NCBI RefSeq assembly: GCF_001046875.1
Contig: NZ_HF571038.1
Location: 565,203 to 629,202, forward strand
Direction: 5' to 3'
DNA length: 64,000 nucleotides
Origin: Nostocoides jenkinsii Ben 74
GTDB taxonomy: Bacteria > Actinomycetota > Actinomycetes > Actinomycetales > Dermatophilaceae
The position numbers and the translations under genes were made by a program. Positions within the stretch are counted from its first letter, which is position 1. Every line of letters begins with the position of its first letter. Positions 1-64,000 of this stretch are shown here, one piece after another. Below the pieces are notes generated by a model. It ran no database searches. It was not told the DNA's origin and was given only the letters and a program-made list of their open reading frames with translations.

Positions 1-345
1 CGGAGCCGCGGGCGCGGCGGGGGCCGACGCTGAGGCGCGAGCCAGTGCCGGGCCGTTCTTGGGCAGGCTGCGCGGAGCCTTGACGTAGTCCTTGAACTTG
101 GTGCTGGCGGAGAAGCGCGGAACCGCCGTCTTGCGGATCTTCACCGTCTCGCCCGTGCGCGGATTGCGGCCGGTGCGAGGGGCTCGGGCGACCTTCTCAA
201 AGGTGCCAAAACCGGTGAGGGAGACGCGATTTCCCTTCGCCACTTCACGGACGATGGTCTCCAGGACGACCTCCACGGCCTCCGTTGCGGCCTTGCGACT
301 GCCGAGGCGAGCCTCGACGGCCTGGACGAGATCAGCCTTGTTCAT
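1..345 (-). CDS. hupB: DNA-binding protein HU, long-tailed actinobacterial type (partial, 3' end outside window)
   Basis: Histone-like nucleoid protein HU. The minus-strand frame starts at the ATG at 345-343, preceded by a GGAG-like ribosome site, and reads MNKADLVQAVEARLG. The GRNPRTGE DNA-arm region and the PRFSASTKFKDYVK end of the HU fold lie in the first ~90 codons. The frame stays open to the window edge (115 codons) through an Ala/Ser/Pro-rich stretch. This is the start of the low-complexity C-terminal tail seen in HupB/HupS proteins of actinobacteria. Lys-rich tail repeats would lie outside the window. The 172 bp between this start and leuD hold no gene; a small dyad (CACCAA at 449-454, TTGGTG at 465-470) could help end leuD transcripts. 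The HU identification is secure; the length is unknown. Confidence 0.95.
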   Translation of the reverse strand, partial: MNKADLVQAVEARLGSRKAATEAVEVVLETIVREVAKGNRVSLTGFGTFEKVARAPRTGRNPRTGETVKIRKTAVPRFSASTKFKDYVKAPRSLPKNGPALARASASAPAAPAAP

Positions 346-517
346 AGGGCACTCCATCGTGTCACTTGGGCCGGCGGTGGCCGACATATCTTGATCTTCG
401 CTGGCTGCGCCGATCAGGTAGACGGTAGGCCCCAAACGGCCCCACGTCCACCAAAACGGGGCCCTTGGTGCCGTTGTGTCGCAACCTTTTTGACCCGGAC
501 GGCCGCCCGGGGGGTGC

Positions 518-1111
518 TCACCCGCCCCGGGTGACGGGTTTGAACGACGGGCGCGCTGACTCGAACTCGGTTACTGCGGCCTCGTGGCGCAGGGTCAGGC
601 CGATGTCGTCGAGGCCCTCCAGCAGCCGCCACCGCGTGTAGTCATCGACCTCGAAAGGCGCCACGATGTCGCCGGCAGTGATGGTTCGGGATGTCAGGTC
701 GACGGTGATCGAGGCGCCCGGGGTGTTCTCGAGGTACTTCCAGATGAGCTCGACATCGTCTTGCGACGCGACGGCCGTCAGCAGCCCCTGCTTGCCCGAG
801 TTGCCGCGGAAGATGTCGGCGAAACGCGAGGAGATGACGACCCGGAAGCCGTAGTTCATCAGTGCCCAGACCGCGTGCTCGCGCGACGACCCCGTGCCGA
901 AGTCGGGGCCGGCCACGAGAACCGAGCCCGCGGCATACGTGGGTTGGTTGAGGATAAACGACTCATCCTTGCGCCACGCGGCGAACAGCCCGTCCTCGAA
1001 GCCAGTGCGTGACACGCGCTTGAGATACTCCGCGGGAATGATTTGGTCGGTGTCGACATTGCTGCGGCGCAGCGGGACCCCGATGCCGGTGTGGGAGGTG
1101 AATGCCTGCAT
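518..1111 (-). CDS. leuD: 3-isopropylmalate dehydratase small subunit
   Basis: Small subunit of isopropylmalate isomerase, which converts 2-isopropylmalate to 3-isopropylmalate in leucine synthesis in the cytoplasm, as a heterodimer with LeuC. The 197-residue product is full length for the family. It has the aconitase swivel-domain signatures [13 protein letters not shown] near residue 18, [13 protein letters not shown] near residue 68 and the [17 protein letters not shown] segment near residue 95. It starts 13 bp after the leuC stop, so leuC and leuD form a two-gene operon. leuA and leuB are not adjacent; leuB is at 23.3 kb. Confidence 0.97.
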
Positions 1112-1124
1112 TGCGAGTCCTCAA

Positions 1125-2519
1125 TCAGTCCAGGTCGGCGGGCGAGGAGAGGGTGCCCCGGATGGCGGTCGCGGCGGCGACGAGGGGGCTGACGAGATGC
1201 GTGCGACCTCCCTTGCCTTGGCGGCCCTCGAAGTTGCGGTTGGAGGTCGAGGCCGAACGCTCGCCCGGAGCCAGGGTGTCGGGGTTCATGCCGAGGCACA
1301 TTGAGCACCCGGGCAGGCGCCACTCGGCGCCCGCCGCGGTGAACACCTTGTCAAGGCCTTCGGACTCGGCCTGGAGCCGAACCCGGGCCGATCCGGGGAC
1401 GACGAGCATGCGGACGCTGTCGGCGACATGGCGCCCCTTGACGATCGCGGCGGCGGCCCGCAGGTCCTCGATCCGCCCGTTGGTGCAGGAGCCGACAAAA
1501 ACGGTGTCGACGGCGATCTCCCGCAGCGGGGTTCCGGCGGTGAGTCCCATGTATGCCAGTGCGGCCTCGGCTGCGCGGGCTTCGTTCTCGTCCGGGATGA
1601 GGGCCGGGTCGGGGACGCTGGCGCTGAGCGGTGATCCCTGCCCGGGGTTGGTGCCCCACGTGACGAACGGCGTCAGGCTCGCGGCGTCGATGTCGACGAC
1701 CTCGTCGAAGACGGCGTCGTCGTCGGTGCGCAACGTCTTCCAGTAGTCGACGGCGGCGTTCCAGTCGTCGCCCGTCGGGGCGTGATCGCGGCCCGACAAG
1801 TAGTCAAAGGTCGTCTCGTCCGGAGCGATCAGGCCCGCGCGGGCGCCAGCCTCGATCGACATATTGCAGACCGTCATGCGCGCTTCCATGGACATCGCGT
1901 CGATGGCCGGCCCGCGGTACTCCAGAACATACCCCTGCCCACCGCCGGTGCCGATCTTGGCGATCACCGCGAGGATGACGTCCTTGGCGGTGACGCCTTC
2001 CGCCAGGTCGCCGTTGATGTTGATGGCCATCGTCTTGAAGGGCTTGAGGGGCAGGGTCTGGGTGGCAAGGACGTGCTCGACCTCGCTCGTCCCGATCCCG
2101 AAGGCGAGCGCGCCGAATGCGCCGTGGGTGGACGTATGGCTGTCGCCGCAGACAATCGTCATACCCGGCTGGGTCAGGCCCAGCTGCGGACCGACGACGT
2201 GCACGATGCCCTGCTCGGCATCGCCCATGGGATAGATCGTGACGCCGAACTCGGCGCAGTTCGCGCGCAGGGTCTCGACCTGGGTAAGGCTGACGGGGTC
2301 CGTGATCGGACCGGGGGTGGTGGGGACGTTGTGGTCCTCGGTTGCCAGGGTGAGTTCCGGGCGCCGCACCGGACGCCCGGCCAGGCGCAGTCCGTCGAAC
2401 GCCTGCGGCGACGTGACCTCGTGGATCAGGTGCAGGTCGATATAGAGGATGTCCGGCTCCCCTTCGGCGGAGCGGACGACGTGGTCTGCCCAGATCTTCT
2501 CTGCGAGCGTGCCCGCCAT
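1125..2519 (-). CDS. leuC: 3-isopropylmalate dehydratase large subunit
   Basis: Large [4Fe-4S] subunit of isopropylmalate isomerase, partner of the downstream LeuD. The product has 464 residues, normal for bacterial LeuC. The three iron-sulfur ligands are visible as Cys345 (in [10 protein letters not shown]) and Cys405/Cys408 (in LPGCSMCLG). [12 protein letters not shown] near residue 125 is the aconitase signature. The gene is divergent from the NdgR-type regulator at 2619 with 99 bp between them, and a palindrome in that gap probably controls it. IclR-type NdgR/LtbR proteins are known to control leuCD in other actinobacteria. Confidence 0.97.
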
Positions 2520-2587
2520 TGGAACAACCTCCTGATGGAACTACCGACCCGAGCAGGCTCGCACGGGACCGAGGGCCCAGAATTTGC

Positions 2588-2604
2588 GTCTCAGGCAATG
2601 AGAC
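2588..2604. promoter_or_regulatory. Palindromic operator candidate between leuC and ndgR
   Basis: A perfect inverted repeat, GTCTCA-GGCAA-TGAGAC, lies in the 99-bp divergent spacer between leuC and the NdgR-like gene. IclR regulators bind short dyads, and NdgR/LtbR regulators act on leuCD promoters in other actinobacteria. The position next to the regulator start suggests autoregulation plus control of leuCD. The dyad is seen directly; its function is inferred. Confidence 0.55.
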
Positions 2605-2618
2605 GGCAATATCAAGAC

Positions 2619-3371
2619 ATGGACACTTCTAGCGGGGTCGGCGTTCTGGACAAGGCCGCCATCGTCTTGGGGGCACTGGAGTCCGGTCCGTCGACTCTCG
2701 CCCAACTGGTCACGGCCACGGGCCTGGCCCGCCCGACCGCCCATCGGCTCGCGGTCGCACTGGAGCACCACCGCTTGGTGACGCGCGACTTGCAGGGGCG
2801 CTTCGTGCTGGGGCCGCGCCTGGCCGAGCTCGCCGCCTCCGCGGGCGAGGACCGCCTCTTGGCGGCCGCGGGCCCGGTGCTGGGGGCGTTGCGCGATCAC
2901 ACCAACGAGAGTGCGCAGCTCTTCCGCCGCCAAGGTGACCACCGGGTCTGTGTGTCCGCCGCCGAACGTCCCGTGGGTCTGCGCGACTCGATCCCTGTCG
3001 GTGCGACGTTGACGATGCTCGCCGGCTCGGCGGCGCAGGTGCTGCTGGCCTGGGAGGAGCCGGATCGGCTGCACCGCGGCCTCATGGGCGCGGCCTTCAA
3101 CGCCACCACCCTGTCCGGCGTTCGCCGGCGCGGCTGGTCGCAGAGTGTCGGCGAGCGCGAGCCGGGCGTCGCCTCGGTGTCGGCGCCTGTCCGCTCCCCC
3201 TCCGGCCGCGTCATCGCGGCCGTGTCGATCTCTGGGCCTATCGAGCGCCTGTCGCGGCAGCCCGGGCGCCTGCACGCTGCAACCGTCATCGCGGGCGCCA
3301 ACAAGCTCACGGAAGTCCTGCAGCGGCACGCCGCGGCGCAGGAGGCAGCCGCCCGCGCGCAGTCCGACTGA
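2619..3371 (+). CDS. ndgR: IclR-family regulator of leucine/amino acid synthesis (NdgR/LtbR type)
   Basis: A 250-residue IclR-family transcription factor. An N-terminal winged helix (about residues 8-68; VLDKAAIVLGALESGPSTL and the recognition region GLARPTAHRLAVAL) is followed by the IclR effector domain (DSIPVGATLTMLAGSAAQVLLAW near residue 130). The start MDTSSGVGVLDKAA matches the usual start of NdgR proteins. An in-frame ATG at 2598 would add seven residues but overlaps the operator dyad. Its position divergent to leuCD is the conserved arrangement for NdgR/LtbR, which control leucine and other amino acid genes. Effector and exact regulon are not visible here. Confidence 0.9.
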   Translation: MDTSSGVGVLDKAAIVLGALESGPSTLAQLVTATGLARPTAHRLAVALEHHRLVTRDLQGRFVLGPRLAELAASAGEDRLLAAAGPVLGALRDHTNESAQLFRRQGDHRVCVSAAERPVGLRDSIPVGATLTMLAGSAAQVLLAWEEPDRLHRGLMGAAFNATTLSGVRRRGWSQSVGEREPGVASVSAPVRSPSGRVIAAVSISGPIERLSRQPGRLHAATVIAGANKLTEVLQRHAAAQEAAARAQSD

Positions 3372-3423
3372 CGCCCACGACTGTCCGGGTGACGCCCACG
3401 GGCTCTCCAGGTGGAGAAAAGAT

Positions 3424-3455
3424 AAGGACCCGATGCCCTGAGGCATCGGGTCCTT
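3424..3455. terminator. Bidirectional terminator between ndgR and tRNA-Glu
   Basis: Perfect 14-bp stem (AAGGACCCGATGCC at 3424-3437 and its complement at 3442-3455) with a 4-nt CTGA loop. A-rich and T-rich flanks lie on the two sides. It sits between the convergent ndgR and tRNA-Glu genes and can serve both. Confidence 0.85.
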
Positions 3456-3460
3456 CTCGG

Positions 3461-3533
3461 TAGCCCCGACGGGGTTCGAACCCGCGCTACCGCCTTGAGA
3501 GGGCGGCGTGCTAGACCGCTACACAACGGGGCC
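3461..3533 (-). tRNA. tRNA-Glu (anticodon CTC)
   Basis: A 73-nt cloverleaf on the minus strand. The acceptor GGCCCCG pairs with CGGGGCT (terminal G-U). The anticodon stem CCGCC/GGCGG encloses CTCTCAA with CTC in the centre, and the T loop TTCGAAC is canonical. CCA is not encoded; the genomic 3' flank reads CCG. It lies upstream of tRNA-Gln and gltX (glutamyl-tRNA synthetase), a common actinobacterial arrangement. Confidence 0.95.
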
Positions 3534-3629
3534 AAGAGGTGCGCTCACACGAGGCGAGCGCAGCGGGGTAACCATACTCGAAGATATGACGACCACCGAA
3601 TCCGCAGCCGCGCAAGCGGCTTTGGAAAG

Positions 3630-3701
3630 CTGGGGTACCAGGACTCGAACCTAGAATGAGTGAACCAGAATCACTAGTGTTGCCAATTACACCATACCCC
3701 A
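3630..3701 (-). tRNA. tRNA-Gln (anticodon CTG)
   Basis: A 72-nt minus-strand cloverleaf. The acceptor TGGGGTA pairs with TACCCCA, with discriminator G. The anticodon stem AGTGA/TCACT encloses TTCTGGT with CTG in the centre. The T arm contains GGTTCGAGTCC. CCA is not encoded. gatCAB in the same window implies that this tRNA is probably charged with Glu by GltX and then amidated. Confidence 0.95.
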
Positions 3702-3861
3702 TGGGGGTATCCCCGACCCTTCGTGCCGAAGCACGCGCGGCCGGTGAACCGAGGTGCAACTCTACCGGCAATGCCCGCAGCGGCCCAAATCGCCGCGGCT
3801 TATCACGCGATCCCGTGCCCTCCCCGCCGGGGAGGGCACGGCATACGACTCGTGGGTTCGG

Positions 3862-5379
<1,518 letters not shown>

Positions 5380-5403
5380 AGTGACCCGATTCTAGGTTTA
5401 CCG

Positions 5404-5471
5404 CCCAAACTTTGGGTGACGGTCAGTGTGGTTGCGGGCCAGTGTGGTTGTGGTGAGTGTGGTTGCGGGTC
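5404..5471. repeat. Short tandem repeat and dyad in the gltX upstream region
   Basis: Three near-identical 15-16 bp tandem units beginning AGTGTGGTTG lie at 5425-5440, 5441-5455 and 5456-5471. The third unit covers the stop codon of the upstream gene at 5470. A perfect dyad CCCAAA-C-TTTGGG sits at 5404-5416, 25 bp upstream of gltX. Either could be regulatory for gltX; nothing in the sequence proves it. Confidence 0.7.
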
Positions 5472-6240
5472 ACCGGCGCACGAACGGATTGGCGAGGGTG
5501 CCGATGCCCTCGATCTCGACCTCGACCCGACTCCCGTGATCCACAGGACCGACCCCGGCCGGTGTCCCGGTCAGGATGACGTCGCCAGGCAGCAGCGTGA
5601 AGGCCGCCGAGAGGTACTCGATGAGCGTGGGCACGTCGAAGATGAGATCTGCCGTCGTCGCATCCTGGACCAGCTCCCCATCCCGCCGGGTCACCAGTCG
5701 CAGACCCGCCGGGTCGAGGTCGGTCTCGATGGCGGGGCCCAGCGGGGTGAAGGTGTCCATGCCTTTGGCCCGCGCCCATTGGCCGTCGTCGCGTTGCAGG
5801 TCGCGGGCGGAGACATCATTGGCACAGGTGTAGCCAAAGACGACTTCGCGCCACCGCGCCTTCGGGACGTCCTTGCCGATGCGGCCGATCACGACGGCAA
5901 GTTCGCCCTCGTAATGCACCTCATTCGTGAAGGACGGAATGACCACCGGGTCGTCGGGACCGATGACTGAGGTGTTCGGGATGAGGAAGGCCAGCGGTGA
6001 CGTCGGGACGTCATTGCCCATCTCTTTGGCGTGGTCGGCGTAGTTGCGCCCGATCCCGATGACCTTGCTGCGCGGGATCACCGGGGCGAGCAGGCGCACG
6101 TCGTCGATCGGGAGGCGCCGCCCCGTGAACTGAACCCCTTGATAGATGGGGTCGCCGACGATCTCGGCCACGACCCGCCCGTTGTCTTCCAAGACGCCGT
6201 ATGCCGGGTCCTCCCCGGCGCTGAACCGCACGATCCGCAT
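5470..6240 (-). CDS. Fumarylacetoacetate hydrolase family protein
   Basis: A 256-residue protein of the FAA-hydrolase superfamily (fumarylpyruvate hydrolase / 2-hydroxyhepta-diene-1,7-dioate isomerase-like). The start MRIVRFSAGEDPAYGVLE is the usual start in actinobacteria. The metal-binding core is seen as IGIGRNYADHAKEMG near residue 60, HYEGELAVVIG near residue 107 and the NDVSARDLQ segment near residue 138, with GDVILTGTPAGVGP near the C-terminus. The family cleaves C-C bonds in small keto acids or decarboxylates oxaloacetate. The exact substrate cannot be read from sequence, although this gene commonly accompanies gltX in actinobacteria. Confidence 0.9.
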   Translation of the reverse strand: MRIVRFSAGEDPAYGVLEDNGRVVAEIVGDPIYQGVQFTGRRLPIDDVRLLAPVIPRSKVIGIGRNYADHAKEMGNDVPTSPLAFLIPNTSVIGPDDPVVIPSFTNEVHYEGELAVVIGRIGKDVPKARWREVVFGYTCANDVSARDLQRDDGQWARAKGMDTFTPLGPAIETDLDPAGLRLVTRRDGELVQDATTADLIFDVPTLIEYLSAAFTLLPGDVILTGTPAGVGPVDHGSRVEVEIEGIGTLANPFVRR

Positions 6241-6294
6241 GAGTCCAGACTCTATGTGCGCGCCGATTACGGTGGATGGGTGGACGCAATTCGG

Positions 6295-7149
6295 ATGTCG
6301 CGCCCGGAGTGGCAGGAACGTGAGTCCGCACATGCCGCGCGCGCCGACCGACTGACGGTCGCACATCTGGCACGGCGCGGGGCGAAGCATCCGGTGGAGG
6401 ATTTCCTCTTCCGCTACTACAACTTCCCGCCGGGCAAGTTGCGCCGGTGGCACCCCGGGCCGGGGGTGGTCCTGGACGACGCTGGACGTATGCCGCGTGC
6501 CACCTGGTCCGGCTACCTCACCCTCGCCGACGGCGGGGTCGCGCTCGACCGTGTTGCGGTCGCGGCGAAGCGCGCGACGACGATCACCTTCGTCCGCTCG
6601 CTGCTGACTGCGACCCTGACTCGGCCGGCGTTTACGGGGTGTTTCGGGCTGCATGAGTGGGCGATGGTCTATCGCCTGGCGCCGGGCGAGGTTCGCCATG
6701 AAGACTATCCGCTGCGACTGTCCCCCACCGAGACCGATCGCGTCGTGGAGTCCCATCAGTTGCGGTGCAGCCACTTCGACGCCTACCGCTTCTTCACCCC
6801 GGATGCCGTGCCGCGCAATGCAACTCAGCCGACGCGGGAAGGCCAGGTGTGGCAGGAGCAGCCGGGTTGCCTGCACGCGGGGATGGATGTCTACAAGTGG
6901 GCGCACAAGCTCACGCCCCTAGTCCCCGGGGACGTGCTCCTCGACGCCTTCGAGTTGGCCCGCGACATCCGCGTCCTCGACATGCAGGCGTCGCCATACG
7001 ACTTGGTCGACCTCGGCTACGCTCCCATCCGGATCGAGACCCCCGAGGGCAAGAGCGAGTATGCCGCCGCGCAGCGCGCCTTCTCCGAGCGCTCGAACGA
7101 CCTGCGCCGCCGCCTCCTCGCCGTCCTGGCCGCGGTAGCGATCGACTAG
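6295..7149 (+). CDS. Conserved actinobacterial protein of unknown function
   Basis: A 284-residue soluble protein starting MSRPEWQERESAHAAR; a GTG five codons upstream is an alternative start. Visible conserved-looking blocks are KHPVEDFLFRYYNFPPGKLR near residue 30, FGLHEWAMVYR near residue 113, SHFDAYRFFTP near residue 155 and QEQPGCLHAGMDVYKWAHKL near residue 185. I recall homologues in other actinobacteria sometimes labelled 3-methyladenine DNA glycosylase, but I see no helix-hairpin-helix or other glycosylase motif that supports this. It is divergent from the FAA-hydrolase gene and overlaps the convergent membrane-protein gene by 4 bp. Confidence 0.8.
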   Translation: MSRPEWQERESAHAARADRLTVAHLARRGAKHPVEDFLFRYYNFPPGKLRRWHPGPGVVLDDAGRMPRATWSGYLTLADGGVALDRVAVAAKRATTITFVRSLLTATLTRPAFTGCFGLHEWAMVYRLAPGEVRHEDYPLRLSPTETDRVVESHQLRCSHFDAYRFFTPDAVPRNATQPTREGQVWQEQPGCLHAGMDVYKWAHKLTPLVPGDVLLDAFELARDIRVLDMQASPYDLVDLGYAPIRIETPEGKSEYAAAQRAFSERSNDLRRRLLAVLAAVAID

Positions 7150-7856
7150 TTCCCGTCCGTCGGATCGCCTCGGCGACGTAGGGCGTCGCGGCGCCTGGCC
7201 GCGGTCGCACGGCGCTTGACCTCGCTGCGCGCCAACGCGATTCCCACGAGGATGGGGAGCACGAGTTTGGCGTGATCGACCAGCCACACCAGCCAGCCCG
7301 GCATGTCCCAATCGGGCCACGGAATCGAGGGAAGGTGTAGGTCTGGCCAAGGAATGTCGGGGAGGTTGGACAGATCGAGGTCCGGCAACGGCACCGAGAA
7401 GTTGAACATCGCCGCGAGGCGAGCGAGCAGCCAAGCCACCGCAAGAGGCCCGACGACCTTCGCGACGCCGACGGCGACGTGCCGCGCGGCATACAGGCGG
7501 GGCCGGGCAGCCATCCGCTCCTCCCGGAGGGCGAGCGGCGAGCCGGGCTCCGGTTCCAGATCGACACCCCCGACGCCGAGATGGGCTGCGCCGTGGGCCT
7601 CCGGCCCCTCGAACCAGATGGCCCGACGCGGCGCCGATAGGGCACTGTGGAGCACCCGCATCGCCCCAAAAGCCTTGTCCGCGGGGACGGTTGGCACCAG
7701 AACGAGCTTGTCCTCCCCCGACGCCTTGCACGCGACCTCGATGCCGTCGACACACCAGACGACCAGCCGCTTGGCCCACCCGGCTTCCTGAGATGTCACC
7801 ACATGTTGCTGGTCGGCAACCTGCAGCGTCCAGACTTGGATCGGCTTGTCCCCCAC
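7146..7856 (-). CDS. Hypothetical membrane-associated protein with Pro-Trp-Asp repeats
   Basis: A 236-residue protein that I do not recognise. The first ~110 residues are soluble (QVWTLQVADQQHVVTSQEAG, then VLVPTVPADKAFGAMRVL). A hydrophobic stretch around residues 126-146 (VAVGVAKVVGPLAVAWLLA) is followed by four short repeats of PDLDLSNLP / IPWPDLHLP / IPWPDWDMP type (about residues 150-180). A second hydrophobic segment (WLVWLVDHAKLVLPILVGIA) and an Arg-rich basic tail follow. This suggests a membrane anchor with an external or interfacial Pro/Trp-rich loop. The stop overlaps the convergent upstream gene by 4 bp. Confidence 0.75.
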   Translation of the reverse strand: MGDKPIQVWTLQVADQQHVVTSQEAGWAKRLVVWCVDGIEVACKASGEDKLVLVPTVPADKAFGAMRVLHSALSAPRRAIWFEGPEAHGAAHLGVGGVDLEPEPGSPLALREERMAARPRLYAARHVAVGVAKVVGPLAVAWLLARLAAMFNFSVPLPDLDLSNLPDIPWPDLHLPSIPWPDWDMPGWLVWLVDHAKLVLPILVGIALARSEVKRRATAARRRDALRRRGDPTDGN

Positions 7857-7903
7857 CGCTGTCCCGCTCCCCTGCCGTTGCCGTCATGGAAGCAGTTCAC
7901 CGC

Positions 7904-7935
7904 GACCGTGGGCCGATGCACATCGGCCCACGGTC
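7904..7935 (-). terminator. Hairpin downstream of rtcB
   Basis: Perfect 14-bp stem (GACCGTGGGCCGAT and complement) with a GCAC loop, 34 bp after the rtcB stop. There is no T tract, so it is a hairpin-only terminator candidate or an RNA-stabilising element. Confidence 0.6.
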
Positions 7936-7968
7936 TCGGAGCGGATCGACCAAAGTCGATCGTCGAGC

Positions 7969-9138
7969 TCAGTCGCCCTTAACGTTGATGAGCTGCCGGA
8001 GGGTATGCCGGATCTCCACCAAGTCGGCGGCGTCCGCCATCACCTGGTCAATGTCCTTGTAGGCCGCCGGGATCTCGTCGATGAAGGCTGCGGTGTCGCG
8101 GAACTCGATGCCGGCCATCGCCGCCCGCAACTGCTCCTGGGTGAAGGTCCGCCGGGCCACGGACCGCGAGTGCACCCGGCCGGCGCCATGCGGTGCCGAG
8201 TTCAGCGCGAGCGGATTGCCCAGTCCCGCAACGACATACGACGCCGTCCCCATGGACCCGGGGATCAGCCCGGCCCCACCGGCCCGAGCCGAGATGGCGC
8301 CCTTCCGGGAGAGCCAGACCTGCTTGCCGAAGTGCGTCTCCTGCTCGGTGTAGTTGTGGTGGCAGTTGATCTCCTCCAGCCGCTCCACCGGCGCGCCCAC
8401 CCAGTCCTGCACGCACGCGTGCAACCGGTCCATCATCTCCTCCCGGTTCAGCAGCGCGTAGGTCTGCGCCCACCGCATCTGCCGGATGTAGGCCCAGAAC
8501 TCGTCGGTGCCCTCCACGAGGTAGGCAAGATCCCTGTCCGGCAACGGAATCCACCACTGCTGGCACAGCTTCTGTGCGACGCCGATGTGGTGCTGAGCGA
8601 TCTTGTTGCCGACGCCCCGCGACCCGCTGTGCAGGAAGAGCCAGACCGTGCCGGTCTCGTCCCGCGTGATCTCGATGAAGTGGTTGCCCGAGCCGAGGGT
8701 GCCCAGTTGCAGATCCCAGGCCCCGAGGTATGCCGCGGGGTCGAACCCCGCGTCGTCCGCGAGGGTCCGCAGCTGGTCCAGCCGGGCGATCGTGTGCTCG
8801 CGGCTGATCCGCTGGTTGCGCGCGCCGGCCGACAGCGGGATCGCGTTCTCGATGGCGACCCGGACGCTAGCCCGATCGGTAGGAAGGTCGGACTCGTGCA
8901 GGCCGGTGCGGACGGCGATCATGCCGCAACCGATGTCGACGCCGACGGCGGCCGGCATGATCGCGCCGAGCGTTGGAATGACCGACCCGACGGTTGCGCC
9001 CTTGCCCAGGTGGGCGTCGGGCATCAGCGCTAGATGCGGGTGAATGAAGGGCATCGTCGACGCGGACTTGGCCTGCGCGGCCGTGGCGTCGTCGAGGATG
9101 CTCGCCCAGTTGAACAACCTGGGAGCGAGCTTCTGCAT
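7969..9138 (-). CDS. rtcB: RNA-splicing ligase RtcB
   Basis: RtcB joins 2',3'-cyclic phosphate (or 3'-phosphate) and 5'-OH RNA ends, using GTP and Mn2+. The 389-residue product starts MQKLAPRLFNWASILDD. Metal and guanylate-site blocks are visible: MPDAHLGKG near residue 54, VGVDIGCGM near residue 78, GSGNHFIE near residue 168, HSGSRGVGN near residue 188, INCHHNYTE near residue 270 and APHGAGRVHSR near residue 332, where the His is the guanylylated residue in studied RtcB proteins. No RtcA or archease neighbour is present. A longer start upstream is possible but lacks family similarity. Confidence 0.96.
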   Translation of the reverse strand: MQKLAPRLFNWASILDDATAAQAKSASTMPFIHPHLALMPDAHLGKGATVGSVIPTLGAIMPAAVGVDIGCGMIAVRTGLHESDLPTDRASVRVAIENAIPLSAGARNQRISREHTIARLDQLRTLADDAGFDPAAYLGAWDLQLGTLGSGNHFIEITRDETGTVWLFLHSGSRGVGNKIAQHHIGVAQKLCQQWWIPLPDRDLAYLVEGTDEFWAYIRQMRWAQTYALLNREEMMDRLHACVQDWVGAPVERLEEINCHHNYTEQETHFGKQVWLSRKGAISARAGGAGLIPGSMGTASYVVAGLGNPLALNSAPHGAGRVHSRSVARRTFTQEQLRAAMAGIEFRDTAAFIDEIPAAYKDIDQVMADAADLVEIRHTLRQLINVKGD

Positions 9139-9262
9139 TGGCGTGAACTCTCTCGTGCGCACCCGTGAGCGGGTGACCCGGCGGGCACCGAGCCTGGTCA
9201 CGATAGCGGCGAATGGCGCTGCCCTGCCTGGCATTTTCCGCCGTGCAAGAGCAGTCGACGCG

Positions 9263-10855
9263 CTAGCGCGGGGCGACGCCCGCCCGGATCAGGCCATAGG
9301 TCACCGACTCCAAGAGGGCATCCCAGCTCGCCTCGAGGATGTTGGCGGCCACACCAATCGTCGACCAGGTCGTCGAGCCGTCGGAGGTCTCGATCAGGAC
9401 GCGGGTGATGGCGTCGGTGCCATGCTCGGTGTCGAGGATGCGCACCTTGTAGTCGACCAGCTCCAGGTCGGCGAGTTCGGGATAGGCCGACGCGAGTGCC
9501 TGCCGCAGGGCGTGGTCGAGCGCATTGACCGGGCCATTGCCCTCGCCGGTCTGCACGACCCGCTTGCCCGCCGCGCTCACCTTCACCGTCGCCTCCGACA
9601 GCGCGTCCTGCTCGCCGCGGCTGTCGGTGATAACCCGCCACGACTCGACGTCGAAAAAGTCCGGCAGCTTGCCGTCGAGTTCCCGGCGCAGCAGCAACTC
9701 GAAGCTCGCATCGGCCGCATCGAAGGTGTAGCCACGCAGCTCCAAGTCCTTGACGGTCGCGAGCACCCGCGCCACCTTGGCCTTGTCCTGCTCCGAGCCG
9801 GAGTCCAGATCGAAGCCCAACTCGCGGCTCTTCAACTCGATCGAGGCGCGACCAGCCATGTCCGACACCAGCATTCGCATGTCATTGCCGACGGCCTTGG
9901 GATCAGTGTGCTGGTAGAGGTCGGGGTCGACCTTGATCGCGCTGGCGTGTAGGCCGGCCTTGTGCGCGAAGGCGCTGGAGCCGGTGTAGGGCTGGCGACT
10001 GTAGGGCGCGACATTGGTGATCTCGCTGATCGCATGTGAGATCCGGGTTGCCTCGGCGAGGCGGTGCGGCTCGATGAGGTCGCGCTCCTGCTTGATCTGC
10101 AGGTTGGCGACGATGGTGACGAGATTGGCGTTGCCGGTGCGCTCGCCATACCCATTGATGGTCCCCTGCACGTGCGTGGCGCCCGCGTCGATCGCGGCCA
10201 TCGAGTTTGCGACGGCGCAGCCAGTGTCGTTGTGGCAGTGGATGCCGATCCGCGCGCCGGTCGCGCCGACGACATCACCGACCATGTCCGCGATTTCGTT
10301 GGGCAGCATTCCGCCATTGGTGTCGCATAGGGCGACCACCTCGGCGCCGGACTCGGCCGCGGCGCGCACCGCTTCCAGGGCGTATGCCCGATCGGTCCGG
10401 TAGCCGTCGAAGAAGTGCTCCGCGTCCACGAAGACGCGGCGGCCTTCGCCGCGAAGGAAGGTCACCGTGTCGCGGATCATCTCGAGGTTCTCCGCGAGGG
10501 TCGTCCGCAGCGCCCGCTCCACGTGCCCGCCATGACTCTTGGCCACCAGCGTCACGACGGATGCCCCAGAGTCGAGCAGGGCCCGCACCAACGGGTCCGA
10601 ATCGGCCCGGCCACCCGCCCGACGCGTCGCGCCGAAGGCGGCCAGCGTCGCATTGCGCAGCGTCAGCTCGCTCTGCGCGCGCCGGAAGAATTCCGTGTCC
10701 TTGGGGTTCGCGCCCGGCCACCCGCCCTCAATGAAGCCGACCCCCAGTTCGTCCAGGTGCAGGGCAATCGCCAGCTTGTCCGTCACCGAGAGGTTGAGCC
10801 CCTCTTGCTGCGCGCCATCGCGCAGCGTGGTGTCGTAGACGTGCAGGTCGCTCAT
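9263..10855 (-). CDS. cimA: Citramalate synthase
   Basis: Condenses pyruvate and acetyl-CoA to (R)-citramalate, the first step of the threonine-independent route to 2-oxobutyrate and isoleucine. The 530-residue product has the HMGL/DRE-TIM barrel start DTTLRDGAQQEG (residues 8-19), the HCHNDTGCAVAN metal site near residue 205, and the C-terminal LeuA-type regulatory domain (about residues 395-530). The start MSDLHVYDTTLRDG follows an AAGGTGA ribosome site. Length and the GAQQEG variant fit CimA rather than LeuA. The citramalate/2-oxobutyrate route needs LeuCD and LeuB activities, both in this window. An attenuator precedes the gene. Confidence 0.93.
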   Translation of the reverse strand: MSDLHVYDTTLRDGAQQEGLNLSVTDKLAIALHLDELGVGFIEGGWPGANPKDTEFFRRAQSELTLRNATLAAFGATRRAGGRADSDPLVRALLDSGASVVTLVAKSHGGHVERALRTTLAENLEMIRDTVTFLRGEGRRVFVDAEHFFDGYRTDRAYALEAVRAAAESGAEVVALCDTNGGMLPNEIADMVGDVVGATGARIGIHCHNDTGCAVANSMAAIDAGATHVQGTINGYGERTGNANLVTIVANLQIKQERDLIEPHRLAEATRISHAISEITNVAPYSRQPYTGSSAFAHKAGLHASAIKVDPDLYQHTDPKAVGNDMRMLVSDMAGRASIELKSRELGFDLDSGSEQDKAKVARVLATVKDLELRGYTFDAADASFELLLRRELDGKLPDFFDVESWRVITDSRGEQDALSEATVKVSAAGKRVVQTGEGNGPVNALDHALRQALASAYPELADLELVDYKVRILDTEHGTDAITRVLIETSDGSTTWSTIGVAANILEASWDALLESVTYGLIRAGVAPR

Positions 10856-10904
10856 GTGCTTCACCTTGTCTGAACGTGGTCGGTCAATCGGCCTGGCGGG
10901 CAAC

Positions 10905-10928
10905 AAAAAACCCCCCAGGGCTGGGAGG
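10905..10928 (-). terminator. Intrinsic terminator of the cimA leader (attenuator)
   Basis: On the minus strand an 8-bp stem (CCTCCCAG with CTGGGGGG, one G-U pair, CC loop) is followed directly by TTTTTT. It lies 50 bp upstream of the cimA start and inside its leader, so it can only act as a regulatory terminator. Confidence 0.8.
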
Positions 10929-10931
10929 TCG

Positions 10932-10955
10932 GCGCAACGAGAGGTCTCGTTGCGC
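10932..10955 (-). promoter_or_regulatory. cimA leader hairpin next to the leader peptide
   Basis: Perfect 10-bp stem (GCGCAACGAG and complement, 4-nt loop) that begins at the leader stop codon and ends 3 bp before the terminator stem. It takes the place of the 1:2 hairpin of a classical attenuator. I did not find a convincing alternative antiterminator pairing. Confidence 0.6.
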
Positions 10956-10969
10956 TAGTGGATAATCAT
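10955..10969 (-). CDS. Leader peptide of the cimA attenuator (MIIH)
   Basis: A four-residue reading frame, ATG ATT ATC CAC TAG, just upstream of the leader hairpin and terminator. Two consecutive isoleucine codons match the pathway product of cimA. The promoter candidate upstream gives a leader of about 15 nt before the ATG. Very short, so chance cannot be excluded, but position, codons and terminator agree. Confidence 0.6.
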   Translation of the reverse strand: MIIH

Positions 10970-10990
10970 GCTCGCGAAGGTCACACGCTC

Positions 10991-11018
10991 ACTCTACACA
11001 TCCGCCCGCGACAGCCAA
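10991..11018 (-). promoter_or_regulatory. Promoter candidate for the cimA leader
   Basis: Minus-strand -35 TTGGCT (11013-11018), 16-bp spacer and -10 TAGAGT (10991-10996). Transcription would start near 10984, about 15 nt before the leader-peptide ATG. Confidence 0.5.
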
Positions 11019-11055
11019 GGCCGTCCGTATGCCGACCACTCGCCCCAGGCTCGGA

Positions 11056-11096
11056 CCTCCCCACCGACCGGTGCTGCGATGGGGCCGGCGGGGAGG
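11056..11096 (-). terminator. Hairpin downstream of ilvE
   Basis: CCTCCCC (11056-11062) pairs with GGGGAGG (11090-11096), with extra pairing further in. It starts 5 bp after the ilvE stop. No clear T tract. Confidence 0.5.
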
Positions 11097-11101
11097 CCTC
11101 G

Positions 11102-12199
11102 TCAGGCCAGCTGCGTCAGCCAGCCGTGGGTGTCCTCGACCCGGCCATACTGAATGTCGAGCAGGCGGCTGCGGATCGCATTGGTGATCTCGCCCCCAGC
11201 GGCACCGGCGGTCGACGGGGTGCTGCCACCTTCCCAACGCAACTCACCGACCGGGGTAACGACCGCGGCCGTGCCGCAGGCGAAGATCTCGACGATCTCG
11301 CCGGAGGCGACGCCGTCCTTCCACTGCTCGATCTCTATGCGCTGCTCCTGCGGGTCGAGGCCGAGTTCCTTGCCGAGATCGAGGATCGAGCTGCGGGTGA
11401 CGCCCTCAAGGATCGAGCCGGTCAGCTCAGGAGTGAGCAGGCGGTTGTCCTTGGTGACGAAGAAGAGGTTCATGCCGCCCAGCTCCTCGATAAAGGTCTG
11501 GGTCGCAGCGTCGAGGAAGACGGCCTGGTCGCAGCCGTGCTCGATCCCCTCCAACTGCCCCGCGAGGGAGGAGGCGTAGTTGCCACCGCACTTCGCGGCC
11601 CCCGTGCCGCCGGCACCCGCGCGGGCATAGTGCTGGGAGATCCACAAGGTTACCGGCTTGAGGCCGCCGGAGAAGTAGGCGCCGGCCGGGGAGGCGATGA
11701 CCGAGAAGGTCACCTCGTTGGCGGGGCGCACGCCGAGGAAGGCCTCACTGGCATACATGAACGGCCGCAGGTAGAGGCTCTTTTCGCTGCCGTCGGGCGC
11801 CTCCGGCACCCAGGCCTGGTCGGCCGTTACGAGGGCGCGAAGCGAGGCGATGAAGTCCTCTTCGGGCAGCACGGGTAGCGCGAGCCGGGCGGCGCTGCGC
11901 GCCATGCGCTGGGCGTTGGCCTCGGGCCGGAAGGACCAGATCGAGCCGTCGGCATGGCGATAAGCCTTCAGGCCTTCGAAGATCTCCTGGGCATAGTGCA
12001 GCACCGCGGCGCTCGGCATCAACGAGATGGGGCCGTATGCCGTGACCCGCCCGTCATGCCAGCCTGCGTCCTTCGTCCACGTCGCGACCGCCATGTGGTC
12101 GGTGAAGTGCTTGCCGAAGCCCGGGTTCTCCAAAATCGCGGACCGTTCTGCCTCGCTGGCGGGATTCGGGTTGGCGGAGAGTTCGAATGAGAGCGCCAT
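11102..12199 (-). CDS. ilvE: Branched-chain amino acid aminotransferase
   Basis: Class IV PLP aminotransferase, last step of leucine, isoleucine and valine synthesis and also used in degradation. The 365-residue product starts MALSFELSANPNPAS. Features of the longer BCAT-II group are visible: HYAQEIFEGLKAYRHADGS near residue 71, LYLRPFMYASEAFLGVRPA near residue 140, GGNYASSLAGQLEGIEHGCDQAVFLDA, in which the PLP lysine is the Lys of AAKCGGNYA, and EEIFACGTAAVVTPVGEL-type motifs near residue 310. It is transcribed alone, between two hairpins. Confidence 0.96.
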   Translation of the reverse strand: MALSFELSANPNPASEAERSAILENPGFGKHFTDHMAVATWTKDAGWHDGRVTAYGPISLMPSAAVLHYAQEIFEGLKAYRHADGSIWSFRPEANAQRMARSAARLALPVLPEEDFIASLRALVTADQAWVPEAPDGSEKSLYLRPFMYASEAFLGVRPANEVTFSVIASPAGAYFSGGLKPVTLWISQHYARAGAGGTGAAKCGGNYASSLAGQLEGIEHGCDQAVFLDAATQTFIEELGGMNLFFVTKDNRLLTPELTGSILEGVTRSSILDLGKELGLDPQEQRIEIEQWKDGVASGEIVEIFACGTAAVVTPVGELRWEGGSTPSTAGAAGGEITNAIRSRLLDIQYGRVEDTHGWLTQLA

Positions 12200-12285
12200 C
12201 GCGAGTGCGCCTGCCTTCCTTGGCCGTTGCCGGGGGTCGGGCGTCGCCGACCGGTTCTGCTTCCCAGGGTAGTCACGCTCCACCG

Positions 12286-12323
12286 CCGGGCCCGCATCGC
12301 GTCTCGCGTCGACGCGGGCCCGG
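12286..12323 (-). terminator. Hairpin ending the nine-gene amine operon
   Basis: 10-bp perfect arms, CCGGGCCCGC (12286-12295) and GCGGGCCCGG (12314-12323), lie 12 bp beyond the stop of the last operon gene. No T tract; likely terminator of the minus-strand operon. Confidence 0.55.
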
Positions 12324-12335
12324 TGTGATCGGGCG

Positions 12336-13052
12336 TCAGTGCATGAGCGGGCGCAGCGCCTCGGCGGCCATCGTGACGACGCCGGGGACGTGGCCGTTGC
12401 CGATCATGTTCAGGACGATGCCGGGGATGCCGGCGTCGATGACGCGCGCCTTGATATCGGCGGCGACCTCCTCGGGCGTCCCGACGAACTGCCGGGCGGT
12501 GATCGCGGCCCGGGTCGTTGCGTCGAGAGTGTCGATGTCGACGCCGGACTTGAGCATCAACGTGCGCTGCAGCGCCCGGGCGGCGTCGCCGTCCTCGTCC
12601 ATCAGCACAAATGCAAGGAAAGACGTCTCCAGGGTGGCGAGATCGCGGCCGTTCTCCGCGCACCGCGCGGCCAGCGCCTCGAGCTTGGCCGGGATGAGCG
12701 CGGGATCGCAGATGATGTTGAGGTGATCGGCATACTTCGCGGCCAGGCGGAAGGTCTTCTTCTCGCCTGAGCCGCCGAGCATGATCGGCATGTCGTCGCG
12801 CACCCGCGGCTCGTTCATCGCGGTGACGGCCCGATAGTGCTTGCCGGAGAGCGTCGGGCGCTCACCGTGCAGCATCGGGGCGATGATCTGCAGTGCCTCG
12901 TCAAGCTTCTCGAAGGGGTCGGTGAAGGTGCCGAAGTCGAAGCCGGCCGCCTCGGCTTCGCGGGCCTGCTGCTGGACGGTCGGAAAGATCGCGCGCGGAT
13001 CACCACCGGGATAGCTGAAGTTGGGGATCTGGTAGCCGACTCGGCTGCTCAT
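12336..13052 (-). pseudogene. LLM-class F420-dependent oxidoreductase with internal in-frame deletion
   Basis: The 238-residue reading frame begins like bacterial luciferase-like monooxygenases (VGYQIPNFSYPGG, then AREAEAAGFD) but jumps from the first GFD directly to FGTFTDPFEKLDEALQI. In the full-length family (around 315 residues as I know it) these two segments are separated by about 75-80 residues holding the DHF motif and the ERVxLGT and GGRxxLGIG strands of the cofactor-binding barrel. The rest (MNEPRVRDDMPIMLGGSGEKKTFRLAAKYADHLN) is intact. The deletion is in frame, so a protein may still be made, but it should not bind F420 or flavin. It overlaps the PuuD-like gene by 4 bp as the last operon gene. 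Confidence 0.75.
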
Positions 13053-13822
13053 GCATCCATTCTTTCGCGGGCTGCTGTGACGAACGCGTCGAACAGCCGG
13101 CCGTCCGTGCCGGCCTCGGGATGCCACTGCACGGCCAGCCGAAAGCGGGCTTCCGGATTCTCCATCGCCTCCGGGGTCCCGTCGGCGTGCCAGGCGCTGA
13201 TGCGGTACGCCGTGTGGTCCAGCGAACCCGCATCCACACCTTGGTGGTGGTAGGTCGGGACGTCCAAATCGGCCTCGCCGAGGAGGCCGGCCAGGGTGGT
13301 GCCGGGGACCACGGAGACGGGGTGGGCGGCATACGTCCCGGGCGTCGGGAGGTGGGCGTCGTGACCGACCCGGTCGGGGAGGTGCTGCTCGATCGCTCCG
13401 CCCGCGGCGACGGCGAGGACCTGCATCCCCCGGCAGATGCCGAGGGTCGGCAGGTCCAGATCGTCCGCCGCGTCGGCGAGCGCGATCTCCCAGGCATCCC
13501 GATCGCGCCGAGGTGCTTGCGCCGTCGAATGCGGTTGCGCAGCATACCGACTCGACTCCACATCGGCGCCGCCGGCGATCATCAGGCCGTCCAGTCGGGC
13601 CAGGACGGCGCGGGCCATCTCGGGGTCGACGTCCTCACGCGGGGGCAGGACGACGGCGATGCCGCCGGCCGCCTGGACGTGCTCGACATACATCTGCGGG
13701 AGCACGGCCGAGCGCTGCGCCCGCCAGGGGATGCGGTCGACCTCCTCGACATAGCAGGAGATGCCGATGACGGGGCGCGGCGACACCCCAAGAACAGGAG
13801 TCACCTCAGAGCGGGGTGACAT
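13049..13822 (-). CDS. Gamma-glutamyl-gamma-aminobutyrate hydrolase family protein (PuuD-like)
   Basis: Class I glutamine amidotransferase-like hydrolase (peptidase C26), 257 residues. The nucleophile Cys sits in LGICRGMQVLAVAAGG (near residue 140), and the catalytic His-Glu pair in VQWHPEAG near residue 232. In the Puu pathway PuuD hydrolyses gamma-glutamyl-GABA. Here it would release glutamate from the gamma-glutamylated, oxidised product of the upstream ligase and dehydrogenases. The first codons overlap the SDR gene by 17 bp; a GTG nearer VSPRPVIGIS is an alternative start. Confidence 0.9.
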   Translation of the reverse strand: MSPRSEVTPVLGVSPRPVIGISCYVEEVDRIPWRAQRSAVLPQMYVEHVQAAGGIAVVLPPREDVDPEMARAVLARLDGLMIAGGADVESSRYAAQPHSTAQAPRRDRDAWEIALADAADDLDLPTLGICRGMQVLAVAAGGAIEQHLPDRVGHDAHLPTPGTYAAHPVSVVPGTTLAGLLGEADLDVPTYHHQGVDAGSLDHTAYRISAWHADGTPEAMENPEARFRLAVQWHPEAGTDGRLFDAFVTAARERMDA

Positions 13823-14582
13823 AGGCGCCGGAGATGCCGCCGTCGACGAGGAAGGTGTTGGCTGTCATGAAACTCGACTCATCGGAGGCGAGGAAGAGGA
13901 CGGCATTGGCCATCTCCTCCGGCTCCCCGAAGCGGCCCATCGGGACGTGGATGAGGCGGCGGGCGGCGCGCTCGGCGTCCTTGGCGAAGAGTTCCTTCAG
14001 CAGCGGGGTGTTGACCGGGCCGGGGCACAGGGCGTTGACGCGGATGCCTTCGCGGGCGAATTGCACGCCGAGTTCGCGGGTCATCGACAGCACGCCGCCC
14101 TTGGATGCGGAATAGGAGATCTGCGAGGTGGCCGCGCCGAGGATGGCGACGAAGGAGGCGGTATTGATGATCGAGCCGGACTTCTGCTCCAGCATGTAGG
14201 GCAGAACGGCCTTGCAGCACAAGTAAACCGAGGTCAGGTTGACGAGCTGGACCTTGTCCCAGGCCTCCAGGTCGGTGTCGAGGATCGAGTCGTCTTCGGG
14301 CGGGCTGATCCCGGCATTGTTGAAGGCGATGTCGATGCGGCCATAGGTGTCGAAGGCGACCTTGAAGAGGTTGTCCACCTCGGCCTTGTCGGCGACATTG
14401 CAGTGGACATAGGTGCCGCCGAGTTCCTCCGCGAGCTGGGCGCCGAGGTCGTCGTTGAGGTCGGCGATGACGACCTTTGCGCCTTCCTCGGCGAAGCGGC
14501 GCACGGTCGCCAAGCCGATGCCGGAGCAGCCTCCGGTGACGACGGCGACCTTGCCCTCGATGCGGCCGGGACGTTCAACCAT
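13806..14582 (-). CDS. Short-chain dehydrogenase/reductase
   Basis: Classical SDR of 258 residues. It has the NAD(P) motif TGGCSGIG (residues 16-23), an acidic ADLND after strand 2 (favouring NAD), NNAG near residue 90, catalytic Ser in NTASFVAILG, YSASK near residue 158 and a PGPVNTPL loop. Within the operon, between the aldehyde dehydrogenase and the PuuD-like hydrolase, it may oxidise an alcohol intermediate. That would fit an amino alcohol such as ethanolamine, but this is inference. Confidence 0.9.
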   Translation of the reverse strand: MVERPGRIEGKVAVVTGGCSGIGLATVRRFAEEGAKVVIADLNDDLGAQLAEELGGTYVHCNVADKAEVDNLFKVAFDTYGRIDIAFNNAGISPPEDDSILDTDLEAWDKVQLVNLTSVYLCCKAVLPYMLEQKSGSIINTASFVAILGAATSQISYSASKGGVLSMTRELGVQFAREGIRVNALCPGPVNTPLLKELFAKDAERAARRLIHVPMGRFGEPEEMANAVLFLASDESSFMTANTFLVDGGISGAYVTPL

Positions 14583-14624
14583 GTCGGGTGATTCCTTTGT
14601 CTCAGAGGGGTTTTCGGGATGGGA

Positions 14625-16013
14625 TCAGGCAGAGGTGTCGAAGAAGACGTTCTTGGTCTCGGTGAAGGCGTCCAGGGCGTCCGGGCCGAGTTCGCGGCCG
14701 ATGCCGCTGGCCTTGAAGCCGCCGAAGGGCGTGGAGTAGCGCACCGAGGAGTGGCTGTTGACCGAGAGGTTGCCCGCCTCGACCCCGCGGGCGACGCGGA
14801 TCGCGCGCCCCAGATCGCGGGTCCAGATCGAGCCGGAGAGGCCGTATGCCGTGTCGTTGGCTAGCCGGATCGCCTCGGCTTCATCCTCGAAGGGCATGAC
14901 GGAGACGACCGGGCCGAAGATTTCCTCAGTCCAGGCGCGATCGGTGGTGCCATGGGCGAGCAGGACGGTGGGCGGGTACCACCAGCCGGCCCCTTCGGGG
15001 GCCGAGCCGCGGAAGGCGATGTCGGGCGCGGCATACCCCAAGGCCCCGGCGTCCTCGACGAACGACCGGACGGTGTCGCGCTGGCCCGCGCTGACCATCG
15101 GGCCCATCTCGATCGACGCATCGGCCGGGTCGCCGACGCGCACCGCCTTGATGGCGCCCTCGAAGCGCTCCATGAAGTCGTCGAAGACTTTGCGCTGCAC
15201 CAGGATTCGGGTGCGTGCGCAGCAGTCCTGGCCAGCATTGTCGAGGAAGCTCATCGGCGCGCTGGCGGCGGCCCTCTCCACGTCCGCATCGGCGAAGACG
15301 ATATTGGCGCTCTTGCCGCCGAGTTCGAGGGTCACCCGCTTGAGCTGGTCGGCCGCCTTGCGCATGATCCCCTGGCCGACCGCGGTCGAGCCGGTGAAGC
15401 AGACCTTGCGAACGTCCGGGTGGGTGACGAAGCGCTCCCCCACGACCGAACCCTTGCCGGGCAGCACAGTAAAGACGCCCTCAGGGAGCCCCGCCTCCAC
15501 GGCCAACTCCCCCAGCCGGATCGCCGTCAGCGGCGTCAGTTCGGCGGGCTTGAGGACGACGGTATTGCCCGCCGCGAGGGCAGGGCCGAAACCCCAGCCC
15601 GCGATGGGCATCGGGAAGTTCCACGGAACGATGACAGATACAACCCCAAGGGGCTCCTTGAAGGTGACATCGAGGCCGCCCGCGACCGGGATCTGCTTGC
15701 CGAACAGCCGCTCGGGTGCCGCGGAGTAGTAGCGCAGGACATTGACGACATTGCCCGCCTCCCAGCGCGCATTGCCGATCGTATGGCCGGCATTGCGCAC
15801 CTCGAGGCTCGCGAGTTCCTCGGTGTGCGCCTCGACCACATCCGCGAACCGGCGCAGCAGCAGCCCGCGATCCGCCGGGCTCACCGCCCGCCAATTGGGG
15901 CCGACCGCAACGGCTTTCGCGATGGCGGCGTCGGTTTCCTCGACCCCGACCAGGTCGATGGTGGTGACGACCTGCTCGGTCGCCGGATTGATGACATCGT
16001 GCGTGGTAGTCAA
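14625..16013 (-). CDS. Aldehyde dehydrogenase
   Basis: NAD(P)-dependent aldehyde dehydrogenase of 462 residues. It has the VPWNFPMPIAGWGFGPALAAGNT segment, the catalytic Glu in LELGGKSANIVF and catalytic Cys in NAGQDCCARTRILV, where a second Cys follows directly. The FGPVVSV and PFGGFKASGIGRELG motifs lie near the C-terminus. No ATG suits the start; a TTG at 16013 (LTTTHDVINPATEQ) lies about 8 nt after GAGAGAAAG and fits the family N-terminus. In the operon it would oxidise a gamma-glutamyl aminoaldehyde, as PuuC does. Confidence 0.92.
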   Translation of the reverse strand: MTTTHDVINPATEQVVTTIDLVGVEETDAAIAKAVAVGPNWRAVSPADRGLLLRRFADVVEAHTEELASLEVRNAGHTIGNARWEAGNVVNVLRYYSAAPERLFGKQIPVAGGLDVTFKEPLGVVSVIVPWNFPMPIAGWGFGPALAAGNTVVLKPAELTPLTAIRLGELAVEAGLPEGVFTVLPGKGSVVGERFVTHPDVRKVCFTGSTAVGQGIMRKAADQLKRVTLELGGKSANIVFADADVERAAASAPMSFLDNAGQDCCARTRILVQRKVFDDFMERFEGAIKAVRVGDPADASIEMGPMVSAGQRDTVRSFVEDAGALGYAAPDIAFRGSAPEGAGWWYPPTVLLAHGTTDRAWTEEIFGPVVSVMPFEDEAEAIRLANDTAYGLSGSIWTRDLGRAIRVARGVEAGNLSVNSHSSVRYSTPFGGFKASGIGRELGPDALDAFTETKNVFFDTSA

Positions 16014-16092
16014 TGTCGGGCACTTTCTCTCAGAGGGTCGGGGTCCCCGCGAAGTATCGAGCGACGGAGGAGCGAGAACTTCGTGGGGTGAC

Positions 16093-17463
16093 TTACAACC
16101 TCTCGAATCCTCGGACGCGCTCCCAGTCGGTGACGGCAGCATTGAAGGCGGCGATCTCGGTGTCCCCCGCGTGGACATAGTGGTCGACGACGTCATCGCC
16201 GAAGGCGGCCCGTGCCACGGCGGAGGCGTCGAGCAGGTCGCGGGCCTCCTGCAGGGTCATCGGCACGTGGGCGAGGTCGGCTTCATACGCATTCCCGACG
16301 CACTCGGCTTCCAGAGTCAGACCTTCTCTCATGCCGTGCAGGCCCCCGGCGAGCATCGCGGCGACCGACAGGTGGGGGTTGACGTCAGCGCCCGGCACCC
16401 GGTTTTCGACCCGCAGCCCGGCGCCGTGGCCGACCACTCGCAGGGCGCAGGTGCGATTGTCGCTGCCCCAGGCCACCGCGGTCGGCGCGAACGAGCCGAC
16501 CTGGAATCGCTTGTAGGAGTTGATATTCGGCGCATAGAAATAGGTGAGTTCGCGCATCGTGGCGAGCACGCCCGCCATGAAGGACTCGAACAGCTCACTC
16601 CGCCCGCCCGGGCGATCGTCGTCCGCGAAGACGATCGTGCCGTCATCCCCTCGCAGCGACAGGTGGATGTGGCAGGAGCTGCCTTCCCGCTCGTCATACT
16701 TCGCCATGAAGGTGATCGACTGGCCGTGCGCGGCCGCGATCGCCTTCGCGCCGTATTTGTAGACGGTGTGGTTGTCGCAGGTGCGCAGGGCCTCGTCATA
16801 GAGGAAGCCGATCTCGTGCTGACCCAGGTTGCACTCACCCTTGGCCGACTCGACATTCATGCCCGCGGCATACATCTGGTTGCGGATGTCGCGCAGGACC
16901 GGCTCGACCTTCGCGCCGCCGAGGATCGAATAGTCGATGTTGTAGCGGTTCGCGCCCGTCAGCCCGAGATAGCGCCGATCCCAGGCCGCGTCATAGGTGT
17001 CCTCGAAGAGGATGAACTCCAGCTCGGTCCCGCAGAAGGCGCCATAGCCCAGCTCGGCCGCGGCAGCCAGTTGCTTCTTGAGGATGGTGCGCGGCGACTG
17101 CGCGACCTCACCCGACCCGTCCAGCCAGGACAGATCGCACTGGATCATCGCGGCGTTCGGCTCGCCCGGCGTGCGCCGCAAGGTGTCGAGGTCGAGGTCG
17201 AAGAACATATCGCCATACCCCCGCTCCCAGGAGGTGAGCGCGTAGCCGGGCACGGTGTTCATCTCGACATCGACGGTGAGCAGGTAGTTGCACCCCTCCG
17301 TGCCATGGGCCAGGACGTGGTCGAGGAAGAAGCGCGCGTGCAGCCGCTTGCCCTGGAGCCGACCCTGCATGTCGGTGAAGGCCACGATGACGGTGTCGAT
17401 TTCGCCGCTGTCGATCTCGGCTCGCAGCGTGTCCATCGTGAGCCGTGGTGCGCCTGTGCTCAT
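16093..17463 (-). CDS. Glutamine synthetase-like gamma-glutamyl-amine ligase
   Basis: A 456-residue member of the glutamine synthetase superfamily that probably ligates glutamate to an amine rather than ammonia (PuuA, GlnA3 and GlnA4-type enzymes). GS catalytic blocks are present: GTELEFILFED near residue 141, KGECNLGQHEIGF near residue 205, SSCHIHLSL near residue 258 and the NRVPGADVNPHLSVAAMLAGG region near residue 355. The N-terminus, FTDMQGRLQGKR, is typical of this subgroup. No adenylylation-site tyrosine loop is seen. It overlaps the FadR-type regulator by 4 bp. Context suggests ethanolamine, choline-derived or polyamine substrates. Confidence 0.88.
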   Translation of the reverse strand: MSTGAPRLTMDTLRAEIDSGEIDTVIVAFTDMQGRLQGKRLHARFFLDHVLAHGTEGCNYLLTVDVEMNTVPGYALTSWERGYGDMFFDLDLDTLRRTPGEPNAAMIQCDLSWLDGSGEVAQSPRTILKKQLAAAAELGYGAFCGTELEFILFEDTYDAAWDRRYLGLTGANRYNIDYSILGGAKVEPVLRDIRNQMYAAGMNVESAKGECNLGQHEIGFLYDEALRTCDNHTVYKYGAKAIAAAHGQSITFMAKYDEREGSSCHIHLSLRGDDGTIVFADDDRPGGRSELFESFMAGVLATMRELTYFYAPNINSYKRFQVGSFAPTAVAWGSDNRTCALRVVGHGAGLRVENRVPGADVNPHLSVAAMLAGGLHGMREGLTLEAECVGNAYEADLAHVPMTLQEARDLLDASAVARAAFGDDVVDHYVHAGDTEIAAFNAAVTDWERVRGFERL

Positions 17464-18245
17464 CGTGATCCTTTCTCCCGGCGTGGTCCGATCAGGCCGC
17501 GCAGCAGCGCGGCGGTGGCTTCACAGTGTTCGCCCATCGCGATGCGGGCCGCCTCGGGCTGGCCGCCGAGGATCGCCTCGACGATGGCATCATGCTGGTC
17601 ATTGGAGTGCTCGATATTGGTGCGCAACACCGGGATTGCGCTCAGCAGCTCATGCAGGGTGGCCTGCGCCCGGGTGACCGAGTCGACGAGCATCGGCGAT
17701 CCGGCGAGCGCGGCGATGGCCAGATGCAGCCGGCTGTCGGCCACCCGGTGGGCGGCATTGTCCGGCGCCTCGCGAACCGCTCGGCAACTCGCCGCGAGCC
17801 ACGCGCGTTCGTCCGCGGTCAGGGTGCGTCGCGCCGCGAGTTCCGCCGCGCCCGGCTCCACAACTTCGCGGAAGCTCAGGGCGTCCTCGACGTCGATGCC
17901 ATCGGCGACTTCCGTCCCTGCGGCACCGGGTTCGGTGCCGGCATAGGTCACCCAGGTGCCGCCGCCACGACCGCGCCGTGTCGCGACGAAACCCGCCTCA
18001 CGTAGGGCGGCGATGGCCTCGCGCAGGGTGTTGCGCGAGACGCCCAGCCGCTCGGCGAGCTCGCGTTCCGGCGGCAGTGCCTCACCTCGGGTGAAGACGC
18101 CCAAGCGGATCGCCGTCGCGAGTTGCTCGATCGTCACCTCGAAGGCATTGCCGGATACGGGCCGCAGCACCGCATCGGGCAACGCAAGACCAGCCGGGCC
18201 GGCCGGATCGTGCGGCGGCGCCGGCAGAGCACGTGCCGCCGTCAT
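17460..18245 (-). CDS. GntR/FadR-family transcriptional regulator
   Basis: A 261-residue regulator. The winged helix (about residues 35-100; LPPERELAERLGVSRNTLREAIAALREAGFV) is followed by an all-helical FCD effector domain (about residues 115-250). That domain has the metal-binding His/Asp pattern DSRLHLAIAALAGSP and a NDQHDAIVEAILGG segment. It sits inside the operon, overlapping both neighbours by 4 bp, so it is probably a local, metabolite-responsive regulator of the operon. The family usually represses and is released by a carboxylate ligand. Confidence 0.9.
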   Translation of the reverse strand: MTAARALPAPPHDPAGPAGLALPDAVLRPVSGNAFEVTIEQLATAIRLGVFTRGEALPPERELAERLGVSRNTLREAIAALREAGFVATRRGRGGGTWVTYAGTEPGAAGTEVADGIDVEDALSFREVVEPGAAELAARRTLTADERAWLAASCRAVREAPDNAAHRVADSRLHLAIAALAGSPMLVDSVTRAQATLHELLSAIPVLRTNIEHSNDQHDAIVEAILGGQPEAARIAMGEHCEATAALLRGLIGPRREKGSR

Positions 18246-20728
18246 CGTCGTCCTTCTCCCTCATCGGGGCGCACTTTGTGCCCATCCGGATCGTATGGCG
18301 CCCGGAGACTGACGCTGATGGGCACCCTGCGTCCGGCGAGGTCCACGTCATACCTCCCCGCTTGGATCCACCCGAGCGTGGCGGTCGCCTCGCCGCCCGG
18401 GCCGATCAGGGCCAGCCCGACGGCGCTGCCGAGGCTCGCGCCCCAGGCCGCGCTGGTCACCTGCCCCACGGGCTCGCCATCACGGCGCACGAGTTCCCCG
18501 CCCCAGAGGTATGCCGTGCCCTCCTCCGCCGTGAACGACACCACGCGCCGCCGAGGACCGGCCGCCCGGCGGGCCTCGAGGACCGACCGGCCGAGGAAGT
18601 CGATGTCCGTGCGCAGCTTGCAGGCGAAGAGCAGGCCGGCCTCGACCGGTGTCAGGTCGGGGGCGAGTTCACGGGCGAAGGCGCGATAGCCCTTCTCCAG
18701 CCGCAGCGCGTCGATGGCGTAGTAGCCCGCAGGTCTGGCACCGAGGGCTTCCCCGGCCGCAGTGAGGGCGGCATACACCGCCGGTGCATCGCCGGTGGGG
18801 ACGTAAACCTCCCACCCCAGTTCGCCCACATAGGTGATCCGCGTGGCGCGCACGGTCACGCCGGCGAGCCGAATCCCCTGGCTGGTGCCGAAGGGAAAGG
18901 CGTTGTCGGACAGATCATCCGGCGAGCAGGTCGCCAGCAGGTCGCGGCTTCGCGGCCCCATGACTCCGATGACGGCCAAGGCGTCGGTGACGTCCTCGAC
19001 GTGCCATGCGGTGCCAGACGGCGCGTTACGACGCAGCCAATCGAGATCGCGAACTGTGGTCGCGGCGCTGCTGACCATCAAGAAGGCATCGTCACCGGTC
19101 CGGGTGACGGTGACATCGGCTTCATATCCGCCGCGCGAGTTGAGCATCGGCGTATAGACGGCGGTCCCGACGGGCACGTCAATGTCGTTGGCGCACAGCC
19201 ATTGCAGCGCGGTCAGGGCGTCGCGGCCGCTGATGAGGTACTTGCTGAACGAGGTCTGCTCGAAGATCGCGACCCGTTCGCGTGTCGCGATCTGCTCGGC
19301 CACGCACCAGTCCACCCAGGCCGGCCGCTCCCAGCGGTAGTCCAGGACGGCAGGCACCCCCAGGGGCGCAAAGACATTGGCGCGCTCCCAGCCATTGCGC
19401 GTGCCGAGAACCGCATTCTGGGCGACGATGGCCTCATGCAGCGGCGACATCCGTTGCGGCCGTGCCGATTCCATCTCCCGGTTGGGCCAGGGCACGGAAT
19501 AGTGCAGACCGAGCACCTCTGCGACCCGGGCTCGCAGCCAGCGGTTGTCGCCCTGCAAGCTCGAGAAGCGCCGAATGTCGGCGGACACCAAATCCATCGT
19601 GGGTTCGCCCGCGACGATCCACTCGGCCAGGGCCATCCCGGCCCCGCCGGCCGAGGCGATGCCGACCGAGTTGAAGCCCGCGGCGACGTAGAAGCCGTCC
19701 ACCTCCGGCGCGGCCCCGATGAGGAATTGGTTGTCCGGAGTGAATGACTCGGGGCCGTTGTAGAACTTGCGAATCCCCGTCTCGGCCAGCACCGGCAGCC
19801 GGTGCACCGCAGAATCCATGAGGATCTCGAAGTGCTCCCAATCTTCTTCCAGGAGTTGGAATTCGAAGGGGTATGGCAGTTGGTCGGGCGCCACCCACGG
19901 CTTGGCTTCGGGCTCGAAACCTCCGACGAGCAGACCCCCGACTTCTTCCTTGACATAGGTGTAGCCATCGGGATCGCGCAGGATCGGCAGGTCCCGATGG
20001 ACACCCTCGATCTGGCCGGTGACGACGTAGAAATGCTCTGCCGAGTGCAGCGGCACGGTGACCCCGGCCAGGGCACCGACGGCCTTGGCCCATTGGCCGG
20101 CGCAGTTGACGACATACTCCGCCTCGATATCGCCGGCATCCGTGCGCACGCCCGTCGCCCGCGGATGGCTGTCCCGTTTGTCGAGCAGCACGTCGGTCAC
20201 CCGGACGCGTTCGTGGATGCGCACCCCGAGCTGGCGAGCGCCCTTGGCGAGCGCCTGCGTCAGGTCGGCTGGATTGGCCCGTCCGTCGCCGGGCAGCCAG
20301 ATGGCGCCGAGCAGGTCGTCGGTGCGCAGCAGCGGATAGCGGTCGGCCGCCTGGGCCGGCGTCAACGGTTCACACTCCAGGCCGTATGCCGCGGCGCTGG
20401 CGATCGTGCGCTGCAGCTGCACCATTCGCTCGGGGGTCCGCGCGACGGTGACTCCGCCACATACGCGATAGCCGGTGCCGAGCCCGGTCTCGGCTTCGAG
20501 CCGGCCATAGAGCTGAGTGGAGTACTGCACGAGCCGGGTGCTCGCCTCGCTCGCGCGCAGCTGACCGACAAGTCCCGCGGCATGCCAGGTCGTGCCGCAG
20601 GAGAGCGTTCCCTGTTCCAGCAGAACGACATCCGTCCACCCGAGGTGGGCGAGGTGATAGGCCACGGAGCACCCGATGACTCCGCCGCCGATGATGACGA
20701 CGCGGGTGCGGGCCGGCAGGTCAGTCAT
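18242..20728 (-). CDS. FAD-dependent oxidoreductase/aminomethyltransferase fusion (dimethylglycine oxidase-like)
   Basis: An 828-residue two-part enzyme. Residues 1-~430 form a DAO-type FAD domain: dinucleotide motif VVIIGGGVIGCSVAYHLAH, then TTWHAAGLVGQL near residue 46, where His binds FAD covalently in dimethylglycine oxidase, and YVAAGFNSVGIASAGG. Residues ~430-820 form GcvT-like folate-binding domains (EQTSFSKYLISGRDAL; GELGWEVYVPT; FLGRSVLEARR). Such enzymes oxidise N-methylated glycines or related secondary amines and pass the one-carbon unit to tetrahydrofolate. It overlaps both neighbours (8 and 4 bp). The substrate is unproven; in this operon it hints at choline/betaine- or N-methylamine-derived compounds. 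Confidence 0.88.
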   Translation of the reverse strand: MTDLPARTRVVIIGGGVIGCSVAYHLAHLGWTDVVLLEQGTLSCGTTWHAAGLVGQLRASEASTRLVQYSTQLYGRLEAETGLGTGYRVCGGVTVARTPERMVQLQRTIASAAAYGLECEPLTPAQAADRYPLLRTDDLLGAIWLPGDGRANPADLTQALAKGARQLGVRIHERVRVTDVLLDKRDSHPRATGVRTDAGDIEAEYVVNCAGQWAKAVGALAGVTVPLHSAEHFYVVTGQIEGVHRDLPILRDPDGYTYVKEEVGGLLVGGFEPEAKPWVAPDQLPYPFEFQLLEEDWEHFEILMDSAVHRLPVLAETGIRKFYNGPESFTPDNQFLIGAAPEVDGFYVAAGFNSVGIASAGGAGMALAEWIVAGEPTMDLVSADIRRFSSLQGDNRWLRARVAEVLGLHYSVPWPNREMESARPQRMSPLHEAIVAQNAVLGTRNGWERANVFAPLGVPAVLDYRWERPAWVDWCVAEQIATRERVAIFEQTSFSKYLISGRDALTALQWLCANDIDVPVGTAVYTPMLNSRGGYEADVTVTRTGDDAFLMVSSAATTVRDLDWLRRNAPSGTAWHVEDVTDALAVIGVMGPRSRDLLATCSPDDLSDNAFPFGTSQGIRLAGVTVRATRITYVGELGWEVYVPTGDAPAVYAALTAAGEALGARPAGYYAIDALRLEKGYRAFARELAPDLTPVEAGLLFACKLRTDIDFLGRSVLEARRAAGPRRRVVSFTAEEGTAYLWGGELVRRDGEPVGQVTSAAWGASLGSAVGLALIGPGGEATATLGWIQAGRYDVDLAGRRVPISVSLRAPYDPDGHKVRPDEGEGRR

Positions 20729-21653
20729 CGCGGCTCGCCGACCCTAGCCTCAGCAACATCTCGAAGCCGGGGTCCGCCATCTCCGACCGGGCCCGCTCGA
20801 ACTTCTCCAGCCCCCAGCCCTCGAAGTCGAAGTCCAGCGGATTGGTTCGCGCCGAGATCAGGCCCCACAGCGTCCAGGCATAGGCGCTCGCGATCTGCCA
20901 CAGACGACAACGGGCCACCAGTCGTTCGTCATCGGCGCCGTAGTAGTGGGTGGCCAGTGTCGCCAGCTGTGCATCATCGAGGTGGTTCTCCTGGGCGAGG
21001 TTCCCGAGCTCGAACGCCGGCTCGTTGTTGCCCGAGTACTCGAAGTCGATGATCCACAATCGGTCCCCGTCATCGAGGAAGTTGGCCGCCAGCAGATCGT
21101 TGTGACAGGGGACGCGGGGCTCTGGGTTGGAGCGCAACGCGGTTCGCAGTCGCCCCCAGGCAGGCGCCAACGCGGCATACCCAGATGGCACGGGCCAGCC
21201 ACGCTCGGTGAGCAAGGCGAGATAGCGCGCCTGGGTGGCGAACATGTCGAACTCGTTGACAAAGGACGAGGCGGTCTTATGCAGCGTGCGCAGGGTCGCG
21301 GCAATGCGCGCGAGGTCCCGCGAGACGTCGACCTCGTCCAGGGTCCGCGAGGGCACGAACTCGACCGCGAGAACCCCTTTGCCCGGGAGGTACTCGATCA
21401 CCTCTGGCGCTACGCCCGCGGCGGCTGCGTGGCTGCTGTTCTGAAACTCGACATCGCGATCGATGGTGAGTAGCCCTGCGGCCGGAGGCGAGATGCGGAC
21501 CACCACGTCCTGCTCGTGGGTGCGGACGCGAACATTGACATTGGTCAAGCCACCCGGCAGCAGCTCAGCCTGGATCTGCTGCCCGCCAACACATTTCAGC
21601 TGGCGTAGCAGCGGCAGCAGATCCTCGATGTCGCTCAGTGGCCGTCCCGCCAC
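20721..21653 (-). CDS. Choline/ethanolamine kinase-like phosphotransferase
   Basis: A 310-residue aminoglycoside-phosphotransferase-fold protein. The glycine loop LLPGGLTNVNVRV is near residue 33. The catalytic loop PCHNDLLAANFL (near residue 186) and the metal site WIIDFEYSGNNEPAFELGN (near residue 202) match choline/ethanolamine kinases and LicA-type proteins more closely than antibiotic kinases. It lies between the permease (19-bp overlap) and the FAD enzyme (8-bp overlap), so it probably phosphorylates the imported amine or a related metabolite. An antibiotic-resistance role is unlikely in this context. Confidence 0.85.
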   Translation of the reverse strand: MAGRPLSDIEDLLPLLRQLKCVGGQQIQAELLPGGLTNVNVRVRTHEQDVVVRISPPAAGLLTIDRDVEFQNSSHAAAAGVAPEVIEYLPGKGVLAVEFVPSRTLDEVDVSRDLARIAATLRTLHKTASSFVNEFDMFATQARYLALLTERGWPVPSGYAALAPAWGRLRTALRSNPEPRVPCHNDLLAANFLDDGDRLWIIDFEYSGNNEPAFELGNLAQENHLDDAQLATLATHYYGADDERLVARCRLWQIASAYAWTLWGLISARTNPLDFDFEGWGLEKFERARSEMADPGFEMLLRLGSASRDD

Positions 21654-23242
21654 TGCTCACCCATGTCGGCCAGGGCACCGTCGAGGGTGGTCTTCGGTCC
21701 GGTGAACCACTTGCGCGCGGACACCTGCCACCAGATGGCGAGCACGACCAACGAGCCGAGTGTCAGGACGGGTGCGTAGTTGACGTATTTCCAGTGGAAG
21801 TTTTCGTTGCCGGGAACGGCCGCCGGGGTGAACGGAAGGATGAAGTAGATGCAGATGACGGCAATCTCGATGACGGCAACGAGGTTCATCCACTTGTACT
21901 TCGACCCGTTGTTCCACGAGCCGACGCGGAAGGCGTCACCCATCCGCCAACGCAGCCAAATCGGGACGAGGAAGGCGAGATAAAGGCCGATGACCGCGAC
22001 CGAGACGACGGCATAGAACGCGACCGGAACGATAAGCGGCTCCTCTTCGGTGCCGAGATTGACCTGGACGAGCGCCGGGAGGGTGATGATCGCGCTGACG
22101 ACGGCGGCCAGCAGCACGGCATTCGCCGGCACCTTGCTCGCCGAGAGCTTCGACCACAGGCGCGAGCCGGGGACTGCGCCGTCTCGGCTGAACGCGAAGG
22201 TCATCCGGGAGGCGCTCGTCATACACGCCGTCGTGCAGAAGAACTGACCGGCAGCCGAGATGAACAGGATGAGCGATGCCCACGACTCGTTCATCGAATG
22301 CGTGAAGATGTAGGCCACGCCGCCGCCACCGACGCCGGCGTTGTCCGGCTTTCCATCGGCGCCATTGGGGACGGCGAAGAGGAAGCACAGCAGGAGGATC
22401 CACCCGCCGATCGCGGAATAGAAGATCGACTGCCAGATGCCCCGTGCGGCCGCCTTGGTTGCCGACGCGGTTTCCTCGGACAGGTGCGCCGAGGCATCGA
22501 AGCCGGTGATCGTGTATTGGGTCAACAACAGACCCAATGGCAGGACCAGGAACCAGTACTTCGCGGTGTCGGTCGAGCCGCCGGAATAGCCCGAGTTATT
22601 GAAGCGCTCGGTGAAGACATAGCTGAAGCTCTGGTGGTGATCCGGCACGATGATGAGAATCGCGATGATCAGGGCCGCACCGAAGACGTGCCACCAGACC
22701 GAGACGTTGTTCATGATGGCCATCAGGTGGCCGCTGAAGATATTGAGGATGGCCGCCAACGCGAGGACCACGAGGAAGATCAGGAAGACGCGGGTCAGCG
22801 AGTAGCCACCCGCATACGAGGTGGAGAAGGTGCTGAGCGTCAGGTCGATGAAGGTCGCGCAGCCGTAGGCCACGGATGCCGTAACCGCAATGAGGCCAAT
22901 GAGATTCAGCCACCCCGTGAAGAAGCCGGCGCGCGCCCCGCCCATCTTTGAGGCCCACCAGTAGATCCCGCCCGAGGTCGGGTAGGCCGACACCAACTCA
23001 GACATGGTGAAGCCAATGATGAGAATGAACATCGAGATGATCGGCCAGCCCCACGAGATCGCGACGGGACCGCCATTGTTGAAGCCCTGGCCGAAGGTGG
23101 TGAAGCACCCGGCGAGGATCGAGATGATCGAGAACGAGATGGCGAAGTTCGAGAACCCCGACCAGTTACGCGAGAGTTCTTGCTTGTAGCCGAGCTCCGC
23201 GAGGAGGCGTTCGTCCTCGCTCAGGTGAGACAGATCCGACAT
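21635..23242 (-). CDS. APC-family amino acid/amine permease
   Basis: A 535-residue integral membrane transporter with about 12 hydrophobic segments, of the amino acid-polyamine-organocation superfamily (GABA/choline-type subgroup). The N-terminus reads ELSRNWSGFSNFAISFSIIS, followed by SELVSAYPTSGGIYWWASK, and FDASAHLSEETASATKAAARG in the middle. These are typical of eukaryote-like and bacterial GABA/amine permeases. The ATG at 23242 is preferred over an in-frame TTG 12 bp upstream. It is the first gene of the nine-gene operon and presumably imports the substrate. Confidence 0.9.
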   Translation of the reverse strand: MSDLSHLSEDERLLAELGYKQELSRNWSGFSNFAISFSIISILAGCFTTFGQGFNNGGPVAISWGWPIISMFILIIGFTMSELVSAYPTSGGIYWWASKMGGARAGFFTGWLNLIGLIAVTASVAYGCATFIDLTLSTFSTSYAGGYSLTRVFLIFLVVLALAAILNIFSGHLMAIMNNVSVWWHVFGAALIIAILIIVPDHHQSFSYVFTERFNNSGYSGGSTDTAKYWFLVLPLGLLLTQYTITGFDASAHLSEETASATKAAARGIWQSIFYSAIGGWILLLCFLFAVPNGADGKPDNAGVGGGGVAYIFTHSMNESWASLILFISAAGQFFCTTACMTSASRMTFAFSRDGAVPGSRLWSKLSASKVPANAVLLAAVVSAIITLPALVQVNLGTEEEPLIVPVAFYAVVSVAVIGLYLAFLVPIWLRWRMGDAFRVGSWNNGSKYKWMNLVAVIEIAVICIYFILPFTPAAVPGNENFHWKYVNYAPVLTLGSLVVLAIWWQVSARKWFTGPKTTLDGALADMGEQWRDGH

Positions 23243-23289
23243 ACCCAACCCCAATCACAATGGTGCGAAGTTGGACCGATGTTAGCGAC

Positions 23290-23314
23290 GCACCCCTGCT
23301 TTGAAAAGGGGTGC
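23290..23314 (-). terminator. Hairpin between leuB and the permease operon
   Basis: GCACCCCT (23290-23297) pairs with AGGGGTGC (23307-23314), 21 bp after the leuB stop. No T tract follows on the minus strand, so termination may be partial. Confidence 0.5.
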
Positions 23315-23334
23315 AATGCAATCGTGACTGCGTT

Positions 23335-24384
23335 TCAGACGCGGGCGGCGATCGCGTCCCCGATCGCGCTCGTCGAGCGCGCGGCAGTCCCGCGCTCGGC
23401 CAGGTCAGCCGCCACGGCCGCCTCGACTCGACCACTCTGCTCCGACAAACCCAAGTGGTCCAGCAGCATGGCGACGGACAAGATCGTCGCCGTCGGATCC
23501 GCCTTGCCCTGACCGGCGATATCCGGTGCTGAGCCGTGGACCGGCTCGAACATGCTCGGGGCCGACCGCTCCGGGTTGATATTTCCGCTTGCTGCCAGCC
23601 CGATGCCGCCGGCGATGGCGGCGGCGATGTCGGTGATGATGTCGCCGAAGAGGTTGTCGGTGACGATGACATCGAAGCGGCCCGGGTCGGTCGCGAGGAA
23701 GATCGTCGCCGCGTCGACGTGCTGATAGCCGATCTCGACGTCCGGGAACTCCGCACCGACCTCGTCCACGGTCCGCCGCCACAGGTGGCCGGCGTTGACG
23801 AGGACGTTGTGCTTGTGGACCAACGTCAGGTGCTTGCGGGGTCGCGCCTGGGCTCGGGCGAACGCATCCCGAACCACCCGCTCGACACCGAATCGCGTGT
23901 TAACGCTGACCTCGGTCGCGATTTCGTTCGGTGTGCCGACGCGCACCGCCCCGCCATTACCGACATAGGGTCCCTCGGTGCCTTCGCGGACGACGACGAA
24001 GTCGATGCCGTTCGGCGCGACGCGCTCAACTGCCAGCGGGCTGGCCACGCCGGAGTAGAGCCGCGCCGGGCGCAGGTTGACGTAGTGGTCGAGCGCGAAC
24101 CGCAGCGGCAGCAGCACGCCCCGCTCCAGGACCCCGCTCGGCACACTCGGGTCACCGATGGCGCCCAAGAGGATCGCGTCGTGAACTCGCAGCTCGCCAA
24201 TCACGCTGTCCGGCAACGTCTCTCCGGTCGCGTGCCACCGCCGCGCACCGAGGTCATAGTCGGTGGTTGCGGCCGAGACACCCACGGCATCGAGGACCTT
24301 TAACCCTTCGGCAACAACCTCGGGACCGATGCCGTCCCCCCCGATGACGGCGAGCGAGAAGGACGTGGATGCAGAGCTGGCCAT
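23335..24384 (-). CDS. leuB: 3-isopropylmalate dehydrogenase
   Basis: NAD-dependent oxidative decarboxylase of leucine synthesis that can also act on methylmalate in the citramalate route. The 349-residue product has the N-terminal [31 protein letters not shown] near residue 103, [18 protein letters not shown] near residue 128 with substrate-binding residues, and the NAD site [24 protein letters not shown] near residue 283. The length fits the short actinobacterial LeuB type. A hairpin follows the gene. Confidence 0.97.
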
Positions 24385-24504
24385 ACCCGCGAGCCTAGGC
24401 GCGCGTCTTGTGATGCGGACCGCTCGTCCCAGATCGCGGAACCTTCGGCCAATAGCGTCGCGCTGCCGGTCTCAGACCTGGGAAATGGCAGCGCCACCCT
24501 CCAA

Positions 24505-24551
24505 TTGACAACCGCCGCGTTCTTTGGTTCATTAGTCATGTAACTAACCAA
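24505..24551 (+). promoter_or_regulatory. Promoter and operator of the YtrA-type regulator/ABC operon
   Basis: -35 TTGACA at 24505-24510, 17-bp spacer, -10 TTCATT at 24528-24533. A dyad with arms TTGGTT (24524-24529) and AACCAA (24546-24551), extended imperfectly inwards, overlaps the -10 box and ends next to the AGGAGG ribosome site. This fits self-repression by the adjacent GntR-type protein. Confidence 0.7.
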
Positions 24552-24561
24552 GGAGGCAGGT

Positions 24562-24918
24562 GTGATCGACGGCCCACGACCGATCTTCGTCGAACTTGCC
24601 GACGCCATTGCGGACGACATCCTCGTCGGGACCTACCCACCCAACGCACAGGTCCCCTCGACCAACGAACTGGCCGCGCACCACCGGATCAATCCGGCCA
24701 CGGCCGGCAAAGCGCTCAACCGCCTCGTCGACGAAGGCCTGCTGGTGAAGCGACGTGGCCTCGGCATGTTCGTGGCGGACAACGCGCCCGAGTTGCTCCG
24801 CAAGCGGCGGCTCGATGACTTTCACGACCAGTTCATCGCGCCTCTACGGACCGAGGCGCAACGCCTTGGTATCTCCGACCCAGAACTCCACGCCCTCCTC
24901 GATAAGGACCACTCATGA
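24562..24918 (+). CDS. GntR-family regulator, YtrA type
   Basis: A 118-residue short GntR regulator with only the winged helix (residues ~8-75; PIFVELADAIADDILVGTYP, then STNELAAHHRINPATAGKALN) and a small dimerisation helix, as in YtrA proteins. The GTG start follows a strong AGGAGG. It overlaps the ABC ATPase gene by 4 bp. YtrA-type repressors typically control the ABC transporter in their own operon, often in response to cell-envelope stress or peptide antibiotics. The dyad over the promoter supports autoregulation. Confidence 0.92.
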   Translation: MIDGPRPIFVELADAIADDILVGTYPPNAQVPSTNELAAHHRINPATAGKALNRLVDEGLLVKRRGLGMFVADNAPELLRKRRLDDFHDQFIAPLRTEAQRLGISDPELHALLDKDHS

Positions 24919-25805
24919 CCGCCGGCATTTCCGTGATCGGCCTGACGAAGACCTACGGCGACCACACCGTTCTCGACGACCTCCACCTCACCTTCGAGGC
25001 CGGCAAGATCCATGGCCTGCTCGGCGCGAATGGCACCGGGAAGACCACGCTGATGTCGCTCATGAGCCGCCACACCTTCCCAACCCGAGGAAGCGTGCTC
25101 CTGGACGACCGAGAGTTCGGCGAGGACCCACGCCAGGCGCAGCGGCTCTGTTTCATCCGCGAAAACCAGCTCTACAACGACGCTTTCAAAGTGCGGGACG
25201 TCCTGCGCATCGCTCCCACCTTCTACCCGACGTGGGACGCCGCCACGACCACCCGCTTGGTTGACCGCTTTCGACTCCCACCGGCCACGGTGGTCAAGAA
25301 GCTATCTCGCGGCCAACGATCGGCCCTGGCGATCGTGCTGGCACTCGGCTCGCGGGCTGATTTCACCTTCCTCGACGAGCCCTACTTGGGGCTGGATCCG
25401 GGTGCGCGAGAGACCTTCTACGAGGAGCTCATCCGCTCCTATGGCGCCCAGCCGCGCACGATCATCATGTCTACCCATCTTGTCGACGAGGCCGCGCCGC
25501 TGCTCGAGGAGGTCGTTGTGCTCAACCAGGGCAGGGTCGCCTTGCAGGCGCCGCTGGACGAAGCCGAATCTCTCGGGCTCACCATCAACGGCTCGGCCGT
25601 CGCCCTGGATGGCTGGCTGCGCGACCATACCTCCCACCAGGAACTGACTCGCCGCACCCTTGGGCCGACGGCGACCGTCACAACGCTGGGACCCCTGACG
25701 GAAGCAGCGCGCCAGGCAGCCGAGACCGCCCGGCTCCGCGTCTCGCCCACGTCACTTCAGGGCCTCGTCGCCGCCCTGGGCAATAGCAACCACGAAGCGG
25801 CCTGA
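24915..25805 (+). CDS. ABC transporter ATP-binding protein
   Basis: A 296-residue ATPase. Walker A is GANGTGKTT (near residue 37), the signature LSRGQRS near residue 132 (a variant of LSGGQ), Walker B FTFLDEP near residue 153, and the switch His lies in MSTHLVDEAAPL near residue 187. The C-terminal ~80 residues form an extra regulatory region. Together with the downstream membrane protein and the YtrA-type repressor it forms a three-gene export module. The exported substrate cannot be deduced. Confidence 0.93.
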   Translation: MTAGISVIGLTKTYGDHTVLDDLHLTFEAGKIHGLLGANGTGKTTLMSLMSRHTFPTRGSVLLDDREFGEDPRQAQRLCFIRENQLYNDAFKVRDVLRIAPTFYPTWDAATTTRLVDRFRLPPATVVKKLSRGQRSALAIVLALGSRADFTFLDEPYLGLDPGARETFYEELIRSYGAQPRTIIMSTHLVDEAAPLLEEVVVLNQGRVALQAPLDEAESLGLTINGSAVALDGWLRDHTSHQELTRRTLGPTATVTTLGPLTEAARQAAETARLRVSPTSLQGLVAALGNSNHEAA

Positions 25806-25883
25806 CATGGGCACGCCCGCGACCATCACCCCGTGCCACCAGGCACGGCAACAGCCGGCCACGCCTCTCCAAGGACTCCCGCA

Positions 25884-26600
25884 ATGACTCACGTTCTCCG
25901 ATCAATGCGCCTCTACCTGGCCAACCGCTACTTCGTCCTGGGGGTCCCGTTCTTCATCTTCGCGGTCGTCGTCGTTCTCAGCGTGGCGATTCTCGCGATT
26001 ATCGGCACCATGCAGGGCTTCCCGCTGTCCGAAGAGGTTCGGGAGAGCACGCGCAACAACTTCGGAGTGCTCTTCTCCGCACCGGGCTTCCTTGTCTCGG
26101 TTGGCGTGTACGCCGCAACACGCAACTTCGCTCTCGCCCTTGCGCTCGGCGTCACGCGCCGCAACTTCTGGGCAGGAACCGCCCTGGGTTTCGTCCTCAC
26201 CTCTGCGGTGACGGCCACCACCGCGGTCGTGGGCCTGGGCCTTGAATACCTCACCAACCACTGGTTCATCGGCGTACACGTCTTTGACGTCCATATGTTC
26301 GGCAATGGAGACGTCACGCTCCTCTTTGTCGGGCTCTTCGTCACGGCGATGGCTTGCCTCGCCGGCGGCGCGCTCTTCGGCACGCTTTTTCGCGCCTACG
26401 GCACCGTGCGCACGGTCATGTGGGGCGCCGCCATCGGTGTCGCGGCGCTCGCCCTGCTGGCGCTCGCGGCCACCAACGAAGCACGCGTCCTCGCGTGGCA
26501 AGACGCGTGGGGCGAATGGCTCTCGGTTAGCGTCGTCGCCGCCGTGGCTGCCGCCTTCCTGGCTGGTTCCTACGCCGCCGTGCGCCGGGCCACCGTCTGA
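25884..26600 (+). CDS. ABC transporter permease
   Basis: A 238-residue membrane protein with about six hydrophobic segments, starting MTHVLRSMRLYLANRYFVLG. It lies 78 bp after the ATPase gene and is presumably its membrane partner. The start at 25884 places a short polar N-terminus before the first segment (VPFFIFAVVVVLSVAILAII). No domain beyond the membrane spans is recognised. Confidence 0.85.
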   Translation: MTHVLRSMRLYLANRYFVLGVPFFIFAVVVVLSVAILAIIGTMQGFPLSEEVRESTRNNFGVLFSAPGFLVSVGVYAATRNFALALALGVTRRNFWAGTALGFVLTSAVTATTAVVGLGLEYLTNHWFIGVHVFDVHMFGNGDVTLLFVGLFVTAMACLAGGALFGTLFRAYGTVRTVMWGAAIGVAALALLALAATNEARVLAWQDAWGEWLSVSVVAAVAAAFLAGSYAAVRRATV

Positions 26601-26621
26601 TCGCACCACATCACAGGGCGG

Positions 26622-26653
26622 GGTATGCCGGGAGGCGACCCTCCCGGCATACC
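26622..26653. terminator. Bidirectional terminator built from two inverted GGTATGCC heptamer sites
   Basis: Perfect 14-bp stem, GGTATGCCGGGAGG (26622-26635) and its complement (26640-26653), with a CGAC loop. It separates the convergent ABC permease and serA genes. Each arm contains one copy of the window-wide GTATGCC motif. Confidence 0.8.
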
Positions 26654-26671
26654 TCGCCTGAAAAATGGACC

Positions 26672-28261
26672 TCAGTCGTCGAGGTCTGCGACCCGGGCGA
26701 GCGTGGCGTTGACTTCGTTGCCGATCGCGGTGAGCACCTCGGCCGGGATTTCCGAGTCCAGGGTGAGCACCACGAGAGCGGAGCCGCCCTGCTCGTTGCG
26801 GGACACCTGCATACCGGCGATGTTGACGCCGGCATCGCCGAGGAGTCGGCCGAATGCGCCGATGACGCCGGGACGATCGACATACGACAAGAAGGCCATG
26901 TGCTGGCTGAGGGGGACCTCGAGGTCAAAACCGTTGACGCCGATGATCTTCTGGACCATCTTCGGGCCCGTCAGGGTGCCGGAGATGGAGACGATCGAGC
27001 CATCCGCCAGCGTGCCACGCAGGGTGGTCACATTGCGGAAGTCCTCCGCCGTGGGGTTGGTGATCAGGCGCGCTTCGCAGCCACGCTCCGCCGCCATGAG
27101 CGGGGCGTTCACATACGTAACCGGCTCGTCGGTGATGTCGGTGAAGAGGCCCTTGAGCGCCGACAACTTCCAAATGCTGACGTCGAACTCGGTGATCTCG
27201 CCACGCACGTCGATGTCGAGCTGGACCGGGACGGAGCCTGCGACCGCGGTGAAGATGCGGCCGAGCTTCTCGACCAGGTCGATGCCCGGCCGGATTTCCT
27301 CGGCGATGACCCCACCCGCGACGTTGACGGCGTCGGGCACGATGTCCCCGGCCAGCGCGAGGCGCACCGACTTGGCGACCGCGATGCCGGCCTTCTCCTG
27401 CGCTTCCTCGGTGGACGCACCGAGGTGCGGGGTCACCACGACCGACTCGTGCTCAAACAGCGGCGATTCGGTGGTGGGCTCGGTCGCGAAGACGTCAAGA
27501 CCCGCGCCGCCAATGTGCCCGGACGCAATCGCATCGGCCAGGGCCGCCTCGTCGAGGATGCCACCGCGGGCGGCGTTGACGATGATGACGCCCTTCTTGG
27601 CCTTGGCCAGCGCTTCCTTGCCGATCAGGCCCAGCGTCTCCGGCGTCTTCGGCAGGTGGATCGAGATGAAGTCGGCCTCGGCGAGCAGCTCGTCGAGGCT
27701 GACCAAGCGGGCGCCCAACTGGCCCGCCTTCTGAGCCGAGACGTAAGGGTCGAAGGCGAGGATCTCCATACCGAAACCCTTGAGGCGTTCGCCGACGAGC
27801 TGGCCGATCCGGCCGAAGCCGACGATGCCGACCTTCTTGTCGAGGAGTTCGACACCGCCGTACTTGCTGCGCTTCCACGCCCCGCCCTTGAGCGCCTGGT
27901 TCGCCGGGGCGATATTGCGGGCCGCCGCGAGCATCAGGCCAACGGCGAGTTCCGCCGCGCTGGTGATATTGGAGGTCGGTGCGTTGACAACCATGACGCC
28001 GGCTTTCGACGCGGCGGGGACGTCGACATTGTCCAGGCCGACACCCGCGCGGGCGATGACCTTCAATCCCTTGGCGGCGGCGATGGCCTCGGCGTCCATC
28101 TTGGTCGCGGAACGGATCAGGACCGCCTCGACACCGGCCAGGGCAGAGAGCAAATCGGAGCGGTTGGCGCCGTCACAATGACGGACCTCGAAGTCGGGAC
28201 CCAGGGCATCCAGGGTGGCGGGCGAGAGTTCCTCGGCGATGAGCACGACCGGCTTGGTCAT
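26672..28261 (-). CDS. serA: D-3-phosphoglycerate dehydrogenase
   Basis: First enzyme of serine synthesis, oxidising 3-phosphoglycerate with NAD. The 529-residue product is the long actinobacterial/mycobacterial type. It has a substrate domain (1-~95), an NAD domain with VGIVGFGRIGQLVGERLKGFG near residue 145, catalytic HLPKTPET and the His in TPHLGASTEEAQEKAG near residue 280. An intervening domain (~315-450) and a C-terminal ACT domain (~455-529; YVDRPGVIGAFGRLLGDAGVNIAGMQV) for serine feedback follow. The second ATG (28261) is better spaced from AAGGA than the one at 28267. Confidence 0.96.
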   Translation of the reverse strand: MTKPVVLIAEELSPATLDALGPDFEVRHCDGANRSDLLSALAGVEAVLIRSATKMDAEAIAAAKGLKVIARAGVGLDNVDVPAASKAGVMVVNAPTSNITSAAELAVGLMLAAARNIAPANQALKGGAWKRSKYGGVELLDKKVGIVGFGRIGQLVGERLKGFGMEILAFDPYVSAQKAGQLGARLVSLDELLAEADFISIHLPKTPETLGLIGKEALAKAKKGVIIVNAARGGILDEAALADAIASGHIGGAGLDVFATEPTTESPLFEHESVVVTPHLGASTEEAQEKAGIAVAKSVRLALAGDIVPDAVNVAGGVIAEEIRPGIDLVEKLGRIFTAVAGSVPVQLDIDVRGEITEFDVSIWKLSALKGLFTDITDEPVTYVNAPLMAAERGCEARLITNPTAEDFRNVTTLRGTLADGSIVSISGTLTGPKMVQKIIGVNGFDLEVPLSQHMAFLSYVDRPGVIGAFGRLLGDAGVNIAGMQVSRNEQGGSALVVLTLDSEIPAEVLTAIGNEVNATLARVADLDD

Positions 28262-28323
28262 GAGCATGGTTCCTTCGATGGGACGGGCGGCCCCGCCGAC
28301 GCAGGTGGCGCGAGAAGGGATCG

Positions 28324-28372
28324 GGGCCCGGACTGCACAACCTTGTGCTGCGACTCAGCTTAGTTCGGGCCC
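28324..28372. promoter_or_regulatory. Dyad in the serA upstream region
   Basis: Arms GGGCCCGGACT and AGTTCGGGCCC (one mismatch) enclose a smaller perfect hairpin GCACAA-CC-TTGTGC (28335-28348). It lies 63-111 bp upstream of serA and 66 bp upstream of the divergent SDR start, so it could be an operator or an RNA structure in either leader. Confidence 0.45.
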
Positions 28373-28437
28373 TGACCCGTGCCGGCGGCGTTCACCTACT
28401 GACACGCGTGCCGGGTCGACGTGTCACGATCGAGGAC

Positions 28438-29208
28438 ATGCGAATCGTGGTCACGGGCGGCTCAGGCAATCTCGGTCGGGAGGTGATGGCCGCGCTGGCC
28501 AGCCTCGGCCACGACGCGGTCTCCGCGAGCCGCCGCACCGGGGTTGACCTGCGCACAGGCGCCGGACTCCCCGCCTCGCTCGCTGGCGCCGACGCCGTCG
28601 TGCACACCGCCGACACCCTGAAGCCGTGGGAGTTTCGCGAGGTCACCATCGGCGGGACACGGCGCCTCGGCGAAGCCGTCGCGTCGCTGGATCGACCGCC
28701 CCACGTGATCTACATCTCGATCGTCGGCGTCGATCACCACCCCTACGCCTACTACCGCGCGAAGTATGCCGCGGAAATGGCCCTTCGCGATCTGTCGATC
28801 CCGGTGACCATTCTGCGAGCGACCCAATTCCACTCTCTCGCAGCCGCGTTAGCGGGTATGCGGATCGGTCCGGTCGGTCTCGGAGTCCGCGGTATGGCGA
28901 TCCAGCCCGTCGACATCGCCTGGGTCGGGCGGCGGTTGGCAGAGTTGGCAAGTGGTCCCGTGCCAGGGTCCTTCGCCCGCGCCCCGGATCTCGCGGGGCC
29001 GGACCGCTTCGACGCGCGGGAAATCGCGGGGCTGGTGGCACGGCATACCGGGAAGTCGGCGCCGCGACGACTCGACCTTCCCCCGATCGGCGCCACCCTG
29101 CGTGCCTTCGCTGAGGGAGTGGTGCTGCCGGGGCCGAACGCCGAGGTGGGTGGCGCGCGCTTCGCCGACTGGCTGGCCCGCCAGCCGCGGGTGCTCCCGC
29201 GTCGCTGA
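28438..29208 (+). CDS. NAD(P)-binding, NmrA-like atypical SDR protein
   Basis: A 256-residue Rossmann protein starting MRIVVTGGSGNLGREVMAAL, with the dinucleotide motif GGSGNLG (residues 7-13). A VVHTADTLKPWEFREV segment near residue 58 and YISIVGVDHHPYAYYRAKYAAE near residue 95 include a Tyr-x3-Lys-like pair (YYRAKYAAE). Such proteins act as NAD(P)H-dependent reductases or redox sensors. Substrate unknown. It is divergent from serA and convergent with the following membrane protein gene. Confidence 0.85.
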   Translation: MRIVVTGGSGNLGREVMAALASLGHDAVSASRRTGVDLRTGAGLPASLAGADAVVHTADTLKPWEFREVTIGGTRRLGEAVASLDRPPHVIYISIVGVDHHPYAYYRAKYAAEMALRDLSIPVTILRATQFHSLAAALAGMRIGPVGLGVRGMAIQPVDIAWVGRRLAELASGPVPGSFARAPDLAGPDRFDAREIAGLVARHTGKSAPRRLDLPPIGATLRAFAEGVVLPGPNAEVGGARFADWLARQPRVLPRR

Positions 29209-29212
29209 GCCG

Positions 29213-29698
29213 TCAGCGCCCCGATCCGGCGCCCTCCAGACGGCGGCGCACCAGACGCGTGATGAGGAACACGGCCCCCACCAAGGCGGCGACCACGAGC
29301 GCCCACCACCACGGCACGGCCCCGCGGATCGACTCCAGGAGCGCGAAGCCCGCCGTGGTGTAGAGCGCCGCCCACAGCAGGGAGCCGACGATCGCCGCGG
29401 GCGTGTAGCGCCGTAGGGGCATCCGCAGCCCGCCCGCCGCGGCGTTGAGCACGGTCTGCACGCCCACAGTCAAGAATGACAACGTCACGAGCGGGGCACC
29501 AAAGCGCGCCATCACGGTCTCGGCCCGGCGCAGTGTGGGCCCGTCCAAGGTCCTGGTGATTCGTCCCCGGCGCGAGCGACCGGCTCCGGATCGAAGGCCG
29601 CGACCGACGGCATAGGTGGCGTGCGAGCGCGCCATCGCCCCGGCGAAGAAGAACAGGTAGACCGCCCAGAACGGCCACGAATCCACCAGTTCCCGCAC
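29213..29698 (-). CDS. DedA-like (VTT-domain) membrane protein
   Basis: A 161-residue membrane protein with hydrophobic segments at the N-terminus (WPFWAVYLFFFAGAMARS), the centre (VTLSFLTVGVQTVLNAAAG) and the C-terminus (WWWALVVAALVGAVFLIT). The central block, MARFGAPLVTLSFLTVGVQ followed by MPLRRYTPAAIVGSLLWA, matches the core of DedA/SNARE-associated proteins, which move lipids across membranes. It is shorter than typical DedA (about 200 residues). It ends 4 bp from the convergent SDR gene. Confidence 0.75.
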   Translation of the reverse strand: MRELVDSWPFWAVYLFFFAGAMARSHATYAVGRGLRSGAGRSRRGRITRTLDGPTLRRAETVMARFGAPLVTLSFLTVGVQTVLNAAAGGLRMPLRRYTPAAIVGSLLWAALYTTAGFALLESIRGAVPWWWALVVAALVGAVFLITRLVRRRLEGAGSGR

Positions 29699-29802
29699 GG
29701 GCCCGACGATATCGTCCGTCTACGCGACGACGGCCTCCCCGCCCGGCTGATTGCCGGATCGAAGAGACCGTCGAGGCGTGAAAACTGGCAGGCGTGGCCG
29801 GG

Positions 29803-30876
<1,074 letters not shown>

Positions 30877-31389
30877 TTATGCCGAGCGCAGGGCGCGATC
30901 GGAAATGGATCGGGCGCCGCGGCCCAGGGCGACGATGCCGGACTGGACGAGTTCCTTGATGCCGTAGGGCTCCAGCAGGGCCAGGAAGTCGCGGATCTTC
31001 TCGCTGTTGCCGGTCGCCTCGATGCTCATCGCCTCCGGCGTGACGTCGACGACCTTGCCGCGGAACAGTTGGGCGATCTCGATGATCTGACCGCGCGTCG
31101 CCGTGTCGCAGCGCACCTTGACCAGGACGATCTGGCGCTGGATGGAGTTCTGCGGCTCGATCTCGACGACCTTGAGCACCTCGACGAGCTTGTTGAGTTG
31201 CTTGGTCACCTGCTCCAGCGGCAGGGCATCGACATCGACGACGACGGTCATCCGGGAGACGTCGGGAAGTTCGGTCGGGCCCACGGCTAGGGAGTCGATA
31301 TTGAATCCGCGCCGGGAGAACAGCGCCGAGATCCGGGCGAGGACGCCCGGCTTGTCCTGGACCAGGACGGACAGAGTGTGCTTGGTCAT
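30877..31389 (-). CDS. ilvN: Acetolactate synthase small (regulatory) subunit
   Basis: Regulatory subunit that gives valine feedback inhibition to the IlvB enzyme. The 170-residue product has an N-terminal ACT domain (residues ~4-78; LSVLVQDKPGVLARISALFSRRGFNIDSL) and the C-terminal small-subunit domain (~85-165). Normal length. It lies 21 bp after ilvB and 42 bp before ilvC. Confidence 0.97.
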   Translation of the reverse strand: MTKHTLSVLVQDKPGVLARISALFSRRGFNIDSLAVGPTELPDVSRMTVVVDVDALPLEQVTKQLNKLVEVLKVVEIEPQNSIQRQIVLVKVRCDTATRGQIIEIAQLFRGKVVDVTPEAMSIEATGNSEKIRDFLALLEPYGIKELVQSGIVALGRGARSISDRALRSA

Positions 31390-31410
31390 GTCGTATGCCG
31401 CTCTCTCGCC

Positions 31411-33312
31411 TCAGTGTTGTCCGGTCGCGGTGCCGTCGTGGTCGGGGTCGAGGCCCTGCTCGTCGGCCTCGGATTCTTCCCGATCCCATTGCGGCGCCGT
31501 GTCTCTGGCGACCTGGATGAGGTCGTTGCTGACGCCGGCGGCGACCATCGGCCACACCATCGCGTCGCGCTCGACCACGAAGTCGATCACGACCGGGACG
31601 TCGTTGATCTCCATGGCCTTGCGGATGGTCGCATCGACGTCCTCGGGCGATTCGCAACGCAGGCCGACACACCCATACGCATCGGCAAGCTTGACGAAGT
31701 CGGGGATGCGCTCGCCCGCGTGAGAGGTGTGCAGGTCGGTATTGGAGTAGCGCTCGTTGTAGAACAGCGTCTGCCACTGCCGCACCATGCCGAGGCTGGA
31801 GTTGTTGATGATCGCGACCTTGATGGGGATGCGGTTGATGACGCAGGTAGCGAGTTCCTGGTTGGTCATCTGGAAGCAGCCGTCGCCGTCGATGGCCCAC
31901 ACGACCCGGTCGGGCTGGGCGACCTGTGCGCCCATCGCCGCCGGAACGGAATAGCCCATCGTGCCGAGGCCGCCGGAGTTGGCGAAGCTGTTGGGACGCT
32001 CGTAGTTAATGAATTGCGCCGCCCACATCTGGTGCTGACCCACGCCGGGAACATAGACCGCCTCCGGGCCAGCGATCGCGCCAAGCCGCTCGATGACATA
32101 TTGCGGCATGAGCGCCTCGCCTGTCGGAGCGCTGTAGCCGACCGGGAAGGTCGCCTTCCAGCCCAACGCACGCTCCCGCCAGGCGGTGTATGCCGCGGGG
32201 TCGACCGCGTAACCGCCCTGGGTCACCGCGGCCAGCAGGTCGGCAATGATCGCCTTGGCGTCGCCGACGATGGGCACATCCGCGACCCGGTTCTTGGAGA
32301 TCTCCGCCGGGTCGATGTCGGCGTGAATCACCTTGGCCTCGGGAGCAAACGACTTGAGCTCGCCGGTGACCCGGTCATCGAAACGGGCGCCCAGGGTGAT
32401 GAGCAGGTCGGACTTCTGCAGCCCCGTCACCGCGGCGACGGAGCCGTGCATGCCCGGCATACCGAGGTGGAGTTCGTGGCTGTCAGGGAAGGCACCGCGG
32501 GCCATCAGGGTCGTCACGACCGGGATGCCGGTCGCCTCAACGAAAGCCGCAAGTTCCTCGGCGGCGTGCGCGCGAATGATGCCGCCACCGACATACAGGA
32601 TGGGCCGTTGCGCTGCCTGGATCAGTCGGGCCGCCTCACGGATCTGCTTGGCGTGCGGCTTGACGACCGGGTGATAACCCGGCAAATGGATCTTCGGCGG
32701 CCAGGAGAAGGTGGTCTTGGCCTGCAGCGCGTCCTTGGAGATATCGACCAGCACCGGCCCCGGGCGCCCCGTCGAGGCGATGTGGAAAGCCTCGGCGATC
32801 ACCCGCGGGATCTCATCCGCCTTGGTCACGAGGTAGTTGTGCTTCGTGATCGGCATCGTGATGCCGCGAATGTCGGCCTCCTGGAAGGCATCCGTCCCGA
32901 TCGCCCGGGACGAAACCTGCCCGGTGATGGCGACGATCGGGACCGAGTCCATGTACGCATCGGCGATCGGAGTGACGAGATTCGTCGCACCGGGGCCGGA
33001 GGTCGCCATACAGACCCCGACCCGGCCGGTGGCCGCGGCATACCCCTGCGCTGCGTGCCCTGCGCCCTGCTCGTGGCGGACGAGGATGTGGCGGACTTTC
33101 GTGGAGTCCATCAGCGGGTCGTATGCGGGCAAGATCGCGCCGCCCGGGAGCCCGAACACCGTATCGGCGCCGACGGACTCCAGGGACAGGATGAGTGACT
33201 GTGCACCGGTGACCTCGACGGGGGAGGTCTTCGACACAGGCTGGGCCTTGTGGGCCATCGTTGCCGGACTCGGCGTCGCGGATCGCGTCGACGCGTGGTC
33301 TGTCGTTGTCAT
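31411..33312 (-). CDS. ilvB: Acetolactate synthase large (catalytic) subunit
   Basis: ThDP- and FAD-dependent enzyme that makes acetolactate or acetohydroxybutyrate, the shared first step of valine/leucine and second of isoleucine synthesis. The 633-residue product starts [14 protein letters not shown]. It has the ThDP catalytic Glu in [14 protein letters not shown] near residue 93, a central FAD domain and the C-terminal ThDP motif [15 protein letters not shown]...[12 protein letters not shown]. About 40 residues of N-terminal extension and a polar tail ([16 protein letters not shown]) are typical for actinobacteria. The operon ilvB-ilvN-ilvC is preceded by an attenuator. Confidence 0.97.
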
Positions 33313-33366
33313 CTCGATCTTCGTTTCTCTGCGGTTGTCGTGTGGTTCGGTCCGTGGCACCCCAAC

Positions 33367-33400
33367 AAAAAACCCCTCGGTCCACGGGTGGACGTCGGGG
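33367..33400 (-). terminator. Intrinsic terminator of the ilvB leader (attenuator)
   Basis: On the minus strand CCCC-n3-GTCCAC pairs with GTGGAC-n3-GGGG, followed by TTTTTT. It lies 54 bp upstream of the ilvB start, in its leader. A second hairpin (GCGCGCT with AGCGCGC) lies between it and the leader peptide and overlaps the peptide end. Confidence 0.85.
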
Positions 33401-33421
33401 TAGCGCGCTAGCCGGGAAGGC

Positions 33422-33457
33422 TCAAGCGCGCTTATCAATTACGAGGAGGAATGCCAC
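33422..33457 (-). CDS. Leader peptide of the ilvBNC attenuator ([11 protein letters not shown])
   Basis: Twelve-codon frame GTG GCA TTC CTC CTC GTA ATT GAT AAG CGC GCT TGA, read M(V)[10 protein letters not shown]. Four consecutive codons specify Leu, Leu, Val and Ile, the products of the operon. The stop overlaps the first leader hairpin. A promoter candidate places the transcript start at or next to the GTG, so the peptide may be translated from a leaderless RNA. Confidence 0.8.
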
Positions 33458-33463
33458 GTCTCC

Positions 33464-33493
33464 ACTCTGTCCCTTGGTCGTATGCCGCGTCAA
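33464..33493 (-). promoter_or_regulatory. Promoter candidate for the ilvBNC leader
   Basis: Minus-strand -35 TTGACG (33488-33493), 18-bp spacer, -10 CAGAGT (33464-33469). The start would fall about 7 bp downstream, at the leader-peptide GTG (33457). Confidence 0.55.
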
Positions 33494-33500
33494 CGCGAAC

Positions 33501-33556
33501 CGCCCACGTCTCACCTAGCGGACTTGTGATCTCACCGACAGGCGAGGACGTGGGCG
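33501..33556 (-). terminator. Dyad downstream of ilvD
   Basis: 10-bp perfect arms CGCCCACGTC (33501-33510) and GACGTGGGCG (33547-33556), 12 bp after the ilvD stop and just upstream of the ilvB promoter candidate. Probable ilvD terminator with a long loop, or an ilvB operator. Confidence 0.45.
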
Positions 33557-33568
33557 GCTCGGCGCAGG

Positions 33569-35413
33569 TCAGGGGACGACGCGAACAGCGCCGTCGGCGG
33601 CGGAGGAGGCCATCGAGGCGTATGCCCGGAGCGCGGCCGAGACGGGCCTGTCCCGGTCAACCGGGGTGAAGGGGCGCTCGCGGGCCTGCTGCTTGGCCAG
33701 TCGCTCGTCCAGAATCTCTTGCGGCACAGCGAGGTTCACCGACCGACCCGGGATGTCGATCTCAATGACGTCGCCATCTTCGACCAGCGCGATCACGCCA
33801 CCGCTGGCCGCCTCGGGTGAGACGTGCCCGATCGACAGCCCGGAGGTGCCGCCGGAGAAGCGGCCATCGGTGATCAGGGCGCATGCCTGGCCGAGGCCGC
33901 GGCCCTTGAGGAAGGAGGTCGGGTAGAGCATCTCCTGCATCCCCGGGCCCCCCTTGGGGCCCTCGTAGCGGATGACGACCACGTCGCCTTCCGTGACTCG
34001 CTTGTTGAGGATGCCGCTGACGGCATCGTCCTGGGACTCGAAGACGACCGCGGGGCCGGCGAAGCGCCATACGGACTCCGGGACACCGGCGGTCTTGACG
34101 ACGCACCCGGCCGGGGCGAGATTGCCGGTGAGGACGGCGAGGCCGCCGTCCACGGTGTAGGCGTTGGCCTTGTCTCGGATGCAGCCGTTGGCGGCGTCGA
34201 TGTCGAGGGAGGCCCACCGGTTGGTGGTCGAGAAGGGCTCGGTGGTGCGGACGCCGCCGGGGGCGGCGTGGAAGAGGTCGAGGGCCGCGTCGGAGGGCGA
34301 GCCACCGCGAATGTCCCACTCCCCCAACCAATCTGTGAGAGTGGCGGCGTGCACGGAGTGGACGTCACGCTTGAGCATCCCGCCGCGGTCAAGTTCGCCG
34401 AGGATGGCCGGAATGCCGCCGGCGCGGTGGACATCCTCCATGTGGTACTTCGGACTGTTGGGAGCGACCTTCGCCAGACACGGCACGCGGCGGCTGATGG
34501 CATCGATATCGGCCATGTGGAAGTCGAGGTCGGCCTCGCGCGCGGCGGCGAGCAGGTGGAGCACGGTATTGGTTGACCCGCCCATGGCGACGTCGAGCGC
34601 GACGGCATTGGAGAACGCGTCAAAGGTCGCGATATTGCGCGGCAGGACCGACTCGTCGTCGCCGTCGTAGTAGCGCTTGCAGAGCTCGACGATCAGTTCG
34701 CCGGCGCGCAGGAAGAGGTCCTTGCGGGCGGCATGGGTGGCGAGGGTCGAGCCATTGCCCGGCAGGGACAGGCCGATGGCCTCGGTGAGGCAGTTCATCG
34801 AGTTGGCGGTGAACATGCCAGAGCAGGAGCCGCAGGTCGGGCAGGCGGAGCGCTCGATCGCATCGAGTTGATCGTCGCTGACCGCGTCATTGGAGGAGGC
34901 GATCATCGCGTCGATCAGGTCGATCTTGTCGTGCACGATGCCCTCGATGGCAACGGTCTTGCCGGCCTCCATCGGACCACCGGAAACGAAGACAACCGGG
35001 ATGTTCAGACGCAGCGCCGCGAGCAGCATGCCGGGAGTGATCTTGTCGCAGTTGGAGATACACACCAAGGCATCGGCGCAGTGGGCGTTCACCATGTACT
35101 CCACCGCGTCGGCGATGAGCTCGCGGGAGGGGAGCGAATAGAGCATCCCGGCGTGGCCCATGGCGATGCCGTCATCGACCGCGATGGTGTTGAACTCCTT
35201 CGCGACACCGCCGGCCTCGGCGACGGCGCCGGCGACGAGTTGGCCGAGATCCTTGAGGTGCACATGCCCCGGGACGAACTGCGTGAAGCTATTGGCGATG
35301 GCGACGATCGGCTTGCCGAAGTCGTCATCGGTCATCCCCGTAGCCCGCCACAGCGCGCGGGCCCCCGCCATCGTCCGGCCGTGGGTGGAGGTTCGAGAGC
35401 GCAGCGCAGGCAT
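33569..35413 (-). CDS. ilvD: Dihydroxy-acid dehydratase
   Basis: Iron-sulfur dehydratase, third step of valine and isoleucine synthesis. The 614-residue product has [20 protein letters not shown] near residue 120 and [22 protein letters not shown] near residue 190, which supply the cluster ligands. [13 protein letters not shown] and [23 protein letters not shown] lie in the C-terminal half. It is transcribed separately from ilvBNC (110 bp to the ilvB leader frame, with a dyad between). Confidence 0.97.
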
Positions 35414-35512
35414 ACGGTCGATTCTCGCACCGTGCGGCGCGCGCGGCCGGGAAGTCCGCGGCTCGGGCGGGCGATCAGCGCGATAGGCCGTTAGGACCAG
35501 CGCCGCGGGCCG

Positions 35513-36031
35513 TTAGGCGCGGGCGATGTGGAAGCGGTCGAGCCGCGCCGCACCGAAGGCAAGATCACGCCAGTGCCCGGCGAAGGTGAGGATCGCCATA
35601 CTCGTCGTGGGGAATCCCTGAGCGAGGAGTTCGTGAGCTTGCGGGCTGCCCTCCCCGTCAGCGAGCAGGCTGGTGAAGGCGGGTATGCCGGGTGCGTGCC
35701 CGACCACCATCACCACGCTCGCGTCCTCGTCACTGTCGCGAACGACCTCCAACAGCGCCTCGGGATGGGCGTTGTAGATCCGATCCTCATACCGAACGTC
35801 GGTCTCGCAACAGCCGCCCTCCCACAGGGCTTGTGTCGTCTGGCGGGTGCGTTCGGCGGTGGAGCAGAGGACTTCGTCAGCACCGAGATCGTGCGCATGG
35901 AGCCACGCACCCGCCGCGCGGGCATCCTTCCAGCCGTCGCTGGTCAGGTCTCGATCGTGGTCGGCCGCGCCCGACTCGGCGTTGGCGTGGCGAAGCAGGA
36001 TCAGCGTTCGGTCCATTGACGACGTCGTCAT
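35513..36031 (-). CDS. Histidine phosphatase family protein (SixA-like)
   Basis: A 172-residue protein of the phosphoglycerate-mutase-like histidine phosphatase superfamily. The catalytic RH motif is LILLRHANAES (residues 10-20; here RHA instead of RHG, as in SixA). The second His is in VVMVVGHAPGIP near residue 110. The short length and RHA fit SixA-type phosphohistidine phosphatases, which remove phosphate from phosphocarrier or histidine-kinase proteins. The target is unknown. Confidence 0.88.
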   Translation of the reverse strand: MTTSSMDRTLILLRHANAESGAADHDRDLTSDGWKDARAAGAWLHAHDLGADEVLCSTAERTRQTTQALWEGGCCETDVRYEDRIYNAHPEALLEVVRDSDEDASVVMVVGHAPGIPAFTSLLADGEGSPQAHELLAQGFPTTSMAILTFAGHWRDLAFGAARLDRFHIARA

Positions 36032-36184
36032 GGTCCAAGCATGCCCCGCGGGGAGACGTCACCGAAAGCCACCCCGGGAACAACCGCCCGGAATTGCTAG
36101 TTTGGCTCCGCGGTGACCGCCGCGCACTGGAGCACTGCGGCGCCGAGCGCCACGCGGCGCATGAGCAGATTGAGGTATGCCCCT

Positions 36185-36895
36185 ATGTCGAACGCTGTTG
36201 ACGACATCCTGAACAGCCTGGACATGGCCCAGCTCGCCGACATGGTGGGCGCTTCCCAGAGCGAGGTCGAGCAGGCCACCGCGGCGGCGCTGCCGGCATT
36301 GTTCGGAGGCCTGGACGCCAACGCTCAGGACCCGGCGGGTGCCGGATCGATTCTGGAGGCCCTCGGCCAGCATGACGGCGAGCTCCTCGACGGCGGCGTC
36401 GACCTGGGACAGGTGGACGCGCAAGACGGCGAGGCCATCACGCGGCACATCTTCGGCAGCAACGAGGACGCCGTCTACAACCAGCTCGGTGGGTATGGCG
36501 CGGCGGGCGGCCTCGGCGGCAGCCTCTTCCGCAAGCTCCTGCCGATCCTGGCCCCAATCGTGCTGTCCTACATCATGAAGCAGATGACCCAGCGCACCGG
36601 CGGCTCGTCCTCCGGCTCGGGCGGCGGCGGTCTCGGCGACATCCTCGGCCAGGTGCTGGGCGGCAAATCGGCCGCGCAGCCGCAGGACGCCCAGGTGGAC
36701 GACAACGTGCTGCCGCAGCGCACCGAACCGACCTCCTCGGCTCCGTCGACGTCCGGGCAGCCGGACCTGAACGACATCCTCAAGGACGTCCTCGGCGGCG
36801 CTGCCTCCAGCCAGACCAGCCGCCAGCAGGCACCGTCCGGTGGCGGCAGCGTGATCGACATCCTGGGCTCGATCCTCGGCGGCGGCCGCCGCTGA
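36185..36895 (+). CDS. DUF937 domain protein
   Basis: A 236-residue protein of the DUF937 (YidB-like) family. The N-terminal part, VDDILNSLDMAQLADMVGAS followed by ALPALFGGLDANAQDP, and repeated GGLGDILGQVLGG / LNDILKDVLGG / VIDILGSILGGG motifs in a Gly/Ser/Gln-rich C-terminal half are typical. A hydrophobic segment, LLPILAPIVLSYIMKQM, lies near residue 123. Function unknown in the family as I know it. It is transcribed alone. Confidence 0.88.
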   Translation: MSNAVDDILNSLDMAQLADMVGASQSEVEQATAAALPALFGGLDANAQDPAGAGSILEALGQHDGELLDGGVDLGQVDAQDGEAITRHIFGSNEDAVYNQLGGYGAAGGLGGSLFRKLLPILAPIVLSYIMKQMTQRTGGSSSGSGGGGLGDILGQVLGGKSAAQPQDAQVDDNVLPQRTEPTSSAPSTSGQPDLNDILKDVLGGAASSQTSRQQAPSGGGSVIDILGSILGGGRR

Positions 36896-36924
36896 TCGGG
36901 CTTCGGCTACGAACTCCCGCCGCG

Positions 36925-37022
36925 CCCGTTCTGACGGGTTTGGGTGGCTTTCCGGCTCTATGGGTGGGAAACCCACGGCCGGAAAGCCACCCAAACCGCT
37001 GGAAAGTGGGACTGGGCGGGAA
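36925..37022. repeat. Palindromic intergenic repeat, intact copy
   Basis: A roughly 100-bp element with a perfect 19-bp inverted repeat, GTTTGGGTGGCTTTCCGGC at 36938-36956 and its complement at 36978-36996. The loop itself holds TGGGT/ACCCA. Flanks CGCCCG at the left and GGGCGGGAA at the right are shared with a second copy at 37929-37969 plus 44794-44851, which is split by the composite transposon. REP- or MITE-like; no coding capacity. Confidence 0.85.
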
Positions 37023-37039
37023 CCTGTCGGCCCGTCTGT

Positions 37040-37804
37040 CTAAGCGGACGGCTTCAGCGAGGCGCCCGCGTCTGCTTGCGCGTTGGCCTTGCTGATCCGG
37101 GTGATGAGGTCGTGCAACCCAGCACTCCCACCGCCCACCACCGCCCCGGTGACAGCCATCTCGAGGCACTTGACGACAAACTGAGTTTTGCCCAGGTTCT
37201 CCGCGAAGGTGACGCCGAGCGTGGTGAGAAAGTCCGCCTCCAGCCATCCACAGAGCACCATGCCGAACATCGCGGTCAGCCCGAATGTCAACGCTTTCCG
37301 CTCCGTCGTCTTCGCATCGACGACGGCTTGCTTCGTCGCTGCATCTTTGGCCGGGTCCGTGCCTTCCGCCGCGGGCTCGTCGCCCACCAGTGCATTCCGG
37401 GCGCTGACGAGCGCCTCGTCGCGAGCCTCCTTGGCCGCCCGCATACCCAGTCCGGGAATGGCGCGGGCTGGATCGAGAAGTCCGAGGAGCACCTCGGTGA
37501 ACCGCTCAGCCGCCTGGGCCACCACATAGAACAGGGCAAACGTTCCGACCCCGGCGACAGGCTTAAAGATGGGCCCGGACTCTGGGGTCCCAAACTGCCT
37601 GGCGGCGAAACAGGCACCGACGATGAACAACACGGACCCGATCGCGCCGGCTCCCCACCTGGGTTTCGGGCTCGCGCATTCATCCTTCGGTGCGGCCCCG
37701 GTCGGTGGGGACACAGGCGCATCCGCCAAATTGCGAATCGCCGACACGACGATCGCCGCTGCCGTCTCGCTCATCGCCGGTCGCGGCGCAAAGTAGATGG
37801 CCAT
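37040..37804 (-). CDS. Hypothetical membrane protein
   Basis: A 254-residue protein I do not recognise. The chosen start, MAIYFAPRPAMSETAAA, lies after a GAGAGTGAG stretch. Hydrophobic segments are near residues 50-68 (WGAGAIGSVLFIVGACFAA) and 80-95 (VGTFALFYVVAQAAE). A polar, Ala/Asp/Glu-rich middle (EALVSARNALVGDEPAAEG...) and two more apolar stretches (LTFGLTAMFGMVLCGW; AVTGAVVGGGSAGLHDLI) follow. It looks like a membrane protein with an internal charged loop. A large dyad and a direct repeat lie immediately upstream. Confidence 0.7.
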   Translation of the reverse strand: MAIYFAPRPAMSETAAAIVVSAIRNLADAPVSPPTGAAPKDECASPKPRWGAGAIGSVLFIVGACFAARQFGTPESGPIFKPVAGVGTFALFYVVAQAAERFTEVLLGLLDPARAIPGLGMRAAKEARDEALVSARNALVGDEPAAEGTDPAKDAATKQAVVDAKTTERKALTFGLTAMFGMVLCGWLEADFLTTLGVTFAENLGKTQFVVKCLEMAVTGAVVGGGSAGLHDLITRISKANAQADAGASLKPSA

Positions 37805-37813
37805 CCCAGAACT

Positions 37814-37858
37814 CACTCTCTTGTCAACGCCCCCGGGTTGAGGCATGGCAAGAGAGTG
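37814..37858. promoter_or_regulatory. Nested dyad upstream of the hypothetical membrane protein
   Basis: Perfect 10-bp arms CACTCTCTTG (37814-37823) and CAAGAGAGTG (37849-37858) directly followed inside by TCAAC/GTTGA (37824-37828, 37837-37841). It starts 10 bp upstream of the gene start. Likely an operator or a leader hairpin. Confidence 0.5.
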
Positions 37859-37867
37859 GCGCGCGCT

Positions 37868-37887
37868 ACTTAACGACCACTTAACGA
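37868..37887. repeat. Direct repeat ACTTAACGA x2 with 11-bp period
   Basis: ACTTAACGA occurs at 37868-37876 and 37879-37887. The spacing of one helical turn, upstream of the hypothetical gene and next to the dyad, is the pattern of a tandem regulator-binding site. Inference only. Confidence 0.4.
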
Positions 37888-37928
37888 GCGCCGGCACGAC
37901 CGCTCAGCAGGACTCCGTGCCGCAGGAC

Positions 37929-37969
37929 GCCCGGGCTGCCGGGTTTGGGTGGCTTTCCGGCGCTTTGGG
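37929..37969. repeat. Left half of a second palindromic repeat, split by the transposon
   Basis: Contains GTTTGGGTGGCTTTCCGGC (37943-37961), identical to the left arm of the intact copy at 36938. It ends with GCTTTGGG (37962-37969), the 8-bp target duplication; the element continues at 44794 after the insertion. Confidence 0.85.
37962..37969. repeat. 8-bp target-site duplication, left copy
   Basis: GCTTTGGG directly precedes the ISL3 terminus GGCT (37970-37973). The same 8 bp directly follow the outer right ISL3 terminus at 44786-44793. ISL3-family elements characteristically duplicate 8 bp. Confidence 0.85.
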
Positions 37970-37973
37970 GGCT

Positions 37974-38418
37974 TGTATGACTTAGAGGGCCTCCTGGTTG
38001 CAGGTGGTGGTCGCTACGGTGGCCGTGGGAGAAGGCTCCGGGTCGTGCCGCTTTTCGGCTGAGCGTTCGGGCTCGTGAAAGAGATCGACAGGCCCGGGGT
38101 CGGCTCTCCCGGCTGAGGTTGGCCCGGTTCAGGGAATTGGTGGCCGTGTCAGGGGCCCGCCCCGCGGATCCCCTGGGGCGGGGTAGGCACCGGATCACGC
38201 ACAAGCATGGGAACGCCTGCCGTGGTGTTCATCTGTGGCGGCTGGGTGGCAGCGGTTCGGGAGCTCGCCTCATCGCGGACGAGCCGGCGGATGACAGCGC
38301 CGGGGAAAGGACGCGAGGGTTCTCCCGCCGCTGTTGGCGAGCCCGATCCTCCAAGGTCACTGGCCGGTGGTCGTCGAGGAGCGGGTTCACGTTCATCGTT
38401 GCGAACGGAGGAACCCTC
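37974..38418 (+). ncRNA. IS110 left non-coding end, candidate bridge-RNA region
   Basis: 445 bp without a plausible gene between the element boundary and the transposase GTG. In IS110-group elements a structured bridge RNA is encoded in the left end and has two loops that guide target and donor recognition around a core dinucleotide. The stretch is GC-rich and self-complementary in places (GGGGCCCGCCCCGCGG near 38153). I could not assign guide loops by eye; GGCTCT, which matches the target GGCT-CT, occurs near 38103. Assigned from family knowledge, not from a recognised RNA. Confidence 0.5.
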
Positions 38419-39783
38419 GTGTCTATTCACGGTACCGATCCCGTCGCCGGTCTGTCGCCGGTGCGGGTGCAGGTCGGCATCGACGCCGCGGTGGTGGCCA
38501 ACCATCACGTGTGCGTCCGGGAGATCTTGCCGGACGGGCAGGTGCGCCTGTCCCGGTTCACCACGCCGCCGACCCTGGCCGGCCTCGACATGCTCATCGG
38601 ACGGTTGAGCGCCTATCCCGGCGTGGTCGCCGTTGCGGAGCCGACGTCGATGACGTGGCTCGCGCTCTCGATCGCGATGCGCCGCTCCGGCGGGGACCTG
38701 TCGCTGCTCGGGGCCCGGCACGCGGCCCGGCTGCGCGGGGCGATCATCGGCAAGGACAAGTCCGACGTCATCGACGCCGATGTGCTGGCCACCGCCGGGG
38801 AGGTCTTCACGCTGTCTCCGATGCGTCCACTGACCCCGCCGCAGCTGGCGCTGCGTCGGGCGGTGACCCGCCGCGGGAAGCTCGTCGTCGACGGCAACCG
38901 TGCCCGCCGTCGGTTGATCTCGTTGGCGCGGTGGGCATTTCCCGATGTGTGGTCCGCGTTCGCCGGCTCCCAGCCGACCGCGGTCGCGGTCCTGACCCGC
39001 TGGCCCGACCTGCGCGCCCTGGGCAGCGCCCGCCGCTCCACCCTCACCGGTGTCGTCGCAGCCCACACCCGAGGGGTGCCGGACGTGCCCGCCCGAGTCG
39101 AAGCGATCCGTGCCGCCGCCCGCGCCTGGACGGAGTTCTGGCAGGGGCACCTGGACCTGGACGCCCTGGCCTGGGAAGTGGCCGAGCACCTGCACGACAT
39201 GGCTGAAGCCGACCAGCGGATCGCTCGTGCGACCGCCCAGGCCACGCACTACTGGGCCGACCTGTACGGCGACGACCCGCTCTTGCTGTCGGTCCCGGGG
39301 ATGGGCCCGATGACCGCACCCGCCGTACGCGCGTTCCTCGGCGACGGCGGCGCGTTCACCACCGCCAAGGCGGCCGCCTCCTACGTGGGGATGAACCCCT
39401 CCACCTGGTCCTCCGGGACGGTGGTTCAGCCGTCGAGGGCGATCACCAAGGAAGGCCCCGCGGTGCTGCGGCTGGCGTTCTATCAGGCCGCCGGCGGCGC
39501 CCGTAAGAGCGACCCTCAGCTGGCCGCCTTCTATCGGCACCTGATGGTCGACCGCGGCCACAGCCACACCAAGGCCACCGTCGCTGTCGCGCGCAAGCTG
39601 ATCGAACGGACCTGGACGGTGCTGCACCGCGGCCAGCCCTACCAGCTCCGCGACGTCGACGGCACCCCGCTGACCCGAGTCCGGGCCAAGGAGATCGCCC
39701 GAACCTACGCCGTCCCACCCGAGGTCCGGGCCCGAGCCCGAGCACGCAGCGCGGCCACGCACCGCTCCAAGCTCACCCGCTGA
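38419..39783 (+). CDS. IS110-family transposase
   Basis: A 454-residue IS110 recombinase. The GTG start follows GGAGG by 6 bp. The RuvC-like DEDD domain shows Asp22 (VGIDAAV), Glu74 (AVAEPTS) and the Asp cluster 113-121 (GKDKSDVIDAD). The C-terminal Transposase_20 domain starts near VPGMGPMTAPAVRAFLG (292-308), and the conserved Ser-Gly of the second catalytic site is in NPSTWSSG (326-333). All key residues are present, so the enzyme looks intact. Long open frames on the opposite strand are GC-driven shadows. Confidence 0.95.
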   Translation: MSIHGTDPVAGLSPVRVQVGIDAAVVANHHVCVREILPDGQVRLSRFTTPPTLAGLDMLIGRLSAYPGVVAVAEPTSMTWLALSIAMRRSGGDLSLLGARHAARLRGAIIGKDKSDVIDADVLATAGEVFTLSPMRPLTPPQLALRRAVTRRGKLVVDGNRARRRLISLARWAFPDVWSAFAGSQPTAVAVLTRWPDLRALGSARRSTLTGVVAAHTRGVPDVPARVEAIRAAARAWTEFWQGHLDLDALAWEVAEHLHDMAEADQRIARATAQATHYWADLYGDDPLLLSVPGMGPMTAPAVRAFLGDGGAFTTAKAAASYVGMNPSTWSSGTVVQPSRAITKEGPAVLRLAFYQAAGGARKSDPQLAAFYRHLMVDRGHSHTKATVAVARKLIERTWTVLHRGQPYQLRDVDGTPLTRVRAKEIARTYAVPPEVRARARARSAATHRSKLTR

Positions 39784-39888
39784 CCTCACCCCGAGAAGCG
39801 ACCGAGGGACTCGTCACGCCAGGGCCCCTCGTCGATCACGCCTGCCCGAAGAATCCGCCCCCACGACCTTGACAACCAGTTAGGGAAT

Positions 39889-41388
39889 CTCTTCGAACTT
39901 AACCGGGCATCGCGTGGCAGATGATGGCTGTTTCCCGCCGGTGTTGGCGGGTGCAGGCCCAGCGTATGCGGCGTTCCTGGTTTCGGGTGTTGCGGAAGCC
40001 GAAGGCGTTACGACCTTCGTGTTTCCCGAGCCGGTTGTAGCCTTCGGAGCGGGCGTTGCTGTACCCAGTGGTCAGGCCGGCTTCGATTGCGGGCCACCAG
40101 GTTTCGACGGTTTCGGCGAGCCGGTGGACTTCGGGGATGTCGCAGCCTGCGGCTTGGTCGAAGAACCGCCACAGCCGGTGAGAGATCACGGACCGGTCCG
40201 GGACGGATGTGCCCGGTGTGGGGGCTAGGTCGAGCAGGTGGCGTAGGCGTTCTTTGACGGTGTAGGCGTGCAGGATCTCCACACCGACCTCGTCGGCGTC
40301 GAGCAGCTCGTTCCACATCCGCGCGAACGTCTCGGGGCGCAGGCGTTCATGGGCCGTCAGCAGCCGGCGCCGGTTGGCCCACTCCGGGTGGCGGGTCCGG
40401 CCCCGGCGGCCGCGCAACTCTCGGGTGGCGTGCTGGCGGACTTCGGTGAGCATGTCGTTCGCGAGGCGGACCAGGTGGAACCGGTCCGCCACCACGACCG
40501 CGTGCGGGAGCGCGAGGCGGATCGCGTTGGCGTAGCTGGCGGACAGGTCGATCGCCACGTGGGTGACGGCCTCTCGCCAGGCCTGGGGCTGGCCGGTCAG
40601 CCAGGCCGCCACACTCGCGGCGGTCCGGCCCTCAACGTGCGCCAACAACCCCGCGGTGCCGGCGGCATCGACGATCCCGGTCAACCAGCGATCCGCGACC
40701 AGCACCCACCGGCCGGTGGCCGGATCGCGAGCCCAGCGCCGCTTCCCACGGCTGATCTCATCGATCCCGAGCACGCTCACCGGCGGTGGCGGCGCGGTCA
40801 ACCACTCCTGCACGTGCGCCACGAACGCGGAATGCGCGATCGGCCACGACACCCCATAGAAATCACCGCCGGACTGCACGCACCGGAAGCTCTCGGCGAT
40901 CCCGGCGCCACACGCCGACCGCAGCCGGCATGTCAACCGTGACCGGGCCGGGATCGCTGGCACCGACTCGGTGAACGAGCCTCTCGGACAGGACGATTCG
41001 CGGCAACGCCACCGCGTCTTGGCCCACTCCAACACCACGGCGTCCTCGCCGTACGGGACATCCCGCGGGTGGGTGACCGCGTGTCCCTTCACCGAGGTCG
41101 AGACCACCCCACAGGTCGGGCACGCTGCCGCGCCCTCATCATCCGTGACCAGCCGCGCCAACCGCCGACCGCCCGGATCCTCCTCGACCTCGACGACCGC
41201 GACGCCCTCGATCCCCAACAACCGGGTCGCTGCCCGCGACCGCCCCGACGAATAGCGCATACTCGTGCTCAAGCCCGTGACCTCACCTTCGTGACCATGA
41301 ACTGCCTCAACAGCCATGATCACCGCAGGTCACGGGCCCACACGCGTCACCACGCCGAACCCGCCTGCCCGGTTAAGTTCGAAGAGCC
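39889..41388 (-). mobile_element. ISL3-family insertion sequence, copy 1 (outer end interrupted)
   Basis: 1,500 bp from CTCTTCGAACTTAACC to the terminal GAAGAGCC at 41388. Its first bases, GGCT, are at 37970-37973 beyond the IS110 insertion. The uninterrupted element is 1,502 bp with inverted repeats beginning GGCTCTTCGAACTTAACC. It is in the same orientation as copy 2 and encodes an identical transposase. Confidence 0.92.
39899..41323 (-). CDS. ISL3-family transposase, copy 1
   Basis: A 474-residue DDE transposase. The N-terminal zinc finger ligands are Cys68/71 (CPTCG) and Cys107/112 (CRESSC), followed by a helix-turn-helix region. The catalytic triad is Asp188 (LGIDEISR), Asp259 (VAIDLSASY) and Glu427 (NARSEGYNR). 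The last codons and the stop lie inside the inverted repeat, so the protein end and IS end overlap. The start MIMAVEAV could instead be the ATG at MAVEAV, or MRYSSGRS further in. Identical in protein to copy 2. Confidence 0.93.
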   Translation of the reverse strand: MIMAVEAVHGHEGEVTGLSTSMRYSSGRSRAATRLLGIEGVAVVEVEEDPGGRRLARLVTDDEGAAACPTCGVVSTSVKGHAVTHPRDVPYGEDAVVLEWAKTRWRCRESSCPRGSFTESVPAIPARSRLTCRLRSACGAGIAESFRCVQSGGDFYGVSWPIAHSAFVAHVQEWLTAPPPPVSVLGIDEISRGKRRWARDPATGRWVLVADRWLTGIVDAAGTAGLLAHVEGRTAASVAAWLTGQPQAWREAVTHVAIDLSASYANAIRLALPHAVVVADRFHLVRLANDMLTEVRQHATRELRGRRGRTRHPEWANRRRLLTAHERLRPETFARMWNELLDADEVGVEILHAYTVKERLRHLLDLAPTPGTSVPDRSVISHRLWRFFDQAAGCDIPEVHRLAETVETWWPAIEAGLTTGYSNARSEGYNRLGKHEGRNAFGFRNTRNQERRIRWACTRQHRRETAIICHAMPG

Positions 41389-41668
41389 CGATTGGGGGAC
41401 GTACGCCACGTCAGGTGGTCGTTGACGGGGTCCTAGCCTCCGTCTTTCACGGCGTTGCGGCTTGATGCGGTGAGGCGAGCGCTGGCGCGGGCTCCACCCT
41501 CGGCTCCCGCAAGCTCACCAACTACATCGCCGGAGCCTGCTCGAGACCGACTGCTTCTGACCACGAGTACGGACTCAATCCTGAAGAGCCAGCTAGGCCG
41601 CTGCTACACTCGCCCACGTGGAGGGTTGAGATTCACATCTTGGTACGCAGACTGTGAGAAGCAATCCC
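41389..41668. other. Passenger DNA upstream of the protease, with one arm of a direct repeat
   Basis: 280 bp between ISL3 copy 1 and the protease gene. No gene is recognised. It holds the left member (41541-41590, beginning TCGAGACCGACTGCTTC and ending GAAGAGCC) of an imperfect direct repeat whose partner lies after the protease at 43112-43155. A protease promoter must lie here; I see no clear -35/-10 pair. Confidence 0.5.
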
Positions 41669-43024
41669 ATGCTTCAGGTGGAGAGGGAGCAATTCTTGAA
41701 CTTGACCATGAAGGCTGCAGTCGGGGTTGTCACTGTTTCTCTCTTGGGGGGACTTCTTGCCTCGTCAACCCCTATCCTCGCCATGCCTGCACCCCCAGGC
41801 CATGCCCCGTCGACCGCTGACGGGATTGATCCCGCAATCGCAGACCAGGACAACGGGCTGGCTCTCGCGCGCGCACAGGGTCCGTTCCTGGCGATAATGG
41901 ACAAGGCGGCAGTCGTCGAAGGGTTTGGAGGCGCCTACTTCGACGGCGCCAGACCACATTTGAATGTGACTGACGCCTTCAACGAGGAGACCCTCAAACT
42001 CATTCTAGCCGAGTCGCCGCGCGGCTCGGAAGTCTTAATCCACAGGGTCACATGGACCGAGGCTGAACTCAACGCCGCAGCACGCATGATCGGCGATAAA
42101 TTTCCGCCTAGCCGTTCAACGTCTTTCAAGATCCCGCGTGTGAGTCTTGATACTCCGAAGAACCGACTCAGCGTCTACGTTGAAGGGGACGCATCCGAGG
42201 CGAGGGCTATGCTTGAAGATGTCGTTTCCTCGTCCATGATTGCAATCGTTCCAGCCAGCAATCTCCCATACATGTATGAAGCTGGAAGAACCGATGACGG
42301 CCCGCCCTTTTATGCCGGGAATGTATTGAGGAATGACACTCCAGATCAAGCCGGTGGCCACGCTCTCTGCAGTTCCTCTGCGGGCATGAAAATCGGGTCA
42401 ACCGAATATGTAATGACAGCTGCGCACTGCGACTTCGGGTCCGGGGAGTTGATTCGAGTCAACAACTTCTACGGGACCGCTCCATCACCCAGCATTGCTG
42501 GTACGTACCATGCGAAGGCATACTACGGCCCGAACAGCGCGAACAATGTGGATGCTATGCTCCTGCGGAGAAATTCCGTACCAAACCTTGTTACGAACAC
42601 TATGTGGTCCGGTTCACCGACTTCGACTTCTAGTCTACTCTATTCCACAAGTGCGGGATCAAATTATCTCGGCCGCGCGATCTGCTCGAATGGTGGATTT
42701 ACAGGGACTGTCTGTTCGATGAGCATTTCTGACCAAATCCCTTACCTTTACGGCGAGGGTAACATCAGGTGGAACCAACTGCTTTTCGCCGAGCGGCCTA
42801 ACGTCACGGTAGCGGGTTTTGGCGATAGTGGCGGTCCCGTGTACGGCTACCCTGAACAGGGCAGCTATTACGAAATCCTCGGGCCAATTCACGCGTTCAC
42901 GTCGAACGTGCAGGGCGGCTGGCAGTGCCCTGATGGCCCTCCTGGGAGGAAGTGTGGGGACGGTGTGGTCTGGAGTTCGCAGTCGGCCGCGCAAAGCAAA
43001 CTCGGCGCAACCATCGCGCCTTAA
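41669..43024 (+). CDS. Secreted trypsin-like (S1 family) serine protease with propeptide
   Basis: A 451-residue exported protease. The N-terminus MLQVEREQFLNLTMK is followed by a hydrophobic signal core (AAVGVVTVSLLGGLLAS) and an Ala-Met-Pro-Ala cleavage region near residue 40. Residues ~45-200 resemble a propeptide, with a VLIHRVTWTEAELNAA stretch. The chymotrypsin-fold triad is His253 (MTAAHC), Asp295 (NNVDAMLL) and Ser387 (GFGDSGGPV), with paired Cys. The start at 41669 has GAGAAG upstream; GTG 41654 and ATG 41708 are alternatives. The DNA is visibly less GC-rich than the neighbours and sits between two ISL3 copies, so it was probably acquired with the transposon. Confidence 0.88.
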   Translation: MLQVEREQFLNLTMKAAVGVVTVSLLGGLLASSTPILAMPAPPGHAPSTADGIDPAIADQDNGLALARAQGPFLAIMDKAAVVEGFGGAYFDGARPHLNVTDAFNEETLKLILAESPRGSEVLIHRVTWTEAELNAAARMIGDKFPPSRSTSFKIPRVSLDTPKNRLSVYVEGDASEARAMLEDVVSSSMIAIVPASNLPYMYEAGRTDDGPPFYAGNVLRNDTPDQAGGHALCSSSAGMKIGSTEYVMTAAHCDFGSGELIRVNNFYGTAPSPSIAGTYHAKAYYGPNSANNVDAMLLRRNSVPNLVTNTMWSGSPTSTSSLLYSTSAGSNYLGRAICSNGGFTGTVCSMSISDQIPYLYGEGNIRWNQLLFAERPNVTVAGFGDSGGPVYGYPEQGSYYEILGPIHAFTSNVQGGWQCPDGPPGRKCGDGVVWSSQSAAQSKLGATIAP

Positions 43025-43283
43025 GCGCGGGCCAGCTAAGCCAGTGCGGGTCGCCGAGCAGCGACCGCGCGACGCTCCGGTCTGCCCGGCACGACAACCA
43101 GCCGAGTAGTGTTCGAGACCGGCTGCTTCAGACCACGACTACATTGTGAAGAGCCCTCAAGGGAGTCCCCTGTCATTGAGCGAGGTGGCTGGCAGCGGAT
43201 GGCTCTCCAGCTTAGAGACTAAGCGCGTGGCCAGGCACCGTACTTGCGGCCCATGCCAATCGCGGGTAGCCCGGAAGTTAAGC
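43025..43283. other. Passenger DNA downstream of the protease, with repeat and 5S-like segment
   Basis: 259 bp without a gene. It contains the right arm (43112-43155) of the direct repeat flanking the protease. Directly against ISL3 copy 2 lies a segment (43227-43283) starting GTGGCCAGG and ending CCCGGAAGTTAAGC, which resembles the 5' half of a 5S rRNA gene cut off by the insertion. The resemblance is by eye only and the middle of the segment diverges. Confidence 0.4.
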
Positions 43284-44785
43284 GGCTCTTCGAACTTAAC
43301 CGGGCATCGCGTGGCAGATGATGGCTGTTTCCCGCCGGTGTTGGCGGGTGCAGGCCCAGCGTATGCGGCGTTCCTGGTTTCGGGTGTTGCGGAAGCCGAA
43401 GGCGTTACGACCTTCGTGTTTCCCGAGCCGGTTGTAGCCTTCGGAGCGGGCGTTGCTGTACCCAGTGGTCAGGCCGGCTTCGATTGCGGGCCACCAGGTT
43501 TCGACGGTTTCGGCGAGCCGGTGGACTTCGGGGATGTCGCAGCCTGCGGCTTGGTCGAAGAACCGCCACAGCCGGTGAGAGATCACGGACCGGTCCGGGA
43601 CGGATGTGCCCGGTGTGGGGGCTAGGTCGAGCAGGTGGCGTAGGCGTTCTTTGACGGTGTAGGCGTGCAGGATCTCCACACCGACCTCGTCGGCGTCGAG
43701 CAGCTCGTTCCACATCCGCGCGAACGTCTCGGGGCGCAGGCGTTCATGGGCCGTCAGCAGCCGGCGCCGGTTGGCCCACTCCGGGTGGCGGGTCCGGCCC
43801 CGGCGGCCGCGCAACTCTCGGGTGGCGTGCTGGCGGACTTCGGTGAGCATGTCGTTCGCGAGGCGGACCAGGTGGAACCGGTCCGCCACCACGACCGCGT
43901 GCGGGAGCGCGAGGCGGATCGCGTTGGCGTAGCTGGCGGACAGGTCGATCGCCACGTGGGTGACGGCCTCTCGCCAGGCCTGGGGCTGGCCGGTCAGCCA
44001 GGCCGCCACACTCGCGGCGGTCCGGCCCTCAACGTGCGCCAACAACCCCGCGGTGCCGGCGGCATCGACGATCCCGGTCAACCAGCGATCCGCGACCAGC
44101 ACCCACCGGCCGGTGGCCGGATCGCGAGCCCAGCGCCGCTTCCCACGGCTGATCTCATCGATCCCGAGCACGCTCACCGGCGGTGGCGGCGCGGTCAACC
44201 ACTCCTGCACGTGCGCCACGAACGCGGAATGCGCGATCGGCCACGACACCCCATAGAAATCACCGCCGGACTGCACGCACCGGAAGCTCTCGGCGATCCC
44301 GGCGCCACACGCCGACCGCAGCCGGCATGTCAACCGTGACCGGGCCGGGATCGCTGGCACCGACTCGGTGAACGAGCCTCTCGGACAGGACGATTCGCGG
44401 CAACGCCACCGCGTCTTGGCCCACTCCAACACCACGGCGTCCTCGCCGTACGGGACATCCCGCGGGTGGGTGACCGCGTGTCCCTTCACCGAGGTCGAGA
44501 CCACCCCACAGGTCGGGCACGCTGCCGCGCCCTCATCATCCGTGACCAGCCGCGCCAACCGCCGACCGCCCGGATCCTCCTCGACCTCGACGACCGCGAC
44601 GCCCTCGATCCCCAACAACCGGGTCGCTGCCCGCGACCGCCCCGACGAATAGCGCATACTCGTGCTCAAGCCCGTGACCTCACCTTCGTGACCATGAACT
44701 GCCTCAACAGCCATGATCACCGCAGGTCACGGGCCCACACGCGTCACCACGCCGAACCCGCCTGCCCGGTTAAGTTCGAAGAGCC
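43284..44785 (-). mobile_element. ISL3-family insertion sequence, copy 2 (complete)
   Basis: 1,502 bp with perfect terminal inverted repeats of at least 23 bp, beginning GGCTCTTCGAACTTAACC at 43284 and ending in the complement at 44785. The outer flank is GCTTTGGG (44786-44793), matching the left duplication at 37962. The inner flank AGTTAAGC does not match, which fits a composite rather than two independent insertions. Confidence 0.95.
43296..44720 (-). CDS. ISL3-family transposase, copy 2
   Basis: A 474-residue DDE transposase, residue-for-residue the same as copy 1, with the same zinc-finger cysteines (68, 71, 107, 112) and triad Asp188, Asp259, Glu427. The stop codon lies in the inverted repeat. 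With both inverted repeats intact, this copy looks able to move by itself. Confidence 0.95.
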   Translation of the reverse strand: MIMAVEAVHGHEGEVTGLSTSMRYSSGRSRAATRLLGIEGVAVVEVEEDPGGRRLARLVTDDEGAAACPTCGVVSTSVKGHAVTHPRDVPYGEDAVVLEWAKTRWRCRESSCPRGSFTESVPAIPARSRLTCRLRSACGAGIAESFRCVQSGGDFYGVSWPIAHSAFVAHVQEWLTAPPPPVSVLGIDEISRGKRRWARDPATGRWVLVADRWLTGIVDAAGTAGLLAHVEGRTAASVAAWLTGQPQAWREAVTHVAIDLSASYANAIRLALPHAVVVADRFHLVRLANDMLTEVRQHATRELRGRRGRTRHPEWANRRRLLTAHERLRPETFARMWNELLDADEVGVEILHAYTVKERLRHLLDLAPTPGTSVPDRSVISHRLWRFFDQAAGCDIPEVHRLAETVETWWPAIEAGLTTGYSNARSEGYNRLGKHEGRNAFGFRNTRNQERRIRWACTRQHRRETAIICHAMPG

Positions 44786-44793
44786 GCTTTGGG
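44786..44793. repeat. 8-bp target-site duplication, right copy
   Basis: GCTTTGGG directly after the outer right ISL3 terminus; identical to 37962-37969. Confidence 0.85.
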
Positions 44794-44851
44794 TGGGATA
44801 ACCACAGCCAGAAAGCCACCCAAAGCGCCGGAAACTGGGATTGGGCGGGAA
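44794..44851. repeat. Right half of the split palindromic repeat
   Basis: Continues the repeat interrupted at 37969: AGAAAGCCACCCAAAGC corresponds to the right arm of the intact copy (36981-36996), and the segment ends with GGGCGGGAA as at 37016-37022. Joined to the left half it aligns base for base with the intact element, with scattered substitutions. Confidence 0.8.
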
Positions 44852-44904
44852 ATCCGCAGACCGGCTGGCGGGACGGGGACTTGTCTGGGGTTGCCTTCCC
44901 GGCC

Positions 44905-46428
44905 CTAGCCGACCAAGGTGTCGAGGATGAGTTGGCGGGCGGCCGCGGCGTCGGCCTGGCCCTTCATCTCCTTCATGACCTGGCCGATGAGGGCGCCGGC
45001 CGCCTGGACCTTGCCGTCGCGAACCTTCTGTGCCACATCGGGATTCGCCGCGATGACCTTGTCGACCGCGGCCTGAAGTGCGCCGGTGTCTTGCACCAAC
45101 TCCAGCCCACGCGCGTCGGCCACCGCCGTCGGCGTGCCCTCGCCGGCGAGAACGCCGTCCCAGACCTGGCGCGCCATCGCGTCGTTCAGCCGGCCGCCGG
45201 TGACCAGCGACTCCAACTCCACGACGTGAGCCGGAGTGACGGCGAGGGACGCGGCATACGTCGGCACATCCGAGCCCGCGTCATTGGCGCGGCGGGCGAT
45301 TTCGCCCGACCACCACTTGCGTGCGCCGGCGGGGGTGGCACCGGCGGTGACAGTCTCGTCGATCAGGTCGACAAGGCCGGCGTTGACGACATCACGCATC
45401 TCCAAATCGCTGTAGCCCCAGGCACTTTGGAGACGCTTGCGGCGGGCCGCGGGCGGCTCGGGGAGGGTCGCGCGCAGCGCCTCGACCATCTCGGTGCTCG
45501 GGGCAACCGGAACCAGATCGGGCTCAGGGAAGTAGCGGTAGTCCTCGGCGTCGGACTTCTCGCGGCCGGCGGTCGTGATGCCCGTGTCCTCGTGCCAATG
45601 CCGGGTCTCCTGCGTGACCTTGCCACCGGAGGACAGGATCGCCGCGTGGCGACCGATCTCGTAGCGCACCGCCCGCTCGACCGAGCGCAGCGAGTTGACA
45701 TTCTTGGTCTCACTGCGGATACCGAAGGTCGTCGAATCCTTCGGCATAAGAGAGAGATTCACATCGCAGCGCATTGAGCCCTGCTCCATTTTCACGTCCG
45801 AGACGGCGAGCGCCTTGAGCAGATCGCGCAGGGTCGCGACATACGCCTTGGCGATCTCCGGCGCCCGCTCCCCCGCGCCCGTCATAGGCTTGGTGACGAT
45901 CTCGATGAGCGGAATGCCGGCGCGGTTGTAATCGACCAGCGAGTGCGTCGCGCCGTGGATGCGACCGGTCGAGCCACCAACGTGCAGCGACTTGCCGGTG
46001 TCCTCCTCCATGTGCGCGCGCTCGATCTCGACGCGATAGGTCGAGCCATCCGCCAACTCGACGTCGAGGTGGCCGTTGAAGGCGATCGGCTCGTCATACT
46101 GCGAGGTCTGGAAGTTTTTGGGCATGTCCGGATAGAAGTAGTTCTTCCGGGCGAACCGGCACCAGCTCGCGATCTCGCAGTTGAGCGCGAGGCCGATGCG
46201 GATGGCGGACTCGACGCCCTTCTCATTGACCACCGGCAGGGCACCGGGCAAGCCGAGGCAAACCGGGCAGACCTGCGAATTGGGTTCTGCCCCAAAGGCG
46301 GTCGCGCAGCCGCAGAACATCTTGGTGTTGGTGCCCAGCTCGACGTGCACCTCCAGCCCCAGCACCGGATCGTATGCCGCGAGGGCCTCCTCGAAGGGCA
46401 GCGTGGCTTCGGCGGTCGCCTGGCTCAT
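44905..46428 (-). CDS. gatB: Asp-tRNA(Asn)/Glu-tRNA(Gln) amidotransferase subunit B
   Basis: tRNA-binding and kinase subunit of GatCAB, which activates the Glu (or Asp) carboxylate on mischarged tRNA. The 507-residue product has [19 protein letters not shown] near residue 23, then [20 protein letters not shown] with the zinc Cys pairs, the MRCDVNLSL segment near residue 222 and the C-terminal helical/YqeY-like tail from about residue 370. It lies 3 bp after gatA. The 3' side is now close to the transposon insertion, but the gene is intact. Confidence 0.97.
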
Positions 46429-46431
46429 GGC

Positions 46432-47955
46432 TCAGGCCCCCTTTCCGGCGGCGGTGAGATCGGGTGCGGAGTGCAGGAGCGGGGCTCCCCAGGCGGACAG
46501 CAGGCGGGCTTCGAGGGCGGCGCCCACGGCATACAGGCGCTGGTCCTGCATGGCCGGGGCGAGGATCTGGAAGCCGACCGGGAGGCCGTCCTCGGGCGCG
46601 AGGCCACTCGGCAGGGACATGCCTGGGACGCCGGCGAGGTTGGCGGGGATCGTGGCAATGTCGTTGAGGTACATCGCCATTGGGTCATCGATCTTGTCGC
46701 CGAAGGCGAAGGCCGTCGTCGGTGCCGTCGGGCTGACGAGCACATCGGCGGCCTCGAAAGAGCGGGTAAAGTCGTCGGCGATCAACCGGCGGACCTTCTG
46801 GGCCGAGCCGTAGTAGGCGTCGTAGTAGCCACTGGAGAGGGCATAGGTGCCGAGGATGATGCGGCGCTTGACCTCGTCGCCGAAGCCTGCGTCGCGGGTC
46901 GCGGCCATGACCTGCTCGGCGCTTGGGTCGTCGATCCCCTGGGGCGCGACCCGCATGCCGTAACGCATGGCGTCGAACTTCGCGAGATTCGAGCTCGCCT
47001 CGCTCGGCAGGATGAGGTAGTAGGCCGCGAGGGCATACGTGAACGACGGGCAGGAGACCTCGACGACCTCAGCACCGGCATCGACCAAATGCTGCACCGC
47101 CTCATCGAAGCGCTGCTGGACCCCGGCCTGGAAGCCGTCGCCGGTCAGTTCGCGGATGATGCCGATCTTCATGCCGGAGACGTCAGCTCGGCGGGCGGCC
47201 TCGACGACCGCCGGGACGGGCGCATCGATGGAGGTGGAATCCATCGGGTCGTGCCCGGCCATCACCTCATGCAGCAGCGCCGTGTCGAGCACGGTGCGGG
47301 CGCACGGTCCGGCCTGATCGAGCGAACTGGCAAGTGCCACAAGGCCATAGCGGGAGACACCGCCATACGTTGGCTTGGTGCCAACGGTCCCGGTGACGGC
47401 GGCCGGCTGGCGGATCGAGCCACCGGTGTCGGTGCCGGTCGCCAGCGGCGCCTGGAAGGACGCGATGACGGAAGACGAGCCACCGCCCGAGCCGCCGGGG
47501 ATGCGATCGAGATCCCAGGGATTGCGGGAGGGGCCGTATGCCGAGTGTTCCGTCGAGGAGCCCATCGCGAACTCGTCCAGATTGGTCTTGCCGAGGATCG
47601 GCATACCGGCGGCCTTGAGGCGGGTGACCACGGTGCTGTCATAGGGCGGTATCCAGCCCTCCAGGATCTTCGACCCACAGGTTGTCGGCAGGCCCTTGGT
47701 GGTCATGACGTCCTTGACCGCGATCGGCACACCGGCCAGCGTCGGCAGACTCTCACCGGCCGCGCGGCGCTCGTCGATCGCGCGCGCGGCCGCCAGGGCA
47801 CCCTCGGCGTCGACATGCAGATAGGAGTGGACGACGCCGTCGACGGCGGCCGTGCGATCAAGGCAGGCCTGCGTGAGTTCCGCGGAGGAGATCTCGCGGG
47901 CAGCTAGGCGCGCGGCCAGGTCGGCAGCGCTGGCCGTGATGAGTTCGTTTGTCAC
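46432..47955 (-). CDS. gatA: Asp-tRNA(Asn)/Glu-tRNA(Gln) amidotransferase subunit A
   Basis: Amidase-signature glutaminase subunit that supplies ammonia to GatB. The 507-residue product has catalytic Lys in [13 protein letters not shown] near residue 80, the Ser-rich loop [19 protein letters not shown] near residue 153 and the nucleophilic Ser in [12 protein letters not shown] near residue 178. The loop GGSGGGSSS departs slightly from the common GGSSGGSAA, but the Ser-cisSer-Lys triad remains. It lies between gatC (20 bp) and gatB (3 bp). Confidence 0.96.
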
Positions 47956-47975
47956 AGTAGCGATCTCGCTCTTTA

Positions 47976-48272
47976 TCAGTCTTCGTCAAGAATGCGGGGC
48001 ACGGAGAAGCGCTGTTGATCTTGCTCAGGGGCACCGGACAGCGCGGCCTCGGCAGCAAGGGATGGGCGCACCTCGTCGGGCCGGGTCACATTCACCAAAG
48101 GCATCGGGTGCGACATCGGCGCCACATCACCGATGGGTGCGTTCTGCACGGTGGCCACCGATTCAAGGATGATCCCCAGCTCGCCGACCATCTTGTCAAG
48201 CTCGTCGTCGGACAACTCGATCCGGGCTAGCCCGGCAAGGTGCGCGACATCGGCGCGGGTCAATTCGGACAT
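47976..48272 (-). CDS. gatC: Asp-tRNA(Asn)/Glu-tRNA(Gln) amidotransferase subunit C
   Basis: A 98-residue GatC that clamps GatA to GatB. It has [22 protein letters not shown] at the N-terminus and the [20 protein letters not shown] region near residue 52. Normal length; first gene of the gatCAB operon. Confidence 0.97.
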
Positions 48273-48431
48273 GCGGCAAGTCTAGGCCGGTGGCTACGGG
48301 CGCCTTAACGTCTCCGGGGCGACGGCGCGGCAAAGGACACAGGAAGCGCACAGGCGGGGCCATGGGCTCGGACAGCGTCCACCTCTTGAGTAGGTCCACA
48401 GCAGAACACCCCGCCGATGCAGGAGCTTTCG

Positions 48432-50009
48432 ATGCAACCGCCCACCAAGATCACCAGTGCCGTGATCGCCGTCGCCGCCGCTTTCGGGCTGGCCGCGTGC
48501 AGCACCACGGTCACCGACTCGTCGGCCGCGACGAGCGCGACGAGTACCTCCAGCACGACCTCGACATCCTCGGGCGGGGCCGCCACGGCGGCGAACGCCG
48601 CCGCGTCCAGTTCAAAACTCCTCGCGGACAACGTCACGTCGCACGCCGAGGCGGACGACGCGGCATACGACTCGGTGGATGCGACCATCGCTCTCAAGGA
48701 CGGCGCGAGCACCACCAGTTCCGACGCCGGGGTCGCCATCAGTGGCGACACCATCACAATCAGCGCGCCCGGCACCTACCAACTGAGCGGAACCCTCAGC
48801 AACGGTTCCGTGGTGGTGGCCAGCGATGCCGAAGGCAAGGTTCGCCTGGTCCTGGACAACGCCTCGATCACCAACTCGGCCGGCGCTGCCATTGCCATCA
48901 CCGCGGCGGATGAGGTCGTGGTGGTCCTGGCCGATGGCACGACGAACGCGCTCGCCGACGGCACGGCATACGACACCTCCGCCGAGGACGCCCCAGATGC
49001 GGCGCTGTTCTCGATGGCGGACCTCACCATCGCGGGGTCGGGTGCGTTGACGGTCACGGGCAACACGAATGACGGCATCGCCAGCAAGGACGGCCTGGTC
49101 ATCCAGGCCGGGGATGTCACAGTAACGGCCGCGGATGATGGGATCCGGGGCAAGGACTACCTCATCGTCGAGGGCGGGACCCTTAACATCACCGCAGCCG
49201 ACGACGGTCTGAAGTCCGACAACGAGGCCGATGACACGGTCGGCTATGTGCTGTTGACCGGTGGGTCGGTCACCGTGTCGGCCGGCGACGATGGCATCCA
49301 CGCCGAAGGTGATCTCGGGATCAGCGGCGGCACCCTGACCGTCACGAAGTCCAACGAAGGCATCGAGGGCGCCAATATCGTCCTCGCCGGCGGGGCCACC
49401 ACCATCACCGCGAGCGACGACGGCGTCAACACCTCCTCTGGTTCGGGCGGAGGCGGCGGTATGGGCGGTGGCCCAGGCGGCGGCGGCATGCAGGACGACG
49501 GCTCGCTCCTGCAAATCAGCGGCGGCACGCTCGTGGTCGATGCCGGCGGAGACGGTCTCGATTCCAACGGCTCAACGGAGATTTCCGGCGGCACCATCGT
49601 GGTCTCCGGGCCCACCAGCAACGGCAACGGCTCCCTCGACTCCAATGGCGGCATCACCGTCACCGGCGGCACCGTGGTAGCCGCGGGCTCAGCCGGTATG
49701 GCGGAGTCGCCCAACTCGGCCTCGACCACCGGCTGGCTTCAAGTGAACTTCAACCCCGCCGTCGCGGCGGGCGAAACCCTGAGCATCGTCAGCGACGGCA
49801 AGGTCCTGGCGAGCTTCACGACGACGAAGGAGGTGGCCAACCTCGTGTTCGCCAGCCCAGATCTCAGCTCGACCGGCAGCTACGACATCTATCTCGGCGG
49901 CACGCTCGCCTCGGACAAGGTCGGCACATTCTCGGCGGGTGGCTCCATCGACGGCGCCGCCAGCCTCGGCACCGTTACGGCGGGCCAGGCCACGGGAGGG
50001 ATGCGCTGA
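48432..50009 (+). CDS. Secreted lipoprotein with right-handed beta-helix carbohydrate-binding domain (Cthe_2159-like)
   Basis: A 525-residue lipoprotein. The signal peptide ends in the lipobox LAAC (near residue 20), followed by a Ser/Thr-rich linker (~22-60). The rest is built from repeats of about 20-25 residues with patterns such as NDGIASKDGLVIQAGDVTVT, DDGIRGKDYLIVEGG and DDGLKSDNE. These match the calcium-binding polygalacturonate-binding beta helix typified by Cthe_2159. A Gly-rich insert lies near residue 342. The start follows AGGAG; an ATG 15 bp upstream is less well placed. It shares TGATG with the next gene, implying coupled translation. Confidence 0.87.
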   Translation: MQPPTKITSAVIAVAAAFGLAACSTTVTDSSAATSATSTSSTTSTSSGGAATAANAAASSSKLLADNVTSHAEADDAAYDSVDATIALKDGASTTSSDAGVAISGDTITISAPGTYQLSGTLSNGSVVVASDAEGKVRLVLDNASITNSAGAAIAITAADEVVVVLADGTTNALADGTAYDTSAEDAPDAALFSMADLTIAGSGALTVTGNTNDGIASKDGLVIQAGDVTVTAADDGIRGKDYLIVEGGTLNITAADDGLKSDNEADDTVGYVLLTGGSVTVSAGDDGIHAEGDLGISGGTLTVTKSNEGIEGANIVLAGGATTITASDDGVNTSSGSGGGGGMGGGPGGGGMQDDGSLLQISGGTLVVDAGGDGLDSNGSTEISGGTIVVSGPTSNGNGSLDSNGGITVTGGTVVAAGSAGMAESPNSASTTGWLQVNFNPAVAAGETLSIVSDGKVLASFTTTKEVANLVFASPDLSSTGSYDIYLGGTLASDKVGTFSAGGSIDGAASLGTVTAGQATGGMR

Positions 50010-50941
50010 TGGCTTCCTCAGTCTCGCGCCGCGCCGCGCTCGGCGGTGGCCTCGCCGTCCTCCTCGGCGGGAGCGGCACCGCGGGATGGGCCCTGAACCG
50101 CTATGTGATCGACCACGCGGAGGTCACCAATGCCTCGGAGCAGACCTCCACCGCCATCGAGGCAGTGCAGGCGTCGACCAAAGCCACCACGAGTACGGCC
50201 ACGAGTTATCAGAGCGACACGGCGACGATCTCGATCAAGACTGTCGAGACCGGGTCAGGCAGCGACAAGGTGACCTATTACGTTGCCGATATCACCGTGA
50301 GCGATGCGACCATCGTGAAGTCGGCCTTCGCGGACGACAGCTTCGGAACCAACATCATCGCCTACCCCTCGGTCATCGCCGAGCAGGCGGGCGCGGTGCT
50401 GGCGATCAATGGTGACTATTACGGCTTCCGCGAGACGGGCATCGAGATCCGCAACGGCATCATCTATCGCGATGCCGGGGCACGTCAGGGGCTCGCGTTC
50501 TATCAGGACGGCTCGATGAAGCTCTATGACGAGACGGCGACCAACGCCAAAACGTTGCTGTCACAAGGGGTTTGGCAGACCCTCTCGTTCGGACCCGGAC
50601 TCCTTCAGGACGGCAAAATCCTGGACGGCATCGAGGACGTCGAGGTGGACACCAACTTCGGCAATCACTCGATCCAGGGACAGCAGCCCCGCACGGGTAT
50701 CGGCTGGATCGAGGACAACCACCTGCTGTTCGTGGCGGTCGACGGCCGCAGCTCCGGCTACAGCCGTGGCGTCACGATGACCGAAATGGCCGAGATCTTC
50801 GCCGGCCTCGGCGCGAAGGTGGCCTACAACCTTGACGGCGGCGGCTCCACGGCCATGGTGTTCAACGGCGCCCTCGTCAACAACCCGCTCGGCAAGGGAA
50901 AGGAGCGTGGCACCAGCGACATCATCTACATTGCCGGCTAG
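50009..50941 (+). CDS. Tat-exported phosphodiester glycosidase family protein (NAGPA domain)
   Basis: A 310-residue protein. The N-terminus SRRAALGGGLAVLLGGSGTA is a twin-arginine signal. Residues ~110-310 form the NAGPA-like domain of phosphodiester glycosidases: AVLAINGDYYGFRETG near residue 128, SFGPGLLQDGK, PRTGIGWIEDNHLLFVAVDG near residue 226 and NLDGGGSTAMVFNG near residue 274. The family removes sugar phosphodiesters (for example GlcNAc-1-phosphodiester caps). Translationally coupled to the beta-helix lipoprotein, suggesting joint action on a cell-surface or external polysaccharide. Confidence 0.88.
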   Translation: MASSVSRRAALGGGLAVLLGGSGTAGWALNRYVIDHAEVTNASEQTSTAIEAVQASTKATTSTATSYQSDTATISIKTVETGSGSDKVTYYVADITVSDATIVKSAFADDSFGTNIIAYPSVIAEQAGAVLAINGDYYGFRETGIEIRNGIIYRDAGARQGLAFYQDGSMKLYDETATNAKTLLSQGVWQTLSFGPGLLQDGKILDGIEDVEVDTNFGNHSIQGQQPRTGIGWIEDNHLLFVAVDGRSSGYSRGVTMTEMAEIFAGLGAKVAYNLDGGGSTAMVFNGALVNNPLGKGKERGTSDIIYIAG

Positions 50942-50986
50942 GGCCCCGACCAGCGTGGCCACCGCGCGCCCAGCCCGGACCGCACG

Positions 50987-51025
50987 CCCTCACGACCCCG
51001 CCCCGGCGGGGTCGTGAGGGTTTTT
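50987..51025 (+). terminator. Intrinsic terminator after the glycosidase gene
   Basis: Perfect 16-bp stem (CCCTCACGACCCCGCC and complement, CC loop) followed by TTTTT at 51021-51025, 46 bp after the stop codon. Confidence 0.9.
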
Positions 51026-51030
51026 CGCAC

Positions 51031-51137
51031 CTGGTGAGGCTTTCGCCGCGGCTGGTGAGGCTTTCGTGCGGTGGTGAGGCGCTATAACGCCTCACGAGCG
51101 CGAGAAAGCCTCACCAACCGCACAAAAGCCTCACCAG
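51031..51137. repeat. Large palindromic array of GGTGAGGC boxes
   Basis: Three GGTGAGGC boxes (51033, 51054, 51073) in plus orientation are mirrored by three GCCTCAC(C) boxes (51089, 51108, 51128). Spacing is about 20 bp around a centre near 51084. The half-arms (CTGGTGAGGCTTTCG...) pair imperfectly over about 50 bp. It lies between the convergent glycosidase and ligA genes. Either a long RNA hairpin or a multi-site binding array. Confidence 0.8.
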
Positions 51138-51166
51138 ACCGTATGCCGCGCGGCCCGGCCAGCCGG

Positions 51167-55819
<4,653 letters not shown>

Positions 55820-55906
55820 ACTGACCAGGCGCTAACGCCCCCGTGGCCGCGCTTGGAGCCTTAGCGTCATGGCACTGCCAACCGGCACAAACATGGAGGT
55901 CAAGGC

Positions 55907-55987
55907 ATGAATTCGGGTTTGATTTGGACCATCGTCGGCGTCCTGCTGATCATCGCCCTACTGATGTGGATCCTGCCGCAGATGTGA
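55907..55987 (+). CDS. 26-residue single-span membrane peptide
   Basis: ATG frame preceded by GGAGG at 55895 with 7-nt spacing. It reads MNSGLIWTIVGVLLIIALLM followed by WILPQM, i.e. one membrane helix with almost no tails. It lies 87 bp after treY and 29 bp before the DJ-1/PfpI gene. Small hydrophobic proteins of this kind are often missed by annotation. Function unknown; the ribosome site and hydrophobicity argue that it is expressed. Confidence 0.65.
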   Translation: MNSGLIWTIVGVLLIIALLMWILPQM

Positions 55988-56016
55988 TGGCGCGGCCCGC
56001 GGATAGGGTCTGAGGC

Positions 56017-56595
56017 ATGGGACAAGTCGTGCTCTATGCCTTCGACACCATGGCGGACTGGGAGTACGCCTACATCACCACTGTGCTCCAAATGGAGGCC
56101 CGCGGCGGCGACGACCGTTATCGCTTGGTCGTCGCCGGCGCGGGCACCGAACCCGTGACCACGCTGGGCGGGCTGCGCGTGCTTCCCGAGACGACGCTGG
56201 ACGACCTCGATGAGAGCGATGTCGACCTGCTCCTCCTTCCGGGTGGCAACACCTGGTTGGACGGGGAACACAGTGCGGCGCTCGCCCTCGCGGGCCGTCT
56301 CCTCGACTCGGATCGCCAGGTCGCCGGCATCTGCGGGGCGACCCGGGCCCTCGCCCGAGCGGGGCTGCTGGAGCATCGCGCGCATGTCGTCGATGCGGAT
56401 GCCGACGAGCCGGACTACCCCGGACGCTCGGCCCGCGTGCACGCCTCGATCGCCCATGACGGGCCGCTGATCACCGCCATTGGCGAGGCGCCCTTGGAGT
56501 TCAGCCGGGCCGTCTTCATGGCGCTGGACCTCGACGATCAGGCCGGGATCGACGGCTGGTATGCCTCGTTCAAGGGCGTGCCGGACGCGCGGTGA
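56017..56595 (+). CDS. DJ-1/PfpI family protein
   Basis: A 192-residue class I glutamine amidotransferase-like protein. The nucleophile elbow is AGICGATRALARAGLL (Cys near residue 107); an acidic residue is in the early strand (ADWEYAYI), and LLLLPGGNTW lies near residue 72. Members act as chaperones, glyoxalases or amidases; which applies here is not visible. The 3' end overlaps the convergent acetyltransferase frame by 26 bp. Confidence 0.88.
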   Translation: MGQVVLYAFDTMADWEYAYITTVLQMEARGGDDRYRLVVAGAGTEPVTTLGGLRVLPETTLDDLDESDVDLLLLPGGNTWLDGEHSAALALAGRLLDSDRQVAGICGATRALARAGLLEHRAHVVDADADEPDYPGRSARVHASIAHDGPLITAIGEAPLEFSRAVFMALDLDDQAGIDGWYASFKGVPDAR

Positions 56596-57022
56596 GGCGC
56601 GTCAGGAAGCAACTATTCGGATCCTCCACATAGGAGCCAAAGCGGCCCGTCGCCGTGAAGCCGGCCGCGGCATACAGCCTGCGCGCAGGCGCGAAGAAGT
56701 CCATGCTCCCGGTTTCAAGCGATAGCCGCTCGACGCCGCGGTTGTCGGCGTCGGCGAGCAGGAAGGCGAGCATCGCGCGCCCGTGTCCGCGCCCGCGGGC
56801 GGCGGGGGCGACCCGCATACTCTTGATCTCTTCGTGCCCCGCTCCGAGGCGAGCAAGCGCCCCGGTCGCGACGATCTCGCCAATCTCAGCCACCGTCCGC
56901 TGGTCGAACAACTGGCTCTCCCCCAAGGCTTTCCACGTCGAGCGCGTGACGGCTCTGCGGTGGCGCCGTCGGTTCCAGCTCGTCCAGGTGCGCCTGGAGG
57001 AAGGTGCGCAGGGCCGGGTCAC
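56570..57022 (-). pseudogene. GNAT acetyltransferase, C-terminal part separated by a frameshift
   Basis: The frame holds the acetyl-CoA-binding core and C-terminus of a GNAT enzyme: EIVATGALARLGAGHEEIKSM, VAPAARGRGHGRAMLAFLL (the Q/RxxGxG/A loop), LSLETGSMDFFAPARRLYAAAGF and DPNSCFLTRL. The family N-terminus (RADLSDPALRTFLQAHLDEL...SRHALDVESL) is not in this frame but at the end of the kinase frame at 56886-57608. Reading GGGG instead of GGGGG at 56920-56924 joins the two. Either a frameshifted gene or a sequencing error; residues before about 35 of this frame are out-of-frame translation. Confidence 0.7.
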
Positions 57023-57608
57023 TCAGGTCGGCCCGGCTGATCCCGGTTGCCGTGGGCGCCGGCTCGCCGAGGTCCGGAAGCGTCGGCCACCGGTCCGCCG
57101 CCCAGGCCGTCCAGCTCCCGAATGGCGCGGGCGGGGGCGGCAGCGCGGCATACGACATCTCGTGCTCGGTGGGGACTTGGTATGCCGCGAGGAACCGGTC
57201 GTGGTCCGCCTCGCTCATCTCGAAGGTCTCGTGCGGGACGGTGCGCCACCGGTGCTCGGCCCGGCGGCGGCGCTCCCGCTCCTCCAGGGTCAGGTAGTGG
57301 AGTGCGAAGGTGCCGCCGGCCAGCGCCGCGATGGCGCGCACGGCATACCGCTCATCGGGGGACCAGCAGCCGAAGTCGAGGATCGCGTCGCTAGCCGAGA
57401 GCAGGGCGCGATAGGCGACCCAGACGAGCCGGCCCTCGAGGATGTCGCGGCGTCCTCCGGCATCGGACTCACCGAAGAGCGGTTGCATCCACTCATCCGG
57501 GCTGAGGCGGATGGCGTTGTCGCGGTGCTCGATCTGCCGGGCGAGGGTCGTCTTGCCGGTGCCAGGCAGGCCGGTGGTGAGATGGAGCACCGGCAGGCGG
57601 GGACGCAT
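56886..57608 (-). CDS. AAA-type P-loop kinase, in frame with the N-terminus of the frameshifted GNAT
   Basis: A 240-residue frame. Residues 1-~190 form an AAA_33-type zeta-toxin/polynucleotide-kinase-like domain: Walker A TTGLPGTGKTTLARQIE near residue 10, LSPDEWMQPLFGE near residue 35, and the lid Arg cluster EERERRRRAEHRWRT near residue 107. Such proteins phosphorylate small molecules or nucleosides. Residues ~200-232 are the start of a GNAT domain, cut short by a frameshift at a G5 tract. A kinase-GNAT fusion of about 345 residues would result if the frame were restored. Confidence 0.8.
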   Translation of the reverse strand: MRPRLPVLHLTTGLPGTGKTTLARQIEHRDNAIRLSPDEWMQPLFGESDAGGRRDILEGRLVWVAYRALLSASDAILDFGCWSPDERYAVRAIAALAGGTFALHYLTLEERERRRRAEHRWRTVPHETFEMSEADHDRFLAAYQVPTEHEMSYAALPPPPAPFGSWTAWAADRWPTLPDLGEPAPTATGISRADLSDPALRTFLQAHLDELEPTAPPQSRHALDVESLGGEPVVRPADGG

Positions 57609-57700
57609 GGCGCCGATCCTCGCATCTGTCCCTCCGAGCATGCACAATGGCGCCCACAACCCATTCCGCCGGCCGCGGACCAACTCCAGGAGGGTCGACG

Positions 57701-59206
57701 ATGACCAACCTCGCGACGAATCTCGTCACGACCGCCGAGCAGCACCCCGACAACACGATGATCGCGATGGGCGGCAAGCATCTGTCGTATGCCGTGATGC
57801 ACCAGCTCGCCGCGAAGCTCGCCGGCGACCTCAAAGCCTCCGGCATCGAGCCCGGCGACCGGGTAGCGCTGATCCTGCCCAATGTGCCGGCCTTCCCGGT
57901 GGCCTTCTTCGCCACGCTGTATGCCGGCGGCACCGTGGTCCCGATGAACCCGCTGCTCAAGGCAGGTGAGATCGACTTCTTCTTCACCAACTCCGGGGCC
58001 AAGATCGCCTTCGTGTGGCCCGACTTCGTCGATGAGGTCACCAAGGGCGCGGCCAACTCCGGAACCCTGGTCGTGCCGTGCGACCCGATGGGTCCAGTCG
58101 GGGATCTGTTGACGGCCGGCGAGCCGATCACGTCGCCGGTGGAGCGTGCCGATGACGACACGGCGATCATTCTGTATACGTCGGGCACGACCGGCCGGCC
58201 CAAGGGTGCCGAGTTGACGCACGCGAATATCCATCTCAACGCCACGCGCTGCGCGAATGACATCGCGCAGATCACCACCGATGACGTCGTGATGGGCTGT
58301 CTGCCGCTCTTCCACGTCTTCGGCCTCGTCGTCGGCATGCACGCCGCGGTCATCGCGGGTGCCTCGCTCGCGCTGATCCCCCGCTTCGACCCCTCCGACG
58401 CGATCAAGACGATGGCCAACGAGAAGGTCACCGTCATGCTCGGCGTGCCGACGATGTATGCCGCGATCCTGCACCACCCCGAGAGCGACAGCTTCGACGC
58501 CTCCAACCTGCGCACCTGTTGCTCCGGCGGCTCGGCGATGCCGGCGGAGGTGCAGCGGGCGTTCGAGGAGAAGTTCGACGCCCAGATCCTCGAAGGCTAT
58601 GGACTGTCGGAGACCTCGCCCGTCGCCTCGTTCAACATGCCGGGCCGGCCGACGAAGTCCGGCACCATCGGCGTTGCCATCCCCGGGTGCGAGATGAAGC
58701 TCCTCGACGAGGACGGCAAGGACGTCGGCGTCGGCGGGGTCGGCGAGATCGCGATCCGCGGCGACAACGTCATGAAGGGCTACTGGGACAACCCGGAGGC
58801 GACCGCGCAGGCCATCCCCGACGGCTGGTTCCGCACCGGCGACATGGCCACGGTGGACGACGAGGGCTACTACACGATCGTCGACCGCAAGAAGGACATG
58901 ATCCTGCGCGGCGGCATGAACGTCTATCCGCGCGAGGTCGAGGAGCTCATCTACACCCACCCCGACGTGCTCGAGGTCGCCGTCGTCGCGGTGCCGGACG
59001 AGCTGCTCGGCGAGAATGTCGGGGCAGCTATCGCCTTGCGCCCCGGCGCCACCGCCACGGTCGAGGAGGTGCAGGCCTGGACTAAGGAGCGGATCGCGGC
59101 CTACAAGTACCCGCGCACGGTCTGGCAGGTCGAAGAACTGCCTAAGGGACCGACCGGCAAGATCCTGCGCCGCGAGGTGCACGCGCCGGTGGCCGGGGCA
59201 AGCTGA
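57701..59206 (+). CDS. Long-chain fatty acid-CoA ligase (acyl-CoA synthetase)
   Basis: ANL-superfamily enzyme of 501 residues that activates a carboxylic acid as acyl-AMP and transfers it to CoA. It has the P-loop TSGTTGRPKGAELTHAN (near residue 165), GYGLSETSPVASFN near residue 305, the hinge GWFRTGDMATVDDEGYYTIVDRKKDMILRGG near residue 380, and the catalytic Lys in LPKGPTGKILRRE near residue 483. Start after AGGAGG. The length fits FadD-type medium/long-chain ligases; the substrate chain is not visible. Confidence 0.92.
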   Translation: MTNLATNLVTTAEQHPDNTMIAMGGKHLSYAVMHQLAAKLAGDLKASGIEPGDRVALILPNVPAFPVAFFATLYAGGTVVPMNPLLKAGEIDFFFTNSGAKIAFVWPDFVDEVTKGAANSGTLVVPCDPMGPVGDLLTAGEPITSPVERADDDTAIILYTSGTTGRPKGAELTHANIHLNATRCANDIAQITTDDVVMGCLPLFHVFGLVVGMHAAVIAGASLALIPRFDPSDAIKTMANEKVTVMLGVPTMYAAILHHPESDSFDASNLRTCCSGGSAMPAEVQRAFEEKFDAQILEGYGLSETSPVASFNMPGRPTKSGTIGVAIPGCEMKLLDEDGKDVGVGGVGEIAIRGDNVMKGYWDNPEATAQAIPDGWFRTGDMATVDDEGYYTIVDRKKDMILRGGMNVYPREVEELIYTHPDVLEVAVVAVPDELLGENVGAAIALRPGATATVEEVQAWTKERIAAYKYPRTVWQVEELPKGPTGKILRREVHAPVAGAS

Positions 59207-59230
59207 CGCCGCAAGGTCCGTCGAGATAGA

Positions 59231-59267
59231 GAACTGCCCGCCCTGACAAATGCAGGGCGGGCAGTTC
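59231..59267. terminator. Bidirectional terminator between acyl-CoA ligase and USP genes
   Basis: Perfect 15-bp stem (GAACTGCCCGCCCTG and complement) with a 7-nt loop between the convergent genes. The T tracts are short. Confidence 0.8.
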
Positions 59268-59294
59268 TGGGTCGACGGAGCCGCCGGGTCGAAT

Positions 59295-59822
59295 TCAGGC
59301 CTGCGGGATGTCGTCCTCGGTGATCCTGGCGCTCTCGGGCACCTCGAACTCCGACTCGCCGCCGACCGGCCGGACGATAAGCACATCGCACGTGGCCTTG
59401 CGTGCCACCTCTTGCGCGGTGTTCCCGAGCAGTCGGTCGGCAAGCGAGCGGTCATGCACGGCGCCGAGGACGATCAGATCGGCTCGCTGGCTTGTCGCGA
59501 CCTCCAGCAGTGCTTTCGCCGGATCGCCATCAACCAATTGGGTGGCGACGATGGTGGCGCCTTCCCGTTCGGAGACGGCCACTGCGGCGGCGATCGCCGC
59601 CGAGGCAGCTGCCCGACCCAGGACCTGACCGACTCGAGAATCACCGCCGATGGTGGTCACATTCTTGGCCTCCTCACGCCGCGACAGATCGGCGAAGGCA
59701 CAGATGATCACCAGGTCCGCGTCGTCGCGCTGTGCCAGCCAGGCTGCCCGGGCCACCGTCGGCCCGGCCAGGTCGGACCCGTCGGTGCCGACGACAATGG
59801 TGCGATAGTCCTTCTTGGTCAT
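59295..59822 (-). CDS. Universal stress protein family protein
   Basis: A 175-residue UspA-type protein. It has the N-terminal TIVVGTDGSDLAGPTVARAA and the ATP-binding G-2x-G-9x-G-type region LIVLGAVHDRSLADRLLGNTAQEV near residue 115, where the first Gly of the motif is replaced. ATP binding is therefore uncertain. It starts 12 bp after the transporter gene, so the two are probably co-transcribed. Confidence 0.9.
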   Translation of the reverse strand: MTKKDYRTIVVGTDGSDLAGPTVARAAWLAQRDDADLVIICAFADLSRREEAKNVTTIGGDSRVGQVLGRAAASAAIAAAVAVSEREGATIVATQLVDGDPAKALLEVATSQRADLIVLGAVHDRSLADRLLGNTAQEVARKATCDVLIVRPVGGESEFEVPESARITEDDIPQA

Positions 59823-59834
59823 GGGATTCTCCCG

Positions 59835-61241
59835 TCAGTGTCCGCTGCTGGGCATGTAGTTCACGTCATCGACGTCCTTGACGATCGGCGGCTCCTTGAT
59901 CCACTGCATCGCCAGGGCAGCGATCGCCAGGAAGACGCCCGCGAACATGATGGCGTTGTTGGGGTTGTCGCCCAGGAAAGTGGAGTAGATCGTGCCGAAG
60001 GTTAGTGACTGGATGAGCATGGGAATGACGATCATCATGTTGATGATGCCCATGTAGACGCCGTACCGCGTCGAGGGAATCATGCGCACGGCCATGATGT
60101 AGGGCACGCCCATGATCGAGGCCCAGGCGATGCCGAACCCGATGATCGGGATGAACACCAGATATTTGTTGTCGAGGTGCGGGAAGATCACCAGGCCGAT
60201 CGCGGCGAGGAGCAGGCAGGCGCTGTGCACCATCTTCGCCCCGCGCCGGCGGGCGAAGGCGACGAGCGCGAAGGCCACGCTGAAGGTGACGATGTTGTAC
60301 CAGCCGTTGACCAGGCCGGTCCAGCCGACTGCTTCGTCGAAGGCCGCCGATTCGGTGTCGGTGGTGTTCCACACCGACTTGGCCAGCGAGGCCGTGACGA
60401 ACTGCCAATAGCAGGCCAGTGCATACCACTGGAAGAGATAGACCAGGGCGAGCTTGCGCAGCTCGGTCGGCATCTCGACGATGGCCTCCTTGATCTCGGC
60501 GATGGCCTTGCCGACGCCGCCGCCCTCGGCCTTCTTGGCCTGGATGGCCGCCAATTCCTCTGGGGTGGGCGGGATCTCGGGTGTCCGCAGCACCGATATC
60601 AAAACGCTGCCGATCGAGCAGACGGCGCCCAGCATGAACGAGCCGAAGACCCAGTAGGGAATGCCGGCGTCGGTGCCGCCGGAGATGATCTTCTGGAAGA
60701 CGAAGAGCGAGATGTTCGCCAGCGTGATGCCGAAGCCGGTGAAGAAGGACTGCGCGAGGAAGCCCTTGGCGAGCTGGCTCGGGGGGAGCTTGTCGGCGAT
60801 GAACGCGCGGTAGGGCTCCATCGCGGTGTTGTTGCTCGCATCCAGCAGCCACAGCAGCAGGACGGCCATCCAGATCGCCGAGACGAAGGGGAAGAGGAAG
60901 AGGCAGATGCTGCAGCCGAGGGCGCCGATGAGGAAGAACGGCTTGCGCCGGCCCCACCGCGGGCTCCACGTCCGGTCCGACATGGCCCCGATCATCGGCT
61001 GGATCAGCAGGCCGGTGATCGGGCCGGCCAGGTTGAGCAGCGGCAGCGCGTGCCCCTCGGCCCCGAGCTTCTGGAAGATCGGGTTCACCGCGGTCTGCTG
61101 CATACCGAAGCTGTACTGGATGCCGAAGAAGCCGAAGTTCATGATGAGGATCTGCGGCATCGTCATCAGCGGCTTCTGCCGCACGATGGTGGTGTGCTGC
61201 AGGTTGCCCTCGCCCTGGGTGGCGACCGCGTCGGAACTCAT
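59835..61241 (-). CDS. MFS transporter, SLC45/GPH sugar-transporter-like
   Basis: A 468-residue transporter with about 12 membrane spans. The loop-2 motif is MSDRTWSPRWGRRKPFFLIG (near residue 85), typical of the SLC45/sucrose transporter-like group with RxGRRKP. FFGIQYSFGMQQTAVNPIFQ lies in the first span, and SILGVPYIMAVRMIPSTRYGVYMGI-type sequence near residue 370. Probable proton-coupled sugar uptake, which could feed maltooligosaccharide or trehalose metabolism, but the substrate is not proven. It overlaps the SRPBCC gene by 4 bp. Confidence 0.88.
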   Translation of the reverse strand: MSSDAVATQGEGNLQHTTIVRQKPLMTMPQILIMNFGFFGIQYSFGMQQTAVNPIFQKLGAEGHALPLLNLAGPITGLLIQPMIGAMSDRTWSPRWGRRKPFFLIGALGCSICLFLFPFVSAIWMAVLLLWLLDASNNTAMEPYRAFIADKLPPSQLAKGFLAQSFFTGFGITLANISLFVFQKIISGGTDAGIPYWVFGSFMLGAVCSIGSVLISVLRTPEIPPTPEELAAIQAKKAEGGGVGKAIAEIKEAIVEMPTELRKLALVYLFQWYALACYWQFVTASLAKSVWNTTDTESAAFDEAVGWTGLVNGWYNIVTFSVAFALVAFARRRGAKMVHSACLLLAAIGLVIFPHLDNKYLVFIPIIGFGIAWASIMGVPYIMAVRMIPSTRYGVYMGIINMMIVIPMLIQSLTFGTIYSTFLGDNPNNAIMFAGVFLAIAALAMQWIKEPPIVKDVDDVNYMPSSGH

Positions 61242-61729
61242 GCCCGGCCCCCGTTCGCGTACTCGCCGGTGCCGGCGAGGAAGTTCTGCAGCCGGGTCAA
61301 CTCCTTCTCCCAGCCCTCCCCGTGCCAGCCGGCGACATCGGGGTCGTACGGGCCCTGGATGATGCGCACGAGCGTGCCTTTGCCCTCGCGGCCGTAATTG
61401 GTGAATTCGACACGCAACTCGAGCGGGACGTTGGGGTCGATGCCGGGGTCGCCGGTGATCCGTTCGCGGGAGACGAAGACGTCGGGCTCGAAATACTCCG
61501 AATAGACGCCGTCGGTGACGACACGCGTCGTGGGGTCGTTGTCGCGGATCTTGACGTGCGTATGCCGCCCGCCCAGCTTGAGGTCTCCGCCGACCGTCTC
61601 ATCCTCGACGTGCCAGCCGGGTGAGCCGCGCCAGCGCTTGAGCTGTTGCGGGTCGGTCCAGGCCCGGAAAACTTCCTCTCGTGGAAAGTCGAACTGCCGC
61701 TCGACGACCACCATGACGTTGGCTGTCAC
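61238..61729 (-). CDS. SRPBCC (AHSA1-like) domain protein
   Basis: A 163-residue START/AHSA1-type protein: VVVERQFDFPREEVFRAWTDPQQLKRW at the N-terminus, a GGDLKLGGRHTHVKI strand, and the C-terminal helix GEGWEKELTRLQNFL. The fold binds hydrophobic ligands. Function unknown. Its stop overlaps the transporter start (4 bp), so the two and the USP form a small operon. Confidence 0.85.
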   Translation of the reverse strand: MTANVMVVVERQFDFPREEVFRAWTDPQQLKRWRGSPGWHVEDETVGGDLKLGGRHTHVKIRDNDPTTRVVTDGVYSEYFEPDVFVSRERITGDPGIDPNVPLELRVEFTNYGREGKGTLVRIIQGPYDPDVAGWHGEGWEKELTRLQNFLAGTGEYANGGRA

Positions 61730-61828
61730 AAGACCTCGATCCCCTTCGACTGCCGTGCACCTGCACGGATGGCGTCAGCCAGCATCGCACGACCAGCGCG
61801 CGATGTCTACCGGAAGATTGGCGGTCGG

Positions 61829-62788
61829 TCAGGACGCTTGGCCCGGACGGCGCCGACGCGGTGCGGAGTTGATGACGAAGGCGCAGGCCAGCACCACTGC
61901 GAAGCCGAGAACCTGTGCGGTTCCTAGGTGTTCGCCCAGAACGAAGACGCCGAGCAGCACCGAGACGACCGGGATCAGATAGGTCACGGTCGTCGAGACC
62001 ACGGCGCCGGCCGCCCGCACGACGTCGTACTGCAGCACGTAGGCGATGCCCGTGCCGACGAAGCCGAGAGCGGCCACGCACAGCAGCGCCAGCCAGACCG
62101 GGTGGTCGGCCGTGTGCGCCCCCGGAGCGAGGGACCAGGGCCGCGGGAAATTCTCTCGTGCGATCAGCCACCACACGAGGGTGACCGGGACCATGAGCGC
62201 CGACCCGCACAGGAGCAGCGCGGCGGGCTGCGAGAGTCCACCCAAGTCGGCGTGAGCGAGGAAGCGCCGGTTGTAGGTCCAGCCGAGCCCGTAGCACGCG
62301 CCCGCGAGCACGACGATGAGGAAGCCGAGCGGGTCCGGTCGCCCGGCGGCATTCCACGGCTCGGCGATGATGACGACGCCCACGAACCCGACGAGGACCG
62401 CGGTGAGCTTGCGCCCGGACAACCGCTCCGACGGCAGCAGCGCGAGCGCGAAGAGCACGGCCGCGATCGGCGTCGTCGCATTGCCGATTCCGGCCAGAGC
62501 GGAGGAGACCCGGGTCTCGCCCACGACGAATCCGGTGAACGGCAGCGCGGTCAAGAAGACCGAGGAGACAGCCAGGTGACCCCAGACACGCCGTTCCCTC
62601 GGCAGGTGGGAACCGGTGGCCCGCAACAGGATCGCCAGGATGAGCGCGGCGGCGAAGATGCGCCCGGCGGCGATCTGGATCGGGTGCAGCGCGGCCAGTC
62701 CGACCTTCATGAAGAGGAAGCTCGAGCCCCAGATCAGCGCCAGGGCAAGGAATTTCGCTTGCCATGGAATGCGTTGATCGGTGCTCAT
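61829..62788 (-). CDS. EamA-family drug/metabolite transporter
   Basis: A 319-residue membrane protein with about ten spans in two EamA repeats (residues ~10-138 and ~155-310). The first span reads FLALALIWGSSFLFMKVG and the repeat ends are VGVVIIAEPWN and VLACAFVINS. It overlaps the upstream MetE-like gene by 4 bp. Family members export amino acids or metabolites; coupling to the MetE-like gene may hint at methionine-related compounds, which is speculative. Confidence 0.9.
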   Translation of the reverse strand: MSTDQRIPWQAKFLALALIWGSSFLFMKVGLAALHPIQIAAGRIFAAALILAILLRATGSHLPRERRVWGHLAVSSVFLTALPFTGFVVGETRVSSALAGIGNATTPIAAVLFALALLPSERLSGRKLTAVLVGFVGVVIIAEPWNAAGRPDPLGFLIVVLAGACYGLGWTYNRRFLAHADLGGLSQPAALLLCGSALMVPVTLVWWLIARENFPRPWSLAPGAHTADHPVWLALLCVAALGFVGTGIAYVLQYDVVRAAGAVVSTTVTYLIPVVSVLLGVFVLGEHLGTAQVLGFAVVLACAFVINSAPRRRRPGQAS

Positions 62789-63774
62789 CGAGTGGCTTCC
62801 TCTGTCAGGTCGCGGGCGAGATCGATGGCGGTGCGCTGCGTATGCCGTGCGCCCGCCACCGTGGAAGACGCCAGACCGCACGCGGGTGTGAGGGTCAGCG
62901 CGTCGAGATGTTCCGCGGCGAGCCCGACAGTCTCGAAGGCGTCCAGGACGAGGCGCTTGCCGCGTTCGACGGAGGCCGTGCCGTCGGTGGGGAGAGCGCC
63001 GGCATAGAGCCCGATCCCAGACTCGATGGTCGCAGCCAGCGACTCCCAGCGCGCGGGGGTCGCGTCAGTGACGTCGAGGGCCAAGGCCGCCGCTGCGGTG
63101 TTGCGCAGCAACGGGATTGGCGCGCTCGGGTGGCAGCAGTGGATGACGACGGGGGCCGACTGCGCCTCGACCAGGGCGCGCAGCCCGGTCCCCACGACCT
63201 GCGGGTCGACGGCGCGCACCCGGCCGTAGCCACTGGCATTCGGGAGCAGCCCTTGCAAGACGGCGGGCAGGGACGGCTCATCGAGTTGGATCACCAGGTC
63301 GGCGCCAGGAATCAGGCGGCGGGCGTCCGCGGCATACCGGCTAATGCCCTCGCTCAGTGAGGCGAGCAGATCGCGGGTGGCTCCGGGGTCGCTGACCGAG
63401 CGCTCGCCGCGGTTGAGTTCGACGGAGGCGGCGAGCGTCCAGGCGCCCGCGACCTGGAGCTTCAGGGGGCCGGTGTAGCCGTCATAGGCCTCGGCGAGTT
63501 CGTCGAGGTCCTGTCGGATCAGCGCGGCCGTGCGGGCGGCATCCTTGCCGGGCCGGTCGACGAATCGCCAACCGCTCGGCTGGAGGTCGACGTGCAGGTC
63601 GACCAACAGGCCCGCGCCCCGGCCGATGAGGTCGGCGCCCGGGCCGCGGGCCGGGGTTTCGGGCACGTATGGCAGTCCGAGCCCGTCCGCGTCGAGCAGC
63701 AGGTCGCGTGTGGTGAGGATGGCTTCGCGAACGTCGGTGCCGGGCCAGGAGCCGATGCCGGTTGCGCGCGTCAC
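62785..63774 (-). CDS. MetE-like (cobalamin-independent methionine synthase catalytic domain) protein
   Basis: A 329-residue protein equivalent to the C-terminal domain of MetE. GTG start at VTRATGIGSWPGTDVREA. It has the LVIQLDEPSLPAVL segment near residue 160 and a metal-binding HCCHPSAPIPLL near residue 208 (in MetE a His-x-Cys supplies zinc ligands), plus LTLTPACGLASS near residue 297 with the last Cys. In several actinobacteria a similar gene lies upstream of ligA. It may make methionine with an unknown methyl donor. Confidence 0.85.
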   Translation of the reverse strand: MTRATGIGSWPGTDVREAILTTRDLLLDADGLGLPYVPETPARGPGADLIGRGAGLLVDLHVDLQPSGWRFVDRPGKDAARTAALIRQDLDELAEAYDGYTGPLKLQVAGAWTLAASVELNRGERSVSDPGATRDLLASLSEGISRYAADARRLIPGADLVIQLDEPSLPAVLQGLLPNASGYGRVRAVDPQVVGTGLRALVEAQSAPVVIHCCHPSAPIPLLRNTAAAALALDVTDATPARWESLAATIESGIGLYAGALPTDGTASVERGKRLVLDAFETVGLAAEHLDALTLTPACGLASSTVAGARHTQRTAIDLARDLTEEATR

Positions 63775-63814
63775 CGCGACATCATCCCGGAGTCGAGGAC
63801 GCCGCGCGAATCGC

Positions 63815-64000
63815 TCACGGAGCGGGGCGGGCGGCGATGAATCGCTCGACGGATTCCGGGATCGGGCCGACCGACCACGGGGCCGGGACCGGCGCACCGG
63901 CAACCGTGTTCAGGGGTATGACGCCACACCAGACATCGACGGGGCCGGGCGGCTCGCCGGGGTCGCCATCGCGCTGCTTCATGATCCAGTTGTCGTCGCC
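63815..64000 (-). CDS. Probable pyridoxamine 5'-phosphate oxidase-like protein (partial, start outside window)
   Basis: The last 61 codons of a minus-strand gene, from WIMKQRDGDPGEPPGP through VDVWCGVIPLNTVAGAPVPA to the stop at 63815-63817. The VDVWxGVIPL pattern is what I know from the C-terminus of split-barrel flavin/PNPOx-like proteins. The upstream part is outside the window, so the call is tentative. It ends 40 bp before the MetE-like start. Confidence 0.6.
   Translation of the reverse strand, partial: GDDNWIMKQRDGDPGEPPGPVDVWCGVIPLNTVAGAPVPAPWSVGPIPESVERFIAARPAP

Follow-up and report, generated by a model that had tools for sequence, protein, structure and literature searches.

An IS110-family element, likely guided by a bridge RNA, in the outer end of an ISL3-flanked protease unit

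The insertion sequences IS4321 and IS5075, of the IS1111 group, are said to have been found by Partridge and Hall in 2003 in the terminal inverted repeats of Tn21-family transposons. In elements of the IS1111 group, the long non-coding region follows the transposase gene, and there are subterminal inverted repeats of ~11-13 bp. In the IS110 group, the sections of Durrant et al. 2024 (PMC11208160) used here describe IS621, with a CT core and a left-end bridge RNA carrying target and donor guides, of which the target guides place nine bases (left) and four bases (right) on REP-type sites. For ISEc21 and other seekRNA elements, target choice lies with an RNA encoded in the non-coding region, as set out in the portions of Siddiquee et al. 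2024 (PMC11187229) drawn on here; ISL3 is not mentioned in the text of that paper. ISArsp7, an ISL3-family element of Arthrobacter, measures 1,451 bp, has ends GGCTCTTC and makes an 8-bp duplication (PMC6305408), and that article mentions neither an IS110 insertion nor IS110 itself. A search of the open-licence literature for IS110 insertions into ISL3 ends found no report.

In the 64,000-nucleotide stretch of DNA analyzed here (the window), we read one locus as three nested layers (Table 1), with a probability of roughly 0.87. These would be 1) a dispersed palindromic repeat, 2) an ISL3 element, a protease segment and a second ISL3 element in direct orientation, inserted in the repeat with an 8-bp duplication, and 3) an IS110-group element, likely bridge-RNA-guided, that would have entered ISL3 copy 1 by recombination in its outer terminal repeat, at the join of GG and CTTCG, using CT as the shared core.

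Table 1. Layout of the composite insertion and of the IS110-family element within it (window coordinates)
Feature	Positions	Strand	Remark
Left half of dispersed palindromic repeat, ending in 8-bp duplication GCTTTGGG (37962-37969)	37942-37969	.	
GG, outermost 2 bp of ISL3 copy 1, cut off by IS110	37970-37971	-	versus copy 2 end GGCTCTTCG at 43284
CT core dinucleotide, left junction	37972-37973	+	
IS110-family element; left end TGTATGACTT, right end GTTAGGGAAT	37974-39888	+	
Predicted target-binding hairpin of bridge RNA	38027-38110	+	left guide ..CGGCT 38056-38060, right guide GAAAGAG 38077-38083
Predicted donor-binding part	38120-38215	+	CAGGGAATTG (38130-38139), CACAAG (38200-38205)
IS110 transposase, DEDD_Tnp_IS110 + Transposase_20	38419-39783	+	NCBIfam "IS110 family RNA-guided transposase"
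Remainder of ISL3 copy 1, starting with CT core (39889-39890); transposase 39899-41323	39889-41388	-	
Relic 3' end of another ISL3 element, ending GAAGAGCC	41485-41590	+	
Passenger gene, putative secreted S1-type protease	41654-43024	+	
Second ISL3-type relic right end, same orientation as first relic	43110-43155	+	similarity to first relic
ISL3 copy 2, both ends intact (GGCTCTTCGAACTTAACCGGGCA); transposase 43296-44720	43284-44785	-	
Second GCTTTGGG (44786-44793) and right part of palindromic repeat	44786-44851	.	

The preliminary description of this locus, made from the sequence alone, had presented it as an ISL3 composite transposon that delivered a secreted protease into the repeat, and much of that anatomy stands. 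The same 8 bp bounds the whole 6.8 kb, enclosing the ISL3 pair and not each copy, and the inner-end 8-mers differ from the outer one. Removing the insertion restores the repeat, as had been stated: the joined flanks equal the intact repeat at 36937-37022 at 76 of 86 positions. Among nine other repeat copies examined in the same genome, exactly GCTTTGGG lies uninterrupted at the homologous position in three (L003, L008 and L010), and L005 has it with one mismatch. The two ISL3 copies, both with the transposase on the minus strand, are identical base by base, at 1500/1500 positions or at 1502/1502 when the severed GG is counted to copy 1. Their transposase has DDE_Tnp_ISL3 and zinc-ribbon domains (PF01610, 1.3e-43; PF14690, 3.1e-9) and scores 276.7 bits against NCBIfam NF033550 (cut-off 180), and copy 2 ends in perfect terminal repeats over 23 bp, beginning GGCTCTTC. 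The locus has two IS copies around a passenger and a duplication at the outer ends only, with the IS110 element lodged in the outer end of copy 1. The second ISL3-type relic ends 1565 bp past the end of the first.

The outer duplication, the identical copies and the intact repeat copies elsewhere in the genome support an ISL3-flanked protease unit in the repeat well, while delivery by composite transposition is not proven. The nearest relative, G001 (gatB 96% identical), is without the whole region and without the repeat too, and is therefore not a clean empty site. The part list originally given is accurate for the two 1.5-kb copies and the 1.9-kb segment, but these sum to 4.9 kb rather than 6.8 kb. 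The absent 1.9 kb, 28% of the total, is a third element that had been overlooked, the IS110 element. When it is taken out, the ISL3 end abuts the 8-bp duplication, which means that the duplication belongs to ISL3 and that IS110 is a further layer; its presence accounts for the left boundary of the composite not resembling an ISL3 end.

The passenger was called trypsin-like, which fits the motifs TAAHC (residue 255) and GDSGGP (residue 390), but its Pfam Trypsin match is below threshold (E 0.055, 13.7 bits, cut-off 20.6), and its putative signal peptide was judged by eye only. The gene has a GC content of 56.5%, versus 67.4% for the window. Distant matches occur in just three of 57 other relatives (27%, 31% and 27%), the longest, in G018, being 27% identical over residues 27-413, and the own genome itself contains weak ones (37% over 170 residues; 27%). 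None of the 285 other class-sample genomes has a match at E <= 1e-20, no match was found among plasmids and no solved structure matched. In these searches, the same protease was not found between other ISL3 copies.

The IS110 transposase matches PF01548 (1.9e-14), PF02371 (9.7e-18) and NF033542 (162.4 bits, cut-off 140). The element splits the outer terminal repeat of ISL3 copy 1 as GG/CT/CTTCGAACTT, with CT at both junctions, a common CT core and no target duplication; the uninterrupted end is known from copy 2. It has 445 nt of non-coding sequence upstream of the transposase gene and ~105 nt downstream, so that the long downstream region of the IS1111 group is not found here. We also considered whether the element was aimed at the palindromic repeat, as IS621 is at REP, and rejected this because it breaks ISL3 2 bp from the tip and the whole insertion finishes at its other boundary in an exact ISL3 end. 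Its left end matches the ISL3 repeat at 13/23 positions in the window, 12/23 in L045 and 11/23 in L044, but only at 7-8/23 in L050, L052, L057 and L070, and so we rejected general mimicry of ISL3 ends.

Other copies of the subfamily recur at ISL3 ends in other genomes. The right end is present at 12 of 18 subfamily loci, all of which continue with CTCT (9 CTCTTC, 2 CTCTAC, 1 CTCTCC) in a search that demanded only GTTAGGG after the gene and required neither CTCT nor a purine pair; this looser search for right and left ends gave the same loci as a pattern with CTCT at the right and a purine pair at the left. L049, L051, L053, L054, L055 and L056 are without a right end and hence uninformative, L048, L055 and L059 are without a left end by pattern, and L060, L062 and L063 duplicate L051, L048 and L057. 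The 12 right-end loci comprise four that are duplication-bounded, four with ISL3 transposase sequence, one in an integrase gene, one with no ISL3 nearby and two of uncertain context; the coding sequence beside L044 was not recognized as ISL3. At the first four, IS110 and ISL3 together lie within perfect 8-bp duplications, all different: GCTTTGGG in the window, CCCAAGTC on an Arthrobacter dokdonellae plasmid (L057), CTCAACAG in Arthrobacter sp. Hiyo8 (L052) and GTCAAACT in G1311 (L070). ISL3 transposase sequence adjoins the right end at four further loci (L047, L048, L050 and L058). The full-length ISL3 transposases of L047, L057 and L070 share only 32-36% identity with that of the window, which makes the terminus itself the common target.

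Within 1.5 kb of the gene, ISL3 coding sequence is present at 9/18 subfamily loci versus 2/24 other IS110 loci (one-sided Fisher p 0.003), a comparison in which the three ISL3 queries came from subfamily loci and so favor that group, each of the nine was also matched by a query from another locus, and some of the 24 controls share one genome. The controls left out L016, L018, L036, L040 and L041, which hold fragments of the subfamily, none with ISL3. Three of the nine are not simple target cases: L051 has an ISL3 inside the 5' region of IS110, L050 has two, in that region and at the right end, and L055 has weak ISL3 fragments beyond a truncated IS110. The count excludes L052, whose ISL3 gene is more than 1.5 kb away. 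At E <= 1e-60, the element was detected in 1/396 genomes of the order sample (the own genome only), 2/394 of the class sample and 3/395 of the family of G063, and at E <= 1e-40 in 1/198 genomes of the genus of G658; no member of the subfamily was found in viral_contigs.

How might the target be chosen? In the 5' region of IS110, the candidate guides CGGCT and GAAAGAG fit the ISL3 terminus GGCTCTT, and both are invariant across all 12 sequences of alignment A1, for which the guide counts are independent. GAAAGAG is also found in L050, L051 and L070, and L059 has GAACAGAG; CGGCT in these four is not independent evidence, since they were found with patterns containing CGGCTG. In the predicted donor part, CAGGGAATTG resembles the IS110 right end and CACAAG can pair with the left end CTTGT. 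For the window, the fold of the 5' region shows no advantage over shuffled sequence (z -0.54), covariation contributes little (-1.6 kcal/mol; double change in 8/41 pairs), and Rfam has nothing within 36500-45300 at gathering thresholds. An RNA from this region would fold into a target loop and a donor loop. In the target loop, two guides reading (C)GG-CT would pair with CT-CTT, a terminus conserved in many ISL3 elements; the donor loop would recognize the joined ends of IS110 itself. The recombinase would then exchange strands at CT, landing IS110 2 bp inside the ISL3 end with its right end towards the ISL3 interior, which would part the ISL3 tip from the remaining terminal repeat and probably disable that end.

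The unit in layer 2 may have arisen from a resident ISL3 with duplication GCTTTGGG, into which a circular ISL3-protease molecule integrated by homologous recombination; we put this slightly short of even odds. A single such event yields identical direct copies with a duplication at the outer ends only, but neither a free circle nor a second site is known and a genome search found just two full ISL3 copies of the window type in the own genome. The protease search (57 other relatives, 285 class-sample genomes and plasmids) found no ISL3-protease unit at a second site. This alternative touches layer 2 only and leaves the reading of IS110 unaffected. It is very improbable that IS110 was already inside the ISL3 end when the unit moved, with GGCT and the left end of IS110 together forming a working end and IS110 as cargo. 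Retention of the outermost GGCT and the left-end resemblance in the window, L045 and L044 would suit such a history; the poor match in the four other loci speaks against it, and no IS110-ISL3 unit was met at two sites in an unsystematic look.

The specificity of IS110 poses a puzzle: 8/11 informative copies are at ISL3 ends despite a short matching guide core. At about 8 nt, this core alone could not restrict insertion to ISL3 ends, there being one non-ISL3 CGGCTCTT in the 64-kb window. IS110 might target GGCTCT anywhere, with ISL3 ends over-represented as safe, non-coding landing sites, and two copies away from ISL3 elements are in keeping with this: L046 (IS110 61% identical) is in a phage-integrase-type gene at AG-CT-CTAC, and L059 (44-45% identical) has CTCTTC with no ISL3 nearby. 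We nevertheless consider this unlikely. Even in the ISL3-rich window, 5/10 GGCTCTT sites are unrelated to ISL3, whereas the evidence for ISL3 is firm at eight of the 11 right-end loci that remain when L059 is left out, and another of the 11 carries an ISL3-like repeat where its contig ends. Guide matches in the left flank likewise exceed those in shuffled flanks (57/140 versus 34.9), which we do not use as proof since the target-site preference of ISL3 may explain it. On balance, we lean towards an Actinomycetota IS110 lineage with guides fixed on the terminus of the ISL3 family, an RNA-guided hyperparasite with selectivity beyond the ~8-nt core. The ISL3 elements that it would target have only about one-third identity among themselves, and one end of each would be disarmed. 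The locus offers a natural case of a presumed bridge-RNA element targeting the end of another transposon family, with the path from guide to target readable in several genomes, and makes it testable how IS110 elements restrain or immobilize ISL3 elements and their cargo.

Set beside the known systems, ISArsp7, as presented in the part of its description used here (PMC6305408), is the type of element struck by IS110 in the window. ISEc21 and other seekRNA elements, in the available account (PMC11187229), share an RNA-selected target, which we infer for the present element, and differ in what that target is. IS621, going by the same sections of its description (PMC11208160), is alike in its CT core, in left-end bridge-RNA guides (here candidates) and in a recurrent target within repeated sequence; unlike IS621, the window IS110 places only ~5 left-guide bases on the constant part of the target, because the other guide positions fall outside ISL3.

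IS4321 and IS5075 are alike in being DEDD-transposase elements that naturally target the terminal repeat of a different transposon family; the family is Tn21 for them, whereas it is ISL3 for the window IS110, whose long non-coding region lies upstream of the transposase. By analogy with these elements on Tn21 ends, IS110 most likely uses a bridge RNA to parasitize ISL3 ends.

The notable part of this locus, which consists of three nested mobile layers, is an IS110 element sitting at an ISL3 end, an arrangement shared with several other genomes. The preliminary description had two identical 1.5-kb ISL3 copies flanking 1.9 kb with a protease gene. The copies are indeed identical, with no difference over 1500 bp, or 1502 bp once the outer GG joins copy 1. 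However, these parts (2 x 1.5 + 1.9 kb) fall short of the 6.8-kb insertion, and the gap is a separate element, the IS110. While an uninterrupted ISL3 end, as in copy 2, reads GGCTCTTCGAACTTAACCGGGCA, the order in copy 1 is GG CT, IS110, CT CTTCGAACTTAACC, which places IS110 2 bp within the terminal repeat of ISL3 and leaves a CT at each junction. The outer duplication belongs to ISL3, and IS110 is a separate layer that probably arrived after the ISL3 insertion. Its gene scores 162.4 bits, against a cut-off of 140, with the NCBIfam model "IS110 family RNA-guided transposase", and a homology search found the element only once in its own genome. The ISL3-protease unit has the structure originally claimed, but it may have arrived either by transposition or by recombination.

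Features of the locus in window coordinates
Feature	Position	Basis or remark
Intact palindromic repeat	36937-37022
Hypothetical gene	37040-37897	between two palindromic-repeat copies
Interrupted palindromic repeat	37942-37969 + 44794-44851	insertion site
Outer 8-bp duplication GCTTTGGG	37962-37969 and 44786-44793
ISL3 copy 1	39889-41388 (-)	plus outer GG, 37970-37971
IS110	37974-39888 (+)
IS110 transposase gene	38419-39783	both IS110 transposase domains
Relic right end, different ISL3 type	41485-41590	alignment to the 3' ends of annotated ISL3 transposase genes on plasmids
Second relic right end, same ISL3 type	43110-43155	similarity to first relic
ISL3 copy 2	43284-44785 (-)

As previously described, the duplication bounds the whole insertion, and joining the outer flanks restores a palindromic repeat, 76 of 86 positions of which match the intact copy nearby. 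This repeat of ~85 bp is dispersed in the genome in at least ten copies (L003 to L010 besides the two in the table), the insertion site being among the 11 matches listed. At the homologous position, three of the nine other copies read have an exact, uninterrupted GCTTTGGG (L003, L008, and L010), one is a single base off (L005), three are two bases off and read GCTTTGCA (L004, L007, and L009), and two differ otherwise (L002 and L006). Intact copies elsewhere in the genome are thus paralogous evidence for the empty site. Among relatives, G001, the closest genome in the sample (gatB 96% identical), lacks the region but also the repeat, and therefore offers no clean empty site: about 80 bp separates the stretches matching either side, with repeat, protease, and IS all absent, so the region is not ancestral in G001. 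The hypothetical gene, which like the repeats is absent from G001, has no Pfam or NCBIfam match.

GC content is 58.5% in the 1.9-kb segment and 56.5% in the protease gene, versus 67.4% in the window. The proposed signal-peptide trypsin-like protease shows the motifs TAAHC and GDSGGP and a signal peptide that is plausible by eye, but its Trypsin match is sub-threshold. The gene lies between the two relic ends, which are co-oriented, 1565 bp apart, and inside the newer ISL3 pair. As judged from their sequence, these relics suggest an earlier round of ISL3 mobilisation and, since they flank the protease, ISL3 elements may already have carried the cassette in the past.

Homologues of the window IS110 came from one genome set (13 loci), plasmids (3 loci), and further genomes; with repeats removed and the window included, the subfamily sample comprises 18 loci. 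Demanding only GTTAGGG downstream of the gene, we found a right end in 12 of 18 loci, all followed by CTCT (CTCTTC in nine, CTCTAC in two, and CTCTCC in one). Demanding only CTTG(T/C)AT upstream, we found a left end in 15 of 18, preceded by GG in 14 and by AG in L046, which lies inside a phage-integrase-type gene (PF00589, 6.8e-15). A perfect 8-bp duplication surrounds IS110 plus ISL3 at four loci: the window, L057 (plasmid pDCT5 of Arthrobacter dokdonellae, with a neighbour annotated "ISL3 family transposase"), L052 (Arthrobacter sp. Hiyo8, a unit of about 4.6 kb), and L070. Since all four duplications differ, these are four separate ISL3 insertions. ISL3 transposase sequence adjoins the right end at four further loci (L047, L048, L050, and L058), and L045 stops at a contig edge inside an ISL3-like repeat (18/23 positions). 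Homology and profile searches gave no identity for the L044 neighbour. Without L059, the 11 right-end loci comprise eight firm ISL3 associations, one likely, one unknown, and one negative; L059, the most distant locus (44-45%), has no ISL3 nearby and is a second negative. Both ends of ISL3 are occupied, the one beside the start of the transposase gene in L057, L050, and L070 and the one beside its end in the window and in L047 and L052, but the IS110 right end points toward the ISL3 interior in 6/6. ISL3 coding sequence occurs within 1.5 kb at 9/18 subfamily loci versus 2/24 loci of other IS110 elements (one-sided Fisher p 0.003), a comparison biased by ISL3 queries drawn from subfamily loci, each of the nine being also matched by another locus's query.

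Several loci show further nesting. An ISL3 element lies within the IS110 5' region at L050:3474-4934, with duplication GGGTTGTC, and at L051:3267-4730, with no exact duplication, so both families insert into each other. At L052:6500-11064, tyrosine-recombinase-like reading frames (by eye) lie between the transposase and the far end of the ISL3 unit, which may be an ISL3 element carrying passenger genes. At L070, stretches that look transposase-like by eye (reverse strand, 3716-3929 and 7348-7900) flank the IS110-ISL3 unit, whose ISL3 may itself have inserted in another transposase gene.

The 445 nt upstream of the IS110 gene show a conserved pattern. All 12 aligned IS110 5' regions carry CGGCTG and GAAAGAGATCG without change; four additional loci, retrieved by patterns containing CGGCTG, have GAAAGAG (three) or GAACAGAG (L059). 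In a second block, AGGGAATTG matches the right end of IS110 itself, GTTAGGGAATCT, and CACAAG can pair with the left end CTTGT. We presume the strand assignment of these candidate guides under the IS621 scheme. The first guide (CGGCTG) would then read the left half of the target and the core (GG-CT), and the second (GAAAGAGATCG) would pair with the core and right half (CT-CTT). By analogy with the IS621 guide scheme (PMC11208160), the blocks have the features expected of target and donor loops. Since folding support is modest (window z -0.54; double changes in 8/41 pairs of the consensus fold, covariation term -1.6 kcal/mol; both guide stretches opposite each other in one hairpin in single folds, by eye), we infer from family knowledge and guide-target agreement that a guide RNA exists and directs recombination.

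Why ISL3 ends? Compared with the ISL3 transposase of the window, the full-length ones at L047, L057, and L070 show 32-36% identity; the feature that these elements have in common is the terminus. The Arthrobacter ISL3 element ISArsp7 has GGCTCTTC ends and an 8-bp duplication (PMC6305408), in agreement with window-type elements, and two more ISL3 elements in the table of that paper start GGGTATCC, so the guide would not cover the whole ISL3 family. GGCTCTT occurs at 10 sites in the 64-kb window: three intact ISL3 ends, two relic ends, and five elsewhere. With half of the sites outside ISL3, the guide is too short to exclude other sites; either some further selectivity or the loss of insertions into genes must also be at work.

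Searches of the open-licence literature turned up no description of IS110 elements in the ends of ISL3. IS4321 and IS5075 are reportedly located in the ends of Tn21-family transposons (Partridge and Hall 2003). RNA guidance is established for both IS110 and IS1111 elements (PMC11208160 and PMC11187229). The window element thus resembles IS4321 and IS5075 in targeting transposon ends but differs in its arrangement, which is that of IS110, whereas theirs is that of IS1111.
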